From Pelagomonas calceolata (Eukaryota; Sar; Pelagophyceae; Pelagomonadales; Pelagomonadaceae): a stretch of DNA of 64,000 bases. The first letter of the stretch is position 1, and each line of letters begins with the position of its first letter. The notes below the pieces were generated by a model. That model saw only the letters and a program-made list of their open reading frames with translations, ran no database searches and was not told where the DNA came from. The stretch lies in the NCBI GenBank assembly GCA_918797485.1, contig CAKKNE010000002.1, positions 1,578,501 to 1,642,500 on the forward strand, given 5' to 3'. Below, piece by piece: positions 1 through 64,000 of this stretch. The position numbers were made by a program, and so were the translations under genes.

Positions 1-428
1 CGGCGCGACGGACGCCCCGCGTACCACACGCCGCGCAGGGGGTGACTCGGACCTTGGCCGGGGGGTCTCCGCCGGGCCGCGCAGCGCGGCTCGGAGACTC
101 CTCTCGGGCGGAGGAGACGCCGCCGCCCGACGCCGCGCGCCGCTCCCGGGACGCGCGCGCGGCCAGAGCCGTCCCGGCGCGGGAACCAGAACATGCAGGG
201 GTCGCGCCGATGCGTGCGAAACCGGGCCGGCCGCTGCTAGCCGGCACGTGCGCCGGGGCCCTGCCGCCGGGGCTTGTTTTTGGGGCTTGTTTTTGGCAGC
301 GCCAATCCTTTGCCAGCTGCTCCAGAGGGCGGCCCCGCACCTGTTTGCCCGTCGTTTCCACGCCCGCGGTGTGAGCGCTGAGCTGCCCTTGCTGGCTAAA
401 CCCCTGCCCTCGCCCGTGGCCGGGGGCC
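1..428. other. Left-edge region without a supported gene
   Basis: GC-rich sequence upstream of the first gene. Open frames here have biased composition, no recognisable domain and overlap one another, so I call no gene. The 3' end should contain the promoter and 5' UTR of the FEA1-like gene. I see no TATA box. Confidence 0.4.
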
Positions 429-2113
429 ATGCGGTTCCTCGTTCCCGTGGCTGCCCTCTTCGGCGGCGCTGCCGCGCAAATTGGGCGCGTCACCAGCGTC
501 CGAATTCCGTGCGCCTTGGCCCCACCCCACGCCCCTCCCCCCGCAGCTCGCACCAGATGCTCGCCGGCTACCAGTCGGCCTCGGACGTCGGGCCGCACTC
601 GATGATCGACCTCGACATGGAGGAGCTTGAAACTAAGGTGGGCGAGTACGCCACCAACGCAAACTGGATCACCGAGGCCATGTTCATCTACGAGAACGGC
701 GGCGGCGGCTTGTGTTCGCAGGCCGACGTCGACGCGGCGATGACCTCGGACACGACGCCCTGGTGCACGGACACGACTCAGGCCTTCGGCAACTCCCAGA
801 AGTCCACCTCGATCCGCACGCTCAAGGGCTTCGCGACGAAGAACTACGCTTCGGACAAACTCACCGGCGCGGATGGTGGGAATTACGGCGAGCGGATGCC
901 CCCGATCTACGCCGGCTACTGGAACGACTGGGCGTGGGCAGACACGTTCATCACGAAGGACTACTCCGCGACAGTCAAACCCTCTGGGTGGAACCAGCTC
1001 ATCAAGAAGGGCGCCAACTACCAGGCGGTCTGGATGTACGTCCTCCACGAGCTTGAGGACGCAATCGGCGACTGCTACGCCGGCGACATCTACGCCAACG
1101 ACGGGACCCCGACCGGCGGCGCGCCGCACGCGTGGGACGAGGGCTGGGCGTTCTACGCCGGCTCTCAGGTCGCGGCGACGGCGGCCGGCGCCGTCACGGA
1201 CGACGGTACGCTGATCTGGGAGCTCGCGGAGAAGCGCGGCAAGGGTTTCGACACCACACACTCCACCGGCCCCGCCACGGTGAACGTCAAGCTCCTCGCC
1301 AAATTCATTGAGGGCCGCGACCTCATCATTGCCGGCAAGTGCGCCGAAGCCGAGTCCCTCGTCGACCCGATCCGCGCTCAGATGACGGTGCCGCTCGTCC
1401 AGGGCACGCTCAATTACGCGTTGAAAGCGGCGGACCCGGCCAACGCCATTAGCGCTTGCGTCGTCGACGCCGGCAAGAACGCCATGACCGCCAGCGACGA
1501 TTGCGTCGAGTCGTGGGCCGATGCCTGGGCCTTCGCCGCGGCCGTGCTCCCGCAGGTCGCCGAGTGCGACTGGGGAGCCGCCGAGACGATCAGGTATAAC
1601 TTAGACATCGAAGCGGCGGCGCCGGTGCAAGGGGGCTTCTACAGCGTCAAGTCGGCGATCGAGTCGACGTACCGGTGCCTGGGCATCACGTGCGCCGACG
1701 TCGGCGCTTACCCGGGCACCATGCCCTGCAGTGAACCCGACGACGATGACGACGACGACGACGACGACGACCTCCTCGACGGCGGCCTAAGGGAGGTCAT
1801 GTCCCTGGCGCCCATGGGCCTCGCGGCGATCGGACTTACGTTCACCGGTATTAGCATCGCTGCGATCGCGAATGCGTTCCAGGAACAGTGCGCCCTGGGC
1901 CCCACGATCATCTTCGAGGCCGGAACCACACATCCCTACTACATCACCCCGAACCTGTGCACGATCGGCGCCCACACGTACTCGTCCAAGAAGACTGTGC
2001 GCGACGCGTCGCCGCGCAAGGTGTGCCGCAAGTTCTGCGAAGCGGCGTCCGCTTCTGGGAAGCTGGCGCTCAAGCAGGTGCACGGCCTGACGTGTTACTG
2101 CAAGAGGAAATGA
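429..2113 (+). CDS. FEA1-like secreted, membrane-anchored protein
   Basis: Proposed exons are 429-497 and 557-2113, giving 541 residues. Exon 1 begins MRFLVPVAALFGGAAAQ, a good signal peptide. The 59-nt intron is inferred because the long downstream frame lacks a signal and a pyrimidine-rich tract precedes the acceptor. The body holds motifs YWNDWAWADTF, VLHELEDAIGDC and AWDEGWAFYAGS. I associate these with the algal FEA1/low-iron-inducible family, whose members bind or assimilate iron at the cell surface; this rests on memory of the family. A run of 11 aspartates then precedes a hydrophobic helix (about MGLAAIGLTFTGISIAAIA) and a Cys-rich tail ending HGLTCYCKRK, so the protein is probably anchored with the main domain outside. 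An alternative in-frame start at 248 would give no clean signal peptide. Family assignment is moderate; secretion is better supported. Confidence 0.6.
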
Positions 2114-2431
2114 TCAGGGGTCGAACTCTCCTCCTTCTCTGGACCCGCCCGCGAACCTGACCTTTCCCTTCTTTTGAAACCTGGGGCTGCCGGCCGCCCG
2201 TCGGGCGCGGCGTGACACATCATAACAGAGGCCTCGGGACCGCCGGCCGTATGGCTGACGAGGTCTGGGAGGGGGATCTCAAATATGAATAAAAAACGGG
2301 TTTTGCTCGATTACACAGATACACAGACCCAAGCTAGCGTAACGCGGTCTCTAGCAAGCTACCGCCGCCGTGACATTTTATTTAGAGTCATACTAGTAGA
2401 CATACTAGCGAAGGGCAAACAGATACATATC
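2114..2431. other. Convergent 3' intergenic region
   Basis: About 320 bp between the stops of two convergent genes, holding both 3' UTRs. An AAATATGAATAAAAA stretch at about 2280 could serve as a poly(A) signal for the plus-strand gene. I see no repeat or RNA gene. Confidence 0.4.
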
Positions 2432-5400
2432 TTACGCCCGCGCCTCGGTGAGCTCCGAGACGTCGTCGTCCAGGATCACGCGCGGCGAGCCGAGGTCCGA
2501 CACGTCGTCCTCGGCCTCGCCGTCGACGTCGCCAAGCGGCCGCGCGGGCGACGCGGCGCGGTCGTGGACGGAGCCCTCGTCGAGCGCCGAGACCTCGTCG
2601 GGCAGCGGCGAGCAGACGGAGGCGTCGCCCTCCTCGAGGACGGTCCAGAGGTGGGCCGGCGCCGGCGCGGCCCCGGGCGCCGGCGCCGGGCCGGGCGCCG
2701 GGCCCGGCGCGGGCGCGGGCGCCCAGGCCGCGGGCGCCGGCGCGCCGTTTGGAGCCGGCCCCGGCGCCGGCGCCCCCACACATGACCACGCGTCCTCCGC
2801 GATGTACGCCGGCGCGTCGGCCTCGGTCGACGCCCGGGATCTCCGACTCTTCCGTTTCGGCCTCTTCGGCTTTTTATGTTTCGCGGCCACCGGCTCGATC
2901 CACGCCGACGACTTGCCCCACTCCTTGCCCGCCTCGCGCAGGACGTGCGCGACATCTAGGTCTCCGGTCGAACCGTTGCGAGCGTCCGTCAATAAAACGA
3001 ACAGTCGTTGTTGGGCCGGCTCCGGCTCCGGTACCGCCCATTGCCCTTGTCGTAATCGCTCATCTAACTCGGCGGCGATATCCTGCGCGGAGCATCGCGG
3101 TTCGGTCCGAACGGCCTCTTCAGCAAAAAAGAAACGACCCCCGGCATCGTGAGATGGCCACGAGTCGAAGGCACCGTACGGGACGCCGCGAGCGCACCCG
3201 CAAATCCGCCATCGACGTCCTCTCTCGAATTTCGTCGGGGAACTCGCGAGACACCCACTTCTCCCGTTTGTCCGCCTCGATGGCCTCGCGCGTGAACGGT
3301 CGCAGGCGGTCCGGTCGACGCGGCTGGTAGTCCTCGACCTCGCCGCGCAGCAAGCCGTCGTCATCCTCATCATCATCATTGCTCTTCTTCTTCTCCTTCC
3401 CCAGGGCCTGGCGGTAGGTCACGACGACGTTGCCGTGCTCGTCGACGTTCGGCTGCTCGGAGGCGACCTGCGCGGAGCATCGCGGTCGTGGAGTGGTAAG
3501 GGAGGATCGGGCGACGTCGTGTCCGGGAATGGTGGCGGTGGGTCGTTTCTCGTTGAATTTTGAGGCGATTTCGAGGTGATTCGGTCGACGTCGCTCGACG
3601 CGGTCCGAAAGGCCCCAAAATCGGAAAATAAACCACCCACGACCTCCTCTGATGGTCACGAGTCGCGTCGATGGCGTGAAGGCGGACGCAGAGCTCGCAC
3701 CGTGCTCTCGTCGTCCTTCTTGAAGACGTTCTCGTTCTTCTCTTTGGGCGGCGCTCGTCTATTATCCCGCTTTTCAAATTCGTCCATCAACAGTTCGTCG
3801 GCCGAGGGCGCGACGGCCCAGGCCGGCGGCGGCCAGACGTGTAACGATACCGAACCGCCACTTCTCGTCCGTTCGCGTTTCCGAGCTTGTTTTCTGGTGC
3901 GTAACGGGAGGGAGATCTGGGCCGGCTGAGAACTTGTAGGAGCCGTCGCCGCGTCCTTCGGCGGCTTGGGCACGGCTTTGAGCTCCAATAACAAATCCCC
4001 GGCACTTATCCGGGCTTCGCCCAAGCACAGGTCGCCCCGCAGCTCCTTGCGCCAGACTTCGACGATGAGCGTCCACTTCGGGGGTTGCCAGCTTGGCAAC
4101 ACCTCGTACGGGGCCTGCCATTCTCCAGATGCCATCGGCGGCGGCAGGGAGCATAGATAACTAAATGAAGCGGGCGCGCCCTGGACCCTCGTGCGACAGG
4201 GTTTTGTGGTGCCGACCTCCCACTTGATCAAGGAGGCTTCCTCCGCCTCCTGGCGCATGGCCTCGGCCGCGTCCTGGTCGAAGCCCTGTGTGGAACATAT
4301 ACAATCGCGAACCCGTCTCCGTCCACTCACGAGACGCGTGGACTCTCGTGTGATCATGAAGACGCCATCGACGCGAAGCGGCATCGCGAGGACGCCATCG
4401 CCGCGACCACGTCATGTTGAAGCTCATTCTTCACGCTGAGTCAGCACCGGCACGTTCTGCTCGAGCAAGTCAAAGCCCAGATCCGTCAACGCTTGGTCGA
4501 TCTCGGGCTTGACGTCCTCCCTACTCATCAGTAGACACTCGGCGTCTTGGCGCTCCCGCTCCTTCTCTTCGGGAGTCTTCGCGTCCTCCAAAGCTTGTTT
4601 TCGCTGCCTCTCGGCCTCCTCGTACCTGCGCGGAGCATCGCGTTTCGAAGTGTCCATCTCAGCATGACGTGGGTGGGCTCTGGTCCTTCAATGAACCGGT
4701 TCGGACCGAGTCGCGACTCGACGGCGGTCGCGGTCCCGACTCGGTCCGAACGGCCTCAAAATCACAAAAGAAACCAGCCACGTCATCGTGTGTTAGGTAC
4801 GAGTCCCATGGAAGGCGCCGCAACGCCTCAAGACGCCGCGCGCGCGCATGCTGATGCAATACACGAGCTCGTCGTAATCGAGCGTCCGGTCTCCGTCGAC
4901 GTCGAACGCACTGAACACGGTCGACGCGTTCGCCGTGAGCCACGTCACGAAGGGATTCAGGTCCTCGTCGAACAGGGCTCTCTGCAGTTCTTGTATTGTT
5001 AGTTTCCTGTGATCCGTGTCGACGCCTCGCAAACGCTTAGCTGCGACGGCGAGCGCTTCCTCTAACGTCTCCGGCTCCTTCTCCTTCTCTTTGGGCGCGT
5101 TCGGGTCGGGAGCTTCATCGTCGCCCGTGTCGCAGATGTCGAGAATCTTCTTCGCGATCCTATACTTGTTGCCCGTCCCGTCGAAGACGACCAGAGACCG
5201 CTCCGACTCGGTATCTGAAGCATCCTCTACTATTTCGGGCTGTCTTTCCCGCTCTTCGATGCGCAGAACCGCGTAGGTCTCGTTCCTACCAAACACACTT
5301 TTGTGTTTCAACTTGCAGGCCTCATTTAACCTGAGAGGCAGCTCATCCACCCCAATTTCCTGGAGGAACTGCTCGCGATGAGCTTTGGTCTCCTGTCTCT

Positions 5401-8400
5401 GTTGTAATTGTTTTTTACTGATACTTCGAGCCTGCCGCAGAGCCACTGTCTCCAGCGCATTCGCCTCCTTCAATCCTAAAGCGCCGGGGTACTTTGAACA
5501 CCACGCATCGACCACAAACTCGCAGGCCTCGGGGATGACCTGCCGCGTCGTCTTCCTCCGACCCTCGCTGTCCTTCGGTGTGCTATCAGCAATTCTCTCC
5601 ACAGCGTCCGTGTGCAGCTCCAGCGGCTCCAAACCCCTTCGGACCTCGATGGACACCCAGATCTCCTGGGGCAGTTCTTTTACACTTGCCACAGATTCAT
5701 CCTCAGAACTATCCGTGACCCACTCGTAGACCGACTCGTACTCGGGCACGTCGTCCCCGGCCTCGAGCGCCCTCCGCTCCGCCTCTTCCCGCTCCTTGCG
5801 CTCCTCGTCTTCGCGCTGCTTCTTCTTCGCTTCGCGCGACAATGCACTTTTCTCGAAGTCGTCGAACTTGCCGTACCTGCGCGGGGCGGCGGTTTCGCGT
5901 GCCGCGGCCGTCGGCGCGCGTCGCGAGGCGTCGAGGCGTGTCGCCTCCACGAGAGGAGGCGGCCAGTGGTCTTTTTTTCGAGTTTGAGCCGCTTCGGACC
6001 GCGTCGAGCGACCGCGTCCGAATGACCTCGAAGTCGACAAAGAAACGACCCCCAGCATCGCAACACCTCAAGACGCCGCGCGCGCGCAGCTTGTTCATCT
6101 TCTCAATATTCGTGTCGTCTTTCGCGTTGAAGGTCTTCCGCGCGAGCGCCGTCACCTCGTCGACGCCGTCCCAGCCCGCTATTTCGAGCCACTTCTCGTA
6201 CAGAGTCTTGTCGTCGTCCCGCGAACATTCGGCGATCAATGAAGAAAGTACTGCTCGCGCCGGCCGGACGTCGCCGCGCGTCAGATGCGCCTTGGCCAGC
6301 AAAAAGCGCCACTTCGGCGGCCACGGCTCCGGTAGACTTCGTAAACATCTCTTGGCCGCTTGAACAGCTTCCGTGGCCAAACGAGCACCCAAACAAGCTT
6401 CAGCATAACAAGCACACAAGCGAGCGACCTCCACCTGATCGAGGGCCTGGCCCATGGCCTTCTCCTGGGCCTGTATCGCGGCGCGACACGCTCGTAAAGC
6501 GTCGCCCGGCGACCGTGTCAGACGACACTGAGCCATTGTATCCAAAGCGTCGTGGTATTTCGTGCGAGCGTCTCGCTGATTCTTTTCAGATCGATAAATG
6601 GCGTCGTTCTGCCGCGCGTTATCACCCTTGCGCGCGGCGTTCCGCCAGGCCGCCTCCGCATTTTGGACGTTGATAACACCTGTGTGGCACAGACACCGTC
6701 GCGACATTGTCTCCGTGCACTCGCGCGACGCGCAGACTCTCATGTGCTCATGAAGACGCCATCGACGCGACGCGGCATCGCGTCGACGCCGTCGCCGCGA
6801 CCACGTCACGTTGAAGTTCAATGAAGACGCTGAGTCAGCACCAAGATACTTCGGGAAGCACTCGGCGATGGCCACGCCCCGGTGGATGAGCCGCGCCTCC
6901 TTGGCGCGCTGTCTTGCTGAAGCCGCAGCAGAGGGCTTGTTCTCTTCGTCGGAATCGGACGAGTCCGAGTCGCGGCGCTTTTCCTTTGAAGGCGCGGGCG
7001 GCTCCGGTTGCAGACCGAGGGCGATGCGTTCCGCCATGAACGCGGCGTGCGCCCTCAACTGCTCGGTGGGCACGTGCCAGTGCGGGTCGGACAGCGCCGC
7101 CGACGCGTTCGGCCCGCGGCTTCTCTTTAAGCGCGCTTCGCTGTGCGGGTCGCGGCCCCACGGGTTTTGGATTCGATCCGCATCTTCCCTTATTCCCGCG
7201 TTTCTGCCATCTACGAGTGCTGCGGCCGCATCTAGACACCGGTGCATGAACTGACGCCGTTCGAGCGCTCGCGCTAATAAAGGTCGTCGTCTCCGGCCGC
7301 CGTCCGCCGCGTCTCGCGCCATACGAGGATCTTCTCTCTGTAACCAAGTAGTCTTGGCGACGACTTCCCGCCCCAACTCGACGCCGTTCGCATCTCTGGC
7401 AACCACAATCAATCCGTCGCCCGCGTCCAACGCCGTCGAAAAGAAGGCTGCGGCACCACCTCTCGGCCGTCGGACCACCGCCGCGGCGAAGGGTAGCGGC
7501 GCCGGCCGCAACCCGACTTGTAATCGAGTTTTGAACGTTCTATGATTTCTTTCGGCGATACGCTTCAATGGACTTGTACCCTGCTCCGTCTGCCGACAGA
7601 CCCAATGCGACACGCGCACGCAGAGCTCCCTACGCGCGTCGGGCGGCGCGTAGACCCAGTGCAGGTCGGCTTCCGCTCCTGCCCTATCTCTCCATTCATT
7701 TTTATCTACAGACATGGACTCGCCCTCGTCCTCTGAACTCTCGTCCGTGCTCTCGGCACCCGAATGCTCTCGCCTCCTGGCTTGTCTAGTTCGTACTCGT
7801 AGGGAGAAGCCGCAGTCCAACACGTCGCATCGTAACGACGTATCTGAGAGAGATCGCACGCTCCGACAACCAACTGGTGTAGCTAAGTGAGTGAAGCGCA
7901 ACTTCGCGGCCGAAGCCGCCGCCGCGGCCGCGCGATCGCAGTCCCGCGACCGATATCTAATGATAGACGTCGTCAGCCTCGACAAACCCATCTGGTGCTT
8001 GCGCACCTTCTTCAACATCAGTTCCGACCGTCGCTGCAAATCCCCGAGTCGCAACGCCTCCGCGCCGCACGCACACAACGCGCACTCGACCTGGACGCGC
8101 TCCCGCCGCCTCGATTCCTCATTACTCACACCTATTTGGATCTTCTCGCCCAGGTCGTCGGGGTCCCAGGTCTCGGCCTGCGTGTTTCAAACTTCAAGTT
8201 GGGCTTCAACTCGGGGTCTGTCGTGGTCTGAGAGAGGTTCGAGTGTATCTCTCGGAGGTCGTGTCCGAGTTTGGGCCTCTCAGAGGGCCGCGGTGCCGAG
8301 ACCGCTCTCACTCGGCGAGACGCGAGGATCGCATCGATGGCGTCGGACGATGCTCCCAGACGCCGTCGACGCATGGTTGATGTCCACACGGGTCTCCGCG

Positions 8401-11400
8401 AGCGTCGTTGTTTCTTCACTCGACACTTTCGCTTCGGGACTCTCCGGATCTAGTAATTTAAAGGCAGCGACCCACCAGCCCGCGGCCGGCGGCGCGAGAT
8501 CCTGTATTCTAGTCCACAAGACCTCCGCTCGGTCGTGGATGGCTATCAATTGTCTTCCTAAGTCTAAAACTTCTTTCCTCAATGAAGACGCTTCGCTACG
8601 CAGGTCGTTCGCGTCCCTGCCGTCCCTGTGGGCCTGCCGCGCCTCGGGCGTGCCGTAGCGCACCTCGGCAATCCTCACATCTCGCAGGAACGACGCGCGA
8701 CCGATAGCAGGTTTGCACGCCTGATGTTCACGCTGTTCTCGTCTAAGAACGTTCTCAGCGTCCTTTCTTTCGCGTCGGACGGCCATGCCGGCGGCCACGG
8801 CCACGGTGAGCTTGCCCTGGGCCTGTGTGGGAACGGCACCGTCGCGAAACGACCGCGACTCTCTCACGAGGCGCGTGGGCGCTCTGGCGACCGCGTCGAC
8901 GACGTCGAGGCGATGCGGTCTCATGAAGACGCCATCGCCGCGACCACGTCAAGTTCAAGTTCATTTTTCACGCTGAGTCAGTACCGTTTCCGTGGTCCCA
9001 CCCTTGAGAAGCTTTTTCGCTTTTCGAGTCGAGAACAACTCGAGCAGACCCTTTTCTCTTTCTAAAAACACGCGGTGCTGCTGCTTCGATTGAACGCCCG
9101 GTCGCATCGCGTCCTCGACCAGTAAAGTCGCGTCGTTGCGATGTCTATCACATACGCCGAGCTCGTCGTCGTCCCCTTCGTCGTCGGACGGCGGTCGCGC
9201 GCCCCAGGACTCGCCGTCGCTATCGTCCGATGGTAATTCTGCTAGCTCCACCTTCTCCGAGGCCGTCGTAATTAGCGAAGCTGCTTGTAGCGTCTGCACG
9301 GAGCCCTGGTGGAATTGTACTGTAGAGTCCTCCTTGAGCGGGGAGATGTCCGTGTGTAATGTGAGGACCGAGTCCGTTTGTAATCCCGGGGACGCCAGAG
9401 ACTCCGTCTGGAGCGTTCTGGGGGACGCCTGCTCGTCGAGGATCGCCAGTTGTGTAGCACGGGGGCTCGCGTGCGGCGTCGCGTGCGGCGTCGTCTCCCG
9501 CATTTCCACAATTCGCGACGCGCGCGACGGCGCCGTCGCCTCGGAGCGTTGGCCGATCGTGGATTGGGCGAGGTCGTCGTCAATTTTCAAAGCCTTCTGG
9601 ATGGAGACGGGCTTGCTCAGCTGCTTTTTCAACCGTCGCCGCTCCTTCCGGACCCGGCGCAGAGCCTCCCGTTCGACGCGCGTCTTCCGCGCTCGTCTCG
9701 GCTCGTCGTCACTCTCGTTGCGCCGCGGTTCGGCACCAACAATAGAGTCGACCTTCTGTCGCAAACGAGCCGTCGTCGGGTCCGCGAGACCGAGCTCTAC
9801 TAGTCTAGCAGCGACGCCGCGCTGCTGGTCTCTGGAAAGCCACTGCAACGGCGCTCGCAATTGTCCTAATGAGAACCAACTTTCGATGGAAGTGACACAC
9901 AACGCCTTCGCGCCGGACGGCACGTGCCGAGCTTCCAACTCAATTCGGCCGTCAATTCTTCGAGCCGACGCGAGCCACCTCTCCAAGCCCACTCGCCCTT
10001 CCGCATCGTCCTTTAAATCTCTCGAACAGGCCGTGCCGCAGGCCAACTTAATGACGGACCGCCAGAGCATGCGATTCGTATTCGCGAAGTGCCGCGACGT
10101 GACACCTCGTAGGCGCCAGTCACTACCGGAAGTACGAGGGATCCTATCTGTACTACAAGGCAAATCACAGCCGTCATGAGGCAAAGCGCACCATGTCTCA
10201 GCAGTGGGCCACACTAACGCATCGGACGGGTGCACACATAGCACCGGGACGCCGTGGCGCGTCTCGAGTCTTAGAGAAAGGGCTCGACACAATTTCGCCC
10301 TTTCAAGGTCCGCGAGCCACTCCAGCCTCGAACCATAGCCTAACAAGCGCCAGTCGCTCATTTGTAGCGAGTATCTATGAGCTCCTCTCTTCGAAGGAAC
10401 GTGCGCGTCGCACCAAGCTAATACTATACGCAGCTCCTGTTGAGTGGTAGTGAACCGCAGCCGACACGGCACGTCTCTGACAAGGCAGGCCACGTCACAA
10501 CTCCATTGCTCTTCCTCGTCGATGCTGTCCTCGAGGCCGTCGAGTACGAGTCGGCCCCGCTTCACATCGACACAATCGGCGACGGCTTCACACAATGAGG
10601 CGCGCGCTCGAGCCGACCAGACCGCATCCCCTCGGCAGTACTCCTCGAACCCGAGCCCTCGGATGTAGGACGACGGGAGGTCTCGCTCCAGATGATTCGG
10701 CGCGGCCCAGTCGCTCGCCGAGCGCTCGGGCGCCACGCTCCCGTCCTCGGTGCCGACGCGCGACGCCGCGGCCGACGTTGGCCGCGACGTCTCGCGCGAC
10801 GCCGGTCTCGATGTTTCGCGGCTCGCGGGCCGGCTCGTGTTGCGAGAGGACGGCCTCGACACCGAGTTCTCGCGCGACGCCGGGCGCTCCGGCGAGAGGA
10901 GCCGCCGCGTCCCGAAGGCCTTGAAGGCCTCGGCGTCGTCCTTACGGGCTCTGCGCGACGAGCGGCGCCGGGCGAGCGCGTCTCGCGCCCCGCCCCGCTT
11001 CATGGCAGATGAAGTGGCCTCGCGGGCCTTCTCTCTATCAATCAACAACGCGTCGCTCCGGTCCTGGGCCTCATCTCTCCTCGTGCGGCCACACAAGCGC
11101 ACGTGGACCCGCCACCGCAGGTCCTCCGGTGCTGCGCCGCGCGCCTCGTCTTCGTAAGACAATCTAACGATGCAGCGCCGGCCCTTCACGACTCTGATAC
11201 ATGAATAAGGTGGATTGCGCGGCTCTATTCTAGCTAACGCTCTTCTCACTCTGTCTAAAGCTTCCTCTCGCACCTCAAGGACATCAGAACCCTCCTCGTC
11301 ACAAGAGGCCTTCTCGAGCGCGTGCAAAGGTAGCCAGTACCGCTCCGTGCAACACAGGCCGTCCAGCTCCACTTCGGCCGCATCTCTCGCGGGCACGACC

Positions 11401-12591
11401 CTACGAACCGTCCCCGCGGGCCCGATCGCACTCGATCGGCGAGACCAGAACTCCCGCTCGTCCCGCGGCGCCCAGGCGCTCACGACGCGCTGCCCCGCCT
11501 TCACGAAGTCGCCCCGCCGCTTGTTCGCGACGCGAAAGGCCTCGTGGACGTCCATCCTTAGCAGGCGCGGCGACCTGCGCGGAGCATCGCGGTTCGTATC
11601 TCGGTGTGAGATGATCGACGCGCGTCGTGACCACCTCATGATGAAGTGGGCGGTTTCTTTTGTGATTTTGAGTGAATTCGGACGCGATTCGGGGCGGTCG
11701 CGCGACGCGGTCCGAATTCACTCAAAATTCAATATAAAACCACCCCCGGCATCGTGCGATGGACACGAGTCGCGTCGATGGCGTGAAGACGCCGATATCG
11801 CACGTTACGGGAATCCACTTCCACGAGGTGTCGTCTTTCCCGAGCTCCCCAATGAGCACCTCGTCCTCCTCGTTATCCAGTTCTCCTCGCTCTCGGAACG
11901 CCTTAACATGGCCAGGAACCCACTCGCGGTTCTTCCAGCATAATACGGAAGCACCGTTCTCGAGGCCAGGAACGTTCTCGCACGAAGGCGCGTCGAGGCG
12001 CGCCCCCAGATGCTTCTCGAAGCGCTTCGTCGCCTGGGCCTTGCCTCCGGAACTAAATGCTGCTTTGGCCATACTACCTTGCAGTTTCGACTTTAGTAGT
12101 TTGTGGCTGAGGCTCCGCTTTTTTGGCGGTGGGCTCGTGACAGGTACCTTGCGGACGACTTGGGGCGACGCTGCGGCCTTTTGTTTGGCCGTGCGCAGCT
12201 GGATGGCCTCGAGCATCTGGGCCGCGGCTTGCCTCGACTCGACCCTTACTCTAAACCGTTCGTTCGCGCCCTGTCTAGTGGTCCCGCCGCCGCTCACTTC
12301 CGAGCCGCGGCAGCGACATATCGTCTCGTCCTGGGCCAGCAAACGACTGACTAATCGCAACGTGTCGGTGGTCGACGCGTAGCCCCTTGCCTCTGCGATG
12401 CGCTCGGCGGTCTCTTCGACGGCGGCGACGTCTTGTGCGGCCTGGCGCGCGGCGCCGCCGTCGAGCGAGGGCCGTCTTTGTAGTGTGGGGCGTTCCCTGG
12501 TGGAGGGCGGCGGCGGCGGCGGCACTACTACTTTGTCGGTGGGGCTCTGTGCCAGCACGGCGTCGAGGGCCTTGCTATGGGCTGGGTCCAT
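2432..12591 (-). CDS. Giant multidomain protein (~2,804 aa; TPR-like, EF-hand, C2-like), 9 introns
   Basis: Exons on the minus strand are 12591-11804, 11574-8985, 8822-8427, 8177-6842, 6679-6088, 5876-4848, 4625-4448, 4285-3701, 3467-3198 and 3082-2432. They sum to 8,415 nt, exactly 2,805 codons, and every junction keeps the long frame. Eight introns are introners; the ninth (8426-8178) is uncertain. Visible parts are a Tudor/SH3-like stretch near residues 210-330, Ser/Arg-rich and coiled segments, a C2-like beta-rich region near 1400-1500, helical TPR-like repeats at about 1704-1895 (joined cleanly as FPKYLG|VINVQNAEAAW), and one EF-hand loop, DVDGDRTLDYDE, near 2230. A second C2-like region lies at about 2370-2440, and the tail is rich in Pro-Ala-Gly. 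I do not recognise a named family. A large calcium-responsive scaffold is a guess. Two adjacent genes are possible, but frame continuity argues for one. Confidence 0.7.
3083..3197 (-). mobile_element. Introner family A, copy A1
   Basis: A 115-nt intron in the giant gene, GTGCGC...CCGCGCAG on the minus strand. It joins ...MADLR|DIAAELD in phase 0. It is a short form lacking the left half of the family's internal palindrome. Confidence 0.85.
3468..3700 (-). mobile_element. Introner family A, copy A2 (long form)
   Basis: A 233-nt intron, GTGCGAGC...CCGCGCAG. It joins KKDDEST|VASEQPN in phase 0. It contains a diverged internal palindrome around GGTCCGAAAGGCC. Confidence 0.85.
4286..4447 (-). mobile_element. 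Introner family B, copy B1
   Basis: A 162-nt intron beginning GTGCTGACTCAGCGTG and ending CCACACAG. It joins LLEQNVP|GFDQDAAEA in phase 0. B1, B2 and B3 all have the same length. Confidence 0.88.
4626..4847 (-). mobile_element. Introner family A, copy A3 (no GT at the usual donor)
   Basis: A ~222-nt intron ending GCTCCGCGCAG. At the position where other copies read GTGCG this one reads ATGCGCGCG. The phase-2 acceptor (|G TAC GAG) is met by a GC donor, ATCAGCAT|GCGC, giving CISM|YEEAERQ. A GC donor about 20 nt further in is also in phase. Confidence 0.75.
5877..6087 (-). mobile_element. Introner family A, copy A4 (no GT at the usual donor)
   Basis: A ~211-nt long-form copy with acceptor CCGCGCAG|GTACGGC. 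The junction reads AACAAGCT|GCGCGC, again implying a GC-AG intron (MNKL|YGKFDDF, phase 2). A shifted GT donor, AG|GTGTTG, about 20 nt downstream would also stay in frame. Confidence 0.75.
6680..6841 (-). mobile_element. Introner family B, copy B2
   Basis: A 162-nt intron, GTGCTGACTCAGCG...CACACAG, in phase 1. Splicing gives FPKYLG|VINVQNAEA. Its length is a multiple of three and the host frame has no stop through it, so retention would insert 54 residues rather than truncate the protein. Confidence 0.88.
8178..8426 (-). other. Unclassified intron in the giant gene
   Basis: The reading frame must change here. An acceptor, AACACGCAG|GCCGAGACC, restores the long frame (AETWDPDDLG). The best in-phase donor is AAA|GTGTCGAG at 8426, but others are possible. 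The phrase GACGCCATCGATGCGA, typical of the introners, occurs inside, so it may be a decayed copy. Confidence 0.45.
8823..8984 (-). mobile_element. Introner family B, copy B3
   Basis: A 162-nt intron, GTACTGACTCAGCGTG...CCACACAG, in phase 0. It joins LLKGGTTET|AQGKLTVAV in the giant gene. Confidence 0.88.
11575..11803 (-). mobile_element. Introner family A, copy A5 (long fold-back form)
   Basis: A 229-nt intron, GTGCGATATCGGCG...CCGCGCAG, in phase 2. It joins SWKWIPVT|SPRLLRMD. It has the clearest internal palindrome of the family: TTTTGAGTGAATTCGGAC and its complement face each other across about 25 bp. Confidence 0.88.
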
Positions 12592-13046
12592 GCTTTGGCT
12601 GCTGCCCCTGTTGTAGTCTGCTGGTTGGTTTTGTTATTGATCCATGCGACGGATCGATGCGTTTAACCGGTGGTGGCGGCTGCCCGAGCCATGGTCGCGG
12701 CTTGCCTTGTTTGATTGGCAGCTCGCACTCGGCGCTGCCTTGTTTGCTTTGGTCCGCGGGGCGGAGGGCTATGAGGGCGCTGCGAGTCCGTTGCGGGGGC
12801 GCTAGGGACGGCTTGGAGACGTCGCGACTGATACCTTGCTTTCCTAGTGTGTTACATGCCGTTAGCTGTCGCACTTTTTTATGCCGCGAACATTTTTTTG
12901 GCCAGTATTGTGTGCAACCGGGCCAGCGCTCGTGCAAGGTGCCGCCGAGCACTCATAGATTCCACTGCGTTCACCCTGCAACAAATAGAGCTCGCTGCGG
13001 ACGCTCAAGACCGGTTTGGCCACAGGTGACCTGACCTGCAAACGCC
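12592..13046. promoter_or_regulatory. Divergent promoter region, giant gene / AAAP transporter
   Basis: A 455-bp divergent intergenic region. It contains a GCTGCCC element close to the minus-strand start, another at about 12675, and one copy of the GCTAG inverted-repeat motif at about 12844-12866. No gene is seen inside. Confidence 0.55.
12844..12866 (-). promoter_or_regulatory. GCTAG inverted-repeat promoter motif, copy 1
   Basis: On the plus strand it reads CCTAGTGTGTTACATG then CCGTTAGC. The minus strand therefore matches the shared pattern GCTA(G/A)CGGC-n-TGTAA-n-ACACTAG. It lies about 180 bp from the transporter start and 250 bp from the giant-gene start. Confidence 0.6.
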
Positions 13047-14470
13047 ATGTGCCCCGCGCCCCCAGCCCCGCCGGCGTCTCCCGACGCCCACTACGTCCGC
13101 CTGGAGGCGCCGCCGACGCCCACCAATGAAGCAACCGACGCAACTGAGGCAACGACGAGCGCCGCCGCGACGGCCGCCGTCCTCGCGAACGCCGTCATGG
13201 GCGCGGGCATCCTCGCGCTACCCTACGCCTACGCGAGGAGCGGCGTCGCCGGCGGCCCGGCGCTCGTACTGTTCGCGGGCCTCACGAACGCGTTCACGAT
13301 GCATTTACTGTCGAGCGTGGGCCGGCGCGTCGCCCAGGACAAGGCTTCGTTCCACGCCGTCGCGTCCGCGACATTGCCTCCATCATTATGGTGGCTCGCC
13401 GATTTTGTAGTTTGTTCCATGATGGCTTTAGTTGCTACTTCGTATCTAATCGTCTTCGCGAACCTGGCGCAAGCGGCACTCGCTAGCAAGAGGAGGTACC
13501 CCTACGTCGTCATAGCCGCAGGCGTCTGCGCGCCCTGGGCCTACGCCGAGAAGCTGGGTGGCATACTGCAGTATACCTCCTATCTAGGTCTGATATTAGC
13601 TATATATGTGGCATTATTATCCATAGCGAATTGGCTCGACGCGGACCAGTTCAAGCCATGTCTGACAGGACACCACTGCGGCGGCACGTATCAATTATTT
13701 GAACTGAACCTAAAGACGCTCGACGCCTTCGCACTGGCGACGTTTGCCTTTACAGCGCAAACGCAAGTACCACAATGTGCCAACGGCCTTGACCAATACA
13801 CCCAGCCGAAGATGGACTTCGTATGTATTTCAGCAGTGCTCTTCTGCGCATTGCTCTATGCAGTGGTAGGACACGCGGGATACGAGACGTTCGGCAGTGA
13901 CGATCTCGGCGTCCCGTCGTGTTGTGGTGGTTTCACTTCTTCAATACGACTCGTCTCCATCAGAGAAGGCGATGGGTGCTTTCTTTGTCGAGTTCGAGGC
14001 CATTCGCGATGCCCCGCGCAGGTCTCGTGAATTCCGATCTACTAGAATCGTACCCCAATGCACCGGAAGTGGTGGCGGCTCGATTATGTGTAGCGGTCGT
14101 CGTCGCTACTTCCTACCCGCTCATGGTCGTGCCGTTTCGGGACTCGCTTCATTCGATACTCATGCATCAGACGCGATCACCGTCAGTGAAGGCGTTCGCT
14201 TCCCATCCACACTTCCGTGTCGTCGTGACGACGGGTTTCGTTCTCATATCTGCCGCGGTTTGCGTCGTTGTAAAGGATCTGGGGATAGTGCTGTCGATCG
14301 TGGGTAGCACGGCCGGGACGACGGTGGCCTACGCCATCCCGTCGTATGCGTATGTGCGCACGTTTTCTGGCGACCCCGACCGGAAGTGTTCCTTGATGCT
14401 CGCGCGGTGCGTCTTCGCGTATTCGGTGGTCGCGGTGCCGGCGTGCCTCTACGCGACGTTCCGGCCGTGA
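13047..14470 (+). CDS. Amino acid/auxin permease (AAAP) family transporter
   Basis: Exons 13047-13896 and 14022-14470 give 1,299 nt and 432 residues. It is a multi-pass membrane protein with about 10-11 hydrophobic helices. The first helix carries ANAVMGAGILALPYAYA, the characteristic AAAP/SLC38 opening in which a small-residue break shapes the substrate site. The last third has GYETFGS|LVNSDLLESYPN, the conserved segment before TM8. The introner splits this segment, and only the spliced form restores it. Members move neutral or basic amino acids with protons or sodium across the plasma or vacuolar membrane; substrate and membrane cannot be told here. The hydrophilic N-terminus of about 35 residues is short. 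It diverges from the giant gene. Confidence 0.85.
13897..14021 (+). mobile_element. Introner family A, copy A12 (plus strand)
   Basis: A 125-nt intron, GTGACGATCTCGGCG...CCCCGCGCAG, in phase 1. It is the only family A copy on the plus strand, and it lies in a plus-strand gene, so it too is sense-oriented. Confidence 0.88.
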
Positions 14471-14594
14471 CCCTTCGCTAGCGTGCTTCGCGATCGACAA
14501 GACGTGGTCTCTACGCCGTCGCCGCCGTCGAATGTAATTATATTATTGTGCAAGAAATTAGGTTGCTATGGGGATAGGAATATTGATGGGCCGC

Positions 14595-15878
14595 TCAGCA
14601 CGCCGTCGACACCGTGCAGTCGCAATTCGCGGCTTGCTGGGCGCTGTCCTTCCCAGCCTTGACTAATGTGGAGACGAGGGTATTGACCTGCTTCAAGGAC
14701 GGCGTCCAGGACGTCGAGACCGTCGTCGCTTGGAAGCATTGGTCCGTAAAATCCAAAGCTAAGGCATCATCATAAAACGTCGGCTCGAGCTCGCCCGCGC
14801 CGATGGGGCAGAGGCAGGCCATCTGGCAGCCGTCGGAGTCGTCGCCCATGTTCCCTTCCAGCTTGTAGCAGGGCGCGCCCATGCAGACCTCCACCACGTC
14901 GATCTCCCAGGCGAACCCGGCGTTGCTGTCGTGGGACTGGATATGTGTTTGAGCTTCGGAGTGGGACTCGCCTTTAGCTAAGGCTTTTCTGCGGCACTCT
15001 TCATTGGTGGCGCCCGTGTGGAAGGAGATGAAGTCGCAGCCGAGTCCCGACTCTTCGCAAATCGTGCCGTCGGTCAGCGCCGTGCAGAACGCGGGTAAAT
15101 CGAGGGTCCCGGCGTACTGGGCGGCCACGGCGTTGCGGTACGTTTCACTTTGAGAGAGGTAGATGGTCGACGAGCCCATGCGGAAGGTCGACTCCATGGG
15201 CGTGCCTGCGCGTGATATGACATCGAGTCGCGATCTCGCCCGAAACGCGCTCAAAATCGAAAATGAGACCACCCACTTCCATCATTCCTGGAGACGAGTC
15301 GCGTCGATGGCGTGAACACATCGTAGGACGCCGCGAACACACCCTCGAACATCTCGTTGACCGTCTCCGGGGCGCACTTGCACGCGGCCACGTCCGGGTA
15401 GTCCTCGAGCCCCGAGCACGTCGTCAGCCCGCACAGCGCGTAGGGCTGCGTCCCCGGCGTCGACAGGTCGCAGGTCAGCTGCCAGAACTGGTCCTGCGTG
15501 GGAACGACGCGTCGTATTCACTGGAAACGGTCCGAACGGCCTCTTCAGCAAAAAAGAAACCACCCGCGACCTCGTCTCATGGACACGAGTCGTTTGAATG
15601 AAGTGAAGGCGCCGTAACACGTCAAGACGCCGAGATCGCACCTGCGTGACCGTGAGGTCGTAGACCCAGCTCACCGACGGCGTGCCGCGCGGCGTGCGCA
15701 GCGACGCGCGCAGGTCGGCGTAGCGCTGCGTTTTTGTAAGAGTGGCGGCCATGCAGAGCGTGCCGACGACGGCTGCTGCGGCGTACGGCCTGCGGCGCTT
15801 TTCGGTGAGGAGCGGTGCGCTCTCCATGAGGGGCGTGGTCGCCTCGGCGTCGGTGGCGCCGTAGTTTTTCTCCTCCAT
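14595..15878 (-). CDS. Cys-rich type II membrane-anchored protein
   Basis: Exons 15878-15642, 15493-15343 and 15205-14595 give 999 nt and 332 residues. A ~30-residue polar N-terminus precedes one hydrophobic helix (YAAAAVVGTLCMAATL). The rest is a luminal or extracellular domain with about 20 cysteines, many in CxC or spaced pairs (for example ACKCAPETV, CDCTVSTAC). No enzyme motif is visible. Both introns are family A introners and splice in frame (TVTQ|DQFWQ and MFEG|TPMEST). The gene diverges from another short-tailed Cys-rich type II protein, and the shared design suggests related secretory-pathway or surface roles. I do not recognise the family. Confidence 0.75.
15206..15342 (-). mobile_element. 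Introner family A, copy A6
   Basis: A 137-nt intron, GTGTTCGCGGCGTCC...CACGCGCAG, in phase 1, joining NEMFEG|TPMESTF. It is a short form. Confidence 0.85.
15494..15641 (-). mobile_element. Introner family A, copy A7
   Basis: A 148-nt intron, GTGCGATCTCGGCG...CCCACGCAG, in phase 0. The octamer CACGCAGG occurs at both junctions. It may be a target duplication, or chance likeness of the exon to the element's end. Confidence 0.87.
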
Positions 15879-16305
15879 GGTCGTTGCTCCTGGGAGTTTG
15901 GTGCTGCCCGGGAGCGTCTGCGGGGTGTACGGAGCCCAAAACTCGCTGCTGCCCGAGACTCGGCCCAGGTCCGAAAGGAGAGAAAGATACTTTGAGGAGG
16001 GAGGGGGAGCTTTCGGAGGCGCCGCGCCGCCGCCGGACGTCCGCGCACCACCTCTCCGGCGTGGGGCGTCCGGACCTGTCGCGGAAATGGGGTGATGGCG
16101 CCGCGCGGTGGGGTTCTACAGGCCCGGAGAGCCTCCGGGACCCGGAAAAGCGTGATCCGGGCAGGCGGTCGGTCGTGGGCGAGCTCGTAAGCATCCGGGC
16201 CGGGCGCGCGGGCCCGCTGCCTCCGCAATGTCAATGCTGAAGCCATTCGCAGGCCGGGGCACCTCGGCTCGAGAGACAAAAGGGCTGCCTAAAACACCTA
16301 TAGAT
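15879..16305. promoter_or_regulatory. Divergent promoter region of the two Cys-rich genes
   Basis: About 430 bp with several GCTGCC elements (about 15902, 15946, 16215, 16284) on either side. There is no GCTAG motif. I see no coding potential beyond biased-composition frames. Confidence 0.5.
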
Positions 16306-17130
16306 ATGGAGCCCGCCGACGAGGAGCTCCAGCAGCTGACGGCCCCGCCGGCGCGCGCGCCCACCCACAAGGCGCGCGCGCTCATCGGCTGCGTCGCCCT
16401 CGCCTCGACGGCCCTGCTCGTCGCAGTGACCCAACCACAAACGAAACGCGTTTCACCGGCCGTCCTCGCGGCCCGAGAGATCGTAAGGAAACAGATCAAC
16501 AGCCCGGGCGCCGGCCCCCACGGCCCCGGCGACGCGGACGTTACTCACGACGTCGACAGCTGCAGCGACCCCTGCATCCCGTGCACGAACGCCGGTTCGT
16601 ATTCGAGCTTCCCGACGATCATCCAGCACCTCATGGTCTACAACCGGGAGGCCACGCCCTACGGCGGAGTTATATTTACGGATAGAGGTCAATATGGGGA
16701 TGCGCACCAGGAGGACCCGTACAATGTGAAGGATATGGTTTCCGCTGTTGTCGAGTCGTACGACGAGTTGCTCGAGACGTGTCTGAACTCGGATCCTTCG
16801 GACGGGTCGGACACGTGCTCGCACTACTACGTCAATAGCTGCGAGCTGGACCAATCCTCCAGAAATTCGCAGGTAAGTTGCGTGGAGGCCTGCGTGACGG
16901 ATCGCTTCGCGCAGACGATGAAGGGTGTCATAGATGACGTCTCCGTCTGCGCGTACCCGGTCTCGTCGACGTTTCTCTTGGCCCCAAATGTGGTCAAGAG
17001 CTGCCTGGACCCGACGTACGACGCCAGTGAAGGGGGTCTCTACGACACGGACTCGGACTGCTACGCGTGCATTAGTGGATGCATGGAGGCGCAAGGCGGG
17101 GTGGACGCGTGGGTGCTCGACTGCGAGTAA
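16306..17130 (+). CDS. Cys-rich type II membrane-anchored protein
   Basis: I chose the ATG at 16306 (MEPADEELQQL), giving 274 residues. An in-frame ATG at 16228 would add 26 residues. The shorter start matches the design of the divergent neighbour: acidic cytosolic tail, then a helix ARALIGCVALASTALLVAV, then a luminal Cys-rich domain beginning VDSCSDPCIPC. Most cysteines come in close pairs (CYACISGC). A consensus-like GTAAGT at about 16872 is not treated as a donor because the frame and Cys pattern continue through it. Function is unknown. It ends 25 bp from the convergent membrane-protein gene. Confidence 0.72.
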   Translation: MEPADEELQQLTAPPARAPTHKARALIGCVALASTALLVAVTQPQTKRVSPAVLAAREIVRKQINSPGAGPHGPGDADVTHDVDSCSDPCIPCTNAGSYSSFPTIIQHLMVYNREATPYGGVIFTDRGQYGDAHQEDPYNVKDMVSAVVESYDELLETCLNSDPSDGSDTCSHYYVNSCELDQSSRNSQVSCVEACVTDRFAQTMKGVIDDVSVCAYPVSSTFLLAPNVVKSCLDPTYDASEGGLYDTDSDCYACISGCMEAQGGVDAWVLDCE

Positions 17131-17155
17131 ATTTGGAATATAGACAATTAATAAA

Positions 17156-18127
17156 TTAAGCGGTCGGCGTCCGGGCGACCGTCGCGTCGTACGTCTTGAG
17201 TTCGGTAGACGGGGGCGGCGCGGACTGCACGCGGATCGCGCGCGCGGCTGCGGCGGCGGCGGCCTCGCCGGCCGAGCGCGGCGGTCTTAATGGAGACTGC
17301 GCCCGGAGCCGCGCGCGCTCGCCGCGCGGCGGCGAGGCCTCGCCGCGCGGTCTCAATAGAAGCGCCCCGACGAGGCACGGCGCGAGTTCTAGAAGAACGT
17401 TCGCGAGGAGGTCCGCGGCGCACGCGGCGTCGCACGGCAGCGCATTCATCTCCCGGGCCCAGAGCGCGTAGCGCACGCCCTGCGCGAGGCACACCCCAGC
17501 AGAGAGCGCGACGGCGCGGTCCAGCAGTGATAGGAGGGCCGGCGGCGCCTTGGCCCGGCCTTGCCGCGGCGAGTCCCCAAGGGCTCGTAACAAATCAGCG
17601 CGCGTCTTCGCGAGGGCGGCCGCGACGACGGCGCAGCTTATAGCGTATACCACGAGCACGGCCGTGCCGCAGGCTTGGGCAATCGTCACATCGGTCGCCG
17701 TCGCCGCGCGGCCGGCCATCGTTACTACAAGTGCGGCCCACACGGCGACGAGCAAAGAAAATAACGCCGTCGCTCTAGGACAAGGTAAACCATCGACGCC
17801 TCTCCTCAATGCGAACAGAAACACCGCCAACGCCGCGTAGGCGCCCAGGAAGCCGCTCCCCGCCAAAGCTCGCACCATGCGACACGGCCAATCGACCTCT
17901 TCGCAGGCGGGACACGCCAGAATCTGCGCGCCGTCGGCGAGGCCCCGGCCCAAGCAACCTATAGTAACAAGAACCAGCACGAGCGCCCGCGCGGCGGCGC
18001 CCGGCGACTCTCGCCGCTCCTCGGCCGGTTGTTCGTTCGACGGTTTCGGCGCCGTGTTGAGGGAGAAGACCCAGGCGCCCGTCGCGAGGTTGAGGGCGCA
18101 GCCCGCGGCTCTTAGCGGGGTGCACAT
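17156..18127 (-). CDS. Multi-pass membrane protein, family unknown
   Basis: A single exon of 323 residues with about six to seven hydrophobic helices, including ARALVLVLVTIGCLGRG, GAYAALAVFLFAL, LFSLLVAVWAALVVTMAG and a late pair around CLAQGVRYALWA and ANVLLELAPCLVGALLL. The C-terminal ~70 residues are Arg/Ala-rich and polar. The topology recalls TOM1/GPR137-like seven-helix proteins, but I cannot point to a defining motif, so the family is left open. A GCTAG inverted-repeat motif lies about 260 bp upstream. Confidence 0.6.
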   Translation of the reverse strand: MCTPLRAAGCALNLATGAWVFSLNTAPKPSNEQPAEERRESPGAAARALVLVLVTIGCLGRGLADGAQILACPACEEVDWPCRMVRALAGSGFLGAYAALAVFLFALRRGVDGLPCPRATALFSLLVAVWAALVVTMAGRAATATDVTIAQACGTAVLVVYAISCAVVAAALAKTRADLLRALGDSPRQGRAKAPPALLSLLDRAVALSAGVCLAQGVRYALWAREMNALPCDAACAADLLANVLLELAPCLVGALLLRPRGEASPPRGERARLRAQSPLRPPRSAGEAAAAAAARAIRVQSAPPPSTELKTYDATVARTPTA

Positions 18128-18640
18128 CTGATTTTAGTTTACGTCGTGCTACTCTCGGTGGCTGATTTTACGTCACCACTGAGGATGCCTACCGCCTCTC
18201 CATTATGTTTTGCTGGGTGCCGAAGTGCAGGCAACAAAAACTGCCTGGTCACAGTGCGGCGCGCCGAAGCTTTTGGTTTTTCAGCCTGGCGACGAAAGAA
18301 ATCGCACTTTTGCGTCGCGTTGGCCTCCCAGCGCAGCGGGCGGGGCTAAAAAGCACACCGTGCTGCTTTTTGGGCTTGGGATAATGGCTAGCGGCCCGTA
18401 AGACACTAGCAAGCAGCAATGCATCCTTCCCAGGCCCCGCCCACTAGTCCTAGCACCGTAACAATATACACGCCTCCAATGAATCGGAAGGACGAGCCCG
18501 GGCGGAACATTACCGGTCTAAGACGGCGGAGTGCGAAATAAAATCGCAGCACTAAAACGGGCCCCGTCGAACGTGCGACAGAATCACCGCACTTCTAACC
18601 GCACTAAAACAACGGCTGCGAAGAAAAACAAACACAAAAC
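18128..18640. other. Intergenic region upstream of the membrane-protein gene
   Basis: About 510 bp between tandem minus-strand genes. It holds the promoter of the 17156-18127 gene, including GCTAG motif copy 2, and the 3' UTR of the COG4-like gene. An A-rich stretch at about 18590-18640 is the only compositional change. Confidence 0.45.
18388..18410 (+). promoter_or_regulatory. GCTAG inverted-repeat promoter motif, copy 2
   Basis: Reads GCTAGCGGCCC then GTAAGACACTAGC, a near-perfect copy. The outer GCTAG and CTAGC are inverted repeats. Confidence 0.65.
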
Positions 18641-20903
18641 CTACTGGGACTCGACGGCGGACCCCGGCGCCGACCAGGCAAAACGAGAAAGCCCCTCGGA
18701 CTCGACGACGGCCGCCGCCGACACCGCTGCATCAACAGCATTCTTCTCGAAGTCGCGCCGCAGCCCCAACGCCGCGCGCACGTCGCCTCGACATACGCCC
18801 GCGGCCGACAGCCGCAGCGTCCTCACGTCACTCGGCGCCTCGACGCACAACAACGCCAAAGCGGCCGTCGTGGCCTCGAGCTCGGGACGTAACGTCGCCC
18901 GAAAGACCTCGCCCTCGCCCAGCGACTCCTCGGACGGCAATAACGCGCCCAGCGTCGCGAAGAGCTTCCGCGCGTCGCGCCGTAGCGCGAGGGCCCCCAA
19001 GGCGCCTACGTTGTCGCCGCTCGTGCACCGCGCCAATACCGCATTCGCAGCGTCTTTCGCTAATTTCCGACATAACGCTAATCTAGGCGCGCCCGCCGGC
19101 AGCGCGTCCAAGGCCGCCGTCAAAGCGGCATGATTTAGTACTTTCTCATAGGCGTTGTCCAGCGCCGAGTCGTCGTCACCAAGCACGTCCTGGTCGCCCA
19201 GTTTTGAGTACCTTCCTATTTTATCAGCAACAACATCAGCAAAGAAACTTCTCCGAGAAAGCATCAGACCGGGCTCGTCGAACAAAGCGGATAGTGCACC
19301 TGCGCGGAGGAGCATCGTATTCACTGGAAACGGTCCGAATGGCCTCAAAATCAAAAAAGAAACCAGCCACGACCTCGTCTGATGGACACGAGTCGCGTCG
19401 ATGGCGTGAAGGCGCCGCAACACTTCAAAACGCCGAGATCGCACCGGCCGCGAGCTCGTCGTACTGGTGTGAGGCGTGGTCGAAGTCATCTAGTAGAGGC
19501 ACGGCTAAAGGTACCGACCGCGCGAGCTCGCCCACCACTTCATCCTTCAGCGCCGCCACCGAAGAAGCACAGGCGAAGGCGCCGCCTGCTGCCACTGCTA
19601 AGGATTCGATCGACGCGCCGCGGACCTCCTCATCCACCGCATCAATTAACGACAGCTCCTTCTTCTCGCCCCTTGTAGCTAGTGAAGCCGCTGACTGGAA
19701 GACTTCGGCGTCCAGGGCCAGCGTCGCCAGCGTCCGGTGTAATTCCGCCAGCGCGGCCTGCTCTGATAGCGTCCCGACAGCTCGGTCCACGCCCCTCCGC
19801 AACACGAAGAAGGCGTCCTGCAAGGCAGCCAGCGGGTCGTCCATATCCTCAAGCGCTTCTCGCACGCCCGCATCTCTATACCTATCTTCCAGTTGGATAT
19901 ACAAACCTTCCAAGGTTTGTAAGGATTTCAGGAGAGTAGCCGTAACGGTCTCACCCTCCCCGAGCGCCCCCTCGACGAACCTCGTAAAGCGGTGGCCGAA
20001 CTGCAGCGCGAACGAGCACTCGTCTAGTAAAGCATCAGCTTCAGTTAAGTTGGAAATGGGCTCCCTACTAACAGTTTCCACGGACTTCATCATCGCGAAC
20101 CTTTCCAAAGCGTCGACGCCGGCGTTGACGCCTATTTGTAAAGGTTTTTCGGCGGCCTTTGCGCACCGCGCTTCGCCCAACACCGTACAAGCTTGCGCGA
20201 CCGCCGCCGCGGCACACGCCGCACCCAGCGCATTTCCTAATGCGGTAGCGTGGGCGTGCACGCTGTTCTCCTCCTCGGGTATGGCACCTCTTATCTCAAG
20301 AGTGGCGTGGTTCGCTCGACGATGCGCCGCGGCGGCCAACGCCGTGCCCAGCGCTTCCGTCGCGTCATCACTCAAACCCAAGAACGCGAGGCGCTCGCAG
20401 GCCCTCGATACACTTTCAACAGCGTCGTCCTCGGTCTCGACGCCGCCGTCGCCGACAACTTCGTCGGCACCTCGGGCCGCGACCGTCGCCGCGACTTCCA
20501 GCGACGCGAGCAGCCGCGGTTTTGAACCTTTCAAGGCGGCGTCGGCGAGCGCTTTCACAACATCATCTCCCTGATGACGCGCCGCGTTCAGTAGAGGAAG
20601 TAAAGCGGCCACCACCTGATCGTCGTCGCCTTCTTCCCTTGCCACGTGGCACTGTTCTACCATGAGACCGATTGCTTCCATAGAATCGTCCTGCGGACTT
20701 CGCGGCGGCTTCGGAGGCTTCGGCGGCTGCGGCGGCGAGCGGTGCTTCGCGGCGCGCGCCGCGAACTTGGCGCGCGCCGGCGTGCGTCCCGGCGGCGGCT
20801 GGGGCACGTCCGGCGTCGCATCCGCGACCGGCTCGCCGCCCGCGCGCGCGATCGCCGCATCCATCTTCTCGTCGTAGTTGGGGTTCGCAGGGGGTCTGCT
20901 CAT
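18641..20903 (-). CDS. COG4: COG4-like conserved oligomeric Golgi subunit
   Basis: Exons 20903-19445 and 19299-18641 give 2,118 nt and 705 residues, close to the ~785 of animal COG4. An upstream in-frame ATG at 20945 would add 14 residues. The N-terminus is Pro-rich and followed by all-helical sequence. The middle holds DPLAALQDAFFVLRRGVDRA, matching the COG4 segment VDDVFYIVKKCIGRA in position. The C-terminus has LGALALRRDARKLFATL and GDVRAALGLRRDF, which I align with LGGLQFDKELRSLIAYL and EVRQVLALRIDF of human COG4. COG tethers retrograde vesicles at the Golgi. The match is by eye and distant. A family A introner splits it in phase 1. Confidence 0.65.
19300..19444 (-). mobile_element. Introner family A, copy A8
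   Basis: A 145-nt intron, GTGCGATCTCGGCG...CCTCCGCGCAG, in phase 1, joining DELAAG|ALSALFDE. It is close to the family consensus. Confidence 0.9.
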
Positions 20904-21345
20904 GATCTCTTTTTGGAGCCTGGCGCACAGCTTACTTTGGCACACAGCTCACTTTTTGGAGCCTTGAGCCTGGTGCAGCAATGAGAAGCGCTGGCGCCCG
21001 TTTTTTTGGAGCCTGGCACGCAGGTTGCTGTGGGTTCGACAAATGCCAGCGCTGGCCCGAAACTGGTTAAGTTTTACTAGCAAACAGGCTTGAAACTGGA
21101 CCAAAAAATGAAAGCCAAGTAGTGAGATAGACACACTAGACATTCGGGTCGAGCTGCTAAAAAGTGCCTGCCTGCCGTCTAGGGACCGTCCCAGTCGCTG
21201 CGCACGCGTTTTCCTGCTTACCGCTGCCTATTATCGTCAGTGTAGGCAAAGCGCGGTACCGCTAACCGCGCCAAAGCCCAATCAGCTCCTGAGACTTCCT
21301 GGTCATCCGCGTCGTTCCGCTGCGAGCCGCTGCACCAACGACACC
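20904..21345. promoter_or_regulatory. Divergent promoter, COG4-like / ubiquitin E2, with short repeats
   Basis: About 440 bp. A phrase TTTTTGGAGCCTGGCRC recurs about three times between 20911 and 21020, and a related GGCACACAGCT unit occurs twice. No GCTAG motif is complete, although ACACACTAGAC at about 21131 resembles half of one. Confidence 0.5.
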
Positions 21346-21801
21346 ATGACCTCCCTCCGCCGATTAACGAAGGAGTTCGAGGCCCTCGAGAAGAACCCGC
21401 TCGACTTCTGCGAGGTCGCGCCCGCCGCCGACAAGCTGTCCGCCGAAGCAACACTCCAGGGCCCGCCCGGCACGCCCTACGCGAACGGCGTCTGGACTTT
21501 GGACTTAACCTTCCCCGAGAACTACCCCTTCAAGGCGCCGACCGTCACGTTCCGCACGGAGATCAAGCACCCTAATGTCAAAACCGACACCGGCGAGGTC
21601 TGCCCCGAGGTCTTCTTCCCGAACTGGTCGCCCACCATGAATGTTAGATTAGTCCTCTCGAACGTGCGCGAGGTCCTCAAGAATCCGGTGGTGGAGACGC
21701 CCCTCGAGGCCGAGCTCGCGGAGCTCTTCGCGAACGACCGGCCCAAGTTCGACAAGCTCGTCAAGGACCACGTGAAGGGCCTCGGGAAGAAGAAAAAGTA
21801 G
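21346..21801 (+). CDS. Ubiquitin-conjugating enzyme E2
   Basis: A single exon of 151 residues, the size of a minimal UBC fold. It has the PENYPFKAP loop, the HPN tripeptide (KHPNV) and the catalytic cysteine in GEVCPEVF, about nine residues after HPN, followed by NWSP. These are the residues that accept ubiquitin from E1 and stabilise the transfer intermediate, so the enzyme should be active. The order and the long C-terminal helix (NDRPKFDKLVKDHVKG) recall the UBE2L3/UbcH7 group. The Lys-rich end is typical of cytosolic E2s. The partner E3 is unknown. It ends 34 bp from a convergent gene. Confidence 0.9.
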   Translation: MTSLRRLTKEFEALEKNPLDFCEVAPAADKLSAEATLQGPPGTPYANGVWTLDLTFPENYPFKAPTVTFRTEIKHPNVKTDTGEVCPEVFFPNWSPTMNVRLVLSNVREVLKNPVVETPLEAELAELFANDRPKFDKLVKDHVKGLGKKKK

Positions 21802-21835
21802 AGCTGCTGTGTAACCTTGTTCTAGTCTTAAACAA

Positions 21836-24464
21836 TCACATTTTTATGAGCTGCGTGTCCTCGGCCGTCGGCGGGCGCGACCCCGGCGACTCGGACGGCG
21901 CGGCGCCCTCGGCCTTCTTCTTCTTCGAGAGCCGTCCGAACAGCGACAGCTTCGGCGTCGGCTGCCGCTCGGACGGCGCCGGCGCCGGCGCCGGGGCTGG
22001 AGCCGGCTCGTCGACGAGGCCCGCCAGGGAGAGGTCGCCCATCGTGCGCCTCCTAGCTCGTAGTTCTTCGGCCCGCTCCGGCCAGAAGTAGGTCGCGCGG
22101 CCGTCGTGCCCGGCGAACGTGTAGTCGTGGCGCGGATCCAACCATTGGGAGGTGTGCGACGCGACGTGGTAGTGGAACTCGCGCTCCGTCGCGGGATCCG
22201 TAAATTTCTGCCAGCCCAGCGTCATCGCGTCGGCCGGTCTTCTCCGCAGAAAGTCGTCGCCGTCCTGGGGCACGGGCGCGGGCCATTCTCGCACCGGTCG
22301 TCTTCTAGGTGTCGCCGTCGTGTCTCCACTCGGATTCAGGTCCACGCCGCCTGATACCATAGGCACTCGTATCGGCGTATCATAAGCTTTCCAGATTGAA
22401 TCGTGCAGTGCACCAATAGCGAAAGGTTTCTTATCAAATAGTAAATCGGCAAGTAATTTGCCGAACCGCAACCCGTACATGTCTCTCAGCAGATTAGTTG
22501 TGTTGAATATATATATACTATCCGTGAGCACCGTCTCATCGTCCAGGTCGCGACATTCATCCATCTCTAACTCCAGCCAATACGACGACGAACTCTTCGT
22601 ATGTCGAACACGAATCCACCCCAGCAACCGGCGCGCCGTGAGCCGCCAGCTCTTCTCCAGCGTACTATGATTGACCAAGCTTCTTTCTAGTGATGGAGCG
22701 ACCATCAAGCACCCGAACAGCGCCTCGTCCGCCGGATCGAGACACGGTAATTGATGTCTCGACCAGAACTCGCTCCAGAAGAACTTCCGCTGCAGCTGCA
22801 GGTGGAAGAGTCCTGCGTAGCGGCGGTTTCGCGTGTTGCCGCGGTTTTCTGGCTCTCTCGCGGCGTCGACGCGACTCGTTTCCATCAGAGAAGGCGCTGG
22901 GTGGTCTCTATGGCAATTTTGAGTCGATTCGGACGCCGCGCGACGCACGTAATGGTCTGAGTAGTACAGGACAAGCACAGCAAGCTCGTATGAGCTCAGG
23001 AAACCGCACATGTGTCTTCTCCCCGAACAACGATGAAAACAGGTGCAAATGCCCTTTCGGGGTCCCGCCATGCCTGTGTGGGAATCAACCAGTGAGTCGG
23101 GTGCTGGCTCCGTCGAGCGGCGAGGAACCGGCATCGCCACGCCATCGAGTAGGCGTCGCGTCGATGGCGTGGAGGACGACGCGACGATTCAGCAACGCGC
23201 CGTGAAATTTTGATTTCTGCACTGCTCCATGCATGAGTGATACTAAATCCTCAAAGGGCTTGAGGGGCACTAACGCGTTCTCCGCGATCATTTGCGGGTC
23301 CAACAACAGCCGGAAGAACTTGAGGATCACGCCACAAGGACTTTGCCGCGCGAAGTCGTAGCCCGCAATGAGGAAGCGAGGGAACGTAATACACCCAACA
23401 TCGCGCGCCCTTTTGAGACCATGTAATTCTTTGACAAATAACAATGGGATTAGTATGAGTGAAGTGGCTTCGGACGTCTGGTGGTCGAACAAGTCCTGGA
23501 AATAATAAGTAGATATGCGGTTCGGTACCTTATGACCTGCGCGGCGCGTCGCAGTCGTCGACGGCGTCCTGATGGCCACGTAGACTCTCGTGGGATCACG
23601 ACGACGGCGTGACGCCATCGACGCGACCGCTGTCTCTCTGACACGCCGCGACGGCCCCGACGTGGTCCGAACGGCCTCAAACTCGAAAAAGAAACCAGCC
23701 GCGACCTCGTCTCATGGACACGAGTCACATCAACAAAGTGAAGACACCACAACACGACGGGACGCCGAGAACTGACTGTCGTCCGGGTGCTTCTTCGCGT
23801 GCAGATTGTCGTAGTACGCCTCATAAACTTTATACATCTCGCCCTGCGTGATCTTGTGGTGGAGCGCCCAAGCTTCCAAGACCAAGAACGCCTGCTGGTC
23901 CATGAGCGACGGGGGAAACTTGGCGCCGCTCTCGTCCGGCCTTATGACCTCCTTGCCTTTGCTATCGACGGACGTCGTCTGGATGCGATATTCCCTACCT
24001 GCTCTGGTGCCGTCCGCTCGTTTCGAGGCGAGGTACTTCCGATAAGCCGCGACCACCCAAGCTAATTTGCCGCCCCGGGCTTTCGCGGCCGCTCGGCGCA
24101 TGGCCGCGGCCCGCAACTTCCTACGTCTTTTCCGTTCCTTCACCGTTAATTTTCTCATTTTTCCTGTTTTCTCATCTAGTTCTTCGTCGGAAGACTCCTT
24201 GGCCCGGAGACCGGCCGTGAAGGACGCGCGCCAGGACTCAAGAATAGCGTCGGCCTCGGCCTTGATTTCGTTCCTTTTGATTTCTTCGGGCGTCGGGCCC
24301 GGGGGCGGCTGGTTCCGCTGCCGTCGCGCTCGTCGTCGCGCGCGCCGCTCCTGCCGCCTTCTTTCGTCAGCTTCCGCGCGCGTTTCCCGACCTTCCTTCG
24401 GCGCGGCCTCGGCGAGCTTGGCGCGCATCTCCTCCTCCGTGGGTCTCCTCGGTTCGTCGGCCAT
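21836..24464 (-). CDS. WW-domain protein with three introners
   Basis: Exons 24464-23777, 23536-23221, 23073-22949 and 22812-21836 give 2,106 nt and 701 residues. A very basic coiled N-terminus (residues 1-140) leads to an IQ-like helix (WVVAAYRKYLASKR) and a helical middle. Splicing of copies C1 and A10 uncovers HGGTPKGHLHLFSSLFGEK, which is hidden in the unspliced frames. Near the C-terminus, LGWQKFTDPATEREF plus HYHVASHTSQWLDP has the two tryptophans and DP of a WW domain, which binds Pro-rich peptides. An Ala-Pro repeat and a Lys-rich tail follow. No named family recognised. An adaptor role is inferred. The start at 24464 is preferred to 24482 by analogy with other MADEP starts here. Confidence 0.7.
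22813..22948 (-). mobile_element. Introner family A, copy A10 (diverged)
   Basis: A 136-nt intron, GTGCGTCGCGCGGCG...CGCTACGCAG, in phase 1. It lacks the A-rich core of other copies but keeps the ends and the GGAAACGAGTCGCGTCGACG phrase. Confidence 0.75.
23074..23220 (-). mobile_element. Introner family C, copy C1 (antisense, GC donor)
   Basis: The element spans 23074-23224. It is flanked by GCATGGAG and GCATGGCG, an 8-bp target duplication with one mismatch. Ends are CAGTGCAG and CCACACAG. The donor that keeps frame lies four bases in, CAGT|GCAGAAATC, a GC-AG intron in phase 2. Relative to its gene it has the opposite orientation to copy C3. Confidence 0.8.
23537..23776 (-). mobile_element. 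Introner family A, copy A9 (long form)
   Basis: A 240-nt intron, GTCAGTTCTCGGCG...GCGCCGCGCAG, in phase 1, joining HPDDS|HKVPNRIS. Its right half is near consensus and its left half is diverged. Confidence 0.82.
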
Positions 24465-24712
24465 CGTTCCTTGGGGCAGCACTTGGGGCAGCCTGCACCG
24501 CCTCGTCGAGGCTGCGCGACCGCTGAGCGCGTGGATCGAACGCGTGCGCCCTCGATCCGCTGCCCTACTCCTGTCCGGGCGCGTAGGTGTCTCGCGGCGC
24601 GGCGCCGAGCACAGCGCTTTTTGCTAGTGTCTTACATCCGCTAGCTTGGCTCGAGATCCGGGCTTTTCACGAGCAGACGCGCATTGTTGGTGCAAACGCT
24701 GCCCCTCTACAA
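24465..24712. promoter_or_regulatory. Divergent promoter, WW-domain gene / repeat-protein gene
   Basis: About 250 bp. TTGGGGCAGC occurs twice within 30 bp of the minus-strand ATG, and GCTAG motif copy 3 sits centrally. An imperfect hairpin around GCGTGGATCGAACGCG (24520-24560) superficially resembles a tRNA T-arm. Confidence 0.55.
24623..24645 (-). promoter_or_regulatory. GCTAG inverted-repeat promoter motif, copy 3
   Basis: Reads GCTAGTGTCTTAC then ATCCGCTAGC on the plus strand, 68 bp before the proposed plus-strand ATG at 24713. Confidence 0.65.
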
Positions 24713-25711
24713 ATGCAGGAGGAGTGGGGCCATGCGGTGGCCGCGGAGGCGCTGCCCGCGGAAGAAGGAGTAGTTATGGCCGAAGTCCTAGGTGTGGAGG
24801 AAGGTGACAATATGAGGGAGATGATCGTCGGCGAGATCGTGGATGAGCGCCCAACGCAAGATCTTTCTCCGGGTCCGTCGCCGCTGGGCTACATCGTCAA
24901 CCGGTGGAAGGCGCACGACGGTGAGCATCGGGCGGGACGGATGCTGGGTTTTCGGGGTAGAAACGCCTGCCTCGAGGCGACGTGGGGACCCGGCGGAAAC
25001 AAACCGGGCGAAGTGCCGTGGGAGCTTTTCCCCGCAGACGAATGGAACCCAAACACCGGCCAGCGCGTGGCGCGCGGGACGTGGAACCCGCTGCGCGGCA
25101 ACCACGGCAGTCCGGGGACGTTTTCCCACCAGGGCGGCGGCCGGCTGTACTACATCGTCAACAGATGGAAGACGCACGACGGTGAGGGTCGGGCAGGTCT
25201 CATGCTCGGGTTCAATGGTCATAACGCCATCCTCGAGGGGCGGTGGGGGGAGCCGGGGGGCAGGGACAAGGTCGTGTGGGAGCTGTTTCCAGCAGATGAG
25301 TGGGATCCGCACACCGGCAAGCGCGTGGCACGCGGCTCGTGGAACCCGCTGCGCGGCAACCACGGGACGTCGGGAACGTTCGCTCACCAGGGCGGCGGCA
25401 AGCTGTATTACATCGTCAACCGGTGGAAGGCGCACAACGGCGAGCATCGAGCCGGGCGAATGCTCGGTTTCACAGGTGAGAATGCTGTCCTCGAAGGGAC
25501 GTGGGGCCGGCCGGGGGGCAGGGACAAGGTGCCGTGGGAACTATTCCCCGCGGACGAGTGGACTCCAATGGGAAACCGTGTGGAACGCGGGTCGTTTAAT
25601 CCGCTTCGGGGCGGCCATGGTAGGAGCTGTAGTCCCGGGGCGTTCTCGCACAGGCTTGGCGACCTGCCAGTGGTCATACCGCCGGCCACGGAGTGCTGCA
25701 CCCTCATGTAA
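24713..25711 (+). CDS. Three-repeat protein with C-terminal CaaX box
   Basis: 332 residues from the ATG at 24713; the frame is open further upstream but has no better start. After an acidic ~50-residue lead come three tandem repeats of about 83 residues. Each contains Y-IVNRWK-HNGE-RAG-MLGF, then PWELFPADEW, then RVARG-WNPLRGNHG. The repeats are alike at DNA level too, so the duplication is fairly recent. The protein ends ATECCTLM: a cysteine followed by T-L-M makes a CaaX box favouring farnesylation, with a second Cys that could be palmitoylated, so membrane attachment is predicted. I do not recognise the repeat; a beta-rich lectin-like fold is only a guess. It is convergent with the coiled-coil gene 19 bp away. 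Confidence 0.75.
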   Translation: MQEEWGHAVAAEALPAEEGVVMAEVLGVEEGDNMREMIVGEIVDERPTQDLSPGPSPLGYIVNRWKAHDGEHRAGRMLGFRGRNACLEATWGPGGNKPGEVPWELFPADEWNPNTGQRVARGTWNPLRGNHGSPGTFSHQGGGRLYYIVNRWKTHDGEGRAGLMLGFNGHNAILEGRWGEPGGRDKVVWELFPADEWDPHTGKRVARGSWNPLRGNHGTSGTFAHQGGGKLYYIVNRWKAHNGEHRAGRMLGFTGENAVLEGTWGRPGGRDKVPWELFPADEWTPMGNRVERGSFNPLRGGHGRSCSPGAFSHRLGDLPVVIPPATECCTLM

Positions 25712-25730
25712 ACTAAATAAATCTTCTGTC

Positions 25731-28499
25731 TTACCGGCTCCGCGGCGCAGATAAAGGAATTCCAGGAGAAGTCGCCTTCACGAGCGGTCGCAGCGCGCCG
25801 GCCCTCCCGGTCGCGTACGACGCCTGGATGACCACGTTGGCCCGGTGCTCCTGCACCGAGCCCAGGCGCGATGTGCCCTCAGCATGGGTCGCCGACTGGG
25901 CCGACAACGCCCCGTGGATCACTTTTGCTGCTGGTGCCCCATGCACGGAGTCCATGACCGTGTTGCACGCGATGCACCGCACCGGCGCCCGGCCGATCAT
26001 CAGCGCGTCGTCGTGGGGCCGCAACCGGTCCATGGCCTCCCTGAGAGCTTTCGCGATCAACCGCAGCACATCTTCCCTTGCTGTTTTTCGGACGACGTCT
26101 CTCCTCACGCCTTCCAGATTCAGCTTCAGAGCTCCCGTGACCTCGTCGACGAACTCTGACAGTTCGTCTCGGGACGTGTCGATCATTTGGACAACAGTAT
26201 CTGTCGAAGGCAGGCCATTCAGGATCGCCATCGCGTGCTCCAGCGACTCCGTGGCCTTCTCGAGGCCCTGGTGCTGCAATTCGACGGCCTTCTGCAACTC
26301 CGCGTCGATCTTCTTCTGCTTCGCGGCGAAATCCTCGAGGCCCGGGCCGCCGATCTGCCCGCGAATTTCCTCCACGGCCTCCTCGAGGACCTCGATCTTT
26401 TGGCCGTGTTCATCTAACGTACGGTTTGTATTTTCAGACAGCACGGCGAGGTCGCCGTCTACCTTCTGCTTGAGGTCCTCCCTCGCTTGGTCCTGCGTCG
26501 CTACGACTTCGTTCATCGACCGCTCGACGTCTTTTTTATCAGCTTTGGTCTCTCGCAGAACCGTAAGCTGCGCCTCCACAAAATCCAACAAAGGCTTGAG
26601 TGAGGTCTCGCCGCCCGCTATCGATGCCGTGACGATGCCCGCGAACTCCTCCCGTCCCATTCGTTCCGAGACGGCCTGCGAGTTCGCCGCCACTCTCTCT
26701 GAGAGATCATGGAACGGCTTCACGGCATCATCACAATACGCAATACACGTCTCGTTCTTGATGGTCTCCGCCAATACGAACTCCGCGCCGTCCTTCTCCA
26801 CCACACCGACCTCCGCGAGCTTCGCCAGCGTCAACACAGAAGCTTTGGCAATTAACCCGGCCTCGTCGACGTCACCCCCATCGACCACCATGGGCCGGGC
26901 CCGCTGATCCCGCAGCGCCTCCAACGCGTCCTCCAGCGCGTCGACGCGCAGATCCAGGCGCTGGCTCAATTTCTCGAGCTCGGCGTCGAAGTTCATCTTC
27001 GGCGGCGACTTGGGCGGACTGCGCAGGCCCGGCTCGGCCTCCCGCCTGGCTATTTCCGCTATCAAATCGGCCTCGAGCGTGTCGACGCGTTCCGCTAGAG
27101 CCGTGACTTCTTTCATTCTAGCCAGGTCCGCGATGTCGCTCGCGTCGAGGAAGGCGTCTTGACCGGAAGCGATCTTGTCGAGGCTTGCTTCTAATCTCGC
27201 TACTCTTGGTGCAAGGCGATCCTCCAAAGCTGGTGCTCCGGACAGCGTGCCTCCGCGCACGCGCGCGCCCTCCAACCTTGCAAGACCTTCCTCCAACCCT
27301 TTTTCTGAAGTGAACACGACGCGCCCAATCTCGAAGTCGAAGCCGCCCGGGGCCTTCCTTACTTCACATTTCTCTACGTCTCGGAATGCTTTAGCAAGCA
27401 TATCAGAAGACGCGTCCGGTTGCGCGGCCGAGATCACAAGAGTCCTATCTCGAGGCTCAACACCACAGAGCTCGTCGAGGGCCGCCCCCAACCTAAAAAT
27501 GGAGTCCGCGGCGTGCACGGGGCCTGCCTCGACGCGCGCGCCACACACGAAGTGGCCAGCTAAAGCAGAAGCTGCCTTCAGCGCCTCCGCCCGGTCCGGA
27601 AATCTAATGACACGCAACCCAAACCGATCCAGCGACGACGGCTCCGACGCCGGCAGGAACTCGTCGACGATGCCGAGGACTTCGTCCAAAGCTGTTAATG
27701 ACGCGACGTGTCTGACTAAAAGTTGTCTTTCAAACCCGTGGCGCTCGCGGTGGTTGTGCATGATCGTGGCCGTCATCGTCCGCTCGGGGTGGTCCCCTTC
27801 CTCATCTTCCTCCTCGTATTGGACTACAGGTTTTGGCGGGGACTTCGGAGGTGAACTGCCGACGTCCGTGAACGTCGCCGTCGTCTGCTTTTTGAGTTTC
27901 GGGGACGACTTCGGCTTCGGCGGGCCCTTGTGGTGGGCTCTCCCGTGCAAGGCTTCTACCGCTCGTAACGCGGCAGCAGCGGTATCAAAGTGCAGGACCT
28001 GGTGCGCCGCGGCCCACTTCTTCTCGTGGATCGGGTCTTCAATCTCACTGACGGCGTGCTCTTCTCCGGTTTCCGCTTCGTGCTCATCCAGGAGCTTCTT
28101 CATGCACTCATTGCTATGATCAGGAGGTAGGGAACCGACGACGACCGAATAGGGCTTCGTCTCCTCGATGGGCTCGCCCTTCGACACAGCCTGGATCTCG
28201 CCCCGCATGGCGCTCATCTCGTCGCTGAACCGCTGCTTGAGCAGCTCGTGCTCGGCGCGCTGGCGGTCGAGCTCCGCCCTGGTGGAAGCTATGACGACCT
28301 GTTGTTTTTGCACGACGTCGAAGACGACATTAATGACATCCTGGAGGTTCTCGGTCGCGCCGCCGAAGGCGAGGCCCACGCCCGCCGCGAGTCCCGCGGC
28401 CGCGTCTGCTGGGGGCGCCTCGGCCGCTGGTTCGGTCGTGGGCGGCGCCTCGGCCGCGGGCTCGGCTGCTGGTTCGCTCTGTGGCGGCTCGTCGGCCAT
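25731..28499 (-). CDS. QRICH2-like (DUF4795-type) ciliary coiled-coil protein
   Basis: A single exon of 922 residues from MADEPPQSEPAAE (ATG at 28499). It has an Ala/Pro/Glu-rich lead, then a helix, then an RRM-like strand pattern beginning YSVVVGSLPP. Long heptad coiled coil fills about residues 400-830. Near the C-terminus, LREAMDRLRPHDDALMIG is followed by APVRCIACNTVMDS. That short CxxC element after a coiled coil is what I recall from the DUF4795 region of QRICH2, an axonemal protein of motile cilia. If right, the cell builds a flagellum. The assignment rests on layout and one motif. The start is shared in style with the WW-domain gene. Confidence 0.6.
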   Translation of the reverse strand: MADEPPQSEPAAEPAAEAPPTTEPAAEAPPADAAAGLAAGVGLAFGGATENLQDVINVVFDVVQKQQVVIASTRAELDRQRAEHELLKQRFSDEMSAMRGEIQAVSKGEPIEETKPYSVVVGSLPPDHSNECMKKLLDEHEAETGEEHAVSEIEDPIHEKKWAAAHQVLHFDTAAAALRAVEALHGRAHHKGPPKPKSSPKLKKQTTATFTDVGSSPPKSPPKPVVQYEEEDEEGDHPERTMTATIMHNHRERHGFERQLLVRHVASLTALDEVLGIVDEFLPASEPSSLDRFGLRVIRFPDRAEALKAASALAGHFVCGARVEAGPVHAADSIFRLGAALDELCGVEPRDRTLVISAAQPDASSDMLAKAFRDVEKCEVRKAPGGFDFEIGRVVFTSEKGLEEGLARLEGARVRGGTLSGAPALEDRLAPRVARLEASLDKIASGQDAFLDASDIADLARMKEVTALAERVDTLEADLIAEIARREAEPGLRSPPKSPPKMNFDAELEKLSQRLDLRVDALEDALEALRDQRARPMVVDGGDVDEAGLIAKASVLTLAKLAEVGVVEKDGAEFVLAETIKNETCIAYCDDAVKPFHDLSERVAANSQAVSERMGREEFAGIVTASIAGGETSLKPLLDFVEAQLTVLRETKADKKDVERSMNEVVATQDQAREDLKQKVDGDLAVLSENTNRTLDEHGQKIEVLEEAVEEIRGQIGGPGLEDFAAKQKKIDAELQKAVELQHQGLEKATESLEHAMAILNGLPSTDTVVQMIDTSRDELSEFVDEVTGALKLNLEGVRRDVVRKTAREDVLRLIAKALREAMDRLRPHDDALMIGRAPVRCIACNTVMDSVHGAPAAKVIHGALSAQSATHAEGTSRLGSVQEHRANVVIQASYATGRAGALRPLVKATSPGIPLSAPRSR

Positions 28500-28835
28500 G
28501 GTCGTGGCGGGCACCGGGCAGCCAAAGCACTGCGTGCGCACCGGGCAGCTCTGGGCCGGCAGTCCCGGGCAGGCGTTGCGCACCGGAGCCCTGGGGCAGC
28601 CCTTTTTAGAGGCAAGCTCTCCGCCGCGTTGCGAGCGCCCCGCACGTATTTCCCCTCGCGCGCGCTTTCACGCGACGGCGAATTTATTAGTGCTACTGTG
28701 GCCCGGACGGGTATGGGCGCGGAATGAGTTTTGCGCGCGGGTCTCACGATGGTCTCACTCTCCCATCGTGCACTGGCTGCCCGGGCAGCACAAACGCCAG
28801 AAGTTGGCCTTTTGGCAGCCTGATTGCTTGCAAAT
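28500..28835. promoter_or_regulatory. Divergent promoter rich in GGGCAGC elements
   Basis: About 335 bp. GGGCAGC or its complement appears about five times (about 28507, 28545, 28563, 28592, 28779), clustered within 100 bp of either start. There is no GCTAG motif here. Confidence 0.5.
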
Positions 28836-29657
28836 ATGCGTGCGCCGGGCATCGTGCGCGTCCTGCGTGACGTGTCCGACTTTCTGGGCTCTTCCGCGCA
28901 CGCCCGCGACGGTCCGGTCGCAGTGACCCCGGAGGACTACCTCGCGGCCTCGGGTGAGGTTATCGCCTTGGCTATGGCCATGTCATGGATCATGGCCGCG
29001 ATCTGGAGACGCGACGCGATCAGGGACAACCCGCTGCTCGACCGCTTGGGCTATAACAACGTCTGCGTGGCCTGGGACGTGCCGCCCGCGCTGTACCCGG
29101 CGGCCTTCGTCATGCAGTTCGCCATTTACTGCGGTGTGCGCTACTGCGTGCTCGACTACGTCCGCGGCGCGGTCACGCCGGGCCTGTCCCGGCGCAAGGT
29201 GCGGATAATCAAATTCTGCAACACCCTCTACGCCGTGAGCATTATGGCGGTGTCGCTGCTCTTCGTGGTGACGCCCAAGGTCAGTCCCAGCGTGCACACC
29301 ACGTTCTTCGTTCAGCTGATCATCTGCCGGTTCGTCGTCGTCGCGGGCAACTTCGTCGAGGTCGAGCGCATCCCACGCGAGAAGTGGGTCTTCCTTGGCG
29401 TGTACGGGCTGGTCTCGTTACTGCTTCCCGCATGCCTCTTCATCAACTTCGTCACGTACGACTCGAAGAACAAAAAGAAGCCGACCGTTCCCATGGCGCT
29501 CGGCATGATCTTTGACTACTCTTGGTTTGCATGCCTCGCGGTCACGGGCCGTTTTCTACCCGAACAGACGCCGCTGCAAATTACGTATCAATTGCAGCCC
29601 GGAACCGCGGGCGGCGTGGCAGAAAAACCTTCAGAGCGAGTGGCCCCTGCGCCCTAG
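28836..29657 (+). CDS. Multi-pass membrane protein, family unknown
   Basis: 273 residues from ATG at 28836 (MRAPGIVRVLRDVSDF). There are about six or seven hydrophobic segments, among them VIALAMAMSWIMAAIW, ALYPAAFVMQFAIYCGV, LYAVSIMAVSLLFVV and YGLVSLLLPACLFINFV, with short polar loops and a polar tail ending RVAPAP. No transporter or receptor motif is evident. The next gene, convergent 34 bp away, is also a polytopic protein of unknown family; whether they act together cannot be told. Confidence 0.65.
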   Translation: MRAPGIVRVLRDVSDFLGSSAHARDGPVAVTPEDYLAASGEVIALAMAMSWIMAAIWRRDAIRDNPLLDRLGYNNVCVAWDVPPALYPAAFVMQFAIYCGVRYCVLDYVRGAVTPGLSRRKVRIIKFCNTLYAVSIMAVSLLFVVTPKVSPSVHTTFFVQLIICRFVVVAGNFVEVERIPREKWVFLGVYGLVSLLLPACLFINFVTYDSKNKKKPTVPMALGMIFDYSWFACLAVTGRFLPEQTPLQITYQLQPGTAGGVAEKPSERVAPAP

Positions 29658-29691
29658 CCCTGAAGGCTCGTACTAAGGTGTGGTGTGCTAC

Positions 29692-31061
29692 TTACGAGGG
29701 GTCGCCGGGGTGGGGATTTTCCGGAGCGACCTTTCCCGGGTTCTCGTGGCGCGGCCCTCGACCCTCACCGTCGCCGTCGCCGCGCGGCTTCGAATCCCAA
29801 TTTCCGGCGCCCTGCGCGATCGGCGTCCAGACCTCGGCGTCCTCCATGAGCATCACCGTGCACAGGAGGGTGACGATCCAGTAGAGCAGCAGGTGGAACT
29901 CGCAGACGATGCGGAGCTGGTTGTCGTGGAGCACGTCGCCGTCCTCGCACTTCGGGTTCACGCACGGGCTCTCGGTCACGAGCGCGGCGTCGTCCCATTC
30001 GCAGGGCCACGCGCCGAGCTCGGCGACGGTCAAATTGTACCAGCGCCGCGGTACGAGCTCGCCGAGGCACGCCGCCCGGCTGTCGTAGAGAATGCACAGG
30101 TGCATGTCCGCGGCCTCCTCCGGGTCGGCCAGGACGACCATAAACGCGACGAGGAAGCCAAGTGCGGCGAGCGCCGCGAGCAGGGCCGAACCGAGGGCGT
30201 AGCGCGCGCGCCGCTTTCCTTTGTCGGTCGTGTAGAGTTCCTTCATGGTCAAAGAACACGAACCGTCCGCGTTGAGTTCCATCGTCGTCAGCACGGCGCG
30301 CGCGAGCGCGGCGAAGAGCGTGATGCTGACGCCCCCGCCGATGCCGATGAAGTGCATCGTCCGCATGTTCCGGTTGTTGCAGGAGCCCGCGCTCGGGTCG
30401 AGGTCGCAGCTGTGTGGAAATCAACCAGTGAGTTACGTTTTCCTGAGGACTATGTGAACCTCCACGCCATCGCGCAGACGCACTCATTGGAACGACGTGT
30501 CGTCGATGGCGTGGGGCGCCTGAAATTTGATTTCCACACAGTTCGCTGCTTGTCGGCGCGGTCGGGCACGACCGCCGTGATGCAGACGAGGATGATGGCG
30601 TAGCGTATGACCATGTCACATCGCTTCCGCGCGACGTCGTCGCTCGCGCAGCATCGTTCTGTGAGCCTCCCCTTCATAGCCTTCACCGCCATCGTGCCCG
30701 ACTTCAGGAGCCGTCCCGCCTTGCGCGGGCGCTTGTCGGCCAGCCGCTGGATCTTGTGGTCCTGGATGAAGTTGATGCGGCCCAGGATGTACACGGCGAC
30801 GGTCACGAGGCTCACGAACATGAAGACGTAGCCCTCGAAGAAGATCGAACCCGACACGCGACTTATGGAGGCCGCGTAGCCGCCCGCAGACGTGCAGTCC
30901 TCGCGGAGCAGATACATGCTCATGATCGCCGCGAGGCAGCCCATGAGTATCGGTACCAAAAGGTACTCGGACTGCTGCGCGCGCACCACATAAGAGCACG
31001 ACTCGAGCATAACTACTGCGATGCAGTACGGCACCCACAGGAGCGCCTGTGAGGACACCAT
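29692..31061 (-). CDS. Polytopic membrane protein, family unknown, one introner
   Basis: Exons 31061-30538 and 30409-29692 give 1,242 nt and 413 residues. I start at MVSSQALLWVPYCIAVV because the upstream frame is low-complexity and this Met begins the first hydrophobic helix. About seven membrane segments follow, including LLVPILMGCLAAIMSMY, VFMFVSLVTVAVYIL, ALLAALAALGFLVAFMV and a last HLLLYWIVTLLCTVMLM. A loop between the fourth and fifth segments holds paired cysteines (CDLDPSAGSCNN) directly after the introner junction. The C-terminal ~40 residues are Gly/Pro/Asp-rich. No family recognised. Confidence 0.65.
30410..30537 (-). mobile_element. Introner family C, copy C2 (perfect 15-bp TIRs)
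   Basis: The element spans 30410-30541. Its ends, CTGTGTGGAAATCAA and TTGATTTCCACACAG, are perfect complements over 15 bp. Splicing uses CTGT|GTGG and CCACACAG| (phase 2), as in C3. Flanks GCAGCGAA and CTGCGACC are no longer a clear duplication. Confidence 0.85.
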
Positions 31062-31384
31062 GCTGCCCGACGGCTGCCCTCTACGGCGCCTGGCGCAGCG
31101 CGGCTCTGAGCGTGCGATCCCCGCACGTTTTTCGTATCTCTCCGCGACGCGGGCTCCTACTAGCCATGCTATGGCCCGAACGAATGCTGGTGCGGAGCTG
31201 TGAAAGCCGGAAACCCGCGGACTGCCGGCAAGCTTAAAGCGCTGGGAGAGCTGCTCCGAGAGCAGGTACGAGCTTGTAGAGCTAAAAGCTCGCATAGCTG
31301 CCCGACGGTGCTCGTTTGCGCCAAAAAGTCGGGCTTGAGCTCGGGCTGCCCGACTGGTTGAGCTCGGGCTGCCCAACAGCCAAG
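31062..31384. promoter_or_regulatory. Divergent promoter, membrane protein / LRR-kinase
   Basis: About 320 bp with GCTGCCC elements adjacent to both starts (about 31062-31082, 31298, 31348, 31369). No complete GCTAG motif; CTACTAGCC at about 31147 is only part of one. Confidence 0.5.
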
Positions 31385-34300
31385 ATGGTGGTCTGCTCGA
31401 GCTGCGCCGAGCTCTTGTACCCGCCCGGCGCCAAGTTCTGTGCCTGGTGCGGCACCGCAGCTCCCCAGTGGGCGGGCTCCTTGGCGGAGGATAGAGAGGC
31501 GCTGCGAGCGCTGCGCGAGGTCGACGCCGCGATCGACGAAGTGCTCGAGAACTCCCAAGTGAACCTGAAGGTTGCCATCGACCACGACTTTATTGATCAG
31601 AGCAACGACTGGGCCGGGATCGCGACGCTCGTGGTGCCGCCCGCGCACGTCGTCCGCGGGGCCACGATCTCCGGGCACTGGTGCGACCAGGGCAGCGGGA
31701 ACCAAAAAGGCCGAGTGCGCTTGGTTCTGCTGCGGGACGGCGCCCTCGTCGCCGATGCGGCAGTCCCAGGCCTCGCCCCGCACGGAAGGGAGTCCTTTTC
31801 CGTCGTGCTTGAAGGTGACGTCATGCTGGCCGGCGACGTGGTCGCGGCGCAGATCATCGTGGGCGGCGGCGGCGGCCACGCGCTCAAGCTGAAGGGCGTG
31901 AAGCTGGTCCTGGACGCGACGCCGACGGAGGCGCTTGCGAAGAGTGGCTACGTGGAGGCGGACGGCCGCGTGACGCAGCTCAGCTTGTACGAATGTGAGA
32001 GCCTCGCGGCGCTGCCGCCCGCGATCTGCGGACTCTTGGCGCTGACGACGCTCAAACTGGAAAAGTGCTCGGGCCTCAGAGCGCTGCCCGACGCCATCTC
32101 CGAGCTTAGCGCGCTGGCCGAGCTCTGCCTGAGCGAGTGCGAAAGCCTCGTCGCGCTCCCAGACGCCATCGGCGAGCTTGGTGCGCTGAAGAGTCTCGAC
32201 CTGTCGTTCTGCCGGAGCCTCGAGGCGCTTCCAGATGCTATCAGTGGCCTAGGCGCGCTGACGACGCTCAACTTGTATCAGTGCGAGAAACTCGTCGCGC
32301 TACCGGACGCGATCGGTGAGCTCGGCGCGTTGACGGAGCTCAAGCTGGATGAGTGCACAAAAATCACAGCGCTACCGGAGACAATTGGCGGGCTCAAGGC
32401 GCTAAAGATGCTCGACATGACCGACTGCTCGCGCCTCACCTCGCTGCCGGCCGCAATCGGCGAGCTTGGCGCGCTAACGAAGCTCGACCTGACCGGGTGC
32501 TCGAGCCTCGCCGCGCTGCCGGCCGCGATTGGCGAGCTCGGCGCGCTGACGGACCTCAACGTGAGTGGCTGCACGAGCCTCGTCGCGCTACCGGACGCGA
32601 TCGGCGAGCTCGGCGCGCTGACGGAGCTCTACTTGAACGGCTGCACGAGTCTTAGCTTCCCGCCGTTGCGCATGCATGAAGACGTTGCGATGGTGAAGCG
32701 CTGCCTCGCGAGCGTCGGGCCGATCGTCGACGGTGCGCTGGCCCTGGAGGACGCGGGAGCCGACGAGCGGGAATTCTTTTTCGCCGACGTCCTCAAGCAT
32801 CCGGCCTACGCAGACCGCCTCGGCGCGCGCGTCCGCAAGGACCCGGCGTTCGCCGACCTCACGAACGACAAGGGCCAGCGCGTCGTCGAGCTCGCGTGCT
32901 TCGAGTGCCGAGCGCAAATGCAAAAGGCCCTCTTCCTCCTCCGGAGGTACGCCGTCGACAAGACGCCGCCGCTGCACTTCTCGGCGACGGCGGCGGTCCT
33001 GGGCGCGACGGACCACGATAAATCCGACGTCAAGCCCCGACGCGCCCTGAAGGCGATGCGACGGGTCGACCAGGTGCTGGCGGAGCTCGAGGGCCGCGCG
33101 GGCCTCGACAGACGGTTCGTGGTCGCCGTCGTCGCCGTGCACGTGAGCGCGACCGTGTCTGCCGTGGACCACGATGAGGTTGCCGCAGCGGCGGGCAAGT
33201 TGGACGGCGTCGTCGTCGAGAGGGCCGAGGGCCTCGGCGAGGACCTGGCGGGTCTGCTCGCGGCGCGCGAGCAGCAGAACGACGCTTCCGCCGGCCGCTT
33301 CATGGGGTACGACTACCTCCTCGTCATGGAGCTCGCCGAGGAGAGCCTGAGCAAGAAAATCATTCACGGCGGCGTCTGCGGCGTCGACCTGGTCGAGATC
33401 CGCAAGATCGCGCGGGAAATGGCAGAGGCCCTGGACCATCTCCATCTGAAGGGCCGGATCCATGCGGACCTCAAGCCGCTGAACGTGGTCCGCGTCGGCA
33501 CAACGTGGCAACTAGTGGATCTTGACGTGTCCTGTGCGATCGGCGATCCCTTTGGCACGAAGAAGCCGTCCCTAGGCTACTGTCCGCCGGAGATGGCTCA
33601 GACCTGTGTGGAAATCAACCAGTGCGTCGGGTGCACCCGACAATTCTTCACTAATTCATTTCTTGGCGACAACGCGGCCGTGCTGGCTCGGTCGAGCGGT
33701 GAGGAACTTGCATCGCTACGCCATCGAGCAGGCGTCGCGTTGATGGCGTGGAGGCCGACGCGACGAGTCAGCACGAACGCGTCGTAAAATTTTGATTTAC
33801 ACACAGGCTCAGACTATCCTCGACGCGATGGATGCCTCAGATCGGCTGGACACGGCCCTACTCAGCGCCTACACCGCGGACAAGGCCTACGACCTCTGGT
33901 CGCTCGGCGTCGTTCTTTTTCATCTTGCCACAGGCACACCCCTGTGGAAGACCGATAAAAATGACGACACGTCCCCGAAAGGCCTGCGCAAGCTGGTCAA
34001 GCGCTGCTTCGACCTCGATCGCAAACTGGCCGTCGCGGCGCCGCGCCCGACGGACGATTTCGATGGTGACCTCCAAATGCTGGCGTTCGACCTCATCCGC
34101 AAGCTTCTGACGCCCGAGCCGGACGAGCGACTCAAGGCCTTCAAGGGGGCCACGCCAATGCGAGGCGTCCTGCAGCACGGCTTCTTTTCCAACGAGCGAG
34201 GCGCGGCCGGGCGGGGAGACGCGGGCCGAGACGACGAGGTGATGAAAGTGTTCGCGGAGGTACGGGCGTCGCAGGCGCAAATCCTTCGGTCGGTCAACGC

Positions 34301-35282
34301 CGTCCGAGACCTGGGCGAAGAACATCGAGACGAGCTCCGGGCGACGGGGAAGTCCCTGCGGAAGGCTATCTTTGAAGCCAGCGAGGTGAAGACACCGACC
34401 GCCTTTGTTGTGCTCAAGGAGAAACTGCCTCCGCTGGAGGAGGACGAGCAGCTACGCGTGAAGGTCAAAGAGGATGGCGAAGTCGTGGCAGGTGGGGCGC
34501 TCCCCGACGAAGTGAACCACCGGGTAAAGCAGGCGAAGGCGTGGCTGAAATTCTGCAGCGAGTGCGTCGAAGGCGTCGCGGAGTGCTCTCCAAAGGCGAT
34601 CGCGGGGGCAGCGAAGGGCGCACCCGAGTGCGTCGAGGACCTTAAGAAAGCCGCCGGAGACCTACTGGTCGGCGAGGAGATGTGGTTCTACCTTATAGAC
34701 GAGCTCACCGGCGAGCCCGTGCGGAGCGCCGGCGGCGTCTACCCCATTCGCATCACCGAGCCCTCGGAGCTCGTCGGAAAACTGCTGCCGGTCATGCAGG
34801 TAGGGCTGCACGCCGCCACTCTCGTGAACGGCGTGTCAGGGGTGGTCCGCCTGTTCGGCTATCCGTTCCCGAGCGTGCCCGAGAAGTTGCGCGAGGGCGC
34901 GGAGCGCTCCGTCGAGGTGCTGAAACAGGAGAGCTCGGTTGAGAAGTTCGGGGCTATCCAAGAGCACGTCGAGACGCAAGACGAGCAGGCCACGAGCGTG
35001 CGCGGCGCGTCGCTCCGGGAGCTGGAGAAGTTCCTAGCAAAAGAGGACCCGCGCGGCACCTACGCCGGGCTCCAGAAAGTCGGCGACGATTCCGACGGCA
35101 CGGCCGTGTGGACGACGCTGACGGACCCCGAGGAGGTACAGGAGGCGCTCAAGACGCGCATAGCGAGTCGGCGCGCCGAGCGGCGTTTCCAGGAGGCGGC
35201 GTCGCTCGGAATGCTCCAGGCGAAGTTCGCGGCGAAGCTGCGCGACGCGGTGCAGGCGATGCGCGCGGAGGACGGTGTGTAA
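31385..35282 (+). CDS. Zinc-ribbon / LRR / protein kinase-like protein
   Basis: Exons 31385-33607 and 33807-35282 give 3,699 nt and 1,232 residues. Residues 4-22 form a CxxC...CxxC zinc ribbon. About ten 24-residue leucine-rich repeats with the pattern LPDAIGELGALTxLxLxxC follow at about 196-427, resembling plant R-protein LRRs. A kinase C-lobe then has IHADLKPLNVV (HRD-type loop, about 693), DLD in place of DFG (about 711), PPE for APE (about 734) and YDLWSLGVVLFHLATGTPLW. The glycine loop and ATP lysine are not obvious, so activity is doubtful but the catalytic Asp is kept. The C-terminal third is helical and unrecognised. A family C introner splits the activation segment. A sensing or scaffold role is inferred from architecture only. 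Confidence 0.75.
33608..33806 (+). mobile_element. Introner family C, copy C3 (perfect 8-bp duplication)
   Basis: The element 33604-33806 begins CTGTGTGGAAATCAA and ends TTGATTTACACACAG. It is flanked on both sides by GCTCAGAC (33596-33603 and 33807-33814). Splicing at CTGT|GTGG and CACAG| keeps frame and leaves 12 extra nt (eight of duplication, four of element) in the message. Confidence 0.92.
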
Positions 35283-35303
35283 GACTGTGACATCACACAC
35301 AGA

Positions 35304-36146
35304 TTAAGCACCTAAGAACGCCGGCCCCTCGTCCCGCGCCTGGTCGCTCGCGAAGGAGCTCACGAACACCGTGTGCGCGTCCTCGTTGAGCGTCGCGTGC
35401 CACCAGCTCGGCGGAAAGTAGAGGACCTCGCCGGGCCCGAGGACGCAGTCGTGGCGCGGCCGCTTATGGGGAGGCAGCGTCGGCAGCACGTCGCGGACCC
35501 ACGCCGCCGTGGACACGTCCGGGTCGTGGCCCGGGGGCGGCGCGGCGGACGGCGAGTACAACAGCCAGCGCTTGCGGCCGTGGAGCACTTCCCCGAAGCC
35601 GGAGCCGTGAGTGTGATACGATACACCGGAATCGCGGCCCGCGACGCCGAACGAGGCCGCGAGGTTCGACGGCGCGCACCAGGCGCCGCCGCATTTCGGA
35701 AACTCGTACGAGGCGACGAGTTTAGCAAGCCGCGCGTCCGTCGGCGGCCCAAACAAGTAGTACGACTCGTTCGCGCGCCCGCCCGACGGCGTCGCCGCGA
35801 GGTATTCTGCCAGGGACGCCTCGACGGCGCCCTCGGAGAAGCTGTTCGAGCTCGTCAGGTGGACGCGCGCGTCGCCATGGTCCCGCAGCAGGGCCGCCCG
35901 CGCGGTCCGAATCCTTAACTCAGAGTTTGCGTGGAACGGAGCAAGTACCACCGGCTCCGGCGGCGGCCGCCTCCAGGTGAGCGCCGTGCTAATGGGTACG
36001 CGTCTCAGGCCGCAGGCGGGCCGGTCGTACTGTGATACGGCTACGGCTGCGCCCGCGAGTGCGAGCGCCACGAAAGTGGCGTCGCGCAGTGACGGTGCGT
36101 GCTCGGCCGGCGCGTGCAGGGCGCGGTCTTGCCGGCGTTTTGTCAT
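35304..36146 (-). CDS. JmjC/cupin-domain protein, JMJD8-like
   Basis: 280 residues from ATG at 36146. An N-terminal hydrophobic stretch (TFVALALAGAAVAVSQY) suggests a signal anchor into the secretory pathway. The C-terminal half has SYHTHGSGFGEVLHGRKRW, the JmjC strand with its binding histidines, and GEVLYFPPSWWHATLN, the closing cupin strand with the last ligand His. This order matches the small JmjC proteins such as JMJD8, which is lumenal and may lack strong hydroxylase activity. Whether iron and 2-oxoglutarate are bound cannot be decided: the usual HxD pair appears as HxH. It is convergent with the LRR-kinase gene, 21 bp apart. Confidence 0.75.
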   Translation of the reverse strand: MTKRRQDRALHAPAEHAPSLRDATFVALALAGAAVAVSQYDRPACGLRRVPISTALTWRRPPPEPVVLAPFHANSELRIRTARAALLRDHGDARVHLTSSNSFSEGAVEASLAEYLAATPSGGRANESYYLFGPPTDARLAKLVASYEFPKCGGAWCAPSNLAASFGVAGRDSGVSYHTHGSGFGEVLHGRKRWLLYSPSAAPPPGHDPDVSTAAWVRDVLPTLPPHKRPRHDCVLGPGEVLYFPPSWWHATLNEDAHTVFVSSFASDQARDEGPAFLGA

Positions 36147-36309
36147 GTTGCTGCCAAGTCTGCCAGCAAGGTTGATTGGGGTACCGCACGTGTTGGAGTA
36201 AGGCTTCGATTGCAATCGTGATGTAAACTATGGAGTCGACGGTGACCTCTGGCGGCTCGTACGGGCAGAAACGCTGCAAATACGTCCGCCCAGGCGCGCG
36301 CAGCGCTAG

Positions 36310-36332
36310 CTAGCGTCATGTAAGACACTAGC
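36310..36332 (+). promoter_or_regulatory. GCTAG inverted-repeat promoter motif, copy 4
   Basis: Reads CTAGCGTCATG then TAAGACACTAGC between the JmjC gene and the acidic helical gene, 56 bp before the latter's ATG. Confidence 0.62.
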
Positions 36333-36387
36333 ACATAAAGCCGCTTCGCAGCCCGGCAGCCGAGGCTGCCCCAAAGACGCAGGACCC

Positions 36388-38280
36388 ATGTCAGACGAGG
36401 AGGACGCCGTGGAGGCCCTCCTCGACGAGCTGGCCGAGGCCCCGCCGGACGACGCCCTCGACGCCGCCGCGGAGCGGCTGGCCGAGGACGCCCTGGCGGC
36501 GGCGTGCGCGGAACAGCTCGCGGACGCGGCCGCGCGCGACGTCGTGAACGAAGCGGTGATTGACGCGGCCGCGGCCTGTATTGTCGAGAACGCCATCAAA
36601 ACAGCGGGGAACGAGATCGACGCGGCCGACGAGGCGCTCGCCGCGAGCGCGACCGAATTGTTAATCGAGCACGCGATCATTGATGCTGCGGCCGAGACCG
36701 ATGATCAAGACGATCGCACGTCGAGCGACACCGTGGCCCGGGTCCAAACGGAGGTCGCGACGACGATAATAGAAGGCGCCATTGATACTTTGAAGGACGA
36801 CGACACGTTGAAGGAGGCCTTCATGGAAGCGGTCGACGAGAGAGCGGCGATGATTGCATCACACGCAATAGAGGCGGCTCGAGACCAGCTCGCCGCGGAC
36901 GCGCAAATGGCCCACGAGGCCGAGGTCGCCGAGCGCGCCGCGCGCGAGTCCGAGCGCGCCGCCGGCTTCAGCCTGCTGTCCTCCCAGCTCGCGGACCTGG
37001 GCAGCCTCATGTCCGGCATTTTGGGCCGGACCGACGCCGACGTCGCGGCGGCGTTCCCCGAGCCGGAAACCGTGGCCGCGGACGACGGCAACGCGCCCGA
37101 GCTCGACGCGCCGTCGCCGGCGGGCGACCTGGCCACTCGTTTAGCTGATCTGGACGAGACGGTCTCATCGATGGGAGCGAAGGACGCGGACGAGGACCTC
37201 CCGAAGGACCTCGTCGAGCAGGAACAAGCATTGGCGGGCCTCCGGGCGCGCCTCGAGCACGCGCGCCTCGAGGGCGCGCGGCTCCGCGCGCTCGCCGAGA
37301 CGTCGCCGCCCGCGACGGCCGAGCCACACAACGACGAGGACGCGTCGGACGGCGACGCCGCGCCGAGCCACGCGGACCTCGCGCGGTTGGTGGATGAGGC
37401 GCGCGAGGCGCTCGAGGGCACGCGCACCGCGCCGTCGGATCTGACGCAGCCGCAGCCCGCGGCGCCCCTCTTCGGCGGCTCGGCCGAGCCGCCGCCGCCG
37501 CCGACGCCCGTCGCCGGCAGCGCGGCGACGCTCTTCGCGCCGGCGCTGCCCCAGGGCCCCGAGGTGCTGGGCCGCTTCGACCGCCTCAAGTCGCAGCTCT
37601 CGGACCTCGGCGATAGCGTGGCAAACCTCGCCGACGGGCGCCGGCCGCCCGCCACCGCGCCGGCCGCCGTCCTCGTGCCCGCGGCGCAGCCGCCGGAGCC
37701 CGCACCTCCCATCGAGCAGCCTCCGGTGGCGGCGGCGCCGCGGCCGCCGCCGGCGTCGTACGGCTTCGCCGCCCGCGAGCCGGGCTTCCTCGCGCCGCGG
37801 CGCGTCGAGGGCGCGCCCGCGATCCTCTCGCCCGCGGGCACCACGCGGCTCGGCGGCTTCCGCGGGCCCGAGGCGCCGGAGTACGCCGCGTCGCCGCACT
37901 CCGTCGCGGGCGATTATTTTGCGGGCGACTACGCGCACGACGCCGCCGCGCCCGAGTCCGAGGTCTACCTGCCGACGCCCGCGGGCCCGGCGACGTACCG
38001 CGAGGCGCCCGCCGAGCCAACGTTCGAGGCGCCCGCCGAGCCGCCCGTCACGTGGCACGCGCAGCCGCTCATTTTGCCGCCGCCGCCGACGGCGCCCGCG
38101 ACGCCGCAGCCGCTCCAGTACACGGTCCCGGCGCCGCCGCCGGGGCACGTCGCCATCCCGGGGCTGGACCTCGTCGACGACACGCGGCCGGGCATGCCGC
38201 GCTTCGGCTACGCGTACGACGACCGGAACGCGGCGCCGGATGCGCCGCCGGAGTTCATCCGGGACGCGGACGACATATAG
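36388..38280 (+). CDS. Acidic, Ala/Pro-rich helical protein
   Basis: A single exon of 630 residues. The first ~330 are strongly acidic and alanine-rich with helical repeats (for example EALLDELAEAPPDDALDAA) and short heptads. The rest is Pro/Ala-rich and probably disordered, with many PPP and APAxP stretches. No catalytic motif, signal or membrane segment is present. The ATG lies 56 bp after GCTAG motif copy 4 and just after a GGCAGCCGAGGCTGCCCC palindrome that may mark the core promoter. Function unknown; the composition could reflect a scaffold or a GC-driven low-complexity protein. Confidence 0.65.
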   Translation: MSDEEDAVEALLDELAEAPPDDALDAAAERLAEDALAAACAEQLADAAARDVVNEAVIDAAAACIVENAIKTAGNEIDAADEALAASATELLIEHAIIDAAAETDDQDDRTSSDTVARVQTEVATTIIEGAIDTLKDDDTLKEAFMEAVDERAAMIASHAIEAARDQLAADAQMAHEAEVAERAARESERAAGFSLLSSQLADLGSLMSGILGRTDADVAAAFPEPETVAADDGNAPELDAPSPAGDLATRLADLDETVSSMGAKDADEDLPKDLVEQEQALAGLRARLEHARLEGARLRALAETSPPATAEPHNDEDASDGDAAPSHADLARLVDEAREALEGTRTAPSDLTQPQPAAPLFGGSAEPPPPPTPVAGSAATLFAPALPQGPEVLGRFDRLKSQLSDLGDSVANLADGRRPPATAPAAVLVPAAQPPEPAPPIEQPPVAAAPRPPPASYGFAAREPGFLAPRRVEGAPAILSPAGTTRLGGFRGPEAPEYAASPHSVAGDYFAGDYAHDAAAPESEVYLPTPAGPATYREAPAEPTFEAPAEPPVTWHAQPLILPPPPTAPATPQPLQYTVPAPPPGHVAIPGLDLVDDTRPGMPRFGYAYDDRNAAPDAPPEFIRDADDI

Positions 38281-38602
38281 TTTTGCTCTTGTTTTTACTA
38301 CGTCCCACTGCCGCCATCGCCGCGTCTGCTCGATGGCGTGGAGCTTCAACGCCATCGACGCGTTCCCTAGTGTGTTGATGAGCTAGGTCTGCAAGCCGGA
38401 GGCGGCAAAAAAAGGCAACCTAGCTCGCTTGCTGACCTCGGGAAACTGCAAGAGTGCAGCATTGATGCACAGCGCTGGTCTTCACTCAACGGTTGCAGCA
38501 CTGGATCCAGTTTAGGTGATTTCACCAGCCAGCAGCCTAGTATTGCAGTGCCGCAGTCCCGACGCGAGCGCGGTCCCGACGCGAAGGGCTACGCAGCATA
38601 CC
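38281..38602. other. Intergenic region with degenerate motif and introner-like phrase
   Basis: About 320 bp between tandem plus-strand genes. GCCATCGCCGCG...CGATGGCGTGGAG and CGCCATCGACGCG at 38310-38363 resemble introner interior sequence without either end, so they may be a relic. A degenerate GCTAG motif (CTAGTGTGTTGATGAGCTAG, about 38367-38386) follows. Confidence 0.45.
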
Positions 38603-39280
38603 ATGTCAGCCCTCGACAACAATGCAAACGACAGCGACAGCAGCGACGGCGTCCCCGAAATCGGCCTCGACGCGCTCCGGCCCGAGGCGCTGGCCGCGCT
38701 GCTGAGCGTCAAGCAGGCGCGGGAGACCGCATCAATGGATACGACGGCGCTGCCCGACGATTTTGGGATGAGCCAGTTCTGGTACACGGACGCGTGCGCG
38801 GATGCATTAGCGGCGGCGGTGCGCGACCGCGGCCGCGTCGCCGTCGTGAGCTGTCCGACGGCGCACCGCGCGCTCTGCCGCGCGGGTGATGGGGAGAGCG
38901 TCCTCTTCGAGTTCGACGCCCGCTGCGGTGTTAATTTAGGCGACCGCTTCTGCCGGTATGATTTTACCGAGGACTTCCATACAAAAATTCCGAGTCACTT
39001 CGAAGGGTCTTTTGACGTCGTCGTTCTGGACCCGCCCTACGTGTCGCGGGACTGCTTGGAGGCGTTTTGGAGTTTTGCCGCGTGGTTAAGTAGAGGCGCC
39101 GCGGCCAAGGTCGTCCTGACCTCGGTCGTGAACCGGCCCTGGCTGCGCGCGGACTGGGGCCTCGCGCTGACGGATTTTGAATTGCGCTTCACGTCGAAGC
39201 TGTGCACGCCGCTCCGGGCGTTCACGGACTGTGAGGAGGTCGCGAAACGTTTGGGAGGATTTGCGCCGCCGGAGGACTAG
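38603..39280 (+). CDS. EEF1AKMT1: eEF1A lysine methyltransferase 1 homologue
   Basis: 225 residues from ATG at 38603. FGMSQFWYTDA matches the QLSQFWY opening of the EEF1AKMT1/N6AMT2 family. VAVVSCPTAHRAL follows, then FEFDARCGVNLGDRFCRYDF, equivalent to FEYDKRF...YDY. The catalytic DPPY sits in FDVVVLDPPYVSRDCLEAFW. The family transfers methyl groups from S-adenosylmethionine to a lysine of elongation factor 1A in the cytosol. The DPPY tetrapeptide alone would suggest an N6-DNA methylase, but the flanking motifs fit the protein methyltransferase. It ends 11 bp from the convergent LRR gene. Confidence 0.85.
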   Translation: MSALDNNANDSDSSDGVPEIGLDALRPEALAALLSVKQARETASMDTTALPDDFGMSQFWYTDACADALAAAVRDRGRVAVVSCPTAHRALCRAGDGESVLFEFDARCGVNLGDRFCRYDFTEDFHTKIPSHFEGSFDVVVLDPPYVSRDCLEAFWSFAAWLSRGAAAKVVLTSVVNRPWLRADWGLALTDFELRFTSKLCTPLRAFTDCEEVAKRLGGFAPPED

Positions 39281-39291
39281 TTTAACAACAA

Positions 39292-40386
39292 TTACCCACT
39301 ACCGGACCTATCCCGCGAGGCCTGGACGAGCGAATCCTCGGAGACCTGGGGCGGCGACACCTGGACGTCGCAGCCTATCTCCGCAAACTTCTCCGCGAGG
39401 TCCCCGCGCAGGGACCTCGGATCAATGCGCGTGCCGCAGAGGAGCAGGCGTTTGAGGGAGACGCAGTTGACCAGCGACGGCGGCAGCGCTCCCCTCAAAT
39501 TCGCGTTGTCGTGTAACAGTATCAATTCGAGCTTCGTGCAGTCGCCGAGCTCGTCCGGTAACTTGCCCGACAACCGGTTCCGCTGGGCGCAGAGCTCTTC
39601 CAGATTTTCCATGACACCAATGTTCACGGGGCCGAACAGGTTGTTGTCTTCCAGTCTCAAAACTCGCAACTGTTTACAGTACACCAAATCTGATGGAATG
39701 GCGCCCTCCAAGTCATTCTCCGCCAGATCTAAATGTTCCAAGGCGACCATATTCCCAATATCGCCCGGGATATTTCCCGACAGGGCGTTGCCTCTTAGGT
39801 TAAGAACGACGCACGTCCGCAAAACCGCCAAACCTCGGGGACCGGGCAGCGGTCCTTCCAACCCATGTCTTACGAGTTCGAGCTTGCACACGGCCCCGTC
39901 GACCCAGGTCACGCCCCGTCTGGGCTTGAACTCGAGATCTTTCCCGCAGAGCTTCTCGAGCGGATCATCAACATCGTCGTGCTCGTCCAGATTCAACTTG
40001 GGCGGCGGCGGCCGCCAGCCCTCGTCCGCGACCCAGCGCCCGAGCCGCCCGCCCGTGGAGCCCCAGAACTCGCGCAGTCCAAAAACCTGCCTCTCGTCGG
40101 GGCACAGCCTACTTTCCCAGGGGTCCCACCACGGCGGCCGCTCGACGTCCGCCGCCGTCGACTTCGACGCGATCGAGGCCGTGGGCGAGGCCGACCGCGA
40201 CGCCGACCGCCCGCGGCTCCGCGACGAGCGTCCCGAGGACGCCGAGCCCGACCGCGCGCTCCGCGAGCCGTGCGGCGACGGCGTGCGGCGGCGGCTCCTT
40301 GACGATCTTCCGGAGGAGGCCGAGCCGGACCGGCCCGAGTCCGTGCGGCGGAGGCGCCGCGTCGGCGTGCGCGGCGGGGTGCTCAT
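39292..40386 (-). CDS. Leucine-rich repeat protein with SR-rich N-terminus
   Basis: 364 residues in one exon. Residues 1-75 are Ser/Arg-rich with repeated SxSSGRSSRSR, likely disordered and phosphorylated. The middle has WWDPWESRLC and FWGSTGGRL. From about 165, five to six plant-type LRRs follow, such as LNLRGNALSGNIPGDIGN and LDLAENDLEGAIPSDLVY, whose GxIP signature is typical of extracellular plant and algal LRRs. There is no signal peptide or membrane helix, so the protein is probably intracellular. The partner is unknown. Confidence 0.75.
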   Translation of the reverse strand: MSTPPRTPTRRLRRTDSGRSGSASSGRSSRSRRRTPSPHGSRSARSGSASSGRSSRSRGRSASRSASPTASIASKSTAADVERPPWWDPWESRLCPDERQVFGLREFWGSTGGRLGRWVADEGWRPPPPKLNLDEHDDVDDPLEKLCGKDLEFKPRRGVTWVDGAVCKLELVRHGLEGPLPGPRGLAVLRTCVVLNLRGNALSGNIPGDIGNMVALEHLDLAENDLEGAIPSDLVYCKQLRVLRLEDNNLFGPVNIGVMENLEELCAQRNRLSGKLPDELGDCTKLELILLHDNANLRGALPPSLVNCVSLKRLLLCGTRIDPRSLRGDLAEKFAEIGCDVQVSPPQVSEDSLVQASRDRSGSG

Positions 40387-40785
40387 CGGCTGTTTTGGTC
40401 ACTTCCGCGCCGTTTTCCGCGCGGGAAGCTGGGCGGGCCTCGTGGCTGCCTTCGTTGATGTCTTGCACGCGGACTGGCGGTCCGTCGCTACGCGCGGGCT
40501 GCCTTCGCGGCGGCAGCGGCGCTGCGCAGGGTCGGGTTTTGCCGGCGTTGTCCCGGCGGATTGGGCCCTGGACGCGCCGGGCGCGGCGGCTGGTCTCCGG
40601 AGCAGCATCAAGGAGGCCCCCACGCGACGTTCGAAAGCTGCACGGGTCGGCCGCGTACCGCTCACCAGGTGCTGGGGGCTGCCCACGAGATTGGCAGGTA
40701 CGGCTCGTAGGACGCCGCGGCGGGGCCACACGGGCCGCGGACGGTTCCTACGGGCCCACACCCGTAGAGGGGGCAGCCGGAGACG
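40387..40785. promoter_or_regulatory. Divergent promoter, LRR gene / large membrane protein
   Basis: About 400 bp with GGCTGCCC at about 40676 and GGGCAGCC at about 40770, the latter 10 bp before the plus-strand ATG. No GCTAG motif. Overlapping frames here look compositional. Confidence 0.5.
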
Positions 40786-43711
40786 ATGGCGCTCCGCGCC
40801 CTCGTCCTCGTCGCGAGCCTCCGGCCCACGCTCCAACAGGGCAAGGAGGAGGACCCGAACATCCTGGGGCGCATCGAGCTCGAGACGACGCAGGTCGAGC
40901 CCGTCAACGTGCGCGCGCTATGCTTCGAGGGTTTGGGGCAGCAATTGCCAGAAACCAGCTGCACGATGCTCGATCCCCGTACTTGTACCAAAATTGATAG
41001 CAAAGGCCGAGAAACCTGGGATGAAGATACATGCGACACGCTCCCAAAAGGCTCACCAATTTTCATGGAACGAAGCCCGGGCTGGAACGCCGCCGTTCAA
41101 TCCACGCCGGCCGGCGAGTCGGCCATGCTGTGTCTCCAGTGCTGCAATTCTATAGTACTAGAACCCTGCACGTCGAAAAACGGCAAACGACGGAAATGCA
41201 AGCAGAGCGAGGGCGTGAACGAGTACTGGCCCTTTCGGTGCCAGATCCCGCCGCGGCCGACGGGCGACGCGATGCGCAATATGCTACTCCGAGACTTCTA
41301 CGGCTACGAATTTAGGTTTGCGCGGAACCAGGGGAACCGGGCCATGGGCGTGCCGCACTACGACGACAAGCAGGTGGTCAAGTGCGCGTTGCCGCGCATG
41401 GGCTGCCAGTACGAGTACCCACGCGGGGTCTCGTACCAAGAAGCGCGCGTCAAACGGACGCCGGAAACGACCATCGACCCGCACCCGGGCTACGGCGATC
41501 CGACGTACGAAATCCCCGAGTGCTGCACGGACAAGGTGATCCAGGCTGGGAGGGGCCCCGCGAAGCATGTTGAGAGCGGGTGCACCTACGACGCGCGGTG
41601 CATGTCCTCCCAGGTCTTTGAGCGGGGTTTGCAATCGTGGATCAACGTCGCCGAAGCGAGTGCGTTGATGGACCTGCCCGTCCCATCACCTCCCGGCAGG
41701 GTCAAGCTCTGGGAGGCCGCGGTGGCCGCCGTCGCCGCGGCCGAGGAGGCCGAGGCCGCCGTTGTTGTGGATCGGGCGATCTGTTCCAGTAATACAACCA
41801 CCACAACCGAGGAGCAGGCGCTCTGCAGCGACCTCGCGACGAAGCAGCGCGCCGTCGAGAAGGCTAGGGACCACGAGAATCTCGCTCGATTGCATCGCGA
41901 CCGGCGGGACCTCGCCTGTTCGTCGACGGCGAACTCCTTCGAGGAGTCTGACGACTTCGGGTGGAAGCAGAAGGATGCATTTAATCGGACGGAGTACAAG
42001 TGCCGGTTGCCCGGTTCTGTGTATCGGGGCGAAGGCCCTTACGGTTTACCGGACGGTTCCGGATCCCCGACCGATAAATTAGCGAAGAAGTACGACAATC
42101 CCGCCAACGTCAGTGACTCAGTGTCTGTTTCTGACGTTTTCTGAACTTCAAGTTCGCGTCGACGGCGTCGTCGCGATGCCACTTCGCGTCGATGGCGTCG
42201 TGATGATCACATGAGAGTCTACGCGTCTCGTGAGTGAACGGAGACAGTTTCGCGACGGTGTCCGTTCCACACAGGCGAGGGACGCGTACCTCGACGGCGT
42301 GCGGAGTCGCGAATTGGAGTCCTCATGTAATTACAGAGACAGCCGCGACCGAGAACGCGGTAGCTACTTCCTGAAGGGCTACGACCTCACAATCTTCGTC
42401 GAAGAAAAAAGTTCGAACACGTACGGCTTCTGGAAGAGCGTCGTGGGCTGCCACGCGGAAACTACCGAAGTAGAACAGTTGTACGTCGACGGCGACATCT
42501 CCCAGGAGACGCCGGACGAGTCCCAGTACTTCCAGCGCATCAAGCTGCGACAGATGTATTCCGCGAGCTACGATTTTACGTATCACGACCAGGGCCTGCC
42601 CTTCATCATTATTGGGGTTGGCGTGTTTTTATTTATTGTCAGTAGGATCGTGCAGTGTATTAGAGATGAGCCCTGTCCCACCTGTGGCACTCGCTTGATT
42701 CTAGCGGGTCTGTCGGAACTCGCACCGTATCCCTTAGATAAGCGGCAATGTGCTCTATGCAGATTTTATGGCGCGGAGATGCCGGATCCGGTGTTGTTAG
42801 CTAGAATGAAAGCTAGATCAAAGTTCGTGCACGGCCGGGGCTTCTGCGAATACATCACCAGTCCACCAGGCGGGCGACCGAAGGGCTATTTTGGATGGTG
42901 TCGGTTATATGTATACAGATGTATCCGGGCGTCCATCATCATGCTGGCCTACGGGATCTACTATACGCTGCGATATATATTCGTACTTTTACTTATTATA
43001 GGAGACGCTTTATTACATTTCGGCGCACGATGTATCCTTCGTAGGAGGAGAGGCCCGGGGCCCGTGTGCTTACGAACGTTTATCCCGCGCGAGGAGGACA
43101 TTGTTGATGAAGATCCGCCCGTGCCCACCAAAATTTATGTCGCAGAACCGGCATTACGGTGCGAGAACTCGTTCCTGGCGTTAACACGACCCGTGCCCAA
43201 CGCTGAAAGGAGGATGGTCACGAAGGAACAAGCCTATGTCAGAAGGCAGAGAGCGGAGAGAAGGAAGAAGAAAATTGTACGAAAACGGGAACGCTTGCAA
43301 TACGCCATGCGCTACCTCGGCGCGAACTCCGAGAAAGATCAAGCGCAGCTGGCCAAATTGGATGCGGTGGTGGCGCACTTGGACGACGAGATCGAGAAGG
43401 CCAGAGTTGCGGAGGCCGACGACATCCTTTCCGTCAAGGAGGACGTCGAGGCGCCCTTAGCGTTGGAGGAGACGAAGGAACCAGGTCAAGCGGGGTTCGA
43501 CGCCGTGCGCGCCGTCTCCCGCTTTGCGGATCCTGCTCCCGAGCCGGAGGAGGAGCCGTCGCCTCCTGAAGAAGAACCCGAGAAGACGCCCAAAAAGTTC
43601 GCCGTCGCCTCCGAGAAAGGTGTGGGCGCCGGCGTCGCCCTCTTCCTGCAGAAGGAGCAGCCGGAGTTCGTCAACGGCGTACGGGTCCGGGCGCCGAAGA
43701 AGGATAAATAA
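40786..43711 (+). CDS. Large secreted-topology membrane protein, family unknown
   Basis: Exons 40786-42108 and 42275-43711 give 2,760 nt and 919 residues. MALRALVLVASLRPTLQQG looks like a signal peptide. The first ~540 residues are Cys-rich, with CLQCCNS and PECCTDK motifs and an Ala/Glu coiled stretch (about 305-370), and should be extracellular or lumenal. A membrane helix at about 549-572 (FIIIGVGVFLFIVS) leads to a zinc-ribbon-like CPTCGTRL...CALCRF. A second hydrophobic region lies at about 658-693, and a basic then acidic coiled cytosolic tail ends the protein. A family B introner lies in the ectodomain, phase 0 (YDNPAN|ARDAYLD). I do not recognise the family; a surface receptor-like role is only suggested by topology. 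Confidence 0.72.
42109..42274 (+). mobile_element. Introner family B, copy B4 (plus strand)
   Basis: A 166-nt intron, GTCAGTGACTCAGTGTCTG...GTTCCACACAG, in phase 0. It is on the plus strand in a plus-strand gene, so it is sense-oriented like the other family B copies. Confidence 0.85.
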
Positions 43712-43727
43712 TACGTGTGTTAACAAC

Positions 43728-44675
43728 CTACCACAGGGGCCGCAGCGCGTAGACCTCGGCGTCGTCCACGGAAAAGTCGCCCTCCTCCAAACCGTGCAAA
43801 CGAGGACTCCCAAAGGGCTCGGAAGCGTCCGACCAGCCCGCGGCGAGGTCCGCGTCGATACGAAAAGCGGCGCCGCCCGTCGCCGCATCCAAACCGACCG
43901 CGAGGTAGCTTTGTGTGCGCTTGCAGTTGATGAAGCCGGAGTCGGGGCGCGCAACCAACGGAAACGCCCGCTCGCCGCAAAACAAACCAACGTCGATGCG
44001 CCTCCTCCCATTCACCGTCGGCACCCGTCCTAGAAAGCACCCAAACACCTCACCACAGGCCTCGACGACGACAACAACAGGCGTGCGCCCGTCGAACTTC
44101 TGCAGCGCTCGATCCAAATCGTAGCCGTCCTCGGACGCTTGGTGTATCACCTCGAGCGTCCTTTCATGGAGCGTCTCGGGTACTATGGAAGCAATAGCGG
44201 CTCGTCTTTGAACAGAGGCGAGGAGGCGCCCCTTCGTGATCTGGAGCGGCTCCGGTTCTCGCGAAGGCGGCGGCTCGGAGGCTCTCCGGCCCCGATGTAA
44301 CGGCAATCTTTTAAACTTCGTGCCGTCCACATAAAGCGCCGGCCGGACGCCCCGATATAGTTTTGATTCTACCCTCACATCAAGGGTGTGGGCCCCGGGC
44401 AGCGTTATCGAGTGCGACCGCTTGAAGCCTTGGACTCGTTCGCCGTCGACCGTGAGCGTCCGCTTGCCGCTCCACTTGCTCAGGTCCACAATAACTTCGT
44501 GGAGGCGGCTGCCGATCGCGAAGCTGTACGTGTGCTTCGTCTTCGAGGCGGAGACGCGCTTGCCGACCGAGTCCTGCCTTTTCATCACGGCGCGCGGCGT
44601 CGCGGCGCGCAGCTCGGCGTCCGACGCCACCGCGTCGCTCTTCACCGAGGCGCCGCAGGCGTCCACCAGGTCCAT
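43728..44675 (-). CDS. FAIM-like / TLDc domain protein
   Basis: 315 residues from ATG at 44675. Residues 45-150 show the beta-sandwich pattern of the Fas-apoptosis-inhibitory-molecule fold: HEVIVDLSKWSGKRTLTVDG and a second round ALYVDGTKFKRL. Residues ~195-315 form a TLDc domain: RALQKFDGRTPVVVVVEACG, VFGCFLGRV, FINCKRTQSYLAVG and a closing EEGDFSVDDAEVYAL. TLDc proteins protect against oxidative stress and several bind the V-ATPase. FAIM-like domains are linked to protection from aggregation. The combination suggests a stress-protection protein. The TLDc call is firm; the FAIM part is weaker. Convergent with the membrane-protein gene, 16 bp apart. Confidence 0.75.
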   Translation of the reverse strand: MDLVDACGASVKSDAVASDAELRAATPRAVMKRQDSVGKRVSASKTKHTYSFAIGSRLHEVIVDLSKWSGKRTLTVDGERVQGFKRSHSITLPGAHTLDVRVESKLYRGVRPALYVDGTKFKRLPLHRGRRASEPPPSREPEPLQITKGRLLASVQRRAAIASIVPETLHERTLEVIHQASEDGYDLDRALQKFDGRTPVVVVVEACGEVFGCFLGRVPTVNGRRRIDVGLFCGERAFPLVARPDSGFINCKRTQSYLAVGLDAATGGAAFRIDADLAAGWSDASEPFGSPRLHGLEEGDFSVDDAEVYALRPLW

Positions 44676-45003
44676 AATGCAGCCTGATTTGCTCTCCAAG
44701 GTGTACTGGAGTTACTGCACCAAACGAGCTGTCGCAGCGATGAAAACGCAACGTTTCTGGTGCGAAGACGTACTTGGAGCAGCGATTCTTGCCCAATGGG
44801 CAGTGCTACGCCCGCGCGGCGCTTGCTCAGCTCGATTGCTAGTGCCTTACAAGCCCGCTAGCTCTGCCTGTGCCGCCCGCGAGCCGTGCGATGCAACAGA
44901 GGACAAGATCGCACTGTTGTGCATCGCTTACAGCCCCCGTGAAGCATCGTGACTGAGCGCCGAAGTTACAACGCATCACTGCGAGAGCTGCGATTAGCAC
45001 AGC
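44676..45003. promoter_or_regulatory. Divergent promoter, TLDc gene / Thg1-PAZ fusion
   Basis: About 330 bp. GCTAG motif copy 6 lies centrally, about 160 bp from the TLDc start and 140 bp from the fusion-gene start, so both genes could share it. Confidence 0.55.
44838..44862 (-). promoter_or_regulatory. GCTAG inverted-repeat promoter motif, copy 6
   Basis: Reads GCTAGTGCCTTAC then AAGCCCGCTAGC on the plus strand, with full inverted GCTAG ends. Confidence 0.65.
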
Positions 45004-47421
45004 ATGCCCGGCGTTCAGAGGGACGCGGGCGCGTGGGACAAATCCGACGCGGGAACCGACAGCGATACTGACAGCAGCGACGGCCGCGTCGTACGCGTGA
45101 ACATGGGCGACGCCAGCGACGACGAGGCAACGCCGGACGAGTACCGCTGGCTCGGCGACGAGCACGAGGACCTCGGCCGGGTTGATTCCGTGCCGGCTCG
45201 GCTCGACGGGATCGGCTGGACCGACGACGCCTTCCGCGCGGCGGCACTGCATGGCGAAGGCGACAGCAAGTTCCACGAGGTGCTGGGCCGCGCGGCGGAG
45301 GCCTCGCGGAGCTTGGACCCCTACGACCCGACGTGCCGGAGCTTCTACGTCCGCGTCGACGGCGTCGGTTTCACGAACTGGTCGAAGACGCACGGAATAG
45401 CGAAGCCGTACGACGGCGCCGTCCACGGCGCCTTCGTGAGCGCGGCGGCCGCGACGATGCGCCACTTCAGACAAAAGGGCCTGGGCGTCGTCGCCGCGTA
45501 CACGCAGAGCGACGAGGTCACGTTCCTGTGCGCGGGCCCGGCGGTGCTCGCGGGCGGCGCGTCGGACCCCAGTAGGCGGCTCCTCACGCTCTTCACGAGC
45601 GTCTTCTCGAAGCGCTTCGAGCAGGCGCTGCGCGCGACGAAGCCCGAGGCCGCCGCCGAGGCCTTCTTCGAGGCGCGCGTCGTTGCCGCGGCGACGCGGT
45701 CCGCCGGCATCCTGGCGCTGATCTGGCGCCGCCTCGACGCCACGCGCAACGCCTCGTCGCAGGCGCTGCGGCACCTGCACGGCGTCCGTGTCCAGCAGGA
45801 GCTCCCGCCCGTCGACGAGGCGCTGCTCGCCGACCTCACGGCCGGGGGCGTCCCCGAGATGCGCGCGCGGAGGGCCCTGATGGCGGGGAGCGCGACCGCG
45901 GACGCCGCTCGAGCCTGGCTCCGGAGCCACGCGGAGGGCATTGATGACCCGATCGAGATGATCGGCCGCCCCCACGCGCGGCAGCGGCTCTTGTTAGCGG
46001 AATGTGGCACGCCGTGGGACACGCTGCCGCCGGCGCTTCGGTACGGGACTTTACTCTTCGCCGGCGACGACCGCGGCCGCCACGTTCGGTTACGTGTGCC
46101 GCGCACGCGCGACGAGGCCGAGGCGCTTGAGCGCGCCATCTTCGACGAGCAGTCCTGGGACACTCTTGGCGACGCGCATCCGGAGGCGCCGGCCGCGGCC
46201 GCGGCGGGCCCGGCACGCGGCAGGCCCGTGCCAGCGGCGCGCCCGGCCCCAGCCGCGCCGGTTATTGGACCGGCGCCCCCCGCTGGCTTTGTCCGCGTCG
46301 ACCGGGGCTGTCCGGCCCTCGACCGAGAAGGCCGCGACGACCGGTGGTGCGACGCGGTGGAAACAAACCCGAGCCAGAACGCGTGGGGCCGCCTCGCCGA
46401 GCGCGTCGCCAACGAGTTCGCCGGCGTGCTGCTCTGGGCGAAACCGGTCCAGCCGGCAAGATCCGGCGATCCGTCGGCGGGTTGGCGCGTGGCGGTCCTG
46501 CGCCTCGAGCGCGTCGAGCCTGCCGGACCCACGCTCACGTTCGCCGTCGAGGGCGCGGGGTTCATCAGTCAACAGAAGGCGGCGAAACACGCGGCGGCGG
46601 CATCAGTGGCGCCCCTCCTCGACGCGGCGCTCGCCGCGGACCGGGCGAACGACGTGACGACCGCGCGGCAACGCGCGCGGCCGCTGAGCATCCTCGAGCG
46701 GCTGTCGCAGGCCCGCAGCTGGCCGGCGCCGGAACCTTCGGGAAGCGACGCGGTCACGTGGGGGCCCGAAGGCGCCGTGGCGCGCGCGCCAAGGTGCGCC
46801 AAGGGCGGCGGCGACAAGCTACAGCTCGCCGCGCTCGTCGCGCTGCGCTCGCTCGACCTGGACGCCGTCGCCGCGGCCCCGGTAGCACCCGCACCGCCGC
46901 CGCCGCCGCGCCCGCAAGAACAGTCGGTACCGCCACCGGCGCCCAGCGCGGCCGGCGGCCGCGTCCTCGACCTCGCGATCGCGATCTGCGGCGATACAAA
47001 CGCCGGTCGGCGGCGGGACCGAGGCGGCCGCGAGATGACGCGGGAAGAAGTCGACCAGCTCAAGAAACGCGTCGAGGGCCGGCGGGTGGCATGGGGTTCT
47101 CCGGGCAACACGTCGAGCGGCGTTGTCGAAGATGTTACTCTCATCGGCGCGGACTCGCTCAAGTTGTCTGGATTTTCCGGTCTGGACGTGACGGTGGCGA
47201 CCTACTACCGCCTCCAGGGCGACGGCGAGAAATGGGGCGTCCGCGCGGCCGTGAAGCACCTCGGCCACGACGACGACCGCGTCGCCGAGCTCCGGGCGGC
47301 CCTCGTCCGGCGGAAGCCGCTGGAGTACCAGTCCTTCCCGTGCCTCGTCGTGCGGCAGTCGCGGAAACAAAAAGTGCCGGACAACGTGCCCGTCGAGCTC
47401 GCGTCGCTCGTCGGCGCCTAG
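45004..47421 (+). CDS. Thg1-type 3'-5' polymerase fused to dsRNA-binding and PAZ-like domains
   Basis: One exon of 805 residues. Residues ~100-355 match tRNA-His guanylyltransferase (Thg1): FYVRVDGVGFTNWSKTHG (metal Asp in VDGVGF, about 118-123), AAYTQSDEVTF (metal pair in SDE, 169-171), IWRRLDATRN, and a closing LLLAECGTPW...ALRYGTLLF. A UBA-like helical insert lies at about 272-310. Residues ~455-541 resemble a dsRNA-binding domain, ending GFISQQKAAKHAAAASVAPL. Residues ~675-805 have the PAZ pattern: LKKRVEGRRVAW, then VTVATYYRL, then YQSFPCLVV and VPVELASLV. Thg1 enzymes add nucleotides to RNA 5' ends; PAZ binds small-RNA 3' ends. A role in small-RNA processing is inferred. It lies 2.3 kb from an Argonaute gene. 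Confidence 0.75.
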   Translation: MPGVQRDAGAWDKSDAGTDSDTDSSDGRVVRVNMGDASDDEATPDEYRWLGDEHEDLGRVDSVPARLDGIGWTDDAFRAAALHGEGDSKFHEVLGRAAEASRSLDPYDPTCRSFYVRVDGVGFTNWSKTHGIAKPYDGAVHGAFVSAAAATMRHFRQKGLGVVAAYTQSDEVTFLCAGPAVLAGGASDPSRRLLTLFTSVFSKRFEQALRATKPEAAAEAFFEARVVAAATRSAGILALIWRRLDATRNASSQALRHLHGVRVQQELPPVDEALLADLTAGGVPEMRARRALMAGSATADAARAWLRSHAEGIDDPIEMIGRPHARQRLLLAECGTPWDTLPPALRYGTLLFAGDDRGRHVRLRVPRTRDEAEALERAIFDEQSWDTLGDAHPEAPAAAAAGPARGRPVPAARPAPAAPVIGPAPPAGFVRVDRGCPALDREGRDDRWCDAVETNPSQNAWGRLAERVANEFAGVLLWAKPVQPARSGDPSAGWRVAVLRLERVEPAGPTLTFAVEGAGFISQQKAAKHAAAASVAPLLDAALAADRANDVTTARQRARPLSILERLSQARSWPAPEPSGSDAVTWGPEGAVARAPRCAKGGGDKLQLAALVALRSLDLDAVAAAPVAPAPPPPPRPQEQSVPPPAPSAAGGRVLDLAIAICGDTNAGRRRDRGGREMTREEVDQLKKRVEGRRVAWGSPGNTSSGVVEDVTLIGADSLKLSGFSGLDVTVATYYRLQGDGEKWGVRAAVKHLGHDDDRVAELRAALVRRKPLEYQSFPCLVVRQSRKQKVPDNVPVELASLVGA

Positions 47422-47453
47422 GTCGCGGCGCCATGTGTGTATGTTGCACTGTA

Positions 47454-49629
47454 CTAGGAATACTTATTCGGCGACGTAAATGAGGGAGGCGCGTGGAAGG
47501 ACTCCTTGAAGGCCACATATCTCGATAAGTCCGAAGCCAGCGCGCTTTCGTCTCGCAACTCCGCCTCGGACTTCGCGTTGTTGTAGTCGACGCACGCTTG
47601 CGCGACGACGCGTTCACACAACCTTTCCAGATAATGCGATGCCATGGCGTCGTCCATGGTGCACAAGACGGGCAACCGTCCTTGATGGGTCGTCTTCGCG
47701 CCGCCGCCGCCCCGAACCTTGGCTAGGAACGTTATGGTAAATTCGTCGCCACGTCTCTGCGTCTCGACTTCCACTTCTAAAGGTAGATTCGGCTTCCCAC
47801 TCGCATCACAAGCCTTCAGGTCGTCTCTCCTTACTAAATGGCGGGCCTCTCCCGCTTTACTGACGGGCACGGGCTCGCTCTTTTTGAGGGGAAACCGCCC
47901 GACCGTGTAGGGCGTGTCGTAGTCGCGGTCCAGGAAGTCGCGGTCGATGATCGGCTCGGGCAGCGGCGTCACGGGTCTCGTATTGGGCGTCCGCACCCTT
48001 CTAGGTTCCGCACCTGGTTGATCGTAGTCTGAATCGTCTTCGTCAAATCCTGTGTGGGAACGACACCGTCACGAAACTGTCTCCGTTCACTCACGAGGCG
48101 CGTAGACGCCCATGCGGTCGCATCGACGGCGTCACGGTGGCATCGCATCGCGTTGACGCCATCGACGCGAAGTTCAAGTTGAGAAATTGAAGGAAACAGA
48201 CGCTGAGTCAGCACCATCGTCCCCATAATTCTCGTCGGGGTGGAAGCCGTCGTCGCCCCTCACCTCCGAGGCCGTACCTCGTCCTCTACCAACCGTCGTG
48301 CCCGGCCTTCCTTCGTGAAAGCGTTTTTTCGGTTTTGTGGTTCCGGGCCGCGCCGCGGGACCCTCAAAATCAAAACCCGCGGGCATCTCGAAGTCGTCGT
48401 CGGCGTACTCGTCTTCACTTTCTGTTTCTCCTTTCAGTCTAGCCTTCATCTTGGCCAGTCGTCGCGTCTTGCCCGAGGCCAATGCAGCTAAATCGCGATC
48501 CCTCTGCACCAACCGATGCTTCGCTCTTTCCACGGCTAACCGGACCTTCGCTTCTCTCTCCGGAGTCGTCCGGGCTCTTCGTTTACACCACGCGTCCCTC
48601 GCCCTCGATATTTCCGACATCGACGGCTCCGGTTCCAAGGCAGCGCACTTCGACTTTTGGTCGAGCAGCGAAAAGTCCTTCATGTGCCGCTTCAGGAACA
48701 CCAACTGGTCCATGCGATCCTTGTCCCACTGCTTCGACGAGTAGCAGGGGTTGAGCTTCCGGAGCCGTTCGGCGTGGTACGCGTTCGCCGCGTTGATGCG
48801 CCGTTGTTCTCTTTTCGCGCCGATGATGTTCTTACTATTCGAGATCTTGTGTTCCACCGCCGCCACTTCAAATTCGGTGGGCGTCGAAATAATGCTAGCG
48901 AACCTTTTTATCAACCCGACGTTCGCGCTCCGGATCTCCCTTTGTCTTTCGTTGTGGGCGGCCTTCTTCTTGGCCCCGTAGGTTTTGGAACCAAATCTCA
49001 GGTGTTCGTGCGTCGCCGAGTAGGGGAGCCTGCGCGGAGCATTTCTGTCAAGAATGGCCTCAAAGTCGAAAAAGAAACGACCCACGACCTCGTCTCATGG
49101 ACACGAGTCACATCAACAAAGTGAAGGCGCCTCCACACCTCAAAACGCGGAGATCGCACGTGTGGTCCGTGCCCTTCTTGTCGGAGCCCGGTTTGCGATG
49201 CGCGGTCTGCTCGAGCGTCTTTCGGTGTTTGCTGTAGAGTCGGTTCGAGGCCTGGACCCTCCCATCGATGCGCATGACGGGCTTCGGCGCCTTGAGGAGC
49301 TTCTCGTACTGGTCCCGCACGGACGTCGGGCGCTCCTTGGCGGCGGCGCCCATGGTGGCTGGCTGCCCGCGCGGGCGGTCCGTGGGCTTGGCGTGGGCCT
49401 CGGCGCGGGCTTCGGGCACCCGCGGGCAGCCGGTGCTTGGCTCCTGGTGCGGCTGTGCTGCGGCTTTTGGCGCGGCGTTGAGAGCGCCTCCACTGCCTCC
49501 GCTAGAGGGGCGCCGTCGTCGGAAGGATGCCTGCCCTTGCCGAGGGATGTCCTCGCTCTCGACGGGTCCGCGGGGAAGCCTGATACCGACAAAACCCCGC
49601 ACGTCGACCGCGCGCGGCCGGCCTGACAT
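47454..49629 (-). CDS. CFAP97/Hemingway-like basic coiled protein, two introners
   Basis: Exons 49629-49160, 49029-48215 and 48049-47454 give 1,881 nt and 626 residues. The region around the first junction reads YEKLLKAPKPVMRIDGRVQA, RLYSKHRKTLEQ and, after splicing, KKAAHNERQREIRSANVGLI. This order (tyrosine-containing basic helix, then KK, then an ER..I...N..L helix) recalls the CFAP97 family of ciliary proteins. The call is tentative. The rest is charged and disordered, with a beta-rich C-terminus (DEFTITFLAKVRGGG). The first 80 or so residues are low complexity, so a later Met (MGAAAKERPTS) is possible as the start. The promoter must overlap the 3' end of the Argonaute gene 79 bp upstream. 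Confidence 0.6.
48050..48214 (-). mobile_element. Introner family B, copy B5
   Basis: A 165-nt intron, GTGCTGACTCAGCGTC...TCCCACACAG, in phase 1, joining ENYGDDG|FDEDDSD. Confidence 0.88.
49030..49159 (-). mobile_element. Introner family A, copy A11
   Basis: A 130-nt intron, GTGCGATCTCCGCG...TGCTCCGCGCAG, in phase 2, joining KGTDHT|LPYSATHE. It is a short form close to A8. Confidence 0.88.
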
Positions 49630-49708
49630 ACCTCGTGCCTGCTCGACGGGATATGTTACTGGCTATGGCCCGTCGATGGGTCAACGGAGTTTTCACATGC
49701 TTCTTATT

Positions 49709-52700
49709 TCACATGAACGGGAGCTTGCCGTCCAATAGGGCGGGGTGGAACGGGAAGTCGTCGCCGACCCCCGGCGCCTCCTCACCGTTCTTGATGACCA
49801 GGCGCTTCGCGTCGCAGACCAGCGACGCCATGTAGGAGAGGGCGGGCAGCTTGACCGCGCGGTTGGCCTTCGGGTAGGCGTACGCGAGCGCCGCGACGAT
49901 GCTCATGAGGACGTCGGGCGGGCACTGGGCCTCGTTGAGGATGACGCGGCAGTGCTGCAGGTTGTTGCAGCCCTGGATCCCGGCGTACGTGTTCACGAAG
50001 AACTCGTGCGCCGTCGGGTGCGTCAGGCCCGAGTCGACGAAGAGCGACGGCGGCACGTTCATGGAGCGGTCGTTGTCGGTGCCCGACTCGCGGCTCGGGA
50101 AGACGCGGACCCGGCTCTTGGTCATCGGGCAGTAGGTCAGATGCACCTCGCCGTCGAAATGCGCGGACGCTTTCTCGCGGATCCGACGCTTGATCGCCGC
50201 CGGCTCGAGCTCCAGCATCCGGCGATGGTCCTCGCCCGCGAACGCGCCCGTGCGGAACGCGACGACGAGCTGCGGTGGACCATTAATTTCTGCGAACTGG
50301 CTTAGCACGTCGCAGACGGCGAGGCCGATCACATCCGCGAGGTGCTCGTCCAGGCGCGCGTCCAGGGGCGCGACGCGCGACGCGAACCGGAACTGCGACA
50401 TGAGTTTGTCGACGGTGCAGGCCGCCGTGACCATCGAGGGGATCGCCGAGTCGTAGGCGCCGGCGAGCGTGACGTGCACGGCGACGAGGGCCGTCGGCGC
50501 CGCGCCCGTCCACGGGTGGAAGTCCACCGGCGGCTCGCCGTTCGGCCTCGCGGACTCCGCGGAGACGACGGCCCGGTTCACGCCGCCGAACTTGGCGTTG
50601 ATCTTGGCGGCGATCGCGCGGACGATGTCCCGGTACCGCGCTGATCCCGCCGTCTTCAGCGACTCGACGGTGACGCACGACGTCATGACGCCCGTCTGGT
50701 GCTGGAACCGCTTGATCACACCGTAGTCGTTCTCGCTCAGGGACGCCTGGGTTTTCTTGATGACGGCCAGTACGAGGTCCGGCTTGGCGACGCCGCAGCG
50801 CTGGCAGGCTCCATACACCTCGTGGGTCACGTCGCCAACAGAGGAATCCGGCCGGACGACCGCCACCAACACCGGGCCGGGGCCGCCCCGCCCCGACGGG
50901 TCGAACGGGTCGCCGAGCTGGATGTCGATGTCCCTGCACGCGCGGCGGAGTTCGTCCACGTAGTTCCTGACGGCGTCGGGCGACGCGCGGCCGCCGCCCA
51001 TGTCGAGGACCAGGACGTTCCGGTGCTCGGGCGCCGCGACGCGGAAGACCTGGTTCTCTTGTCTCCACTCGCCGAGCTTGTGCCCCCCGAGCTGGAGGAC
51101 GCGTCCTCGGTTCCGCGCGAAGAGAAGCGGCGCCGGAAAAATCTTGGCGACGACGGCGAGCGATCGCGGCGCGAGCTGGAGCCCGATCGCCGCGAGGGCC
51201 GGCGACGACGTGATGCGGCTCCGCGCGACGTGGTCGACGATCTGCCCGTGTCGCGCGGAAGGCCGCACGGAGAGCAACCTGATGATTTCGTCGGCCATGT
51301 TGATGCCGCGCGCGTGCTGGCCCTCCTCGAGCCGCAGGCGCTCGGCCGGGATGTAGATGACCTTCTCGATCTTCTTGCCGTCAGCGTCGCGCTTGGGCTG
51401 GCGCCGCTTAAGGCCGTCCTCGCCCATGACCTCTACGTACTCGAGGCCCGCGTCGATGCGGATGACGGGGTGGTGCGGAAACCGTAACGGGTGGCCCTTG
51501 CGCTCCTGGTACGTGGCGATGGAGATGGTCTCGCCGTTGCGCTCGAAGGTCATGTCGCTGGCCGACGTGGCGACGAGGCGGCCCTTGTCCTTGAAGTTCT
51601 TGCGCGAGATCTCCGCGAACTCGTCGGCCCCGCCGAAGTCCTTCCGCAGGATCGTGACGTTCTTGCGGTGCAGCAGCTGCTTGAGCTTCTCTACGTCTTT
51701 CGGCGAGCGCGGGCCCCGCTCGCCGAAGAGCGCGATGATCAGGTCCGCGACGGTGGAGAGAGCGCCCGGCGTGCGCACCGCTGCCTTCGCCACGAGGTCG
51801 ACCGCGAGGCACATGCCCGCCTCGCAGTTGCGCACCCCCACGTCGACGCCGAGGAGGATGTCCAGGCCGCCCTCCCGGCAGCGCACCGGCTCGCCCTGGA
51901 CCAGGTACGTGCCGCTGCCGAGGTCCCAGTACCCGTTCTGCGTCATGTGCGCCTTGATCGCGAGGTCGATGATGGTCGAGAAGTGGTGCCGCTCGCCCGT
52001 GCAGGCGTCCACGAGCTCGCCGCTCGCCGTCCGCGCCACGTCGACGGCGGTGCTCCGGAGCGCCTCGGCCACGTCGATGGTGGTGGCCGCCTGCAGCTGC
52101 ACGCGCCACCGGCGCCACGGCTTGCCGGCCACGGGCGCGACCACGACGCCCGACGCGGACATGTGCGGCTCGAGCCGCCCGCACGCGTAGAGCATCCGCG
52201 CGCCGTCCGAGAAGACCTGGACGCGCGCCTGTTCGCCCACGGCGCGCATCGCCTCGAGCGTCCGCCGCTTCTGCGTCTCGGAGGGCTTGCGCGTGCCATC
52301 GGCGAGGACCTCCTCGGGCCGGGCGCCCGCGCCCGCGGGCGCGGCGACCACCGGGGGCGGGGGCGCCGGCGCGGCGTCCGGCGCGGCCGGCGCGGCGTCG
52401 CCGTCGGCCACGAACTCCTTCTTCAGGTGCCGGACGTGATAAACCCAGATCGTGTCCGTGGCGGCGCCGGGCGCCGGTACGAGGCGCCAGACGTTCGTAG
52501 CCACCGGCGCTTCTCTATAAGGCACCCCCAAAGACGGACCCCGCGGCTCGATCCATCCGCCGCCGACGGTGAGCGCCGAGAGTCGATCTTCGAGCGACCC
52601 GCCCGGCTCCACCGTGGACAGCTGCCGCTCCTCCGTGCCGACAATATCGTGGTTGTCGATCGGTATCAGCTCGCCTCGACCGCGGCCGCGGCCTCCACCG

Positions 52701-52813
52701 CCGCGGCCTCCGCCGCGGCCTCCTCGGCCGCGGCCGTCGAACGGGCGCCGCCCGCCGCCGTAACCGCCGCCGCCCTCGTGCGGCCGGCGCCTGCCGCCGG
52801 CGCCGCCGTACAT
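49709..52813 (-). CDS. AGO: Argonaute-family protein with degenerate slicer site
   Basis: One exon of 1,034 residues. An RGG-rich lead (GGRGGGRGGGGRGRGRG, about 30-47) precedes N and PAZ domains; the PAZ end reads ISIATYQERKGHPLRFP...KVIYIPAERLRLEEGQ (about 430-498). The MID domain has NDYGVIKRFQHQTGVMTSCV (about 695-714) and AAKINAKFGGVN. The PIWI domain keeps its frame (IPSMVTAACTVD, YAGIQGCNNLQH). The catalytic tetrad appears lost: the GADVTHP site is AVHVTLA (His near 780), the YRDG site is FRTG (Thr near 855), and HYHV is HCRV (Arg near 956). It should bind guide RNA but probably cannot cleave targets. It lies downstream of GCTAG motif copy 7, with no introns. Confidence 0.88.
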   Translation of the reverse strand: MYGGAGGRRRPHEGGGGYGGGRRPFDGRGRGGRGGGRGGGGRGRGRGELIPIDNHDIVGTEERQLSTVEPGGSLEDRLSALTVGGGWIEPRGPSLGVPYREAPVATNVWRLVPAPGAATDTIWVYHVRHLKKEFVADGDAAPAAPDAAPAPPPPVVAAPAGAGARPEEVLADGTRKPSETQKRRTLEAMRAVGEQARVQVFSDGARMLYACGRLEPHMSASGVVVAPVAGKPWRRWRVQLQAATTIDVAEALRSTAVDVARTASGELVDACTGERHHFSTIIDLAIKAHMTQNGYWDLGSGTYLVQGEPVRCREGGLDILLGVDVGVRNCEAGMCLAVDLVAKAAVRTPGALSTVADLIIALFGERGPRSPKDVEKLKQLLHRKNVTILRKDFGGADEFAEISRKNFKDKGRLVATSASDMTFERNGETISIATYQERKGHPLRFPHHPVIRIDAGLEYVEVMGEDGLKRRQPKRDADGKKIEKVIYIPAERLRLEEGQHARGINMADEIIRLLSVRPSARHGQIVDHVARSRITSSPALAAIGLQLAPRSLAVVAKIFPAPLLFARNRGRVLQLGGHKLGEWRQENQVFRVAAPEHRNVLVLDMGGGRASPDAVRNYVDELRRACRDIDIQLGDPFDPSGRGGPGPVLVAVVRPDSSVGDVTHEVYGACQRCGVAKPDLVLAVIKKTQASLSENDYGVIKRFQHQTGVMTSCVTVESLKTAGSARYRDIVRAIAAKINAKFGGVNRAVVSAESARPNGEPPVDFHPWTGAAPTALVAVHVTLAGAYDSAIPSMVTAACTVDKLMSQFRFASRVAPLDARLDEHLADVIGLAVCDVLSQFAEINGPPQLVVAFRTGAFAGEDHRRMLELEPAAIKRRIREKASAHFDGEVHLTYCPMTKSRVRVFPSRESGTDNDRSMNVPPSLFVDSGLTHPTAHEFFVNTYAGIQGCNNLQHCRVILNEAQCPPDVLMSIVAALAYAYPKANRAVKLPALSYMASLVCDAKRLVIKNGEEAPGVGDDFPFHPALLDGKLPFM

Positions 52814-53232
52814 GCTACTGGACTCCGTGTGCTACTTAGTGCACCCTCTCTGTAGCCTCTGCAGGCTGCGTAAAAAACGTGCCAGCTCGACCAATCGCAG
52901 GAGCTGCACTGCGGTTCTGCTTGCACGACTTCCGGAAGCTCCTGTGCTGGCGGAAGGCAACTGAGCGCAATTTGAGGGCTAGCGGCATGTAAGACACTAG
53001 CGCACAAATCCGCACGCAGGCTCTAGAGCCCTTCAAACGCTAGCAAACTAGTAGCTTTGAAGACAACCTCCGCCGGAATCCACCGGCTAGATGGCGAGCG
53101 CTCTCAGGTCCGAGAGCTTCGCCGTGTTCCCACTGAGCCCCGGCTGCCGGGTAAGGTATCGTTATGGTACTTATACCTCGGCAGTAGGGGGTCAGGAGCC
53201 TGAATCCGCACGGAAGGATACAAACAGACAAA
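52814..53232. promoter_or_regulatory. Promoter region of the Argonaute gene
   Basis: About 420 bp between tandem minus-strand genes. It contains GCTAG motif copy 7, about 165 bp upstream of the Argonaute ATG, and the 3' UTR of the BABAM1-like gene, which includes GGTATCGTTATGGTAC at about 53154. Confidence 0.5.
52978..53001 (+). promoter_or_regulatory. GCTAG inverted-repeat promoter motif, copy 7
   Basis: Reads GCTAGCGGCAT then GTAAGACACTAGC, the best match to the shared pattern. Confidence 0.68.
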
Positions 53233-54027
53233 TTAGCCAGGCGGTGGCGGCGGAGCCGTCGGCGGCGGCGGCGACGCCGTCCGCTGCGCCGCCTCGGGAT
53301 CCAACTTCGCGAGCGCGGAGTCCTGCGCGTCGCGCAGTACGGGGTGCGCCAGCAGCAGGAGGAGGTAGGACTTGAGCTTCTCCTGCGAGCGCGTCGTCTC
53401 CATGACGTAGGAGCTCCGGTGCACCAGGAGCTTCCGGAGCGTGTCGTAGACGGCCTGGACGTCGCGGACCGGAGGCGCCGCATTCTCGTGCAGGTAGATC
53501 GCGTCCAGGAAGAAGTCTCCCTTGTTTTTTAGTTCGAACTCGCCGGTCGCCACCGGTACGGCCCGGCTTCGACCGAAGACCACCAAACATCGGTCGACGG
53601 CGCCGTCCGGCCGCGCCGTCCCAAAGGCAGCGCCCAGCACGTTGTATAAACTAGAGAAGTCGAAGGGCGCGTCGGCGACGCCGTCGTCCTCCTCCTCGAA
53701 GGCGTCACGGCGCCGCGGCTGCGCCACGCTGTTCAGCGTCGCGAGCATGATATCGCGCTCCGTCGGCGCGAGGAGCAGTTCCGCCTCGGCGTCGCGCAGC
53801 ACGACGAGGCCCCACTGCGTCGTAGCAGTTGATAAGCTGGACTTCTGCGTGATCCACGTCCGCAGCGCCGGCAGCACGACGGCGAGGCGCGTCGGGCCGT
53901 CGGGCCGCCGCGCGTCGAAGGCGTCGTGCATCTCGAGCCCGACGTCGAGCGCGACGCAGATGCGCTCGACCGTGCCGCCCTGTTCCGCCTTGCGGCAGTA
54001 GGCGTCGAAGCCGTGCGAGGACGGCAT
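53233..54027 (-). CDS. BABAM1: BABAM1/MERIT40-like vWA-fold protein
   Basis: 264 residues from ATG at 54027 (MPSSHGFDAYC). VERICVALDVGLEMHDAF corresponds to ERIIICLDLSEEM of MERIT40. VDRCLVVFGRSRAVP, then GDFFLDAIYLHENAA (equivalent to FFFDVVYIHNG), then SYVMETTRSQEKLKSYLLLLLAHPVLRD complete the fold in the same order. MERIT40 scaffolds the BRISC and BRCA1-A complexes, which remove K63-linked ubiquitin chains using a BRCC36 enzyme. The neighbouring genes give no further part of the complex. The C-terminus ends in a Pro-rich tail that would be disordered. An upstream ATG at 54123 lacks similarity, so the shorter start is chosen. Confidence 0.78.
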   Translation of the reverse strand: MPSSHGFDAYCRKAEQGGTVERICVALDVGLEMHDAFDARRPDGPTRLAVVLPALRTWITQKSSLSTATTQWGLVVLRDAEAELLLAPTERDIMLATLNSVAQPRRRDAFEEEDDGVADAPFDFSSLYNVLGAAFGTARPDGAVDRCLVVFGRSRAVPVATGEFELKNKGDFFLDAIYLHENAAPPVRDVQAVYDTLRKLLVHRSSYVMETTRSQEKLKSYLLLLLAHPVLRDAQDSALAKLDPEAAQRTASPPPPTAPPPPPG

Positions 54028-54535
54028 TTGTCGTGCGAATGCTCTCCTGCCTAGCAAGCACTGAAACGCCTCCGGGGATTGCGCACAAACTTTTGTGGGG
54101 AAACTGGCCACTCTCAGGATCACTGCCAGCTCGTTTGTTAGCAGCAGTTGCCCACGGGAGGGCGAGACAAGGCAGTCCCTCGATTAACAATGGCCCTAGC
54201 TAGCGGCCTGTAAGACACTAGCAAGACAAACCAAAACTCGGCCGCGCAGTTTGAGCTGTGCGCGACCTAGGCTTCTCCTAGCGCCAGGAGTAGTGTACTA
54301 GGGGCCCGGCAGTCTGCAGAGGCGCTTGCGCTTGCCGACCGCGTCGCGGGGACAGCTCGCATTCAAAACGGAGAGCAAAACCGCGGGGCGCTCTGGACGG
54401 CGCGCGAGGCCCTGACGCCGAACGCGTACACGGTAGCAGCACCGTAGCAGCGTTGCCGGACAGCCGCGCGTCCAAAAAGGAGACAAAACCGCTCAGGAGC
54501 CGCGGACACCCGACGCCGCACGTAACAACACTAAG
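54028..54535. promoter_or_regulatory. Divergent promoter, BABAM1-like / coiled-coil gene
   Basis: About 510 bp with GCTAG motif copy 8 near the middle (172 bp from the minus start, about 310 bp from the plus start). The frames seen here have biased composition only. Confidence 0.5.
54199..54222 (+). promoter_or_regulatory. GCTAG inverted-repeat promoter motif, copy 8
   Basis: Reads GCTAGCGGCCT then GTAAGACACTAGC, identical to copy 7 except for one base. Confidence 0.68.
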
Positions 54536-57178
54536 ATGGCGGACACCCCGGCATCAACAACCGGCACGAGCCATGATTTTGACCTGTCGAGCGACGAGGA
54601 GGACGACATCCTCCAGAACCTGAAGCAGCAGGCCCAGCGCGGCACACGGAGCTCGGCATCCTACGACCCCGACGCGTCGTCGAACTTCGGCAAGACGACG
54701 GCGTCGTCGGAGGGCACGCCGAACTTCGAGTCCATGCGCGACGCGTTTCGGGAAGCGGGGATGGAGGCCCTCGAGACGAAGTCGCCCGTCGCCGCGCCGC
54801 CGACCGTGGCGAGTGCCGACGAGTCGATCCGGGTGGACTTTGGCGCTGCCGCGCAACGGCAGTCGCTCGCGCACCAGTCCATCGCGTCGGTCGACGGCGT
54901 GATGCTGCAAAGCAGAGACGGAGGTGTCGATGCGGTCGCCGAGGAGCCCCAGCCGCAAACGGACGAGACGTCCGTCTACAGTCCGCCGGGAGCGGAGGAG
55001 GAAAAAGCACCTCTGGCGACCGACGCCACGTCGGTGTATAGTCCACCTGGCGCCTCGGAAGCCCAACCGACGGTGAACACGTCGGCCGACGAGTTTGCTG
55101 CGTTAGCCGCGGCGCAGGAGGACGACTCCGAGTCCGAGGAGGAAGAAGGCGACGATCCGGAGGACCGGCAAGCCCGCGAGGACGTCGGCGCGGCTCTCAA
55201 ACCCGCCAAAAAAGAAGCCTTGGAGCGCCTCGTCGAGCAGTTGCAGCGCGACAACGATAGGTTACAAGCTTCCTTACAATTAGCCTATGAACGGGCCGAA
55301 GCGGCCAAGGGTGAATGGGAGGCTGAACGCGAAGGGTTGGTGCGCCAGGCCAAGGAGGCCGCCACCGAAGCTAAATTAGCGATCGCGTCATCTAAAAGTC
55401 CTACTAAGAGGGAGCCCGGGGAACTGGCGAAGAGCGCGATGGACCCGAGGGCGTCTCGCCTTGCCGCGGAGTTACAGCTAGCAAAAGAAAGAGATGCGTT
55501 GCGGGATGAGGTCAATCAATTGAATGCTTTAAGAGCCAAGGACCAGCAGACCATCAAGCAACTCCAGAGGCAGCCGCCGACGCCGCCGCCGCCGCGGGCG
55601 CCGCCGCCCGAGCAGCGAGCTTTTCAAGATGTGGAAAGGAGGTGTACCGATCTAGAAAGGGAGCTCGAGGACCAACGCGCGGCCCACGAGTACCGGATCC
55701 ACGCTCTTAGAGATGAATTTGAGAAGCTGCGAGACGCCCACGAGCGGAAGCTGCGCGCCGTGAAAGCGGAGGCGGCGCGGAAGGCCAAACAACAACCAGT
55801 AAGGAAGGCACCTACACTGACAGAAAACACGGTGGTAGGCCCCAAGAAGGCCGCCGGCATCTCGCGGCAGGCCCTGCACGCGATCGAGGAGCAGAGTCGC
55901 AAGGACCATGAGGCGAAACTAAAAGCTGAACAGAAGGCCGAGCGCTTACAGAGAGAGCTGGAGGAGGCGAAACAGTCGTTGGTGCGCGCGCGGAACAAGC
56001 TCAAGGCGTCGAACGCGCAGCGCGGGTCCACCGAGACGCTCGCTTCTGTGTCTGCTACCTCATCACCGCCGCCGCCGCGACGGTCGCGCGAGAAGTCGCC
56101 TCACAAACGGAGAGATGAGGAGGCATCGAGTCCGGCGCCGCCGCCGCCCGCGAAACGTCGGGGCGTCGACGTAGGGACGCAGTCACCACGTAGAAAACAC
56201 AAAGACGCCGAGGCGGCGTCGCCCGCGCCTCCACAAAAGCGCCGCGGCGTCGACGCCGGCACGCAGTCGCCCAAGCCTAGGACGACCTCGACCGGCGTGC
56301 AGTCGCCGCGGCCTCCCCAGGAACCGCGGCGCGCCGAGTCGCCCGCGCCGGCTAGAAGAGCGCCGCGCACGGTCGAATCGGAGGACCAAACTTTAGTTGC
56401 TTCTGTCGAGTCCGTGCCGCCGCCGCCTCCACCAGTGGCGCCTGATCTCGAGGGCGAGGCCACGAAGGAGCAGCTCGAGTTGAGGGCGCTGCGGACGGAG
56501 CTCGAGAGAGAGCGCGAGATCAATAGGAGACTGGCGGACGAGCGCGACGCGCCGGAAGAAGAATTAGGTGTGTACAAGGAGCGCGCGGCGGCGTTGAGAG
56601 ATGCGCTGGAGCAGGCGACGCGCGACGCGGAGAAGGAAATGCGGCTGCGGAGAGAAGCCGAGGAGACGCTCCATGCGGTTCAAGCCCAGAAGCCTGAGAA
56701 CGATGCTCTGACGAGTGAAGTCAACAAACTACGAAGTGAACATCGAGACATGGTGCGCGAATTGTCGTCGTCGCGGGAGACCGCACGCCTCGCGGCCGAG
56801 GACGCGGCTCGCTTGCATCGTGCTTTACAGTTACGAGGACCAGGAACGACGACGGAAGTTGCCGTCGCGGCCCTAGCGGCGCAGGTCGATGAACTTGAGT
56901 TAAGAGCGAAGCGCCGGCAAGAAGAAGTGGCTTCTGCTGTATTGGAGGCGAACGCGTCCGCGAAGCTCGAGCTCGCGCGCCACGAGACGCGGGCCGCGGA
57001 AGCCCTCGCGGCGAAGGACGCGCAGCTCATGCGGTTTCGCGGCGAGCTCGACTCGCTCTTGGACGCGTTGCGAGCCGCGGTCGCCGACAAAGCCAGAGCT
57101 CAGGCGGCCGTCTCCGAGAAATTGGCCCAGGACCACCTCACGTTTGCCAACGAAGCCTTCGACGTGGGCGCCGAGTAA
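54536..57178 (+). CDS. Long coiled-coil protein with TQSP repeats
   Basis: One exon of 880 residues. An acidic, Ser-rich lead contains two copies of TSVYSPPGA. Coiled coil runs from about 220 to 500 (for example ALERLVEQLQRDNDRLQASL) and again from about 640 to 870. Between them a Pro/Lys-rich linker carries three related units: KRRGVDVGTQSPRRK, KRRGVDAGTQSPK and TSTGVQSPRPP. Each ends in S-P, a likely proline-directed kinase site. The layout resembles centrosomal, basal-body or cytoskeletal coiled coils, but no family motif is visible. It ends 4 bp before the stop of the convergent gene. Confidence 0.72.
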   Translation: MADTPASTTGTSHDFDLSSDEEDDILQNLKQQAQRGTRSSASYDPDASSNFGKTTASSEGTPNFESMRDAFREAGMEALETKSPVAAPPTVASADESIRVDFGAAAQRQSLAHQSIASVDGVMLQSRDGGVDAVAEEPQPQTDETSVYSPPGAEEEKAPLATDATSVYSPPGASEAQPTVNTSADEFAALAAAQEDDSESEEEEGDDPEDRQAREDVGAALKPAKKEALERLVEQLQRDNDRLQASLQLAYERAEAAKGEWEAEREGLVRQAKEAATEAKLAIASSKSPTKREPGELAKSAMDPRASRLAAELQLAKERDALRDEVNQLNALRAKDQQTIKQLQRQPPTPPPPRAPPPEQRAFQDVERRCTDLERELEDQRAAHEYRIHALRDEFEKLRDAHERKLRAVKAEAARKAKQQPVRKAPTLTENTVVGPKKAAGISRQALHAIEEQSRKDHEAKLKAEQKAERLQRELEEAKQSLVRARNKLKASNAQRGSTETLASVSATSSPPPPRRSREKSPHKRRDEEASSPAPPPPAKRRGVDVGTQSPRRKHKDAEAASPAPPQKRRGVDAGTQSPKPRTTSTGVQSPRPPQEPRRAESPAPARRAPRTVESEDQTLVASVESVPPPPPPVAPDLEGEATKEQLELRALRTELEREREINRRLADERDAPEEELGVYKERAAALRDALEQATRDAEKEMRLRREAEETLHAVQAQKPENDALTSEVNKLRSEHRDMVRELSSSRETARLAAEDAARLHRALQLRGPGTTTEVAVAALAAQVDELELRAKRRQEEVASAVLEANASAKLELARHETRAAEALAAKDAQLMRFRGELDSLLDALRAAVADKARAQAAVSEKLAQDHLTFANEAFDVGAE

Positions 57179-57182
57179 ATAC

Positions 57183-58337
57183 CTACCTTCCTATGGCTCT
57201 AGCGCCCCGGATCGCGTCGGCCCGCCGCCGCCGCGCGTTGACCAGCTGCCCGTACTCGAAGTTCGAGGGCCTCGCCTTCGAGGGTTGGGGGTCGTAGTCC
57301 TTCAACAATTCCTTCGCGCGCGCGACAAGCTCCGCCTCCTCGGTCGGTATCTCGTATGAAGGCGGCGGCGCCGCCACGACCACCGGCGCCGCGGGCGCGC
57401 CCCCTAGGTCCGCCGTGATCTGCGCGGCCGTGTCCCGCAGCGCCCTCGCGCGTTTTAAGAGAGGGTCATCATCAAAAGTCGCGCCGGGCGGCAGATACGA
57501 CGCGTAGGGGTTGTGGAGCTGCGGCGCTTGGGGTATCACGCCGTCCTTGTAGCCTAGACGTTTTCTGGCGGCGGCCAGGTCTCGTCTATTAGCGGCCGCC
57601 TGTTGCGTTGATTCGCGTCTTGCTCTCGTATTTTGCGTGATGCTGGCCCTATCATTCATCTTCCGCTCGGAGGCCTTCGCCGCCCGCGCCTCAAAGTTCT
57701 CCGTTAAAGCGTCTCTCCTCCTCTGCGCGTCCCGCGCATCCGCTTGTCTCTTGCTCTTGATGTTTGAGGAGCGTTGTTCGGCTTTGGCTCGCCGCTCGAG
57801 TTTCCTTCTCACCTCCTCCGGGCCCTCGCCGGACACGGCGCACGCGATCGCGCTATTCAGAGCCGCGGCGGCGGCGGCCGCGGCCGTGATGCCCGAGGCG
57901 CCCTGGCCCTGGTGCGCTCTTGCCAACGCCTCGAGATCTAGCGAATCGAGCGACGCCGCGACGGACGCTAATCTATTCGCGTGCTTGACGAGCTCCGTGT
58001 CGGCGGACGTGCCGTCTCTTGGTATTTTGCTCGGCGACGTCGGGATTTTGTTTCTACGGCGCAGCGGCGACGGCGACCGCGGCAGCTCAAGTACGGAGGG
58101 CGGCGGCGCCTGCCGCGGCTGTTCCATTACTGAGGGCGGCGGCGCTGCCTCCGCGGGCGCGGCGTGGACGCGCGGCGGCGGCGTCTCCGCCGCGGGCGCG
58201 ACGTGGACGCGCGCGTCGCGGCGCGGCGCGGCTGCCTTTGGCTTGGTGCGTTTTTTGCGGGGCTTCGGCGTCCTCACGCGCGGCGTGATCTGGAGCTCTT
58301 CCCGGCATTCATCGAAGACGTCGTCGAGGAAGCCCAT
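57183..58337 (-). CDS. Basic, partly coiled protein, family unknown
   Basis: 384 residues from ATG at 58337 (MGFLDDVFDECREELQI), chosen because the upstream extension is Pro/Arg low complexity. An acidic N-terminal helix is followed by a Pro-rich basic linker, two PPPSVxExPR repeats, an Ala-rich helix and a Lys/Arg-rich coiled segment (KAEQRSSNIKSKRQADARDA). The C-terminus has LHNPYASYLPPGATFDDD and PSYEIPTEEAELVARAKELL. No catalytic motif. The MGFLDDVF start plus charged coil could suit a cytoskeletal adaptor, but this is a guess. Tandem with, and downstream of, the histone H2A gene on the same strand. Confidence 0.65.
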   Translation of the reverse strand: MGFLDDVFDECREELQITPRVRTPKPRKKRTKPKAAAPRRDARVHVAPAAETPPPRVHAAPAEAAPPPSVMEQPRQAPPPSVLELPRSPSPLRRRNKIPTSPSKIPRDGTSADTELVKHANRLASVAASLDSLDLEALARAHQGQGASGITAAAAAAAALNSAIACAVSGEGPEEVRRKLERRAKAEQRSSNIKSKRQADARDAQRRRDALTENFEARAAKASERKMNDRASITQNTRARRESTQQAAANRRDLAAARKRLGYKDGVIPQAPQLHNPYASYLPPGATFDDDPLLKRARALRDTAAQITADLGGAPAAPVVVAAPPPSYEIPTEEAELVARAKELLKDYDPQPSKARPSNFEYGQLVNARRRRADAIRGARAIGR

Positions 58338-58719
58338 CTGGGCAGCCGTGCGCCGCGATGGCTCGGCGCGAGGACTCCTGTGGGGCGTGGGCAGCCCTGC
58401 GGCGCGCGGGGCAGCCCTTGGCCCGGCCAAAGGTCGATGCGGCGCTGCCAACCACTTCGGCTGTGGGCCCGGGGGTGGAAGGAAGGCTCGGGAGGCCCGA
58501 GCCAGCGGGTCGGGAGGGCGGTGAGCGCTCGGAGCGGCGCGGAAGGGGCTGGGGGGAGAGCGGAAAAATTAATTAAAATCCCGGTCGATCGAGCGGCGCG
58601 TGGCGGCCAGTGGCGGAAGTCCATCAAGGTTGCTTCGGTATGTAGGGTGGTTTTTGTAAAAACCGGGTAGATGAGGTTGGCGCGCTCGTGGGAGCGGCCG
58701 AAGTCAGCAAGCGAGGCGC
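58338..58719. promoter_or_regulatory. Promoter of the basic coiled gene and H2A 3' UTR
   Basis: About 380 bp. GGGCAGCC occurs at about 58390 and 58408, within 75 bp upstream of the minus-strand ATG. The histone stem-loop of H2A lies at 58649-58664. Confidence 0.55.
58649..58664 (-). terminator. Histone 3' stem-loop (H2A)
   Basis: On the minus strand GGTTTT-TACA-AAAACC forms a 6-bp stem with a 4-nt loop, followed by ACCCT, starting about 55 nt after the H2A stop. Size, GG...CC ends, distance and the downstream ACC match the replication-dependent histone stem-loop. Confidence 0.72.
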
Positions 58720-59109
58720 TTACTTCTTGGAGGCCGACTTCTTCGGGAGAAGCGTGGCGTGGATGTTCGGGAGAACACCGCCGGACGCGATCGTGACCGA
58801 GCCCAGGAGCTTGTTGAGCTCCTCGTCGTTGCGGACGGCGAGCTGGATGTGGCGCGGCACGATGCGCGTCTTCTTGTTGTCGCGCGCGGCGTTGCCCGCG
58901 AGCTCGAGGATCTCGGCGCAGAGGTACTCGAGGACGGCGCCCATGTAGACACCGGCACCGACGCCGACGCGCGAGGCGTACTTGCCCTTGCGGAGGTAGC
59001 GGTTGAGGCGCGCCACCGGGAACTGGAGGCCAGCCTTGGACGCCGAGGACGACGAGCCGGAGGACTTGGCCTTGCCCTTGCCGCGGCCACCTTTACCTTT
59101 GCCAGACAT
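58720..59109 (-). CDS. H2A: Histone H2A
   Basis: 129 residues from [15 protein letters not shown]. It has the histone fold with [20 protein letters not shown], the acidic-patch helix [32 protein letters not shown] and [15 protein letters not shown]. The tail ends KKSASKK and lacks the SQ(E/D)-phi motif of H2A.X; the docking region is canonical rather than H2A.Z. The in-frame extension upstream of this Met lies in the promoter and is discarded. It is divergently paired with H2B and has a 3' stem-loop, so it is probably expressed in S phase without polyadenylation. Intronless, as usual for such histones. Confidence 0.95.
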
Positions 59110-59373
59110 GATGTTTTGGGGGTGTTTTTTTTCCGATGTGTTGGAGTGGAGAGGCAGCCCGCTGGAGCGCACACATTTCCGGGGCGTCAGCGCGCCGCTA
59201 ATTTTTGGCGACGAATCATTTTGCGACCCCAATTAGCGGCTCGCTCACGCCCCGAAATGTCACAATTTCATTCGTCGCCAAAAGTTAGCGGCTCGCCTGC
59301 GCCCCGGAAATTCGAGCAGCACATCGGGCTGCCTCCCCCAGTCCAACACATCGGAAACAAAAACACCACAAAA
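59110..59373. promoter_or_regulatory. Bidirectional H2A/H2B promoter with long inverted symmetry
   Basis: 264 bp. Reading outward to inward, both sides share TCCGATGTGTTGGA, GGAGGCAGCCCG (with small changes), ATTTCCGGGGCG, GCCGCTAA and TTTTGGCGACGAAT, so about 85 bp on each arm are inverted copies. A further half-copy (TTAGCGGCTCG, CGCCCCGAAATG) lies near the centre. Confidence 0.8.
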
Positions 59374-59724
59374 ATGGCCAAGACCCCCTCCAAGAAGTCG
59401 GCGAAAGCCCCCAAGAAGGCCGGCGGCGCCAAGAAGAAGAAGTCGCGCACGGAGTCGTACTCGACGTACATCTACCGCGTGCTCAAGCAGGTGCACCCGG
59501 ACACGGGCATCTCCAAGAAGGGCATGTCGATCATGAACTCGTTCATCAACGACATCTTCGAGCGCATCGCCCTCGAGGCCTCCAAGCTGTGCCGCTTCTC
59601 CAAGAAGGCGACGCTCTCGTCCCGCGAGATCCAGACGTCCGTCCGCCTCATGCTCCCGGGCGAGCTCTCCAAGCACGCCGTGTCCGAGGGCACCAAGGCC
59701 GTCACCAAGTTCTCGAGCTCGTAA
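59374..59724 (+). CDS. H2B: Histone H2B
   Basis: 116 residues from [18 protein letters not shown]. The Lys-rich tail is followed by the H2B fold: [60 protein letters not shown] and the closing [15 protein letters not shown] with the ubiquitin-acceptor lysine in VTKF. It pairs with H2A from a shared promoter and has its own 3' stem-loop. Intronless. Confidence 0.96.
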
Positions 59725-60809
59725 GCGCTCACCGCCGTCTGAGTAGCAGCTCGCGCTGCGATACGCTCTTGTGACGACGGCACCCACATTTCACCCGGTT
59801 TTTCTAAAAACCACCCTACTCCTCGAAGACACGAGACGGCAGCCTCGCGCGTGTGTTGGGCTGCGCCTTCCTTTTACCTTCGCGCGTCGCCGCGCCCCGA
59901 ACGCCGAGAGACCGCTCCGCCACGCCGTCCCTTCGGCCTCTCTCCCGCTGCGCGCGCCGCCCGTGCCTAAGCATGTTCTGCTACTCTGCTTAGATAGAGC
60001 TAGGCTGCCTAGCCACCGAGCCGGCGTGCCGACGCCTCCCCGCCGGACCCCACGTGACCGCTGCAGACCGCACGCGCCGGCGCACGCGGCGCACGCCCGT
60101 CCCGCCCCCCGGCCCCCATACGCCGTTGCCCCGAGTGGTAGCTCGGAGACGACGACGAGGGGGAGCAGGCGGACGCCAGAAACCCGGGGCCCCGCCGGCC
60201 GCGGGGTAACTGCGCCAGGGGGGGGGAAGCCAGATTTTGACAGGCCACAGCGCATACATACGTAGCCCGGTGCGGTGGATTTTCATAAACTAAGGTTCCC
60301 GGGGTCTATTCCCACCTTTTGACCAAGGGAAAGACGAAACGGTTAGGATCTGACGATTTTAGTGGACCGCGAACGTCGCGCCAGTGGCGTTTCGTGCCGC
60401 GCCGGGCGATACTTTTGGCACGCCATCAAGCTAGACGATCGCGTTTGCGCATCAGCTCCACGGAACAGGTACCTAAGGGCCCTCGGGAGACCAAATCACC
60501 GGCGTAGGGCGAAGTTTATTTTTGAAGAAAACCCGAACTGGGAGGGTCGCAATTTGGTTGGCCACACCATGGTACTTTGCGTCCACGTCCCACCGCGAAA
60601 GTGACCCCTCCCGAGTAAAGCGGTGTCGGGGTGTCCTTAGGATGTCCCCAGGTGCCTTCACACCAAAAAGCCACCGCATACGGAGCGATAACAAATTGGG
60701 GATGTCTGGCGTCCCCCCCCCTACTGCGCCCTACCAGGAAAGGATTCTACTACACAATAAATTACTGAGTACGTTCGCGCCCGCAGCACCGCGACGCCAT
60801 CGACTCTCA
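59725..60809. other. 1.1 kb without a supported gene
   Basis: Between the H2B stop and the convergent hydroxylysine-kinase-like gene. The H2B stem-loop is at 59797-59812. The rest contains C-runs (about 60705-60721), moderate GC and no recognisable RNA gene. Frames here show no domain. Seen as 3' UTRs plus spacer. Confidence 0.45.
59797..59812 (+). terminator. Histone 3' stem-loop (H2B)
   Basis: GGTTTT-TCTA-AAAACC, a 6-bp stem with 4-nt loop about 72 nt after the stop, followed by ACCCTACT. It is nearly identical to the H2A copy on the other strand. Confidence 0.75.
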
Positions 60810-62124
60810 CTACTTCACCTGACACGCGGCGCGCAGCGCATCAGAAAACGTCGCCGCGTCCCACTGTCCGAGTTGCCGCAGCAGCCGTTTGGCGGGCTCG
60901 GCACTCACCAACTTGTACGGGTCCGGATCCAGCCTAAAATGGTGCGCCGCATTCAATATAGTTTGGCAGTTCCGCGCGCGAATTAGGACATACAACGCGT
61001 CGATCTCACAACGTTGCAGGGGACAAACACTATGATATGCTGCCGTAATCGCACAAGCTCGCTGTAGAATCAACATGGTCTCGGCCGGGTCCAGCACCGA
61101 ATCGGCCAACAGTGAAGTCATGCTTGACCCTTTCCCGTCGAAGAGCGCGTAAGCCAGCAAAATGGCCAGATCAAACACGCGACAGCTCCGCACGAAGTCC
61201 CCGAAGTCCACGAGACCCGGCCTGACACCAGCTTCGTCGACCTGTGTTGATTGATACCGTCGCGAAACTGCCGCTGCTCTCTCGCGAGACGCGTGGACTC
61301 TCATGTGGTCATGAAGACGGCGTCGACGCAGCGAGGCACCGCGGCGACGCCGTCGACGCAACTTGAAGTTCGGAAACGTTCGGAAATCACGCTGCGTCGC
61401 GGACCAGGATGTTCTCGTCGTTCGCGTCCCCATGAATTAATTGGCGAGGCAACAACGCGTACGGCGGCGACGCGAGGAAGGCGTCGAACGCATCCAAAGC
61501 TTTCGTGACTCTCTCCTTGACCTCGTCGTCGAACAATTCGTTGAGATAAGGTCTTGACACTGTTGAAACGTTCGCGAGGTCCCAAGCAAGCATCCTCTCG
61601 GAAGAGTCGGCTCCATCACTACGCGGTTCAAAGTGCTCCAATGCGACATCAGTTGCGCCCATGACCTGGCCCAGGGCCCGGTCCAAAGCGCCATTCGCCT
61701 GGCCCCGACACTCGCTCAGTGGAATACCCTCGACCCACGTAATGACGCGCGCGAAACACGTCAGGGACTTCCAGGTGAACTGGACCACGGCCTCACCATG
61801 ATCAGACGCGCGGACGTCCGGCGCCCGGACGCCCGTCGTCCGCACGGCGCGCATCATCGTGTGTTCACAGTCCAAGGCCGCCCTCGTCGCGTCGTCGCCC
61901 GCATGGCCCCTACAAGCGGCGCCACTGGCAGCGATTTTGAGGACGTATGTTTTATCTATCGCTTCTTGTGAGCATTGGACTATCACTTTCCAGTTTTGGT
62001 CGTCATAAGACGGTAACGGTAGGCAGCGGCGGACGGCGCCGACTTTGGCGTAGTGGTCCTTCATTAATTGAGTGGCTTCGGCTGGCGTGAGGAGGGGGCG
62101 GACCTCTTCCGTGAAGGTGGCCAT
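60810..62124 (-). CDS. Hydroxylysine kinase-like (APH-fold) enzyme
   Basis: Exons 62124-61405 and 61241-60810 give 1,152 nt and 383 residues. It has the aminoglycoside-phosphotransferase fold: N-lobe LPSYDDQNWKVIV and YVLKIAASG (ATP lysine), catalytic loop LIHGDANDENILV, and metal site GLVDFGDF. The SYDDQN and HGDxNDxNIL wording is that of the AGPHD1/HYKK group, which phosphorylates 5-hydroxy-L-lysine using GTP in lysine or collagen catabolism. The substrate in an alga is uncertain. A family B introner lies between the HGD and DFGD motifs (phase 0, NIL|VDEAGVRPGLVDFGDF), so both catalytic motifs meet only after splicing. Some choline kinases share the fold. Confidence 0.8.
61242..61404 (-). 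mobile_element. Introner family B, copy B6
   Basis: A 163-nt intron, GTCCGCGACGCAGCGTG...TCAACACAG, in phase 0. Its left end is the most diverged of the family (GACGCAG for GACTCAG). Confidence 0.85.
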
Positions 62125-62461
62125 GGCGCTCGCGTTTGTTGGCAGCTTAAATCTCTGAGAGCGCTCTCGGAGGCTGTGCGGCACGAGGACGCCTGAGCTC
62201 TCTCGCAGCCAGAGAATGGTAAGTCAGCTTGCAAATGCAGGCGCACGCAAGTCTGCGGTGCCGTAGAGCGGCAGCTATAGCGACAACAAAGCTGCTCCCG
62301 GCCCCGGCTTAAAGTACGGGTTCCACCACCTCGTACACGCGTCCACGTGGTCCCTGGTGGCGCAGAGTCGCCGAACGGCATCCCAGACGCGAGAAGGACG
62401 GGTCCTTCTGTGCTAGTGTCTTTACAGGGACGCTAGCTAATTTTGCATGATACCGGCAACC
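62125..62461. promoter_or_regulatory. Divergent promoter, hydroxylysine kinase-like / LHC gene
   Basis: About 340 bp with GCTAG motif copy 9 about 26 bp before the proposed LHC start and about 290 bp from the kinase start. Confidence 0.5.
62412..62436 (-). promoter_or_regulatory. GCTAG inverted-repeat promoter motif, copy 9
   Basis: Reads GCTAGTGTCTTTAC then AGGGACGCTAGC on the plus strand. Confidence 0.62.
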
Positions 62462-63511
62462 ATGGCGTATAACGCAGCGTGGACGACTCAGAATCACCCC
62501 AGAGCTCGGGGACCTTATTATTGATGCTCGCCGCCCGTCCTGGCTTTCAAACAGCTCGCGAAATGGCCGTCTTGGTGCCGAGTTAGCCGTGGCAGCTGCT
62601 CTGGGCTTTTGGAGGCCCAGCGCGAGCCGCGCGGCGAACGCGCAGCCGAGGACGTTCGCGACACTACCCGCCGCGCCGCCGGACCCGGCAAGAGCACCAA
62701 ATTCGCACGACGAGAGCCGCCTACTGGACCGCCGTTCTCCGATGTCGACTTCGCCGGATGAGCCAACACCGCACAACGAGAGAGCCAGCTCGCCCAAACG
62801 AGCTGAACCGACGCGCAATTCGCCCGAAAGAGCCCAGAACGACGAGAGCCCAGAACGAGCCACATATCACACAGGCGCTCCGTTGTGGCGCTGCTGGCGC
62901 TCGCGCCGGCGAGCGGCTACGTCGCGCGCGCGCCGCTGTCCGCCCGGCCGCGGAGGACGGCGCGCGTCGCGCCGTCGATGGCGCTCATCACGGGCTCGCC
63001 CTTCGGCTACTTCGACCCCTTGCAGCTGTCCAAGGGCAAGACGGAGGCCGAGATGAACCAGCTCCGGGAATACGAGCTCAAGCACGGCCGCGTAGCCATG
63101 GCCGCGGTCTTTGGGCTCATCGTCGAGCCGTACATCCACCCTTTGGCGAAGTCGTGCCACCTCGCGCACCCGACGGACCCCATTCTCAGCGGAGTGGAAC
63201 TGAACTTCGCGGGCAAGGCGCAAATTCTCGGCTTCTGCGGCGGCGTCGAGGCCCTCAACTACTTCATCAAGAAGGGCGACAAGTACAAGCCGGGCGACTT
63301 GTTGGGCGCGGCCTACTACGTCGCCGACGAGGAGGACGAGTTGTGGGTCAGTTACCAGGAGAAGGAGCTGAACAACGGCAGATTAGCGATGGTCGCGTTC
63401 GCCGGGTTCATCACGCAGTACGGCCTCTACGGCAACGTCGACGACATGCTCTTCAAGCCCATGATCAAGCCGGCGTCCGAGCTGACGTGCTACGGCTGGC
63501 TCTGCGTGTAG
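62462..63511 (+). CDS. Fucoxanthin-chlorophyll/light-harvesting (LHC) protein
   Basis: The main exon, 62875-63511, follows an acceptor ATATCACACAG. Its frame has no ATG before VVALLALAPASGYVARAP, so a small first exon is needed. ATGGC|GTATAAC at 62462-62466 gives the right phase and the start MARSVVALLALAPASG, a good signal peptide for a plastid with four membranes; total 213 residues. The body has helix 1 EYELKHGRVAMAAVFGLI and helix 3 EKELNNGRLAMVAFAGFI, each with the Glu/Arg or Asn ligands for chlorophyll, and a middle helix around ILGFCGGVEALNYF. It harvests light in thylakoids. The first exon is inferred. Confidence 0.88.
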
Positions 63512-63729
63512 ATTGTTTCTGAAGGGGAGTTAAGAAACATTCATTATCCTCATGCGGCGACGGCGTGCCCCCGTCGCCGCTCGCGACGCTCACTCCGACA
63601 AAACTACCTACGACGGCTGTGTGTGTAGAGTGCGGCTCACGGGGGGTCTAGTCCCTAGTCCATAGCATAAGCACAGCAGCAGAGTGGTAAGAGTGGCAGC
63701 CCTGGGCCGGGGGGGCGGCGGGGCGCGAA

Positions 63730-64000
63730 CTAACTACTCAACCTTAGCTCCCTCACGAGCTCCGCGAGCTTCGCCATCGCGGCGCGCTTCCGATGGCCCG
63801 CAAAACCGTTGGAGGTCGCGTCCGAGACGAGGGATAAGAGAGACGCCGTGTCCTTCGGCGTCAGCTCGACCGCCTCGTCAGTCGCCGCCGCGAGCGCCGC
63901 CAATTTCTCCTTCAGAGTACTCTGATCAGTACCGTCCCCGACCATGCGCGCCATCGACACCAAGCGCGCCCCGTTCAGCGTCAGCGCGCGACTTAGCCGC
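63730..64000 (-). CDS. Partial protein, C-terminal end only
   Basis: The frame is open to the window edge and ends at 63730. The visible ~90 residues are helical (TDQSTLKEKLAALAAATDEA, NGFAGHRKRAAMAKLAELV) with an armadillo-like or ubiquitin-ligase-adaptor flavour, but no family is assignable. Convergent with the LHC gene about 220 bp away. Confidence 0.45.
   Translation of the reverse strand, partial: RLSRALTLNGARLVSMARMVGDGTDQSTLKEKLAALAAATDEAVELTPKDTASLLSLVSDATSNGFAGHRKRAAMAKLAELVRELRLSS

Follow-up and report, generated by a model that had tools for sequence, protein, structure and literature searches.

The window analysed here, a 64-kb stretch of DNA, carries on its forward strand a single open frame of 805 codons, extending from an ATG at 45004 to a stop codon at 47419-47421, whose product appears to combine a Thg1 palm domain, a UBA-like domain, a possible dsRBD-like stretch and a probable PAZ domain. 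An earlier note on this DNA had read the same interval (45004-47421) as a Thg1-type 3'-5' RNA polymerase fused to dsRNA-binding and PAZ-like domains. Its coordinates were right, and the motifs it quoted were all found in the translation, namely VRVDGVGF (aa 116-123), QSDE (aa 168-171), RYGTLLF (aa 346-352), VATYYRL (aa 731-737), LEYQSFPCL (aa 773-781) and VPVELASL (aa 795-802), together with the dsRBD-like end QQKAAKHAAAASV. The protein begins with an acidic N-terminal tail (aa 1-89; 45004-45270, forward strand). Upstream of the gene lies a TLDc-domain ORF (43731-44711, reverse strand), and a convergent reverse-strand ORF (47454-48068) ends 32 bases past its stop codon. At least two candidate ORFs, this one and another at 48174-49094, also on the reverse strand, separate it from a divergent Argonaute gene (49709-52813), which lies 2.3 kb away on the opposite strand and was not mentioned in the earlier note. 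The other matches in the window, to a histone, the TLDc domain, a protein kinase and, weakly, a CFAP97-like protein, mark the source as a eukaryote, and scans of the 64-kb window for tRNA genes and Rfam families returned none.

The ORF is genuine and coding-like over its full length. In successive 300-base windows within it, GC3 ranged from 0.80 to 0.98 and was still 0.87 in the last one (47104-47403), GC2 being lower than both GC1 and GC3 in every window. Because this high GC3 and lowest GC2 persist up to the stop codon, the C-terminal half of the ORF is coding in the same frame as the N-terminal half.

By both profile and residues, the 805-aa protein can firmly be assigned to the Thg1 superfamily, with 3'-5' nucleotide addition as its predicted activity. 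In a whole-protein scan, the Pfam Thg1 family (PF04446) matched aa 113-228 (45340-45687, forward strand) with an E-value of 3.3e-17 and 63.1 bits against a cut-off of 29.2, which bears out the Thg1 identification made in the earlier note. The closest PDB sequence was the Thg1-like protein 4kgk (E 3.7e-6), which we take to be the Thg1-like protein (TLP) of Bacillus thuringiensis; the 10 PDB matches at E<=1 comprised 6 Thg1-family chains, one UBA domain and 3 unrelated weak matches. Searching a phage collection, we found matches in 13 records (several of them GenBank/RefSeq doubles), all falling on genes annotated as tRNAHis guanylyltransferase and all confined to the Thg1 part of the protein. 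Alignment to three phage Thg1 proteins placed the three catalytic, metal-binding carboxylates at D119 (in VRVDGVGF) and at D170 and E171 (in QSDE), and these residues, together with R117, S169 and R225, were common to all three phage sequences. The activation lysine K134 (in AKPYD) was shared with two of the three, and R192, in an alignment read by eye, replaced a lysine that precedes an LxS stretch in all of the phage enzymes. The roles of the carboxylates, the activation lysine and the serine are those given for Thg1 enzymes in the part of PMC6471195 that deals with them.

Downstream of the palm, a WRRLDATRN block (aa 241-249; 45724-45750, forward strand) resembled the WRxxDAxxN block of Thg1-like proteins in the alignments to the phage enzymes and to 4kgk (IWRQQDASKN). 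According to the section of PMC6471195 on this residue, the activation asparagine of bona fide Thg1 (N161 of ScThg1) is missing from TLPs. In the 805-aa protein, the region presumed to correspond has the sequence DATRNASS, a pattern also seen in the TLP 4kgk and in the phage enzymes, and on this DATRN block of the 4kgk kind we tentatively class the protein as TLP-like. Beyond this block, the Thg1 fold could be recognised only faintly, through a weak second local alignment to the Thg1 protein 5xox over aa 325-352 (ARQRLLLAECGTPWDTLPPALRYGTLLF; 45976-46059, forward strand), which would mark the end of the Thg1 part; for this C-terminal half there was no Pfam match, whether the UBA-like domain was kept or left out. 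One of four shuffled controls of the construct without the UBA-like domain produced a chance PAS match in Pfam.

A UBA-like domain (aa 271-311; 45814-45936, forward strand) follows the WRRLDATRN block and precedes the RYGTLLF strand that closes the Thg1 part. The UBA family PF22562 scored 22.1 bits on the whole protein (E 1.5e-4), under its cut-off of 27, and 28.7 bits on a 66-aa piece (E 1.3e-6), over it, while a PDB sequence search matched the UBA-domain entry 2dai at E 6e-4. The two stretches aligned to 5xox are separated by 44 more residues here (aa 246 to 325) than in 5xox itself (154 to 189); since these extra residues amount to about one UBA, the domain apparently constitutes an insertion in the Thg1 fold. 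Such a domain, which went unnoticed in the earlier note, may couple the enzyme to ubiquitin.

The middle of the protein is less clearly defined. A single-sequence structure model of this segment (mean pLDDT 40.6, thus of low confidence) placed a helix, three strands and a helix in dsRBD order, delimiting a possible dsRBD-like stretch at aa 455-540 (46366-46623, forward strand). No Pfam match to the dsRBD family (PF00035) was obtained, either with the native sequence or with a loop left out, and six shuffled controls of the loop-less construct were equally without a match. A local profile made from 30 bacterial RNase III dsRBDs scored 3.3 bits on aa 448-545, where 10 of 1000 shuffled sequences did as well, but only -1.0 bits when the whole protein was scanned. 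Another dsRBD-like stretch, at aa 554-625, had no Pfam match and scored 1.6 bits, 34 of 1000 shuffles being as high. Foldseek searches with the middle-segment model listed a single dsRBD at rank 22 (E 1.2), within noise, and nothing relevant appeared among PDB sequences at E<=10. The dsRNA-binding claim of the earlier note is therefore not upheld by profile searches: the pattern it described is there, and a dsRBD at aa 455-540 is a possibility to which we would give slightly less than even chances.

The C-terminal domain, by contrast with this middle stretch, is very probably a PAZ. It spans aa 684-803 (47053-47412, forward strand), leaving just two residues between its end and the stop codon. 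PAZ was the best Pfam match for each of three overlapping native pieces, with E-values of 0.017-0.067 and 13.6-15.5 bits over profile positions 75-103 only; none of the native pieces reached the cut-off of 28.8 bits, and the whole-protein Pfam scan reported no PAZ at E<=1. In the native sequence, the VTVATYYRL strand block lies too far upstream of LEYQSFPCL, the two being separated by an apparent insertion of 31 residues (aa 739-769; 47218-47310, forward strand). When these residues were left out, an artificial deletion whose place was picked by eye, the PAZ match rose to E 6.3e-6 and 26.6 bits over profile positions 18-103, still below the cut-off of 28.8 bits. Shuffling the first half of this insert-less construct brought all nine controls down to 11.6-12.6 bits (E 0.13-0.27). 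The position of the deletion mattered as well: 31-aa deletions from 736 or 742 gave E-values of 1.8e-5 and 3.4e-5, one from 745 gave 0.0083, and one from 733, which destroys TYYRL, gave 0.16. Deletions starting further away, at 690, 705, 715 and 725, yielded E-values of 0.044, 0.22, 0.20 and 0.18, and one from 752 left no PAZ match, those from 715, 725 and 752 partly overlapping the insert.

PDB searches at E<=10 pointed in the same direction. All seven matches of the insert-less construct (8thq, 6ra4, 1si2, 1t2r, 3mj0, 1vyn and 1r4k; best E 0.23) were Argonaute chains of 123-169 aa, presumably PAZ constructs, whereas none of the seven matches of the native C-terminus was an Argonaute. A single-sequence structure model of the C-terminus reached a mean pLDDT of 43.8, too low to be informative, and no PAZ occurred among the 50 Foldseek matches listed. 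Alignment of the C-terminus to the nearby Argonaute was no better than for shuffled sequences, 287 of 500 shuffles scoring as high against the whole Argonaute and 282 of 500 against its PAZ region, and a direct comparison of the 805-aa protein with this Argonaute likewise yielded nothing. The PAZ of this Argonaute itself scored only 20-21 bits on pieces and went unreported in the whole-protein scan, so that weak PAZ scores are to be expected in this genome. Once the insert is gone, the match covers most of the profile and is lost on shuffling or on displaced deletion, and the PDB matches are all Argonautes; on these grounds a PAZ is probable, and the resemblance of the C-terminus to known PAZ domains exceeds chance. 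Of the PAZ claim in the earlier note, the kinship thus stands, and it is the native sequence, whose best E-value is 0.017, that stays under the family cut-off.

The neighbouring Argonaute was recognised by its PIWI domain (about 49808-50734), with PF02171 matching at E 1.9e-29 and 103.3 bits against a cut-off of 28.9, and by its similarity to an AGO10 chain (E 1.3e-24); its PAZ piece (about 51299-51565) matched the ARGONAUTE2 chain 1vyn at E 0.0018. In the AGO10 alignment, H782 occupies the position of the first aspartate (GADVTHP) and T857 stands at what we take to be the RDG position, where the AGO10 chain itself reads RAG, while the tetrad histidine is kept. If, as we assume, these aligned residues are the catalytic ones, the replacements at two slicer aspartate positions suggest that this Argonaute is probably slicer-dead. 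The proximity of the two genes is a weak sign of a common pathway in a eukaryotic genome.

NCBIfam returned nothing at E<=1 for either the 805-aa protein or the Argonaute. No confirmed relative of the whole 805-aa protein was found in viral or non-eukaryotic genome contigs, nor of its C-terminal piece, its middle piece or the Argonaute in viral contigs, and Thg1 occurred in 0 of 398 genomes of one bacterial phylum. Our literature search found no description pairing Thg1 with a PAZ domain or with a UBA domain, and among the matches listed for tRNAHis guanylyltransferase and Argonaute, no title pointed to a Thg1-PAZ protein. The earlier note knew of no described enzyme combining 3'-5' polymerisation with PAZ, in agreement with this search, within which the Thg1-UBA-PAZ architecture, represented by one gene in one eukaryote, seems to be undescribed.

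According to PMC6471195, Thg1-type enzymes synthesise RNA in the direction opposite to that of all other known polymerases, and TLPs perform templated 5' addition after activation of the 5' end, one of them accepting non-tRNA RNA; PAZ domains, in the part of PMC7827160 describing them, anchor the 3' overhangs of duplexes. Together, these properties suit an enzyme that extends a 5' end beside a PAZ-held 3' overhang. The reading that we prefer, and consider reasonably likely, is that of a Thg1-like 3'-5' RNA polymerase that retains its catalytic carboxylates and has gained, as a grip on its substrate, a C-terminal PAZ and possibly a dsRNA-binding segment ahead of it. In this model, a short RNA duplex or stem would be held by its 3' overhang in the PAZ domain, and the middle segment may run along the duplex, while the Thg1 palm would activate the 5' end and extend it in the 3'-5' direction with the opposite strand as template, so that recessed 5' ends would be repaired or filled in. 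An overhang locked in the PAZ could not template fill-in simultaneously; the PAZ may instead grip the duplex at its other end or pass the overhang on. From the domains and their setting we infer the activity, its templating, the grip on a duplex and any connection with a small-RNA pathway in which the nearby Argonaute takes part.

Part of this architecture could be deceptive if two adjacent genes, or a phase-preserving intron, mimicked one long ORF in GC-rich DNA. The local GC content of about 0.67-0.69 and the presence of long chance ORFs in other frames of the stretch would favour such an annotation artefact, but codon positions are coding-like in all windows within the ORF, no non-coding-looking gap separates the two halves, and the PAZ insert itself is coding-like, 30 of its 31 codons ending in G or C, which makes this explanation highly improbable. 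The C-terminal domain might also be something other than a PAZ, serving as a scaffold or binding proteins through an OB-like fold, or else a PAZ relic without RNA 3'-end binding, the enzyme then being an ordinary long-tailed TLP. The weak scores of the native sequence, the long insert in the domain and the poor structure models would be in keeping with this view, which we nevertheless judge unlikely in the face of the insert-less construct and its controls, of PDB matches drawn exclusively from Argonautes, of two strand motifs in the right order and of a protein end that nearly coincides with the end of a PAZ.

The nature of the substrate divides the remaining readings. In a tRNA acceptor stem, a 3' overhang lies next to the 5' end, a geometry that would suit a PAZ-like grip. 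The protein could accordingly be a tRNA-repair or tRNAHis-type TLP that uses its additional domains to hold tRNA, the single-stranded NCCA 3' end being bound by the PAZ-like domain beside the extended 5' end, with no role in silencing; this overlaps with the PAZ-grip explanation, which leaves the substrate open. The match to the Thg1-like protein 4kgk as closest PDB sequence favours it, as do the established biological roles of the superfamily, which concern tRNA in the account given by PMC6471195. On the other side, PAZ domains fall into two families in the part of PMC7827160 concerned, the Argonaute-type and Dicer families, an Argonaute gene lies close by, and the acidic N-terminus is unlike a mitochondrial presequence, which would disfavour mitochondrial tRNA 5'-editing. 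We regard a tRNA role as a tentative possibility, below even chances. The function proposed in the earlier note, in which a small RNA held by its 3' end is acted on at its 5' end, would be compatible with the domains and with an Argonaute gene close by; as far as the domains go, a substrate of the tRNA type, with its 3' overhang, would suit equally well. In a bolder form of this proposal, a PAZ-anchored Thg1 would extend, by templated addition, the recessed 5' ends of Argonaute guides or of duplexes of the Dicer type and so determine which 5' nucleotide they carry, how long they are or what shape their ends have, in conjunction with the nearby, probably slicer-dead Argonaute, a scenario that we find rather doubtful. 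We know of no description of such a 5'-end polymerase step in RNA silencing. As for activity beyond tRNA, Dictyostelium TLP4 at least, in the passages of PMC6471195 devoted to it, plays an essential role of unknown nature and can use RNAs other than tRNA as substrates.

Thg1 and PAZ in one protein, as in the substrate-grip reading that we prefer, would provide a concrete and testable candidate for an enzyme that edits small RNAs or dsRNA at the 5' end, and would represent a natural case of a reverse polymerase equipped with a module for holding its substrate. The closeness of the gene to that of an Argonaute hints that reverse RNA polymerisation may be tied to small-RNA pathways and, if true, the small-RNA reading would add a step to RNA silencing.

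Compared with known systems, the protein resembles Thg1-like proteins (4kgk, Dictyostelium TLP2-4) in its palm with the carboxylate triad, in its activation lysine and serine and in its WRxxDAxxN block and, like TLPs, it apparently lacks the HINNLYN-type stretch, which is typical of tRNAHis-specific Thg1. It differs from them in its size (the 4kgk chain has 245 aa, this protein 805 aa), in the UBA-like domain inside the Thg1 part, in its long linker and in its probable C-terminal PAZ. This last domain shares strand order and residues with the PAZ of Argonautes (TVAtYYR...LeYqsfPCLvV...vPvElasLV here, TVAqYFK...LrYphlPCLqV...lPlEvcnIV there), from which it departs by the 31-residue insertion between two strand blocks and by its attachment to a Thg1 polymerase; unlike Argonautes, the protein has no PIWI match in Pfam. 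A functional analogy may be drawn with Dicer, which combines a PAZ with a dsRBD but to whose family the protein does not belong: here too a PAZ, perhaps with a dsRBD, would accompany a catalytic domain that works close to where an RNA duplex ends. Unlike Dicer, it matches neither RNase III nor helicase families in Pfam, and its catalytic domain is that of a 3'-5' polymerase.

A UBA-like domain was located at 45814-45936 (+), apparently inserted within the Thg1 part of the 805-aa protein with the probable PAZ domain, and our literature search found no paper combining Thg1 with 'UBA domain'. The gene is adjoined on the opposite strand by a TLDc-domain ORF (43731-44711, -). Also in its vicinity, a weak CFAP97/Hemingway match (48177-49094, -; E 4.1e-4, under the cut-off) would fit with a flagellated source organism.

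A divergent Argonaute with PAZ and PIWI domains is encoded at 49709-52813 (-). Its N-terminus is glycine/arginine-rich, two of its slicer aspartates are substituted, and its PAZ domain carries a long insertion ahead of the IYIPAER strand.

Towards the edges of the window, profile matches included a Fea1-type low-iron-inducible protein (2-2110, +), in a frame open to the window start, and an APH-type phosphotransferase family (61390-62223, -; E 2.8e-15). A stop-to-stop open frame of 349 aa (58675-59721, +) contains a core histone fold at aa 226-325 only, the region preceding it being either a long N-terminal extension or merely an untranslated upstream frame.

Finally, two overlapping ORFs (31298-33784 and 33744-35279, both +) carry LRR plus protein kinase matches, with kinase matches in each of them. 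Since the kinase matches split over them correspond to consecutive parts of the profile, these ORFs probably represent a single intron-containing gene.
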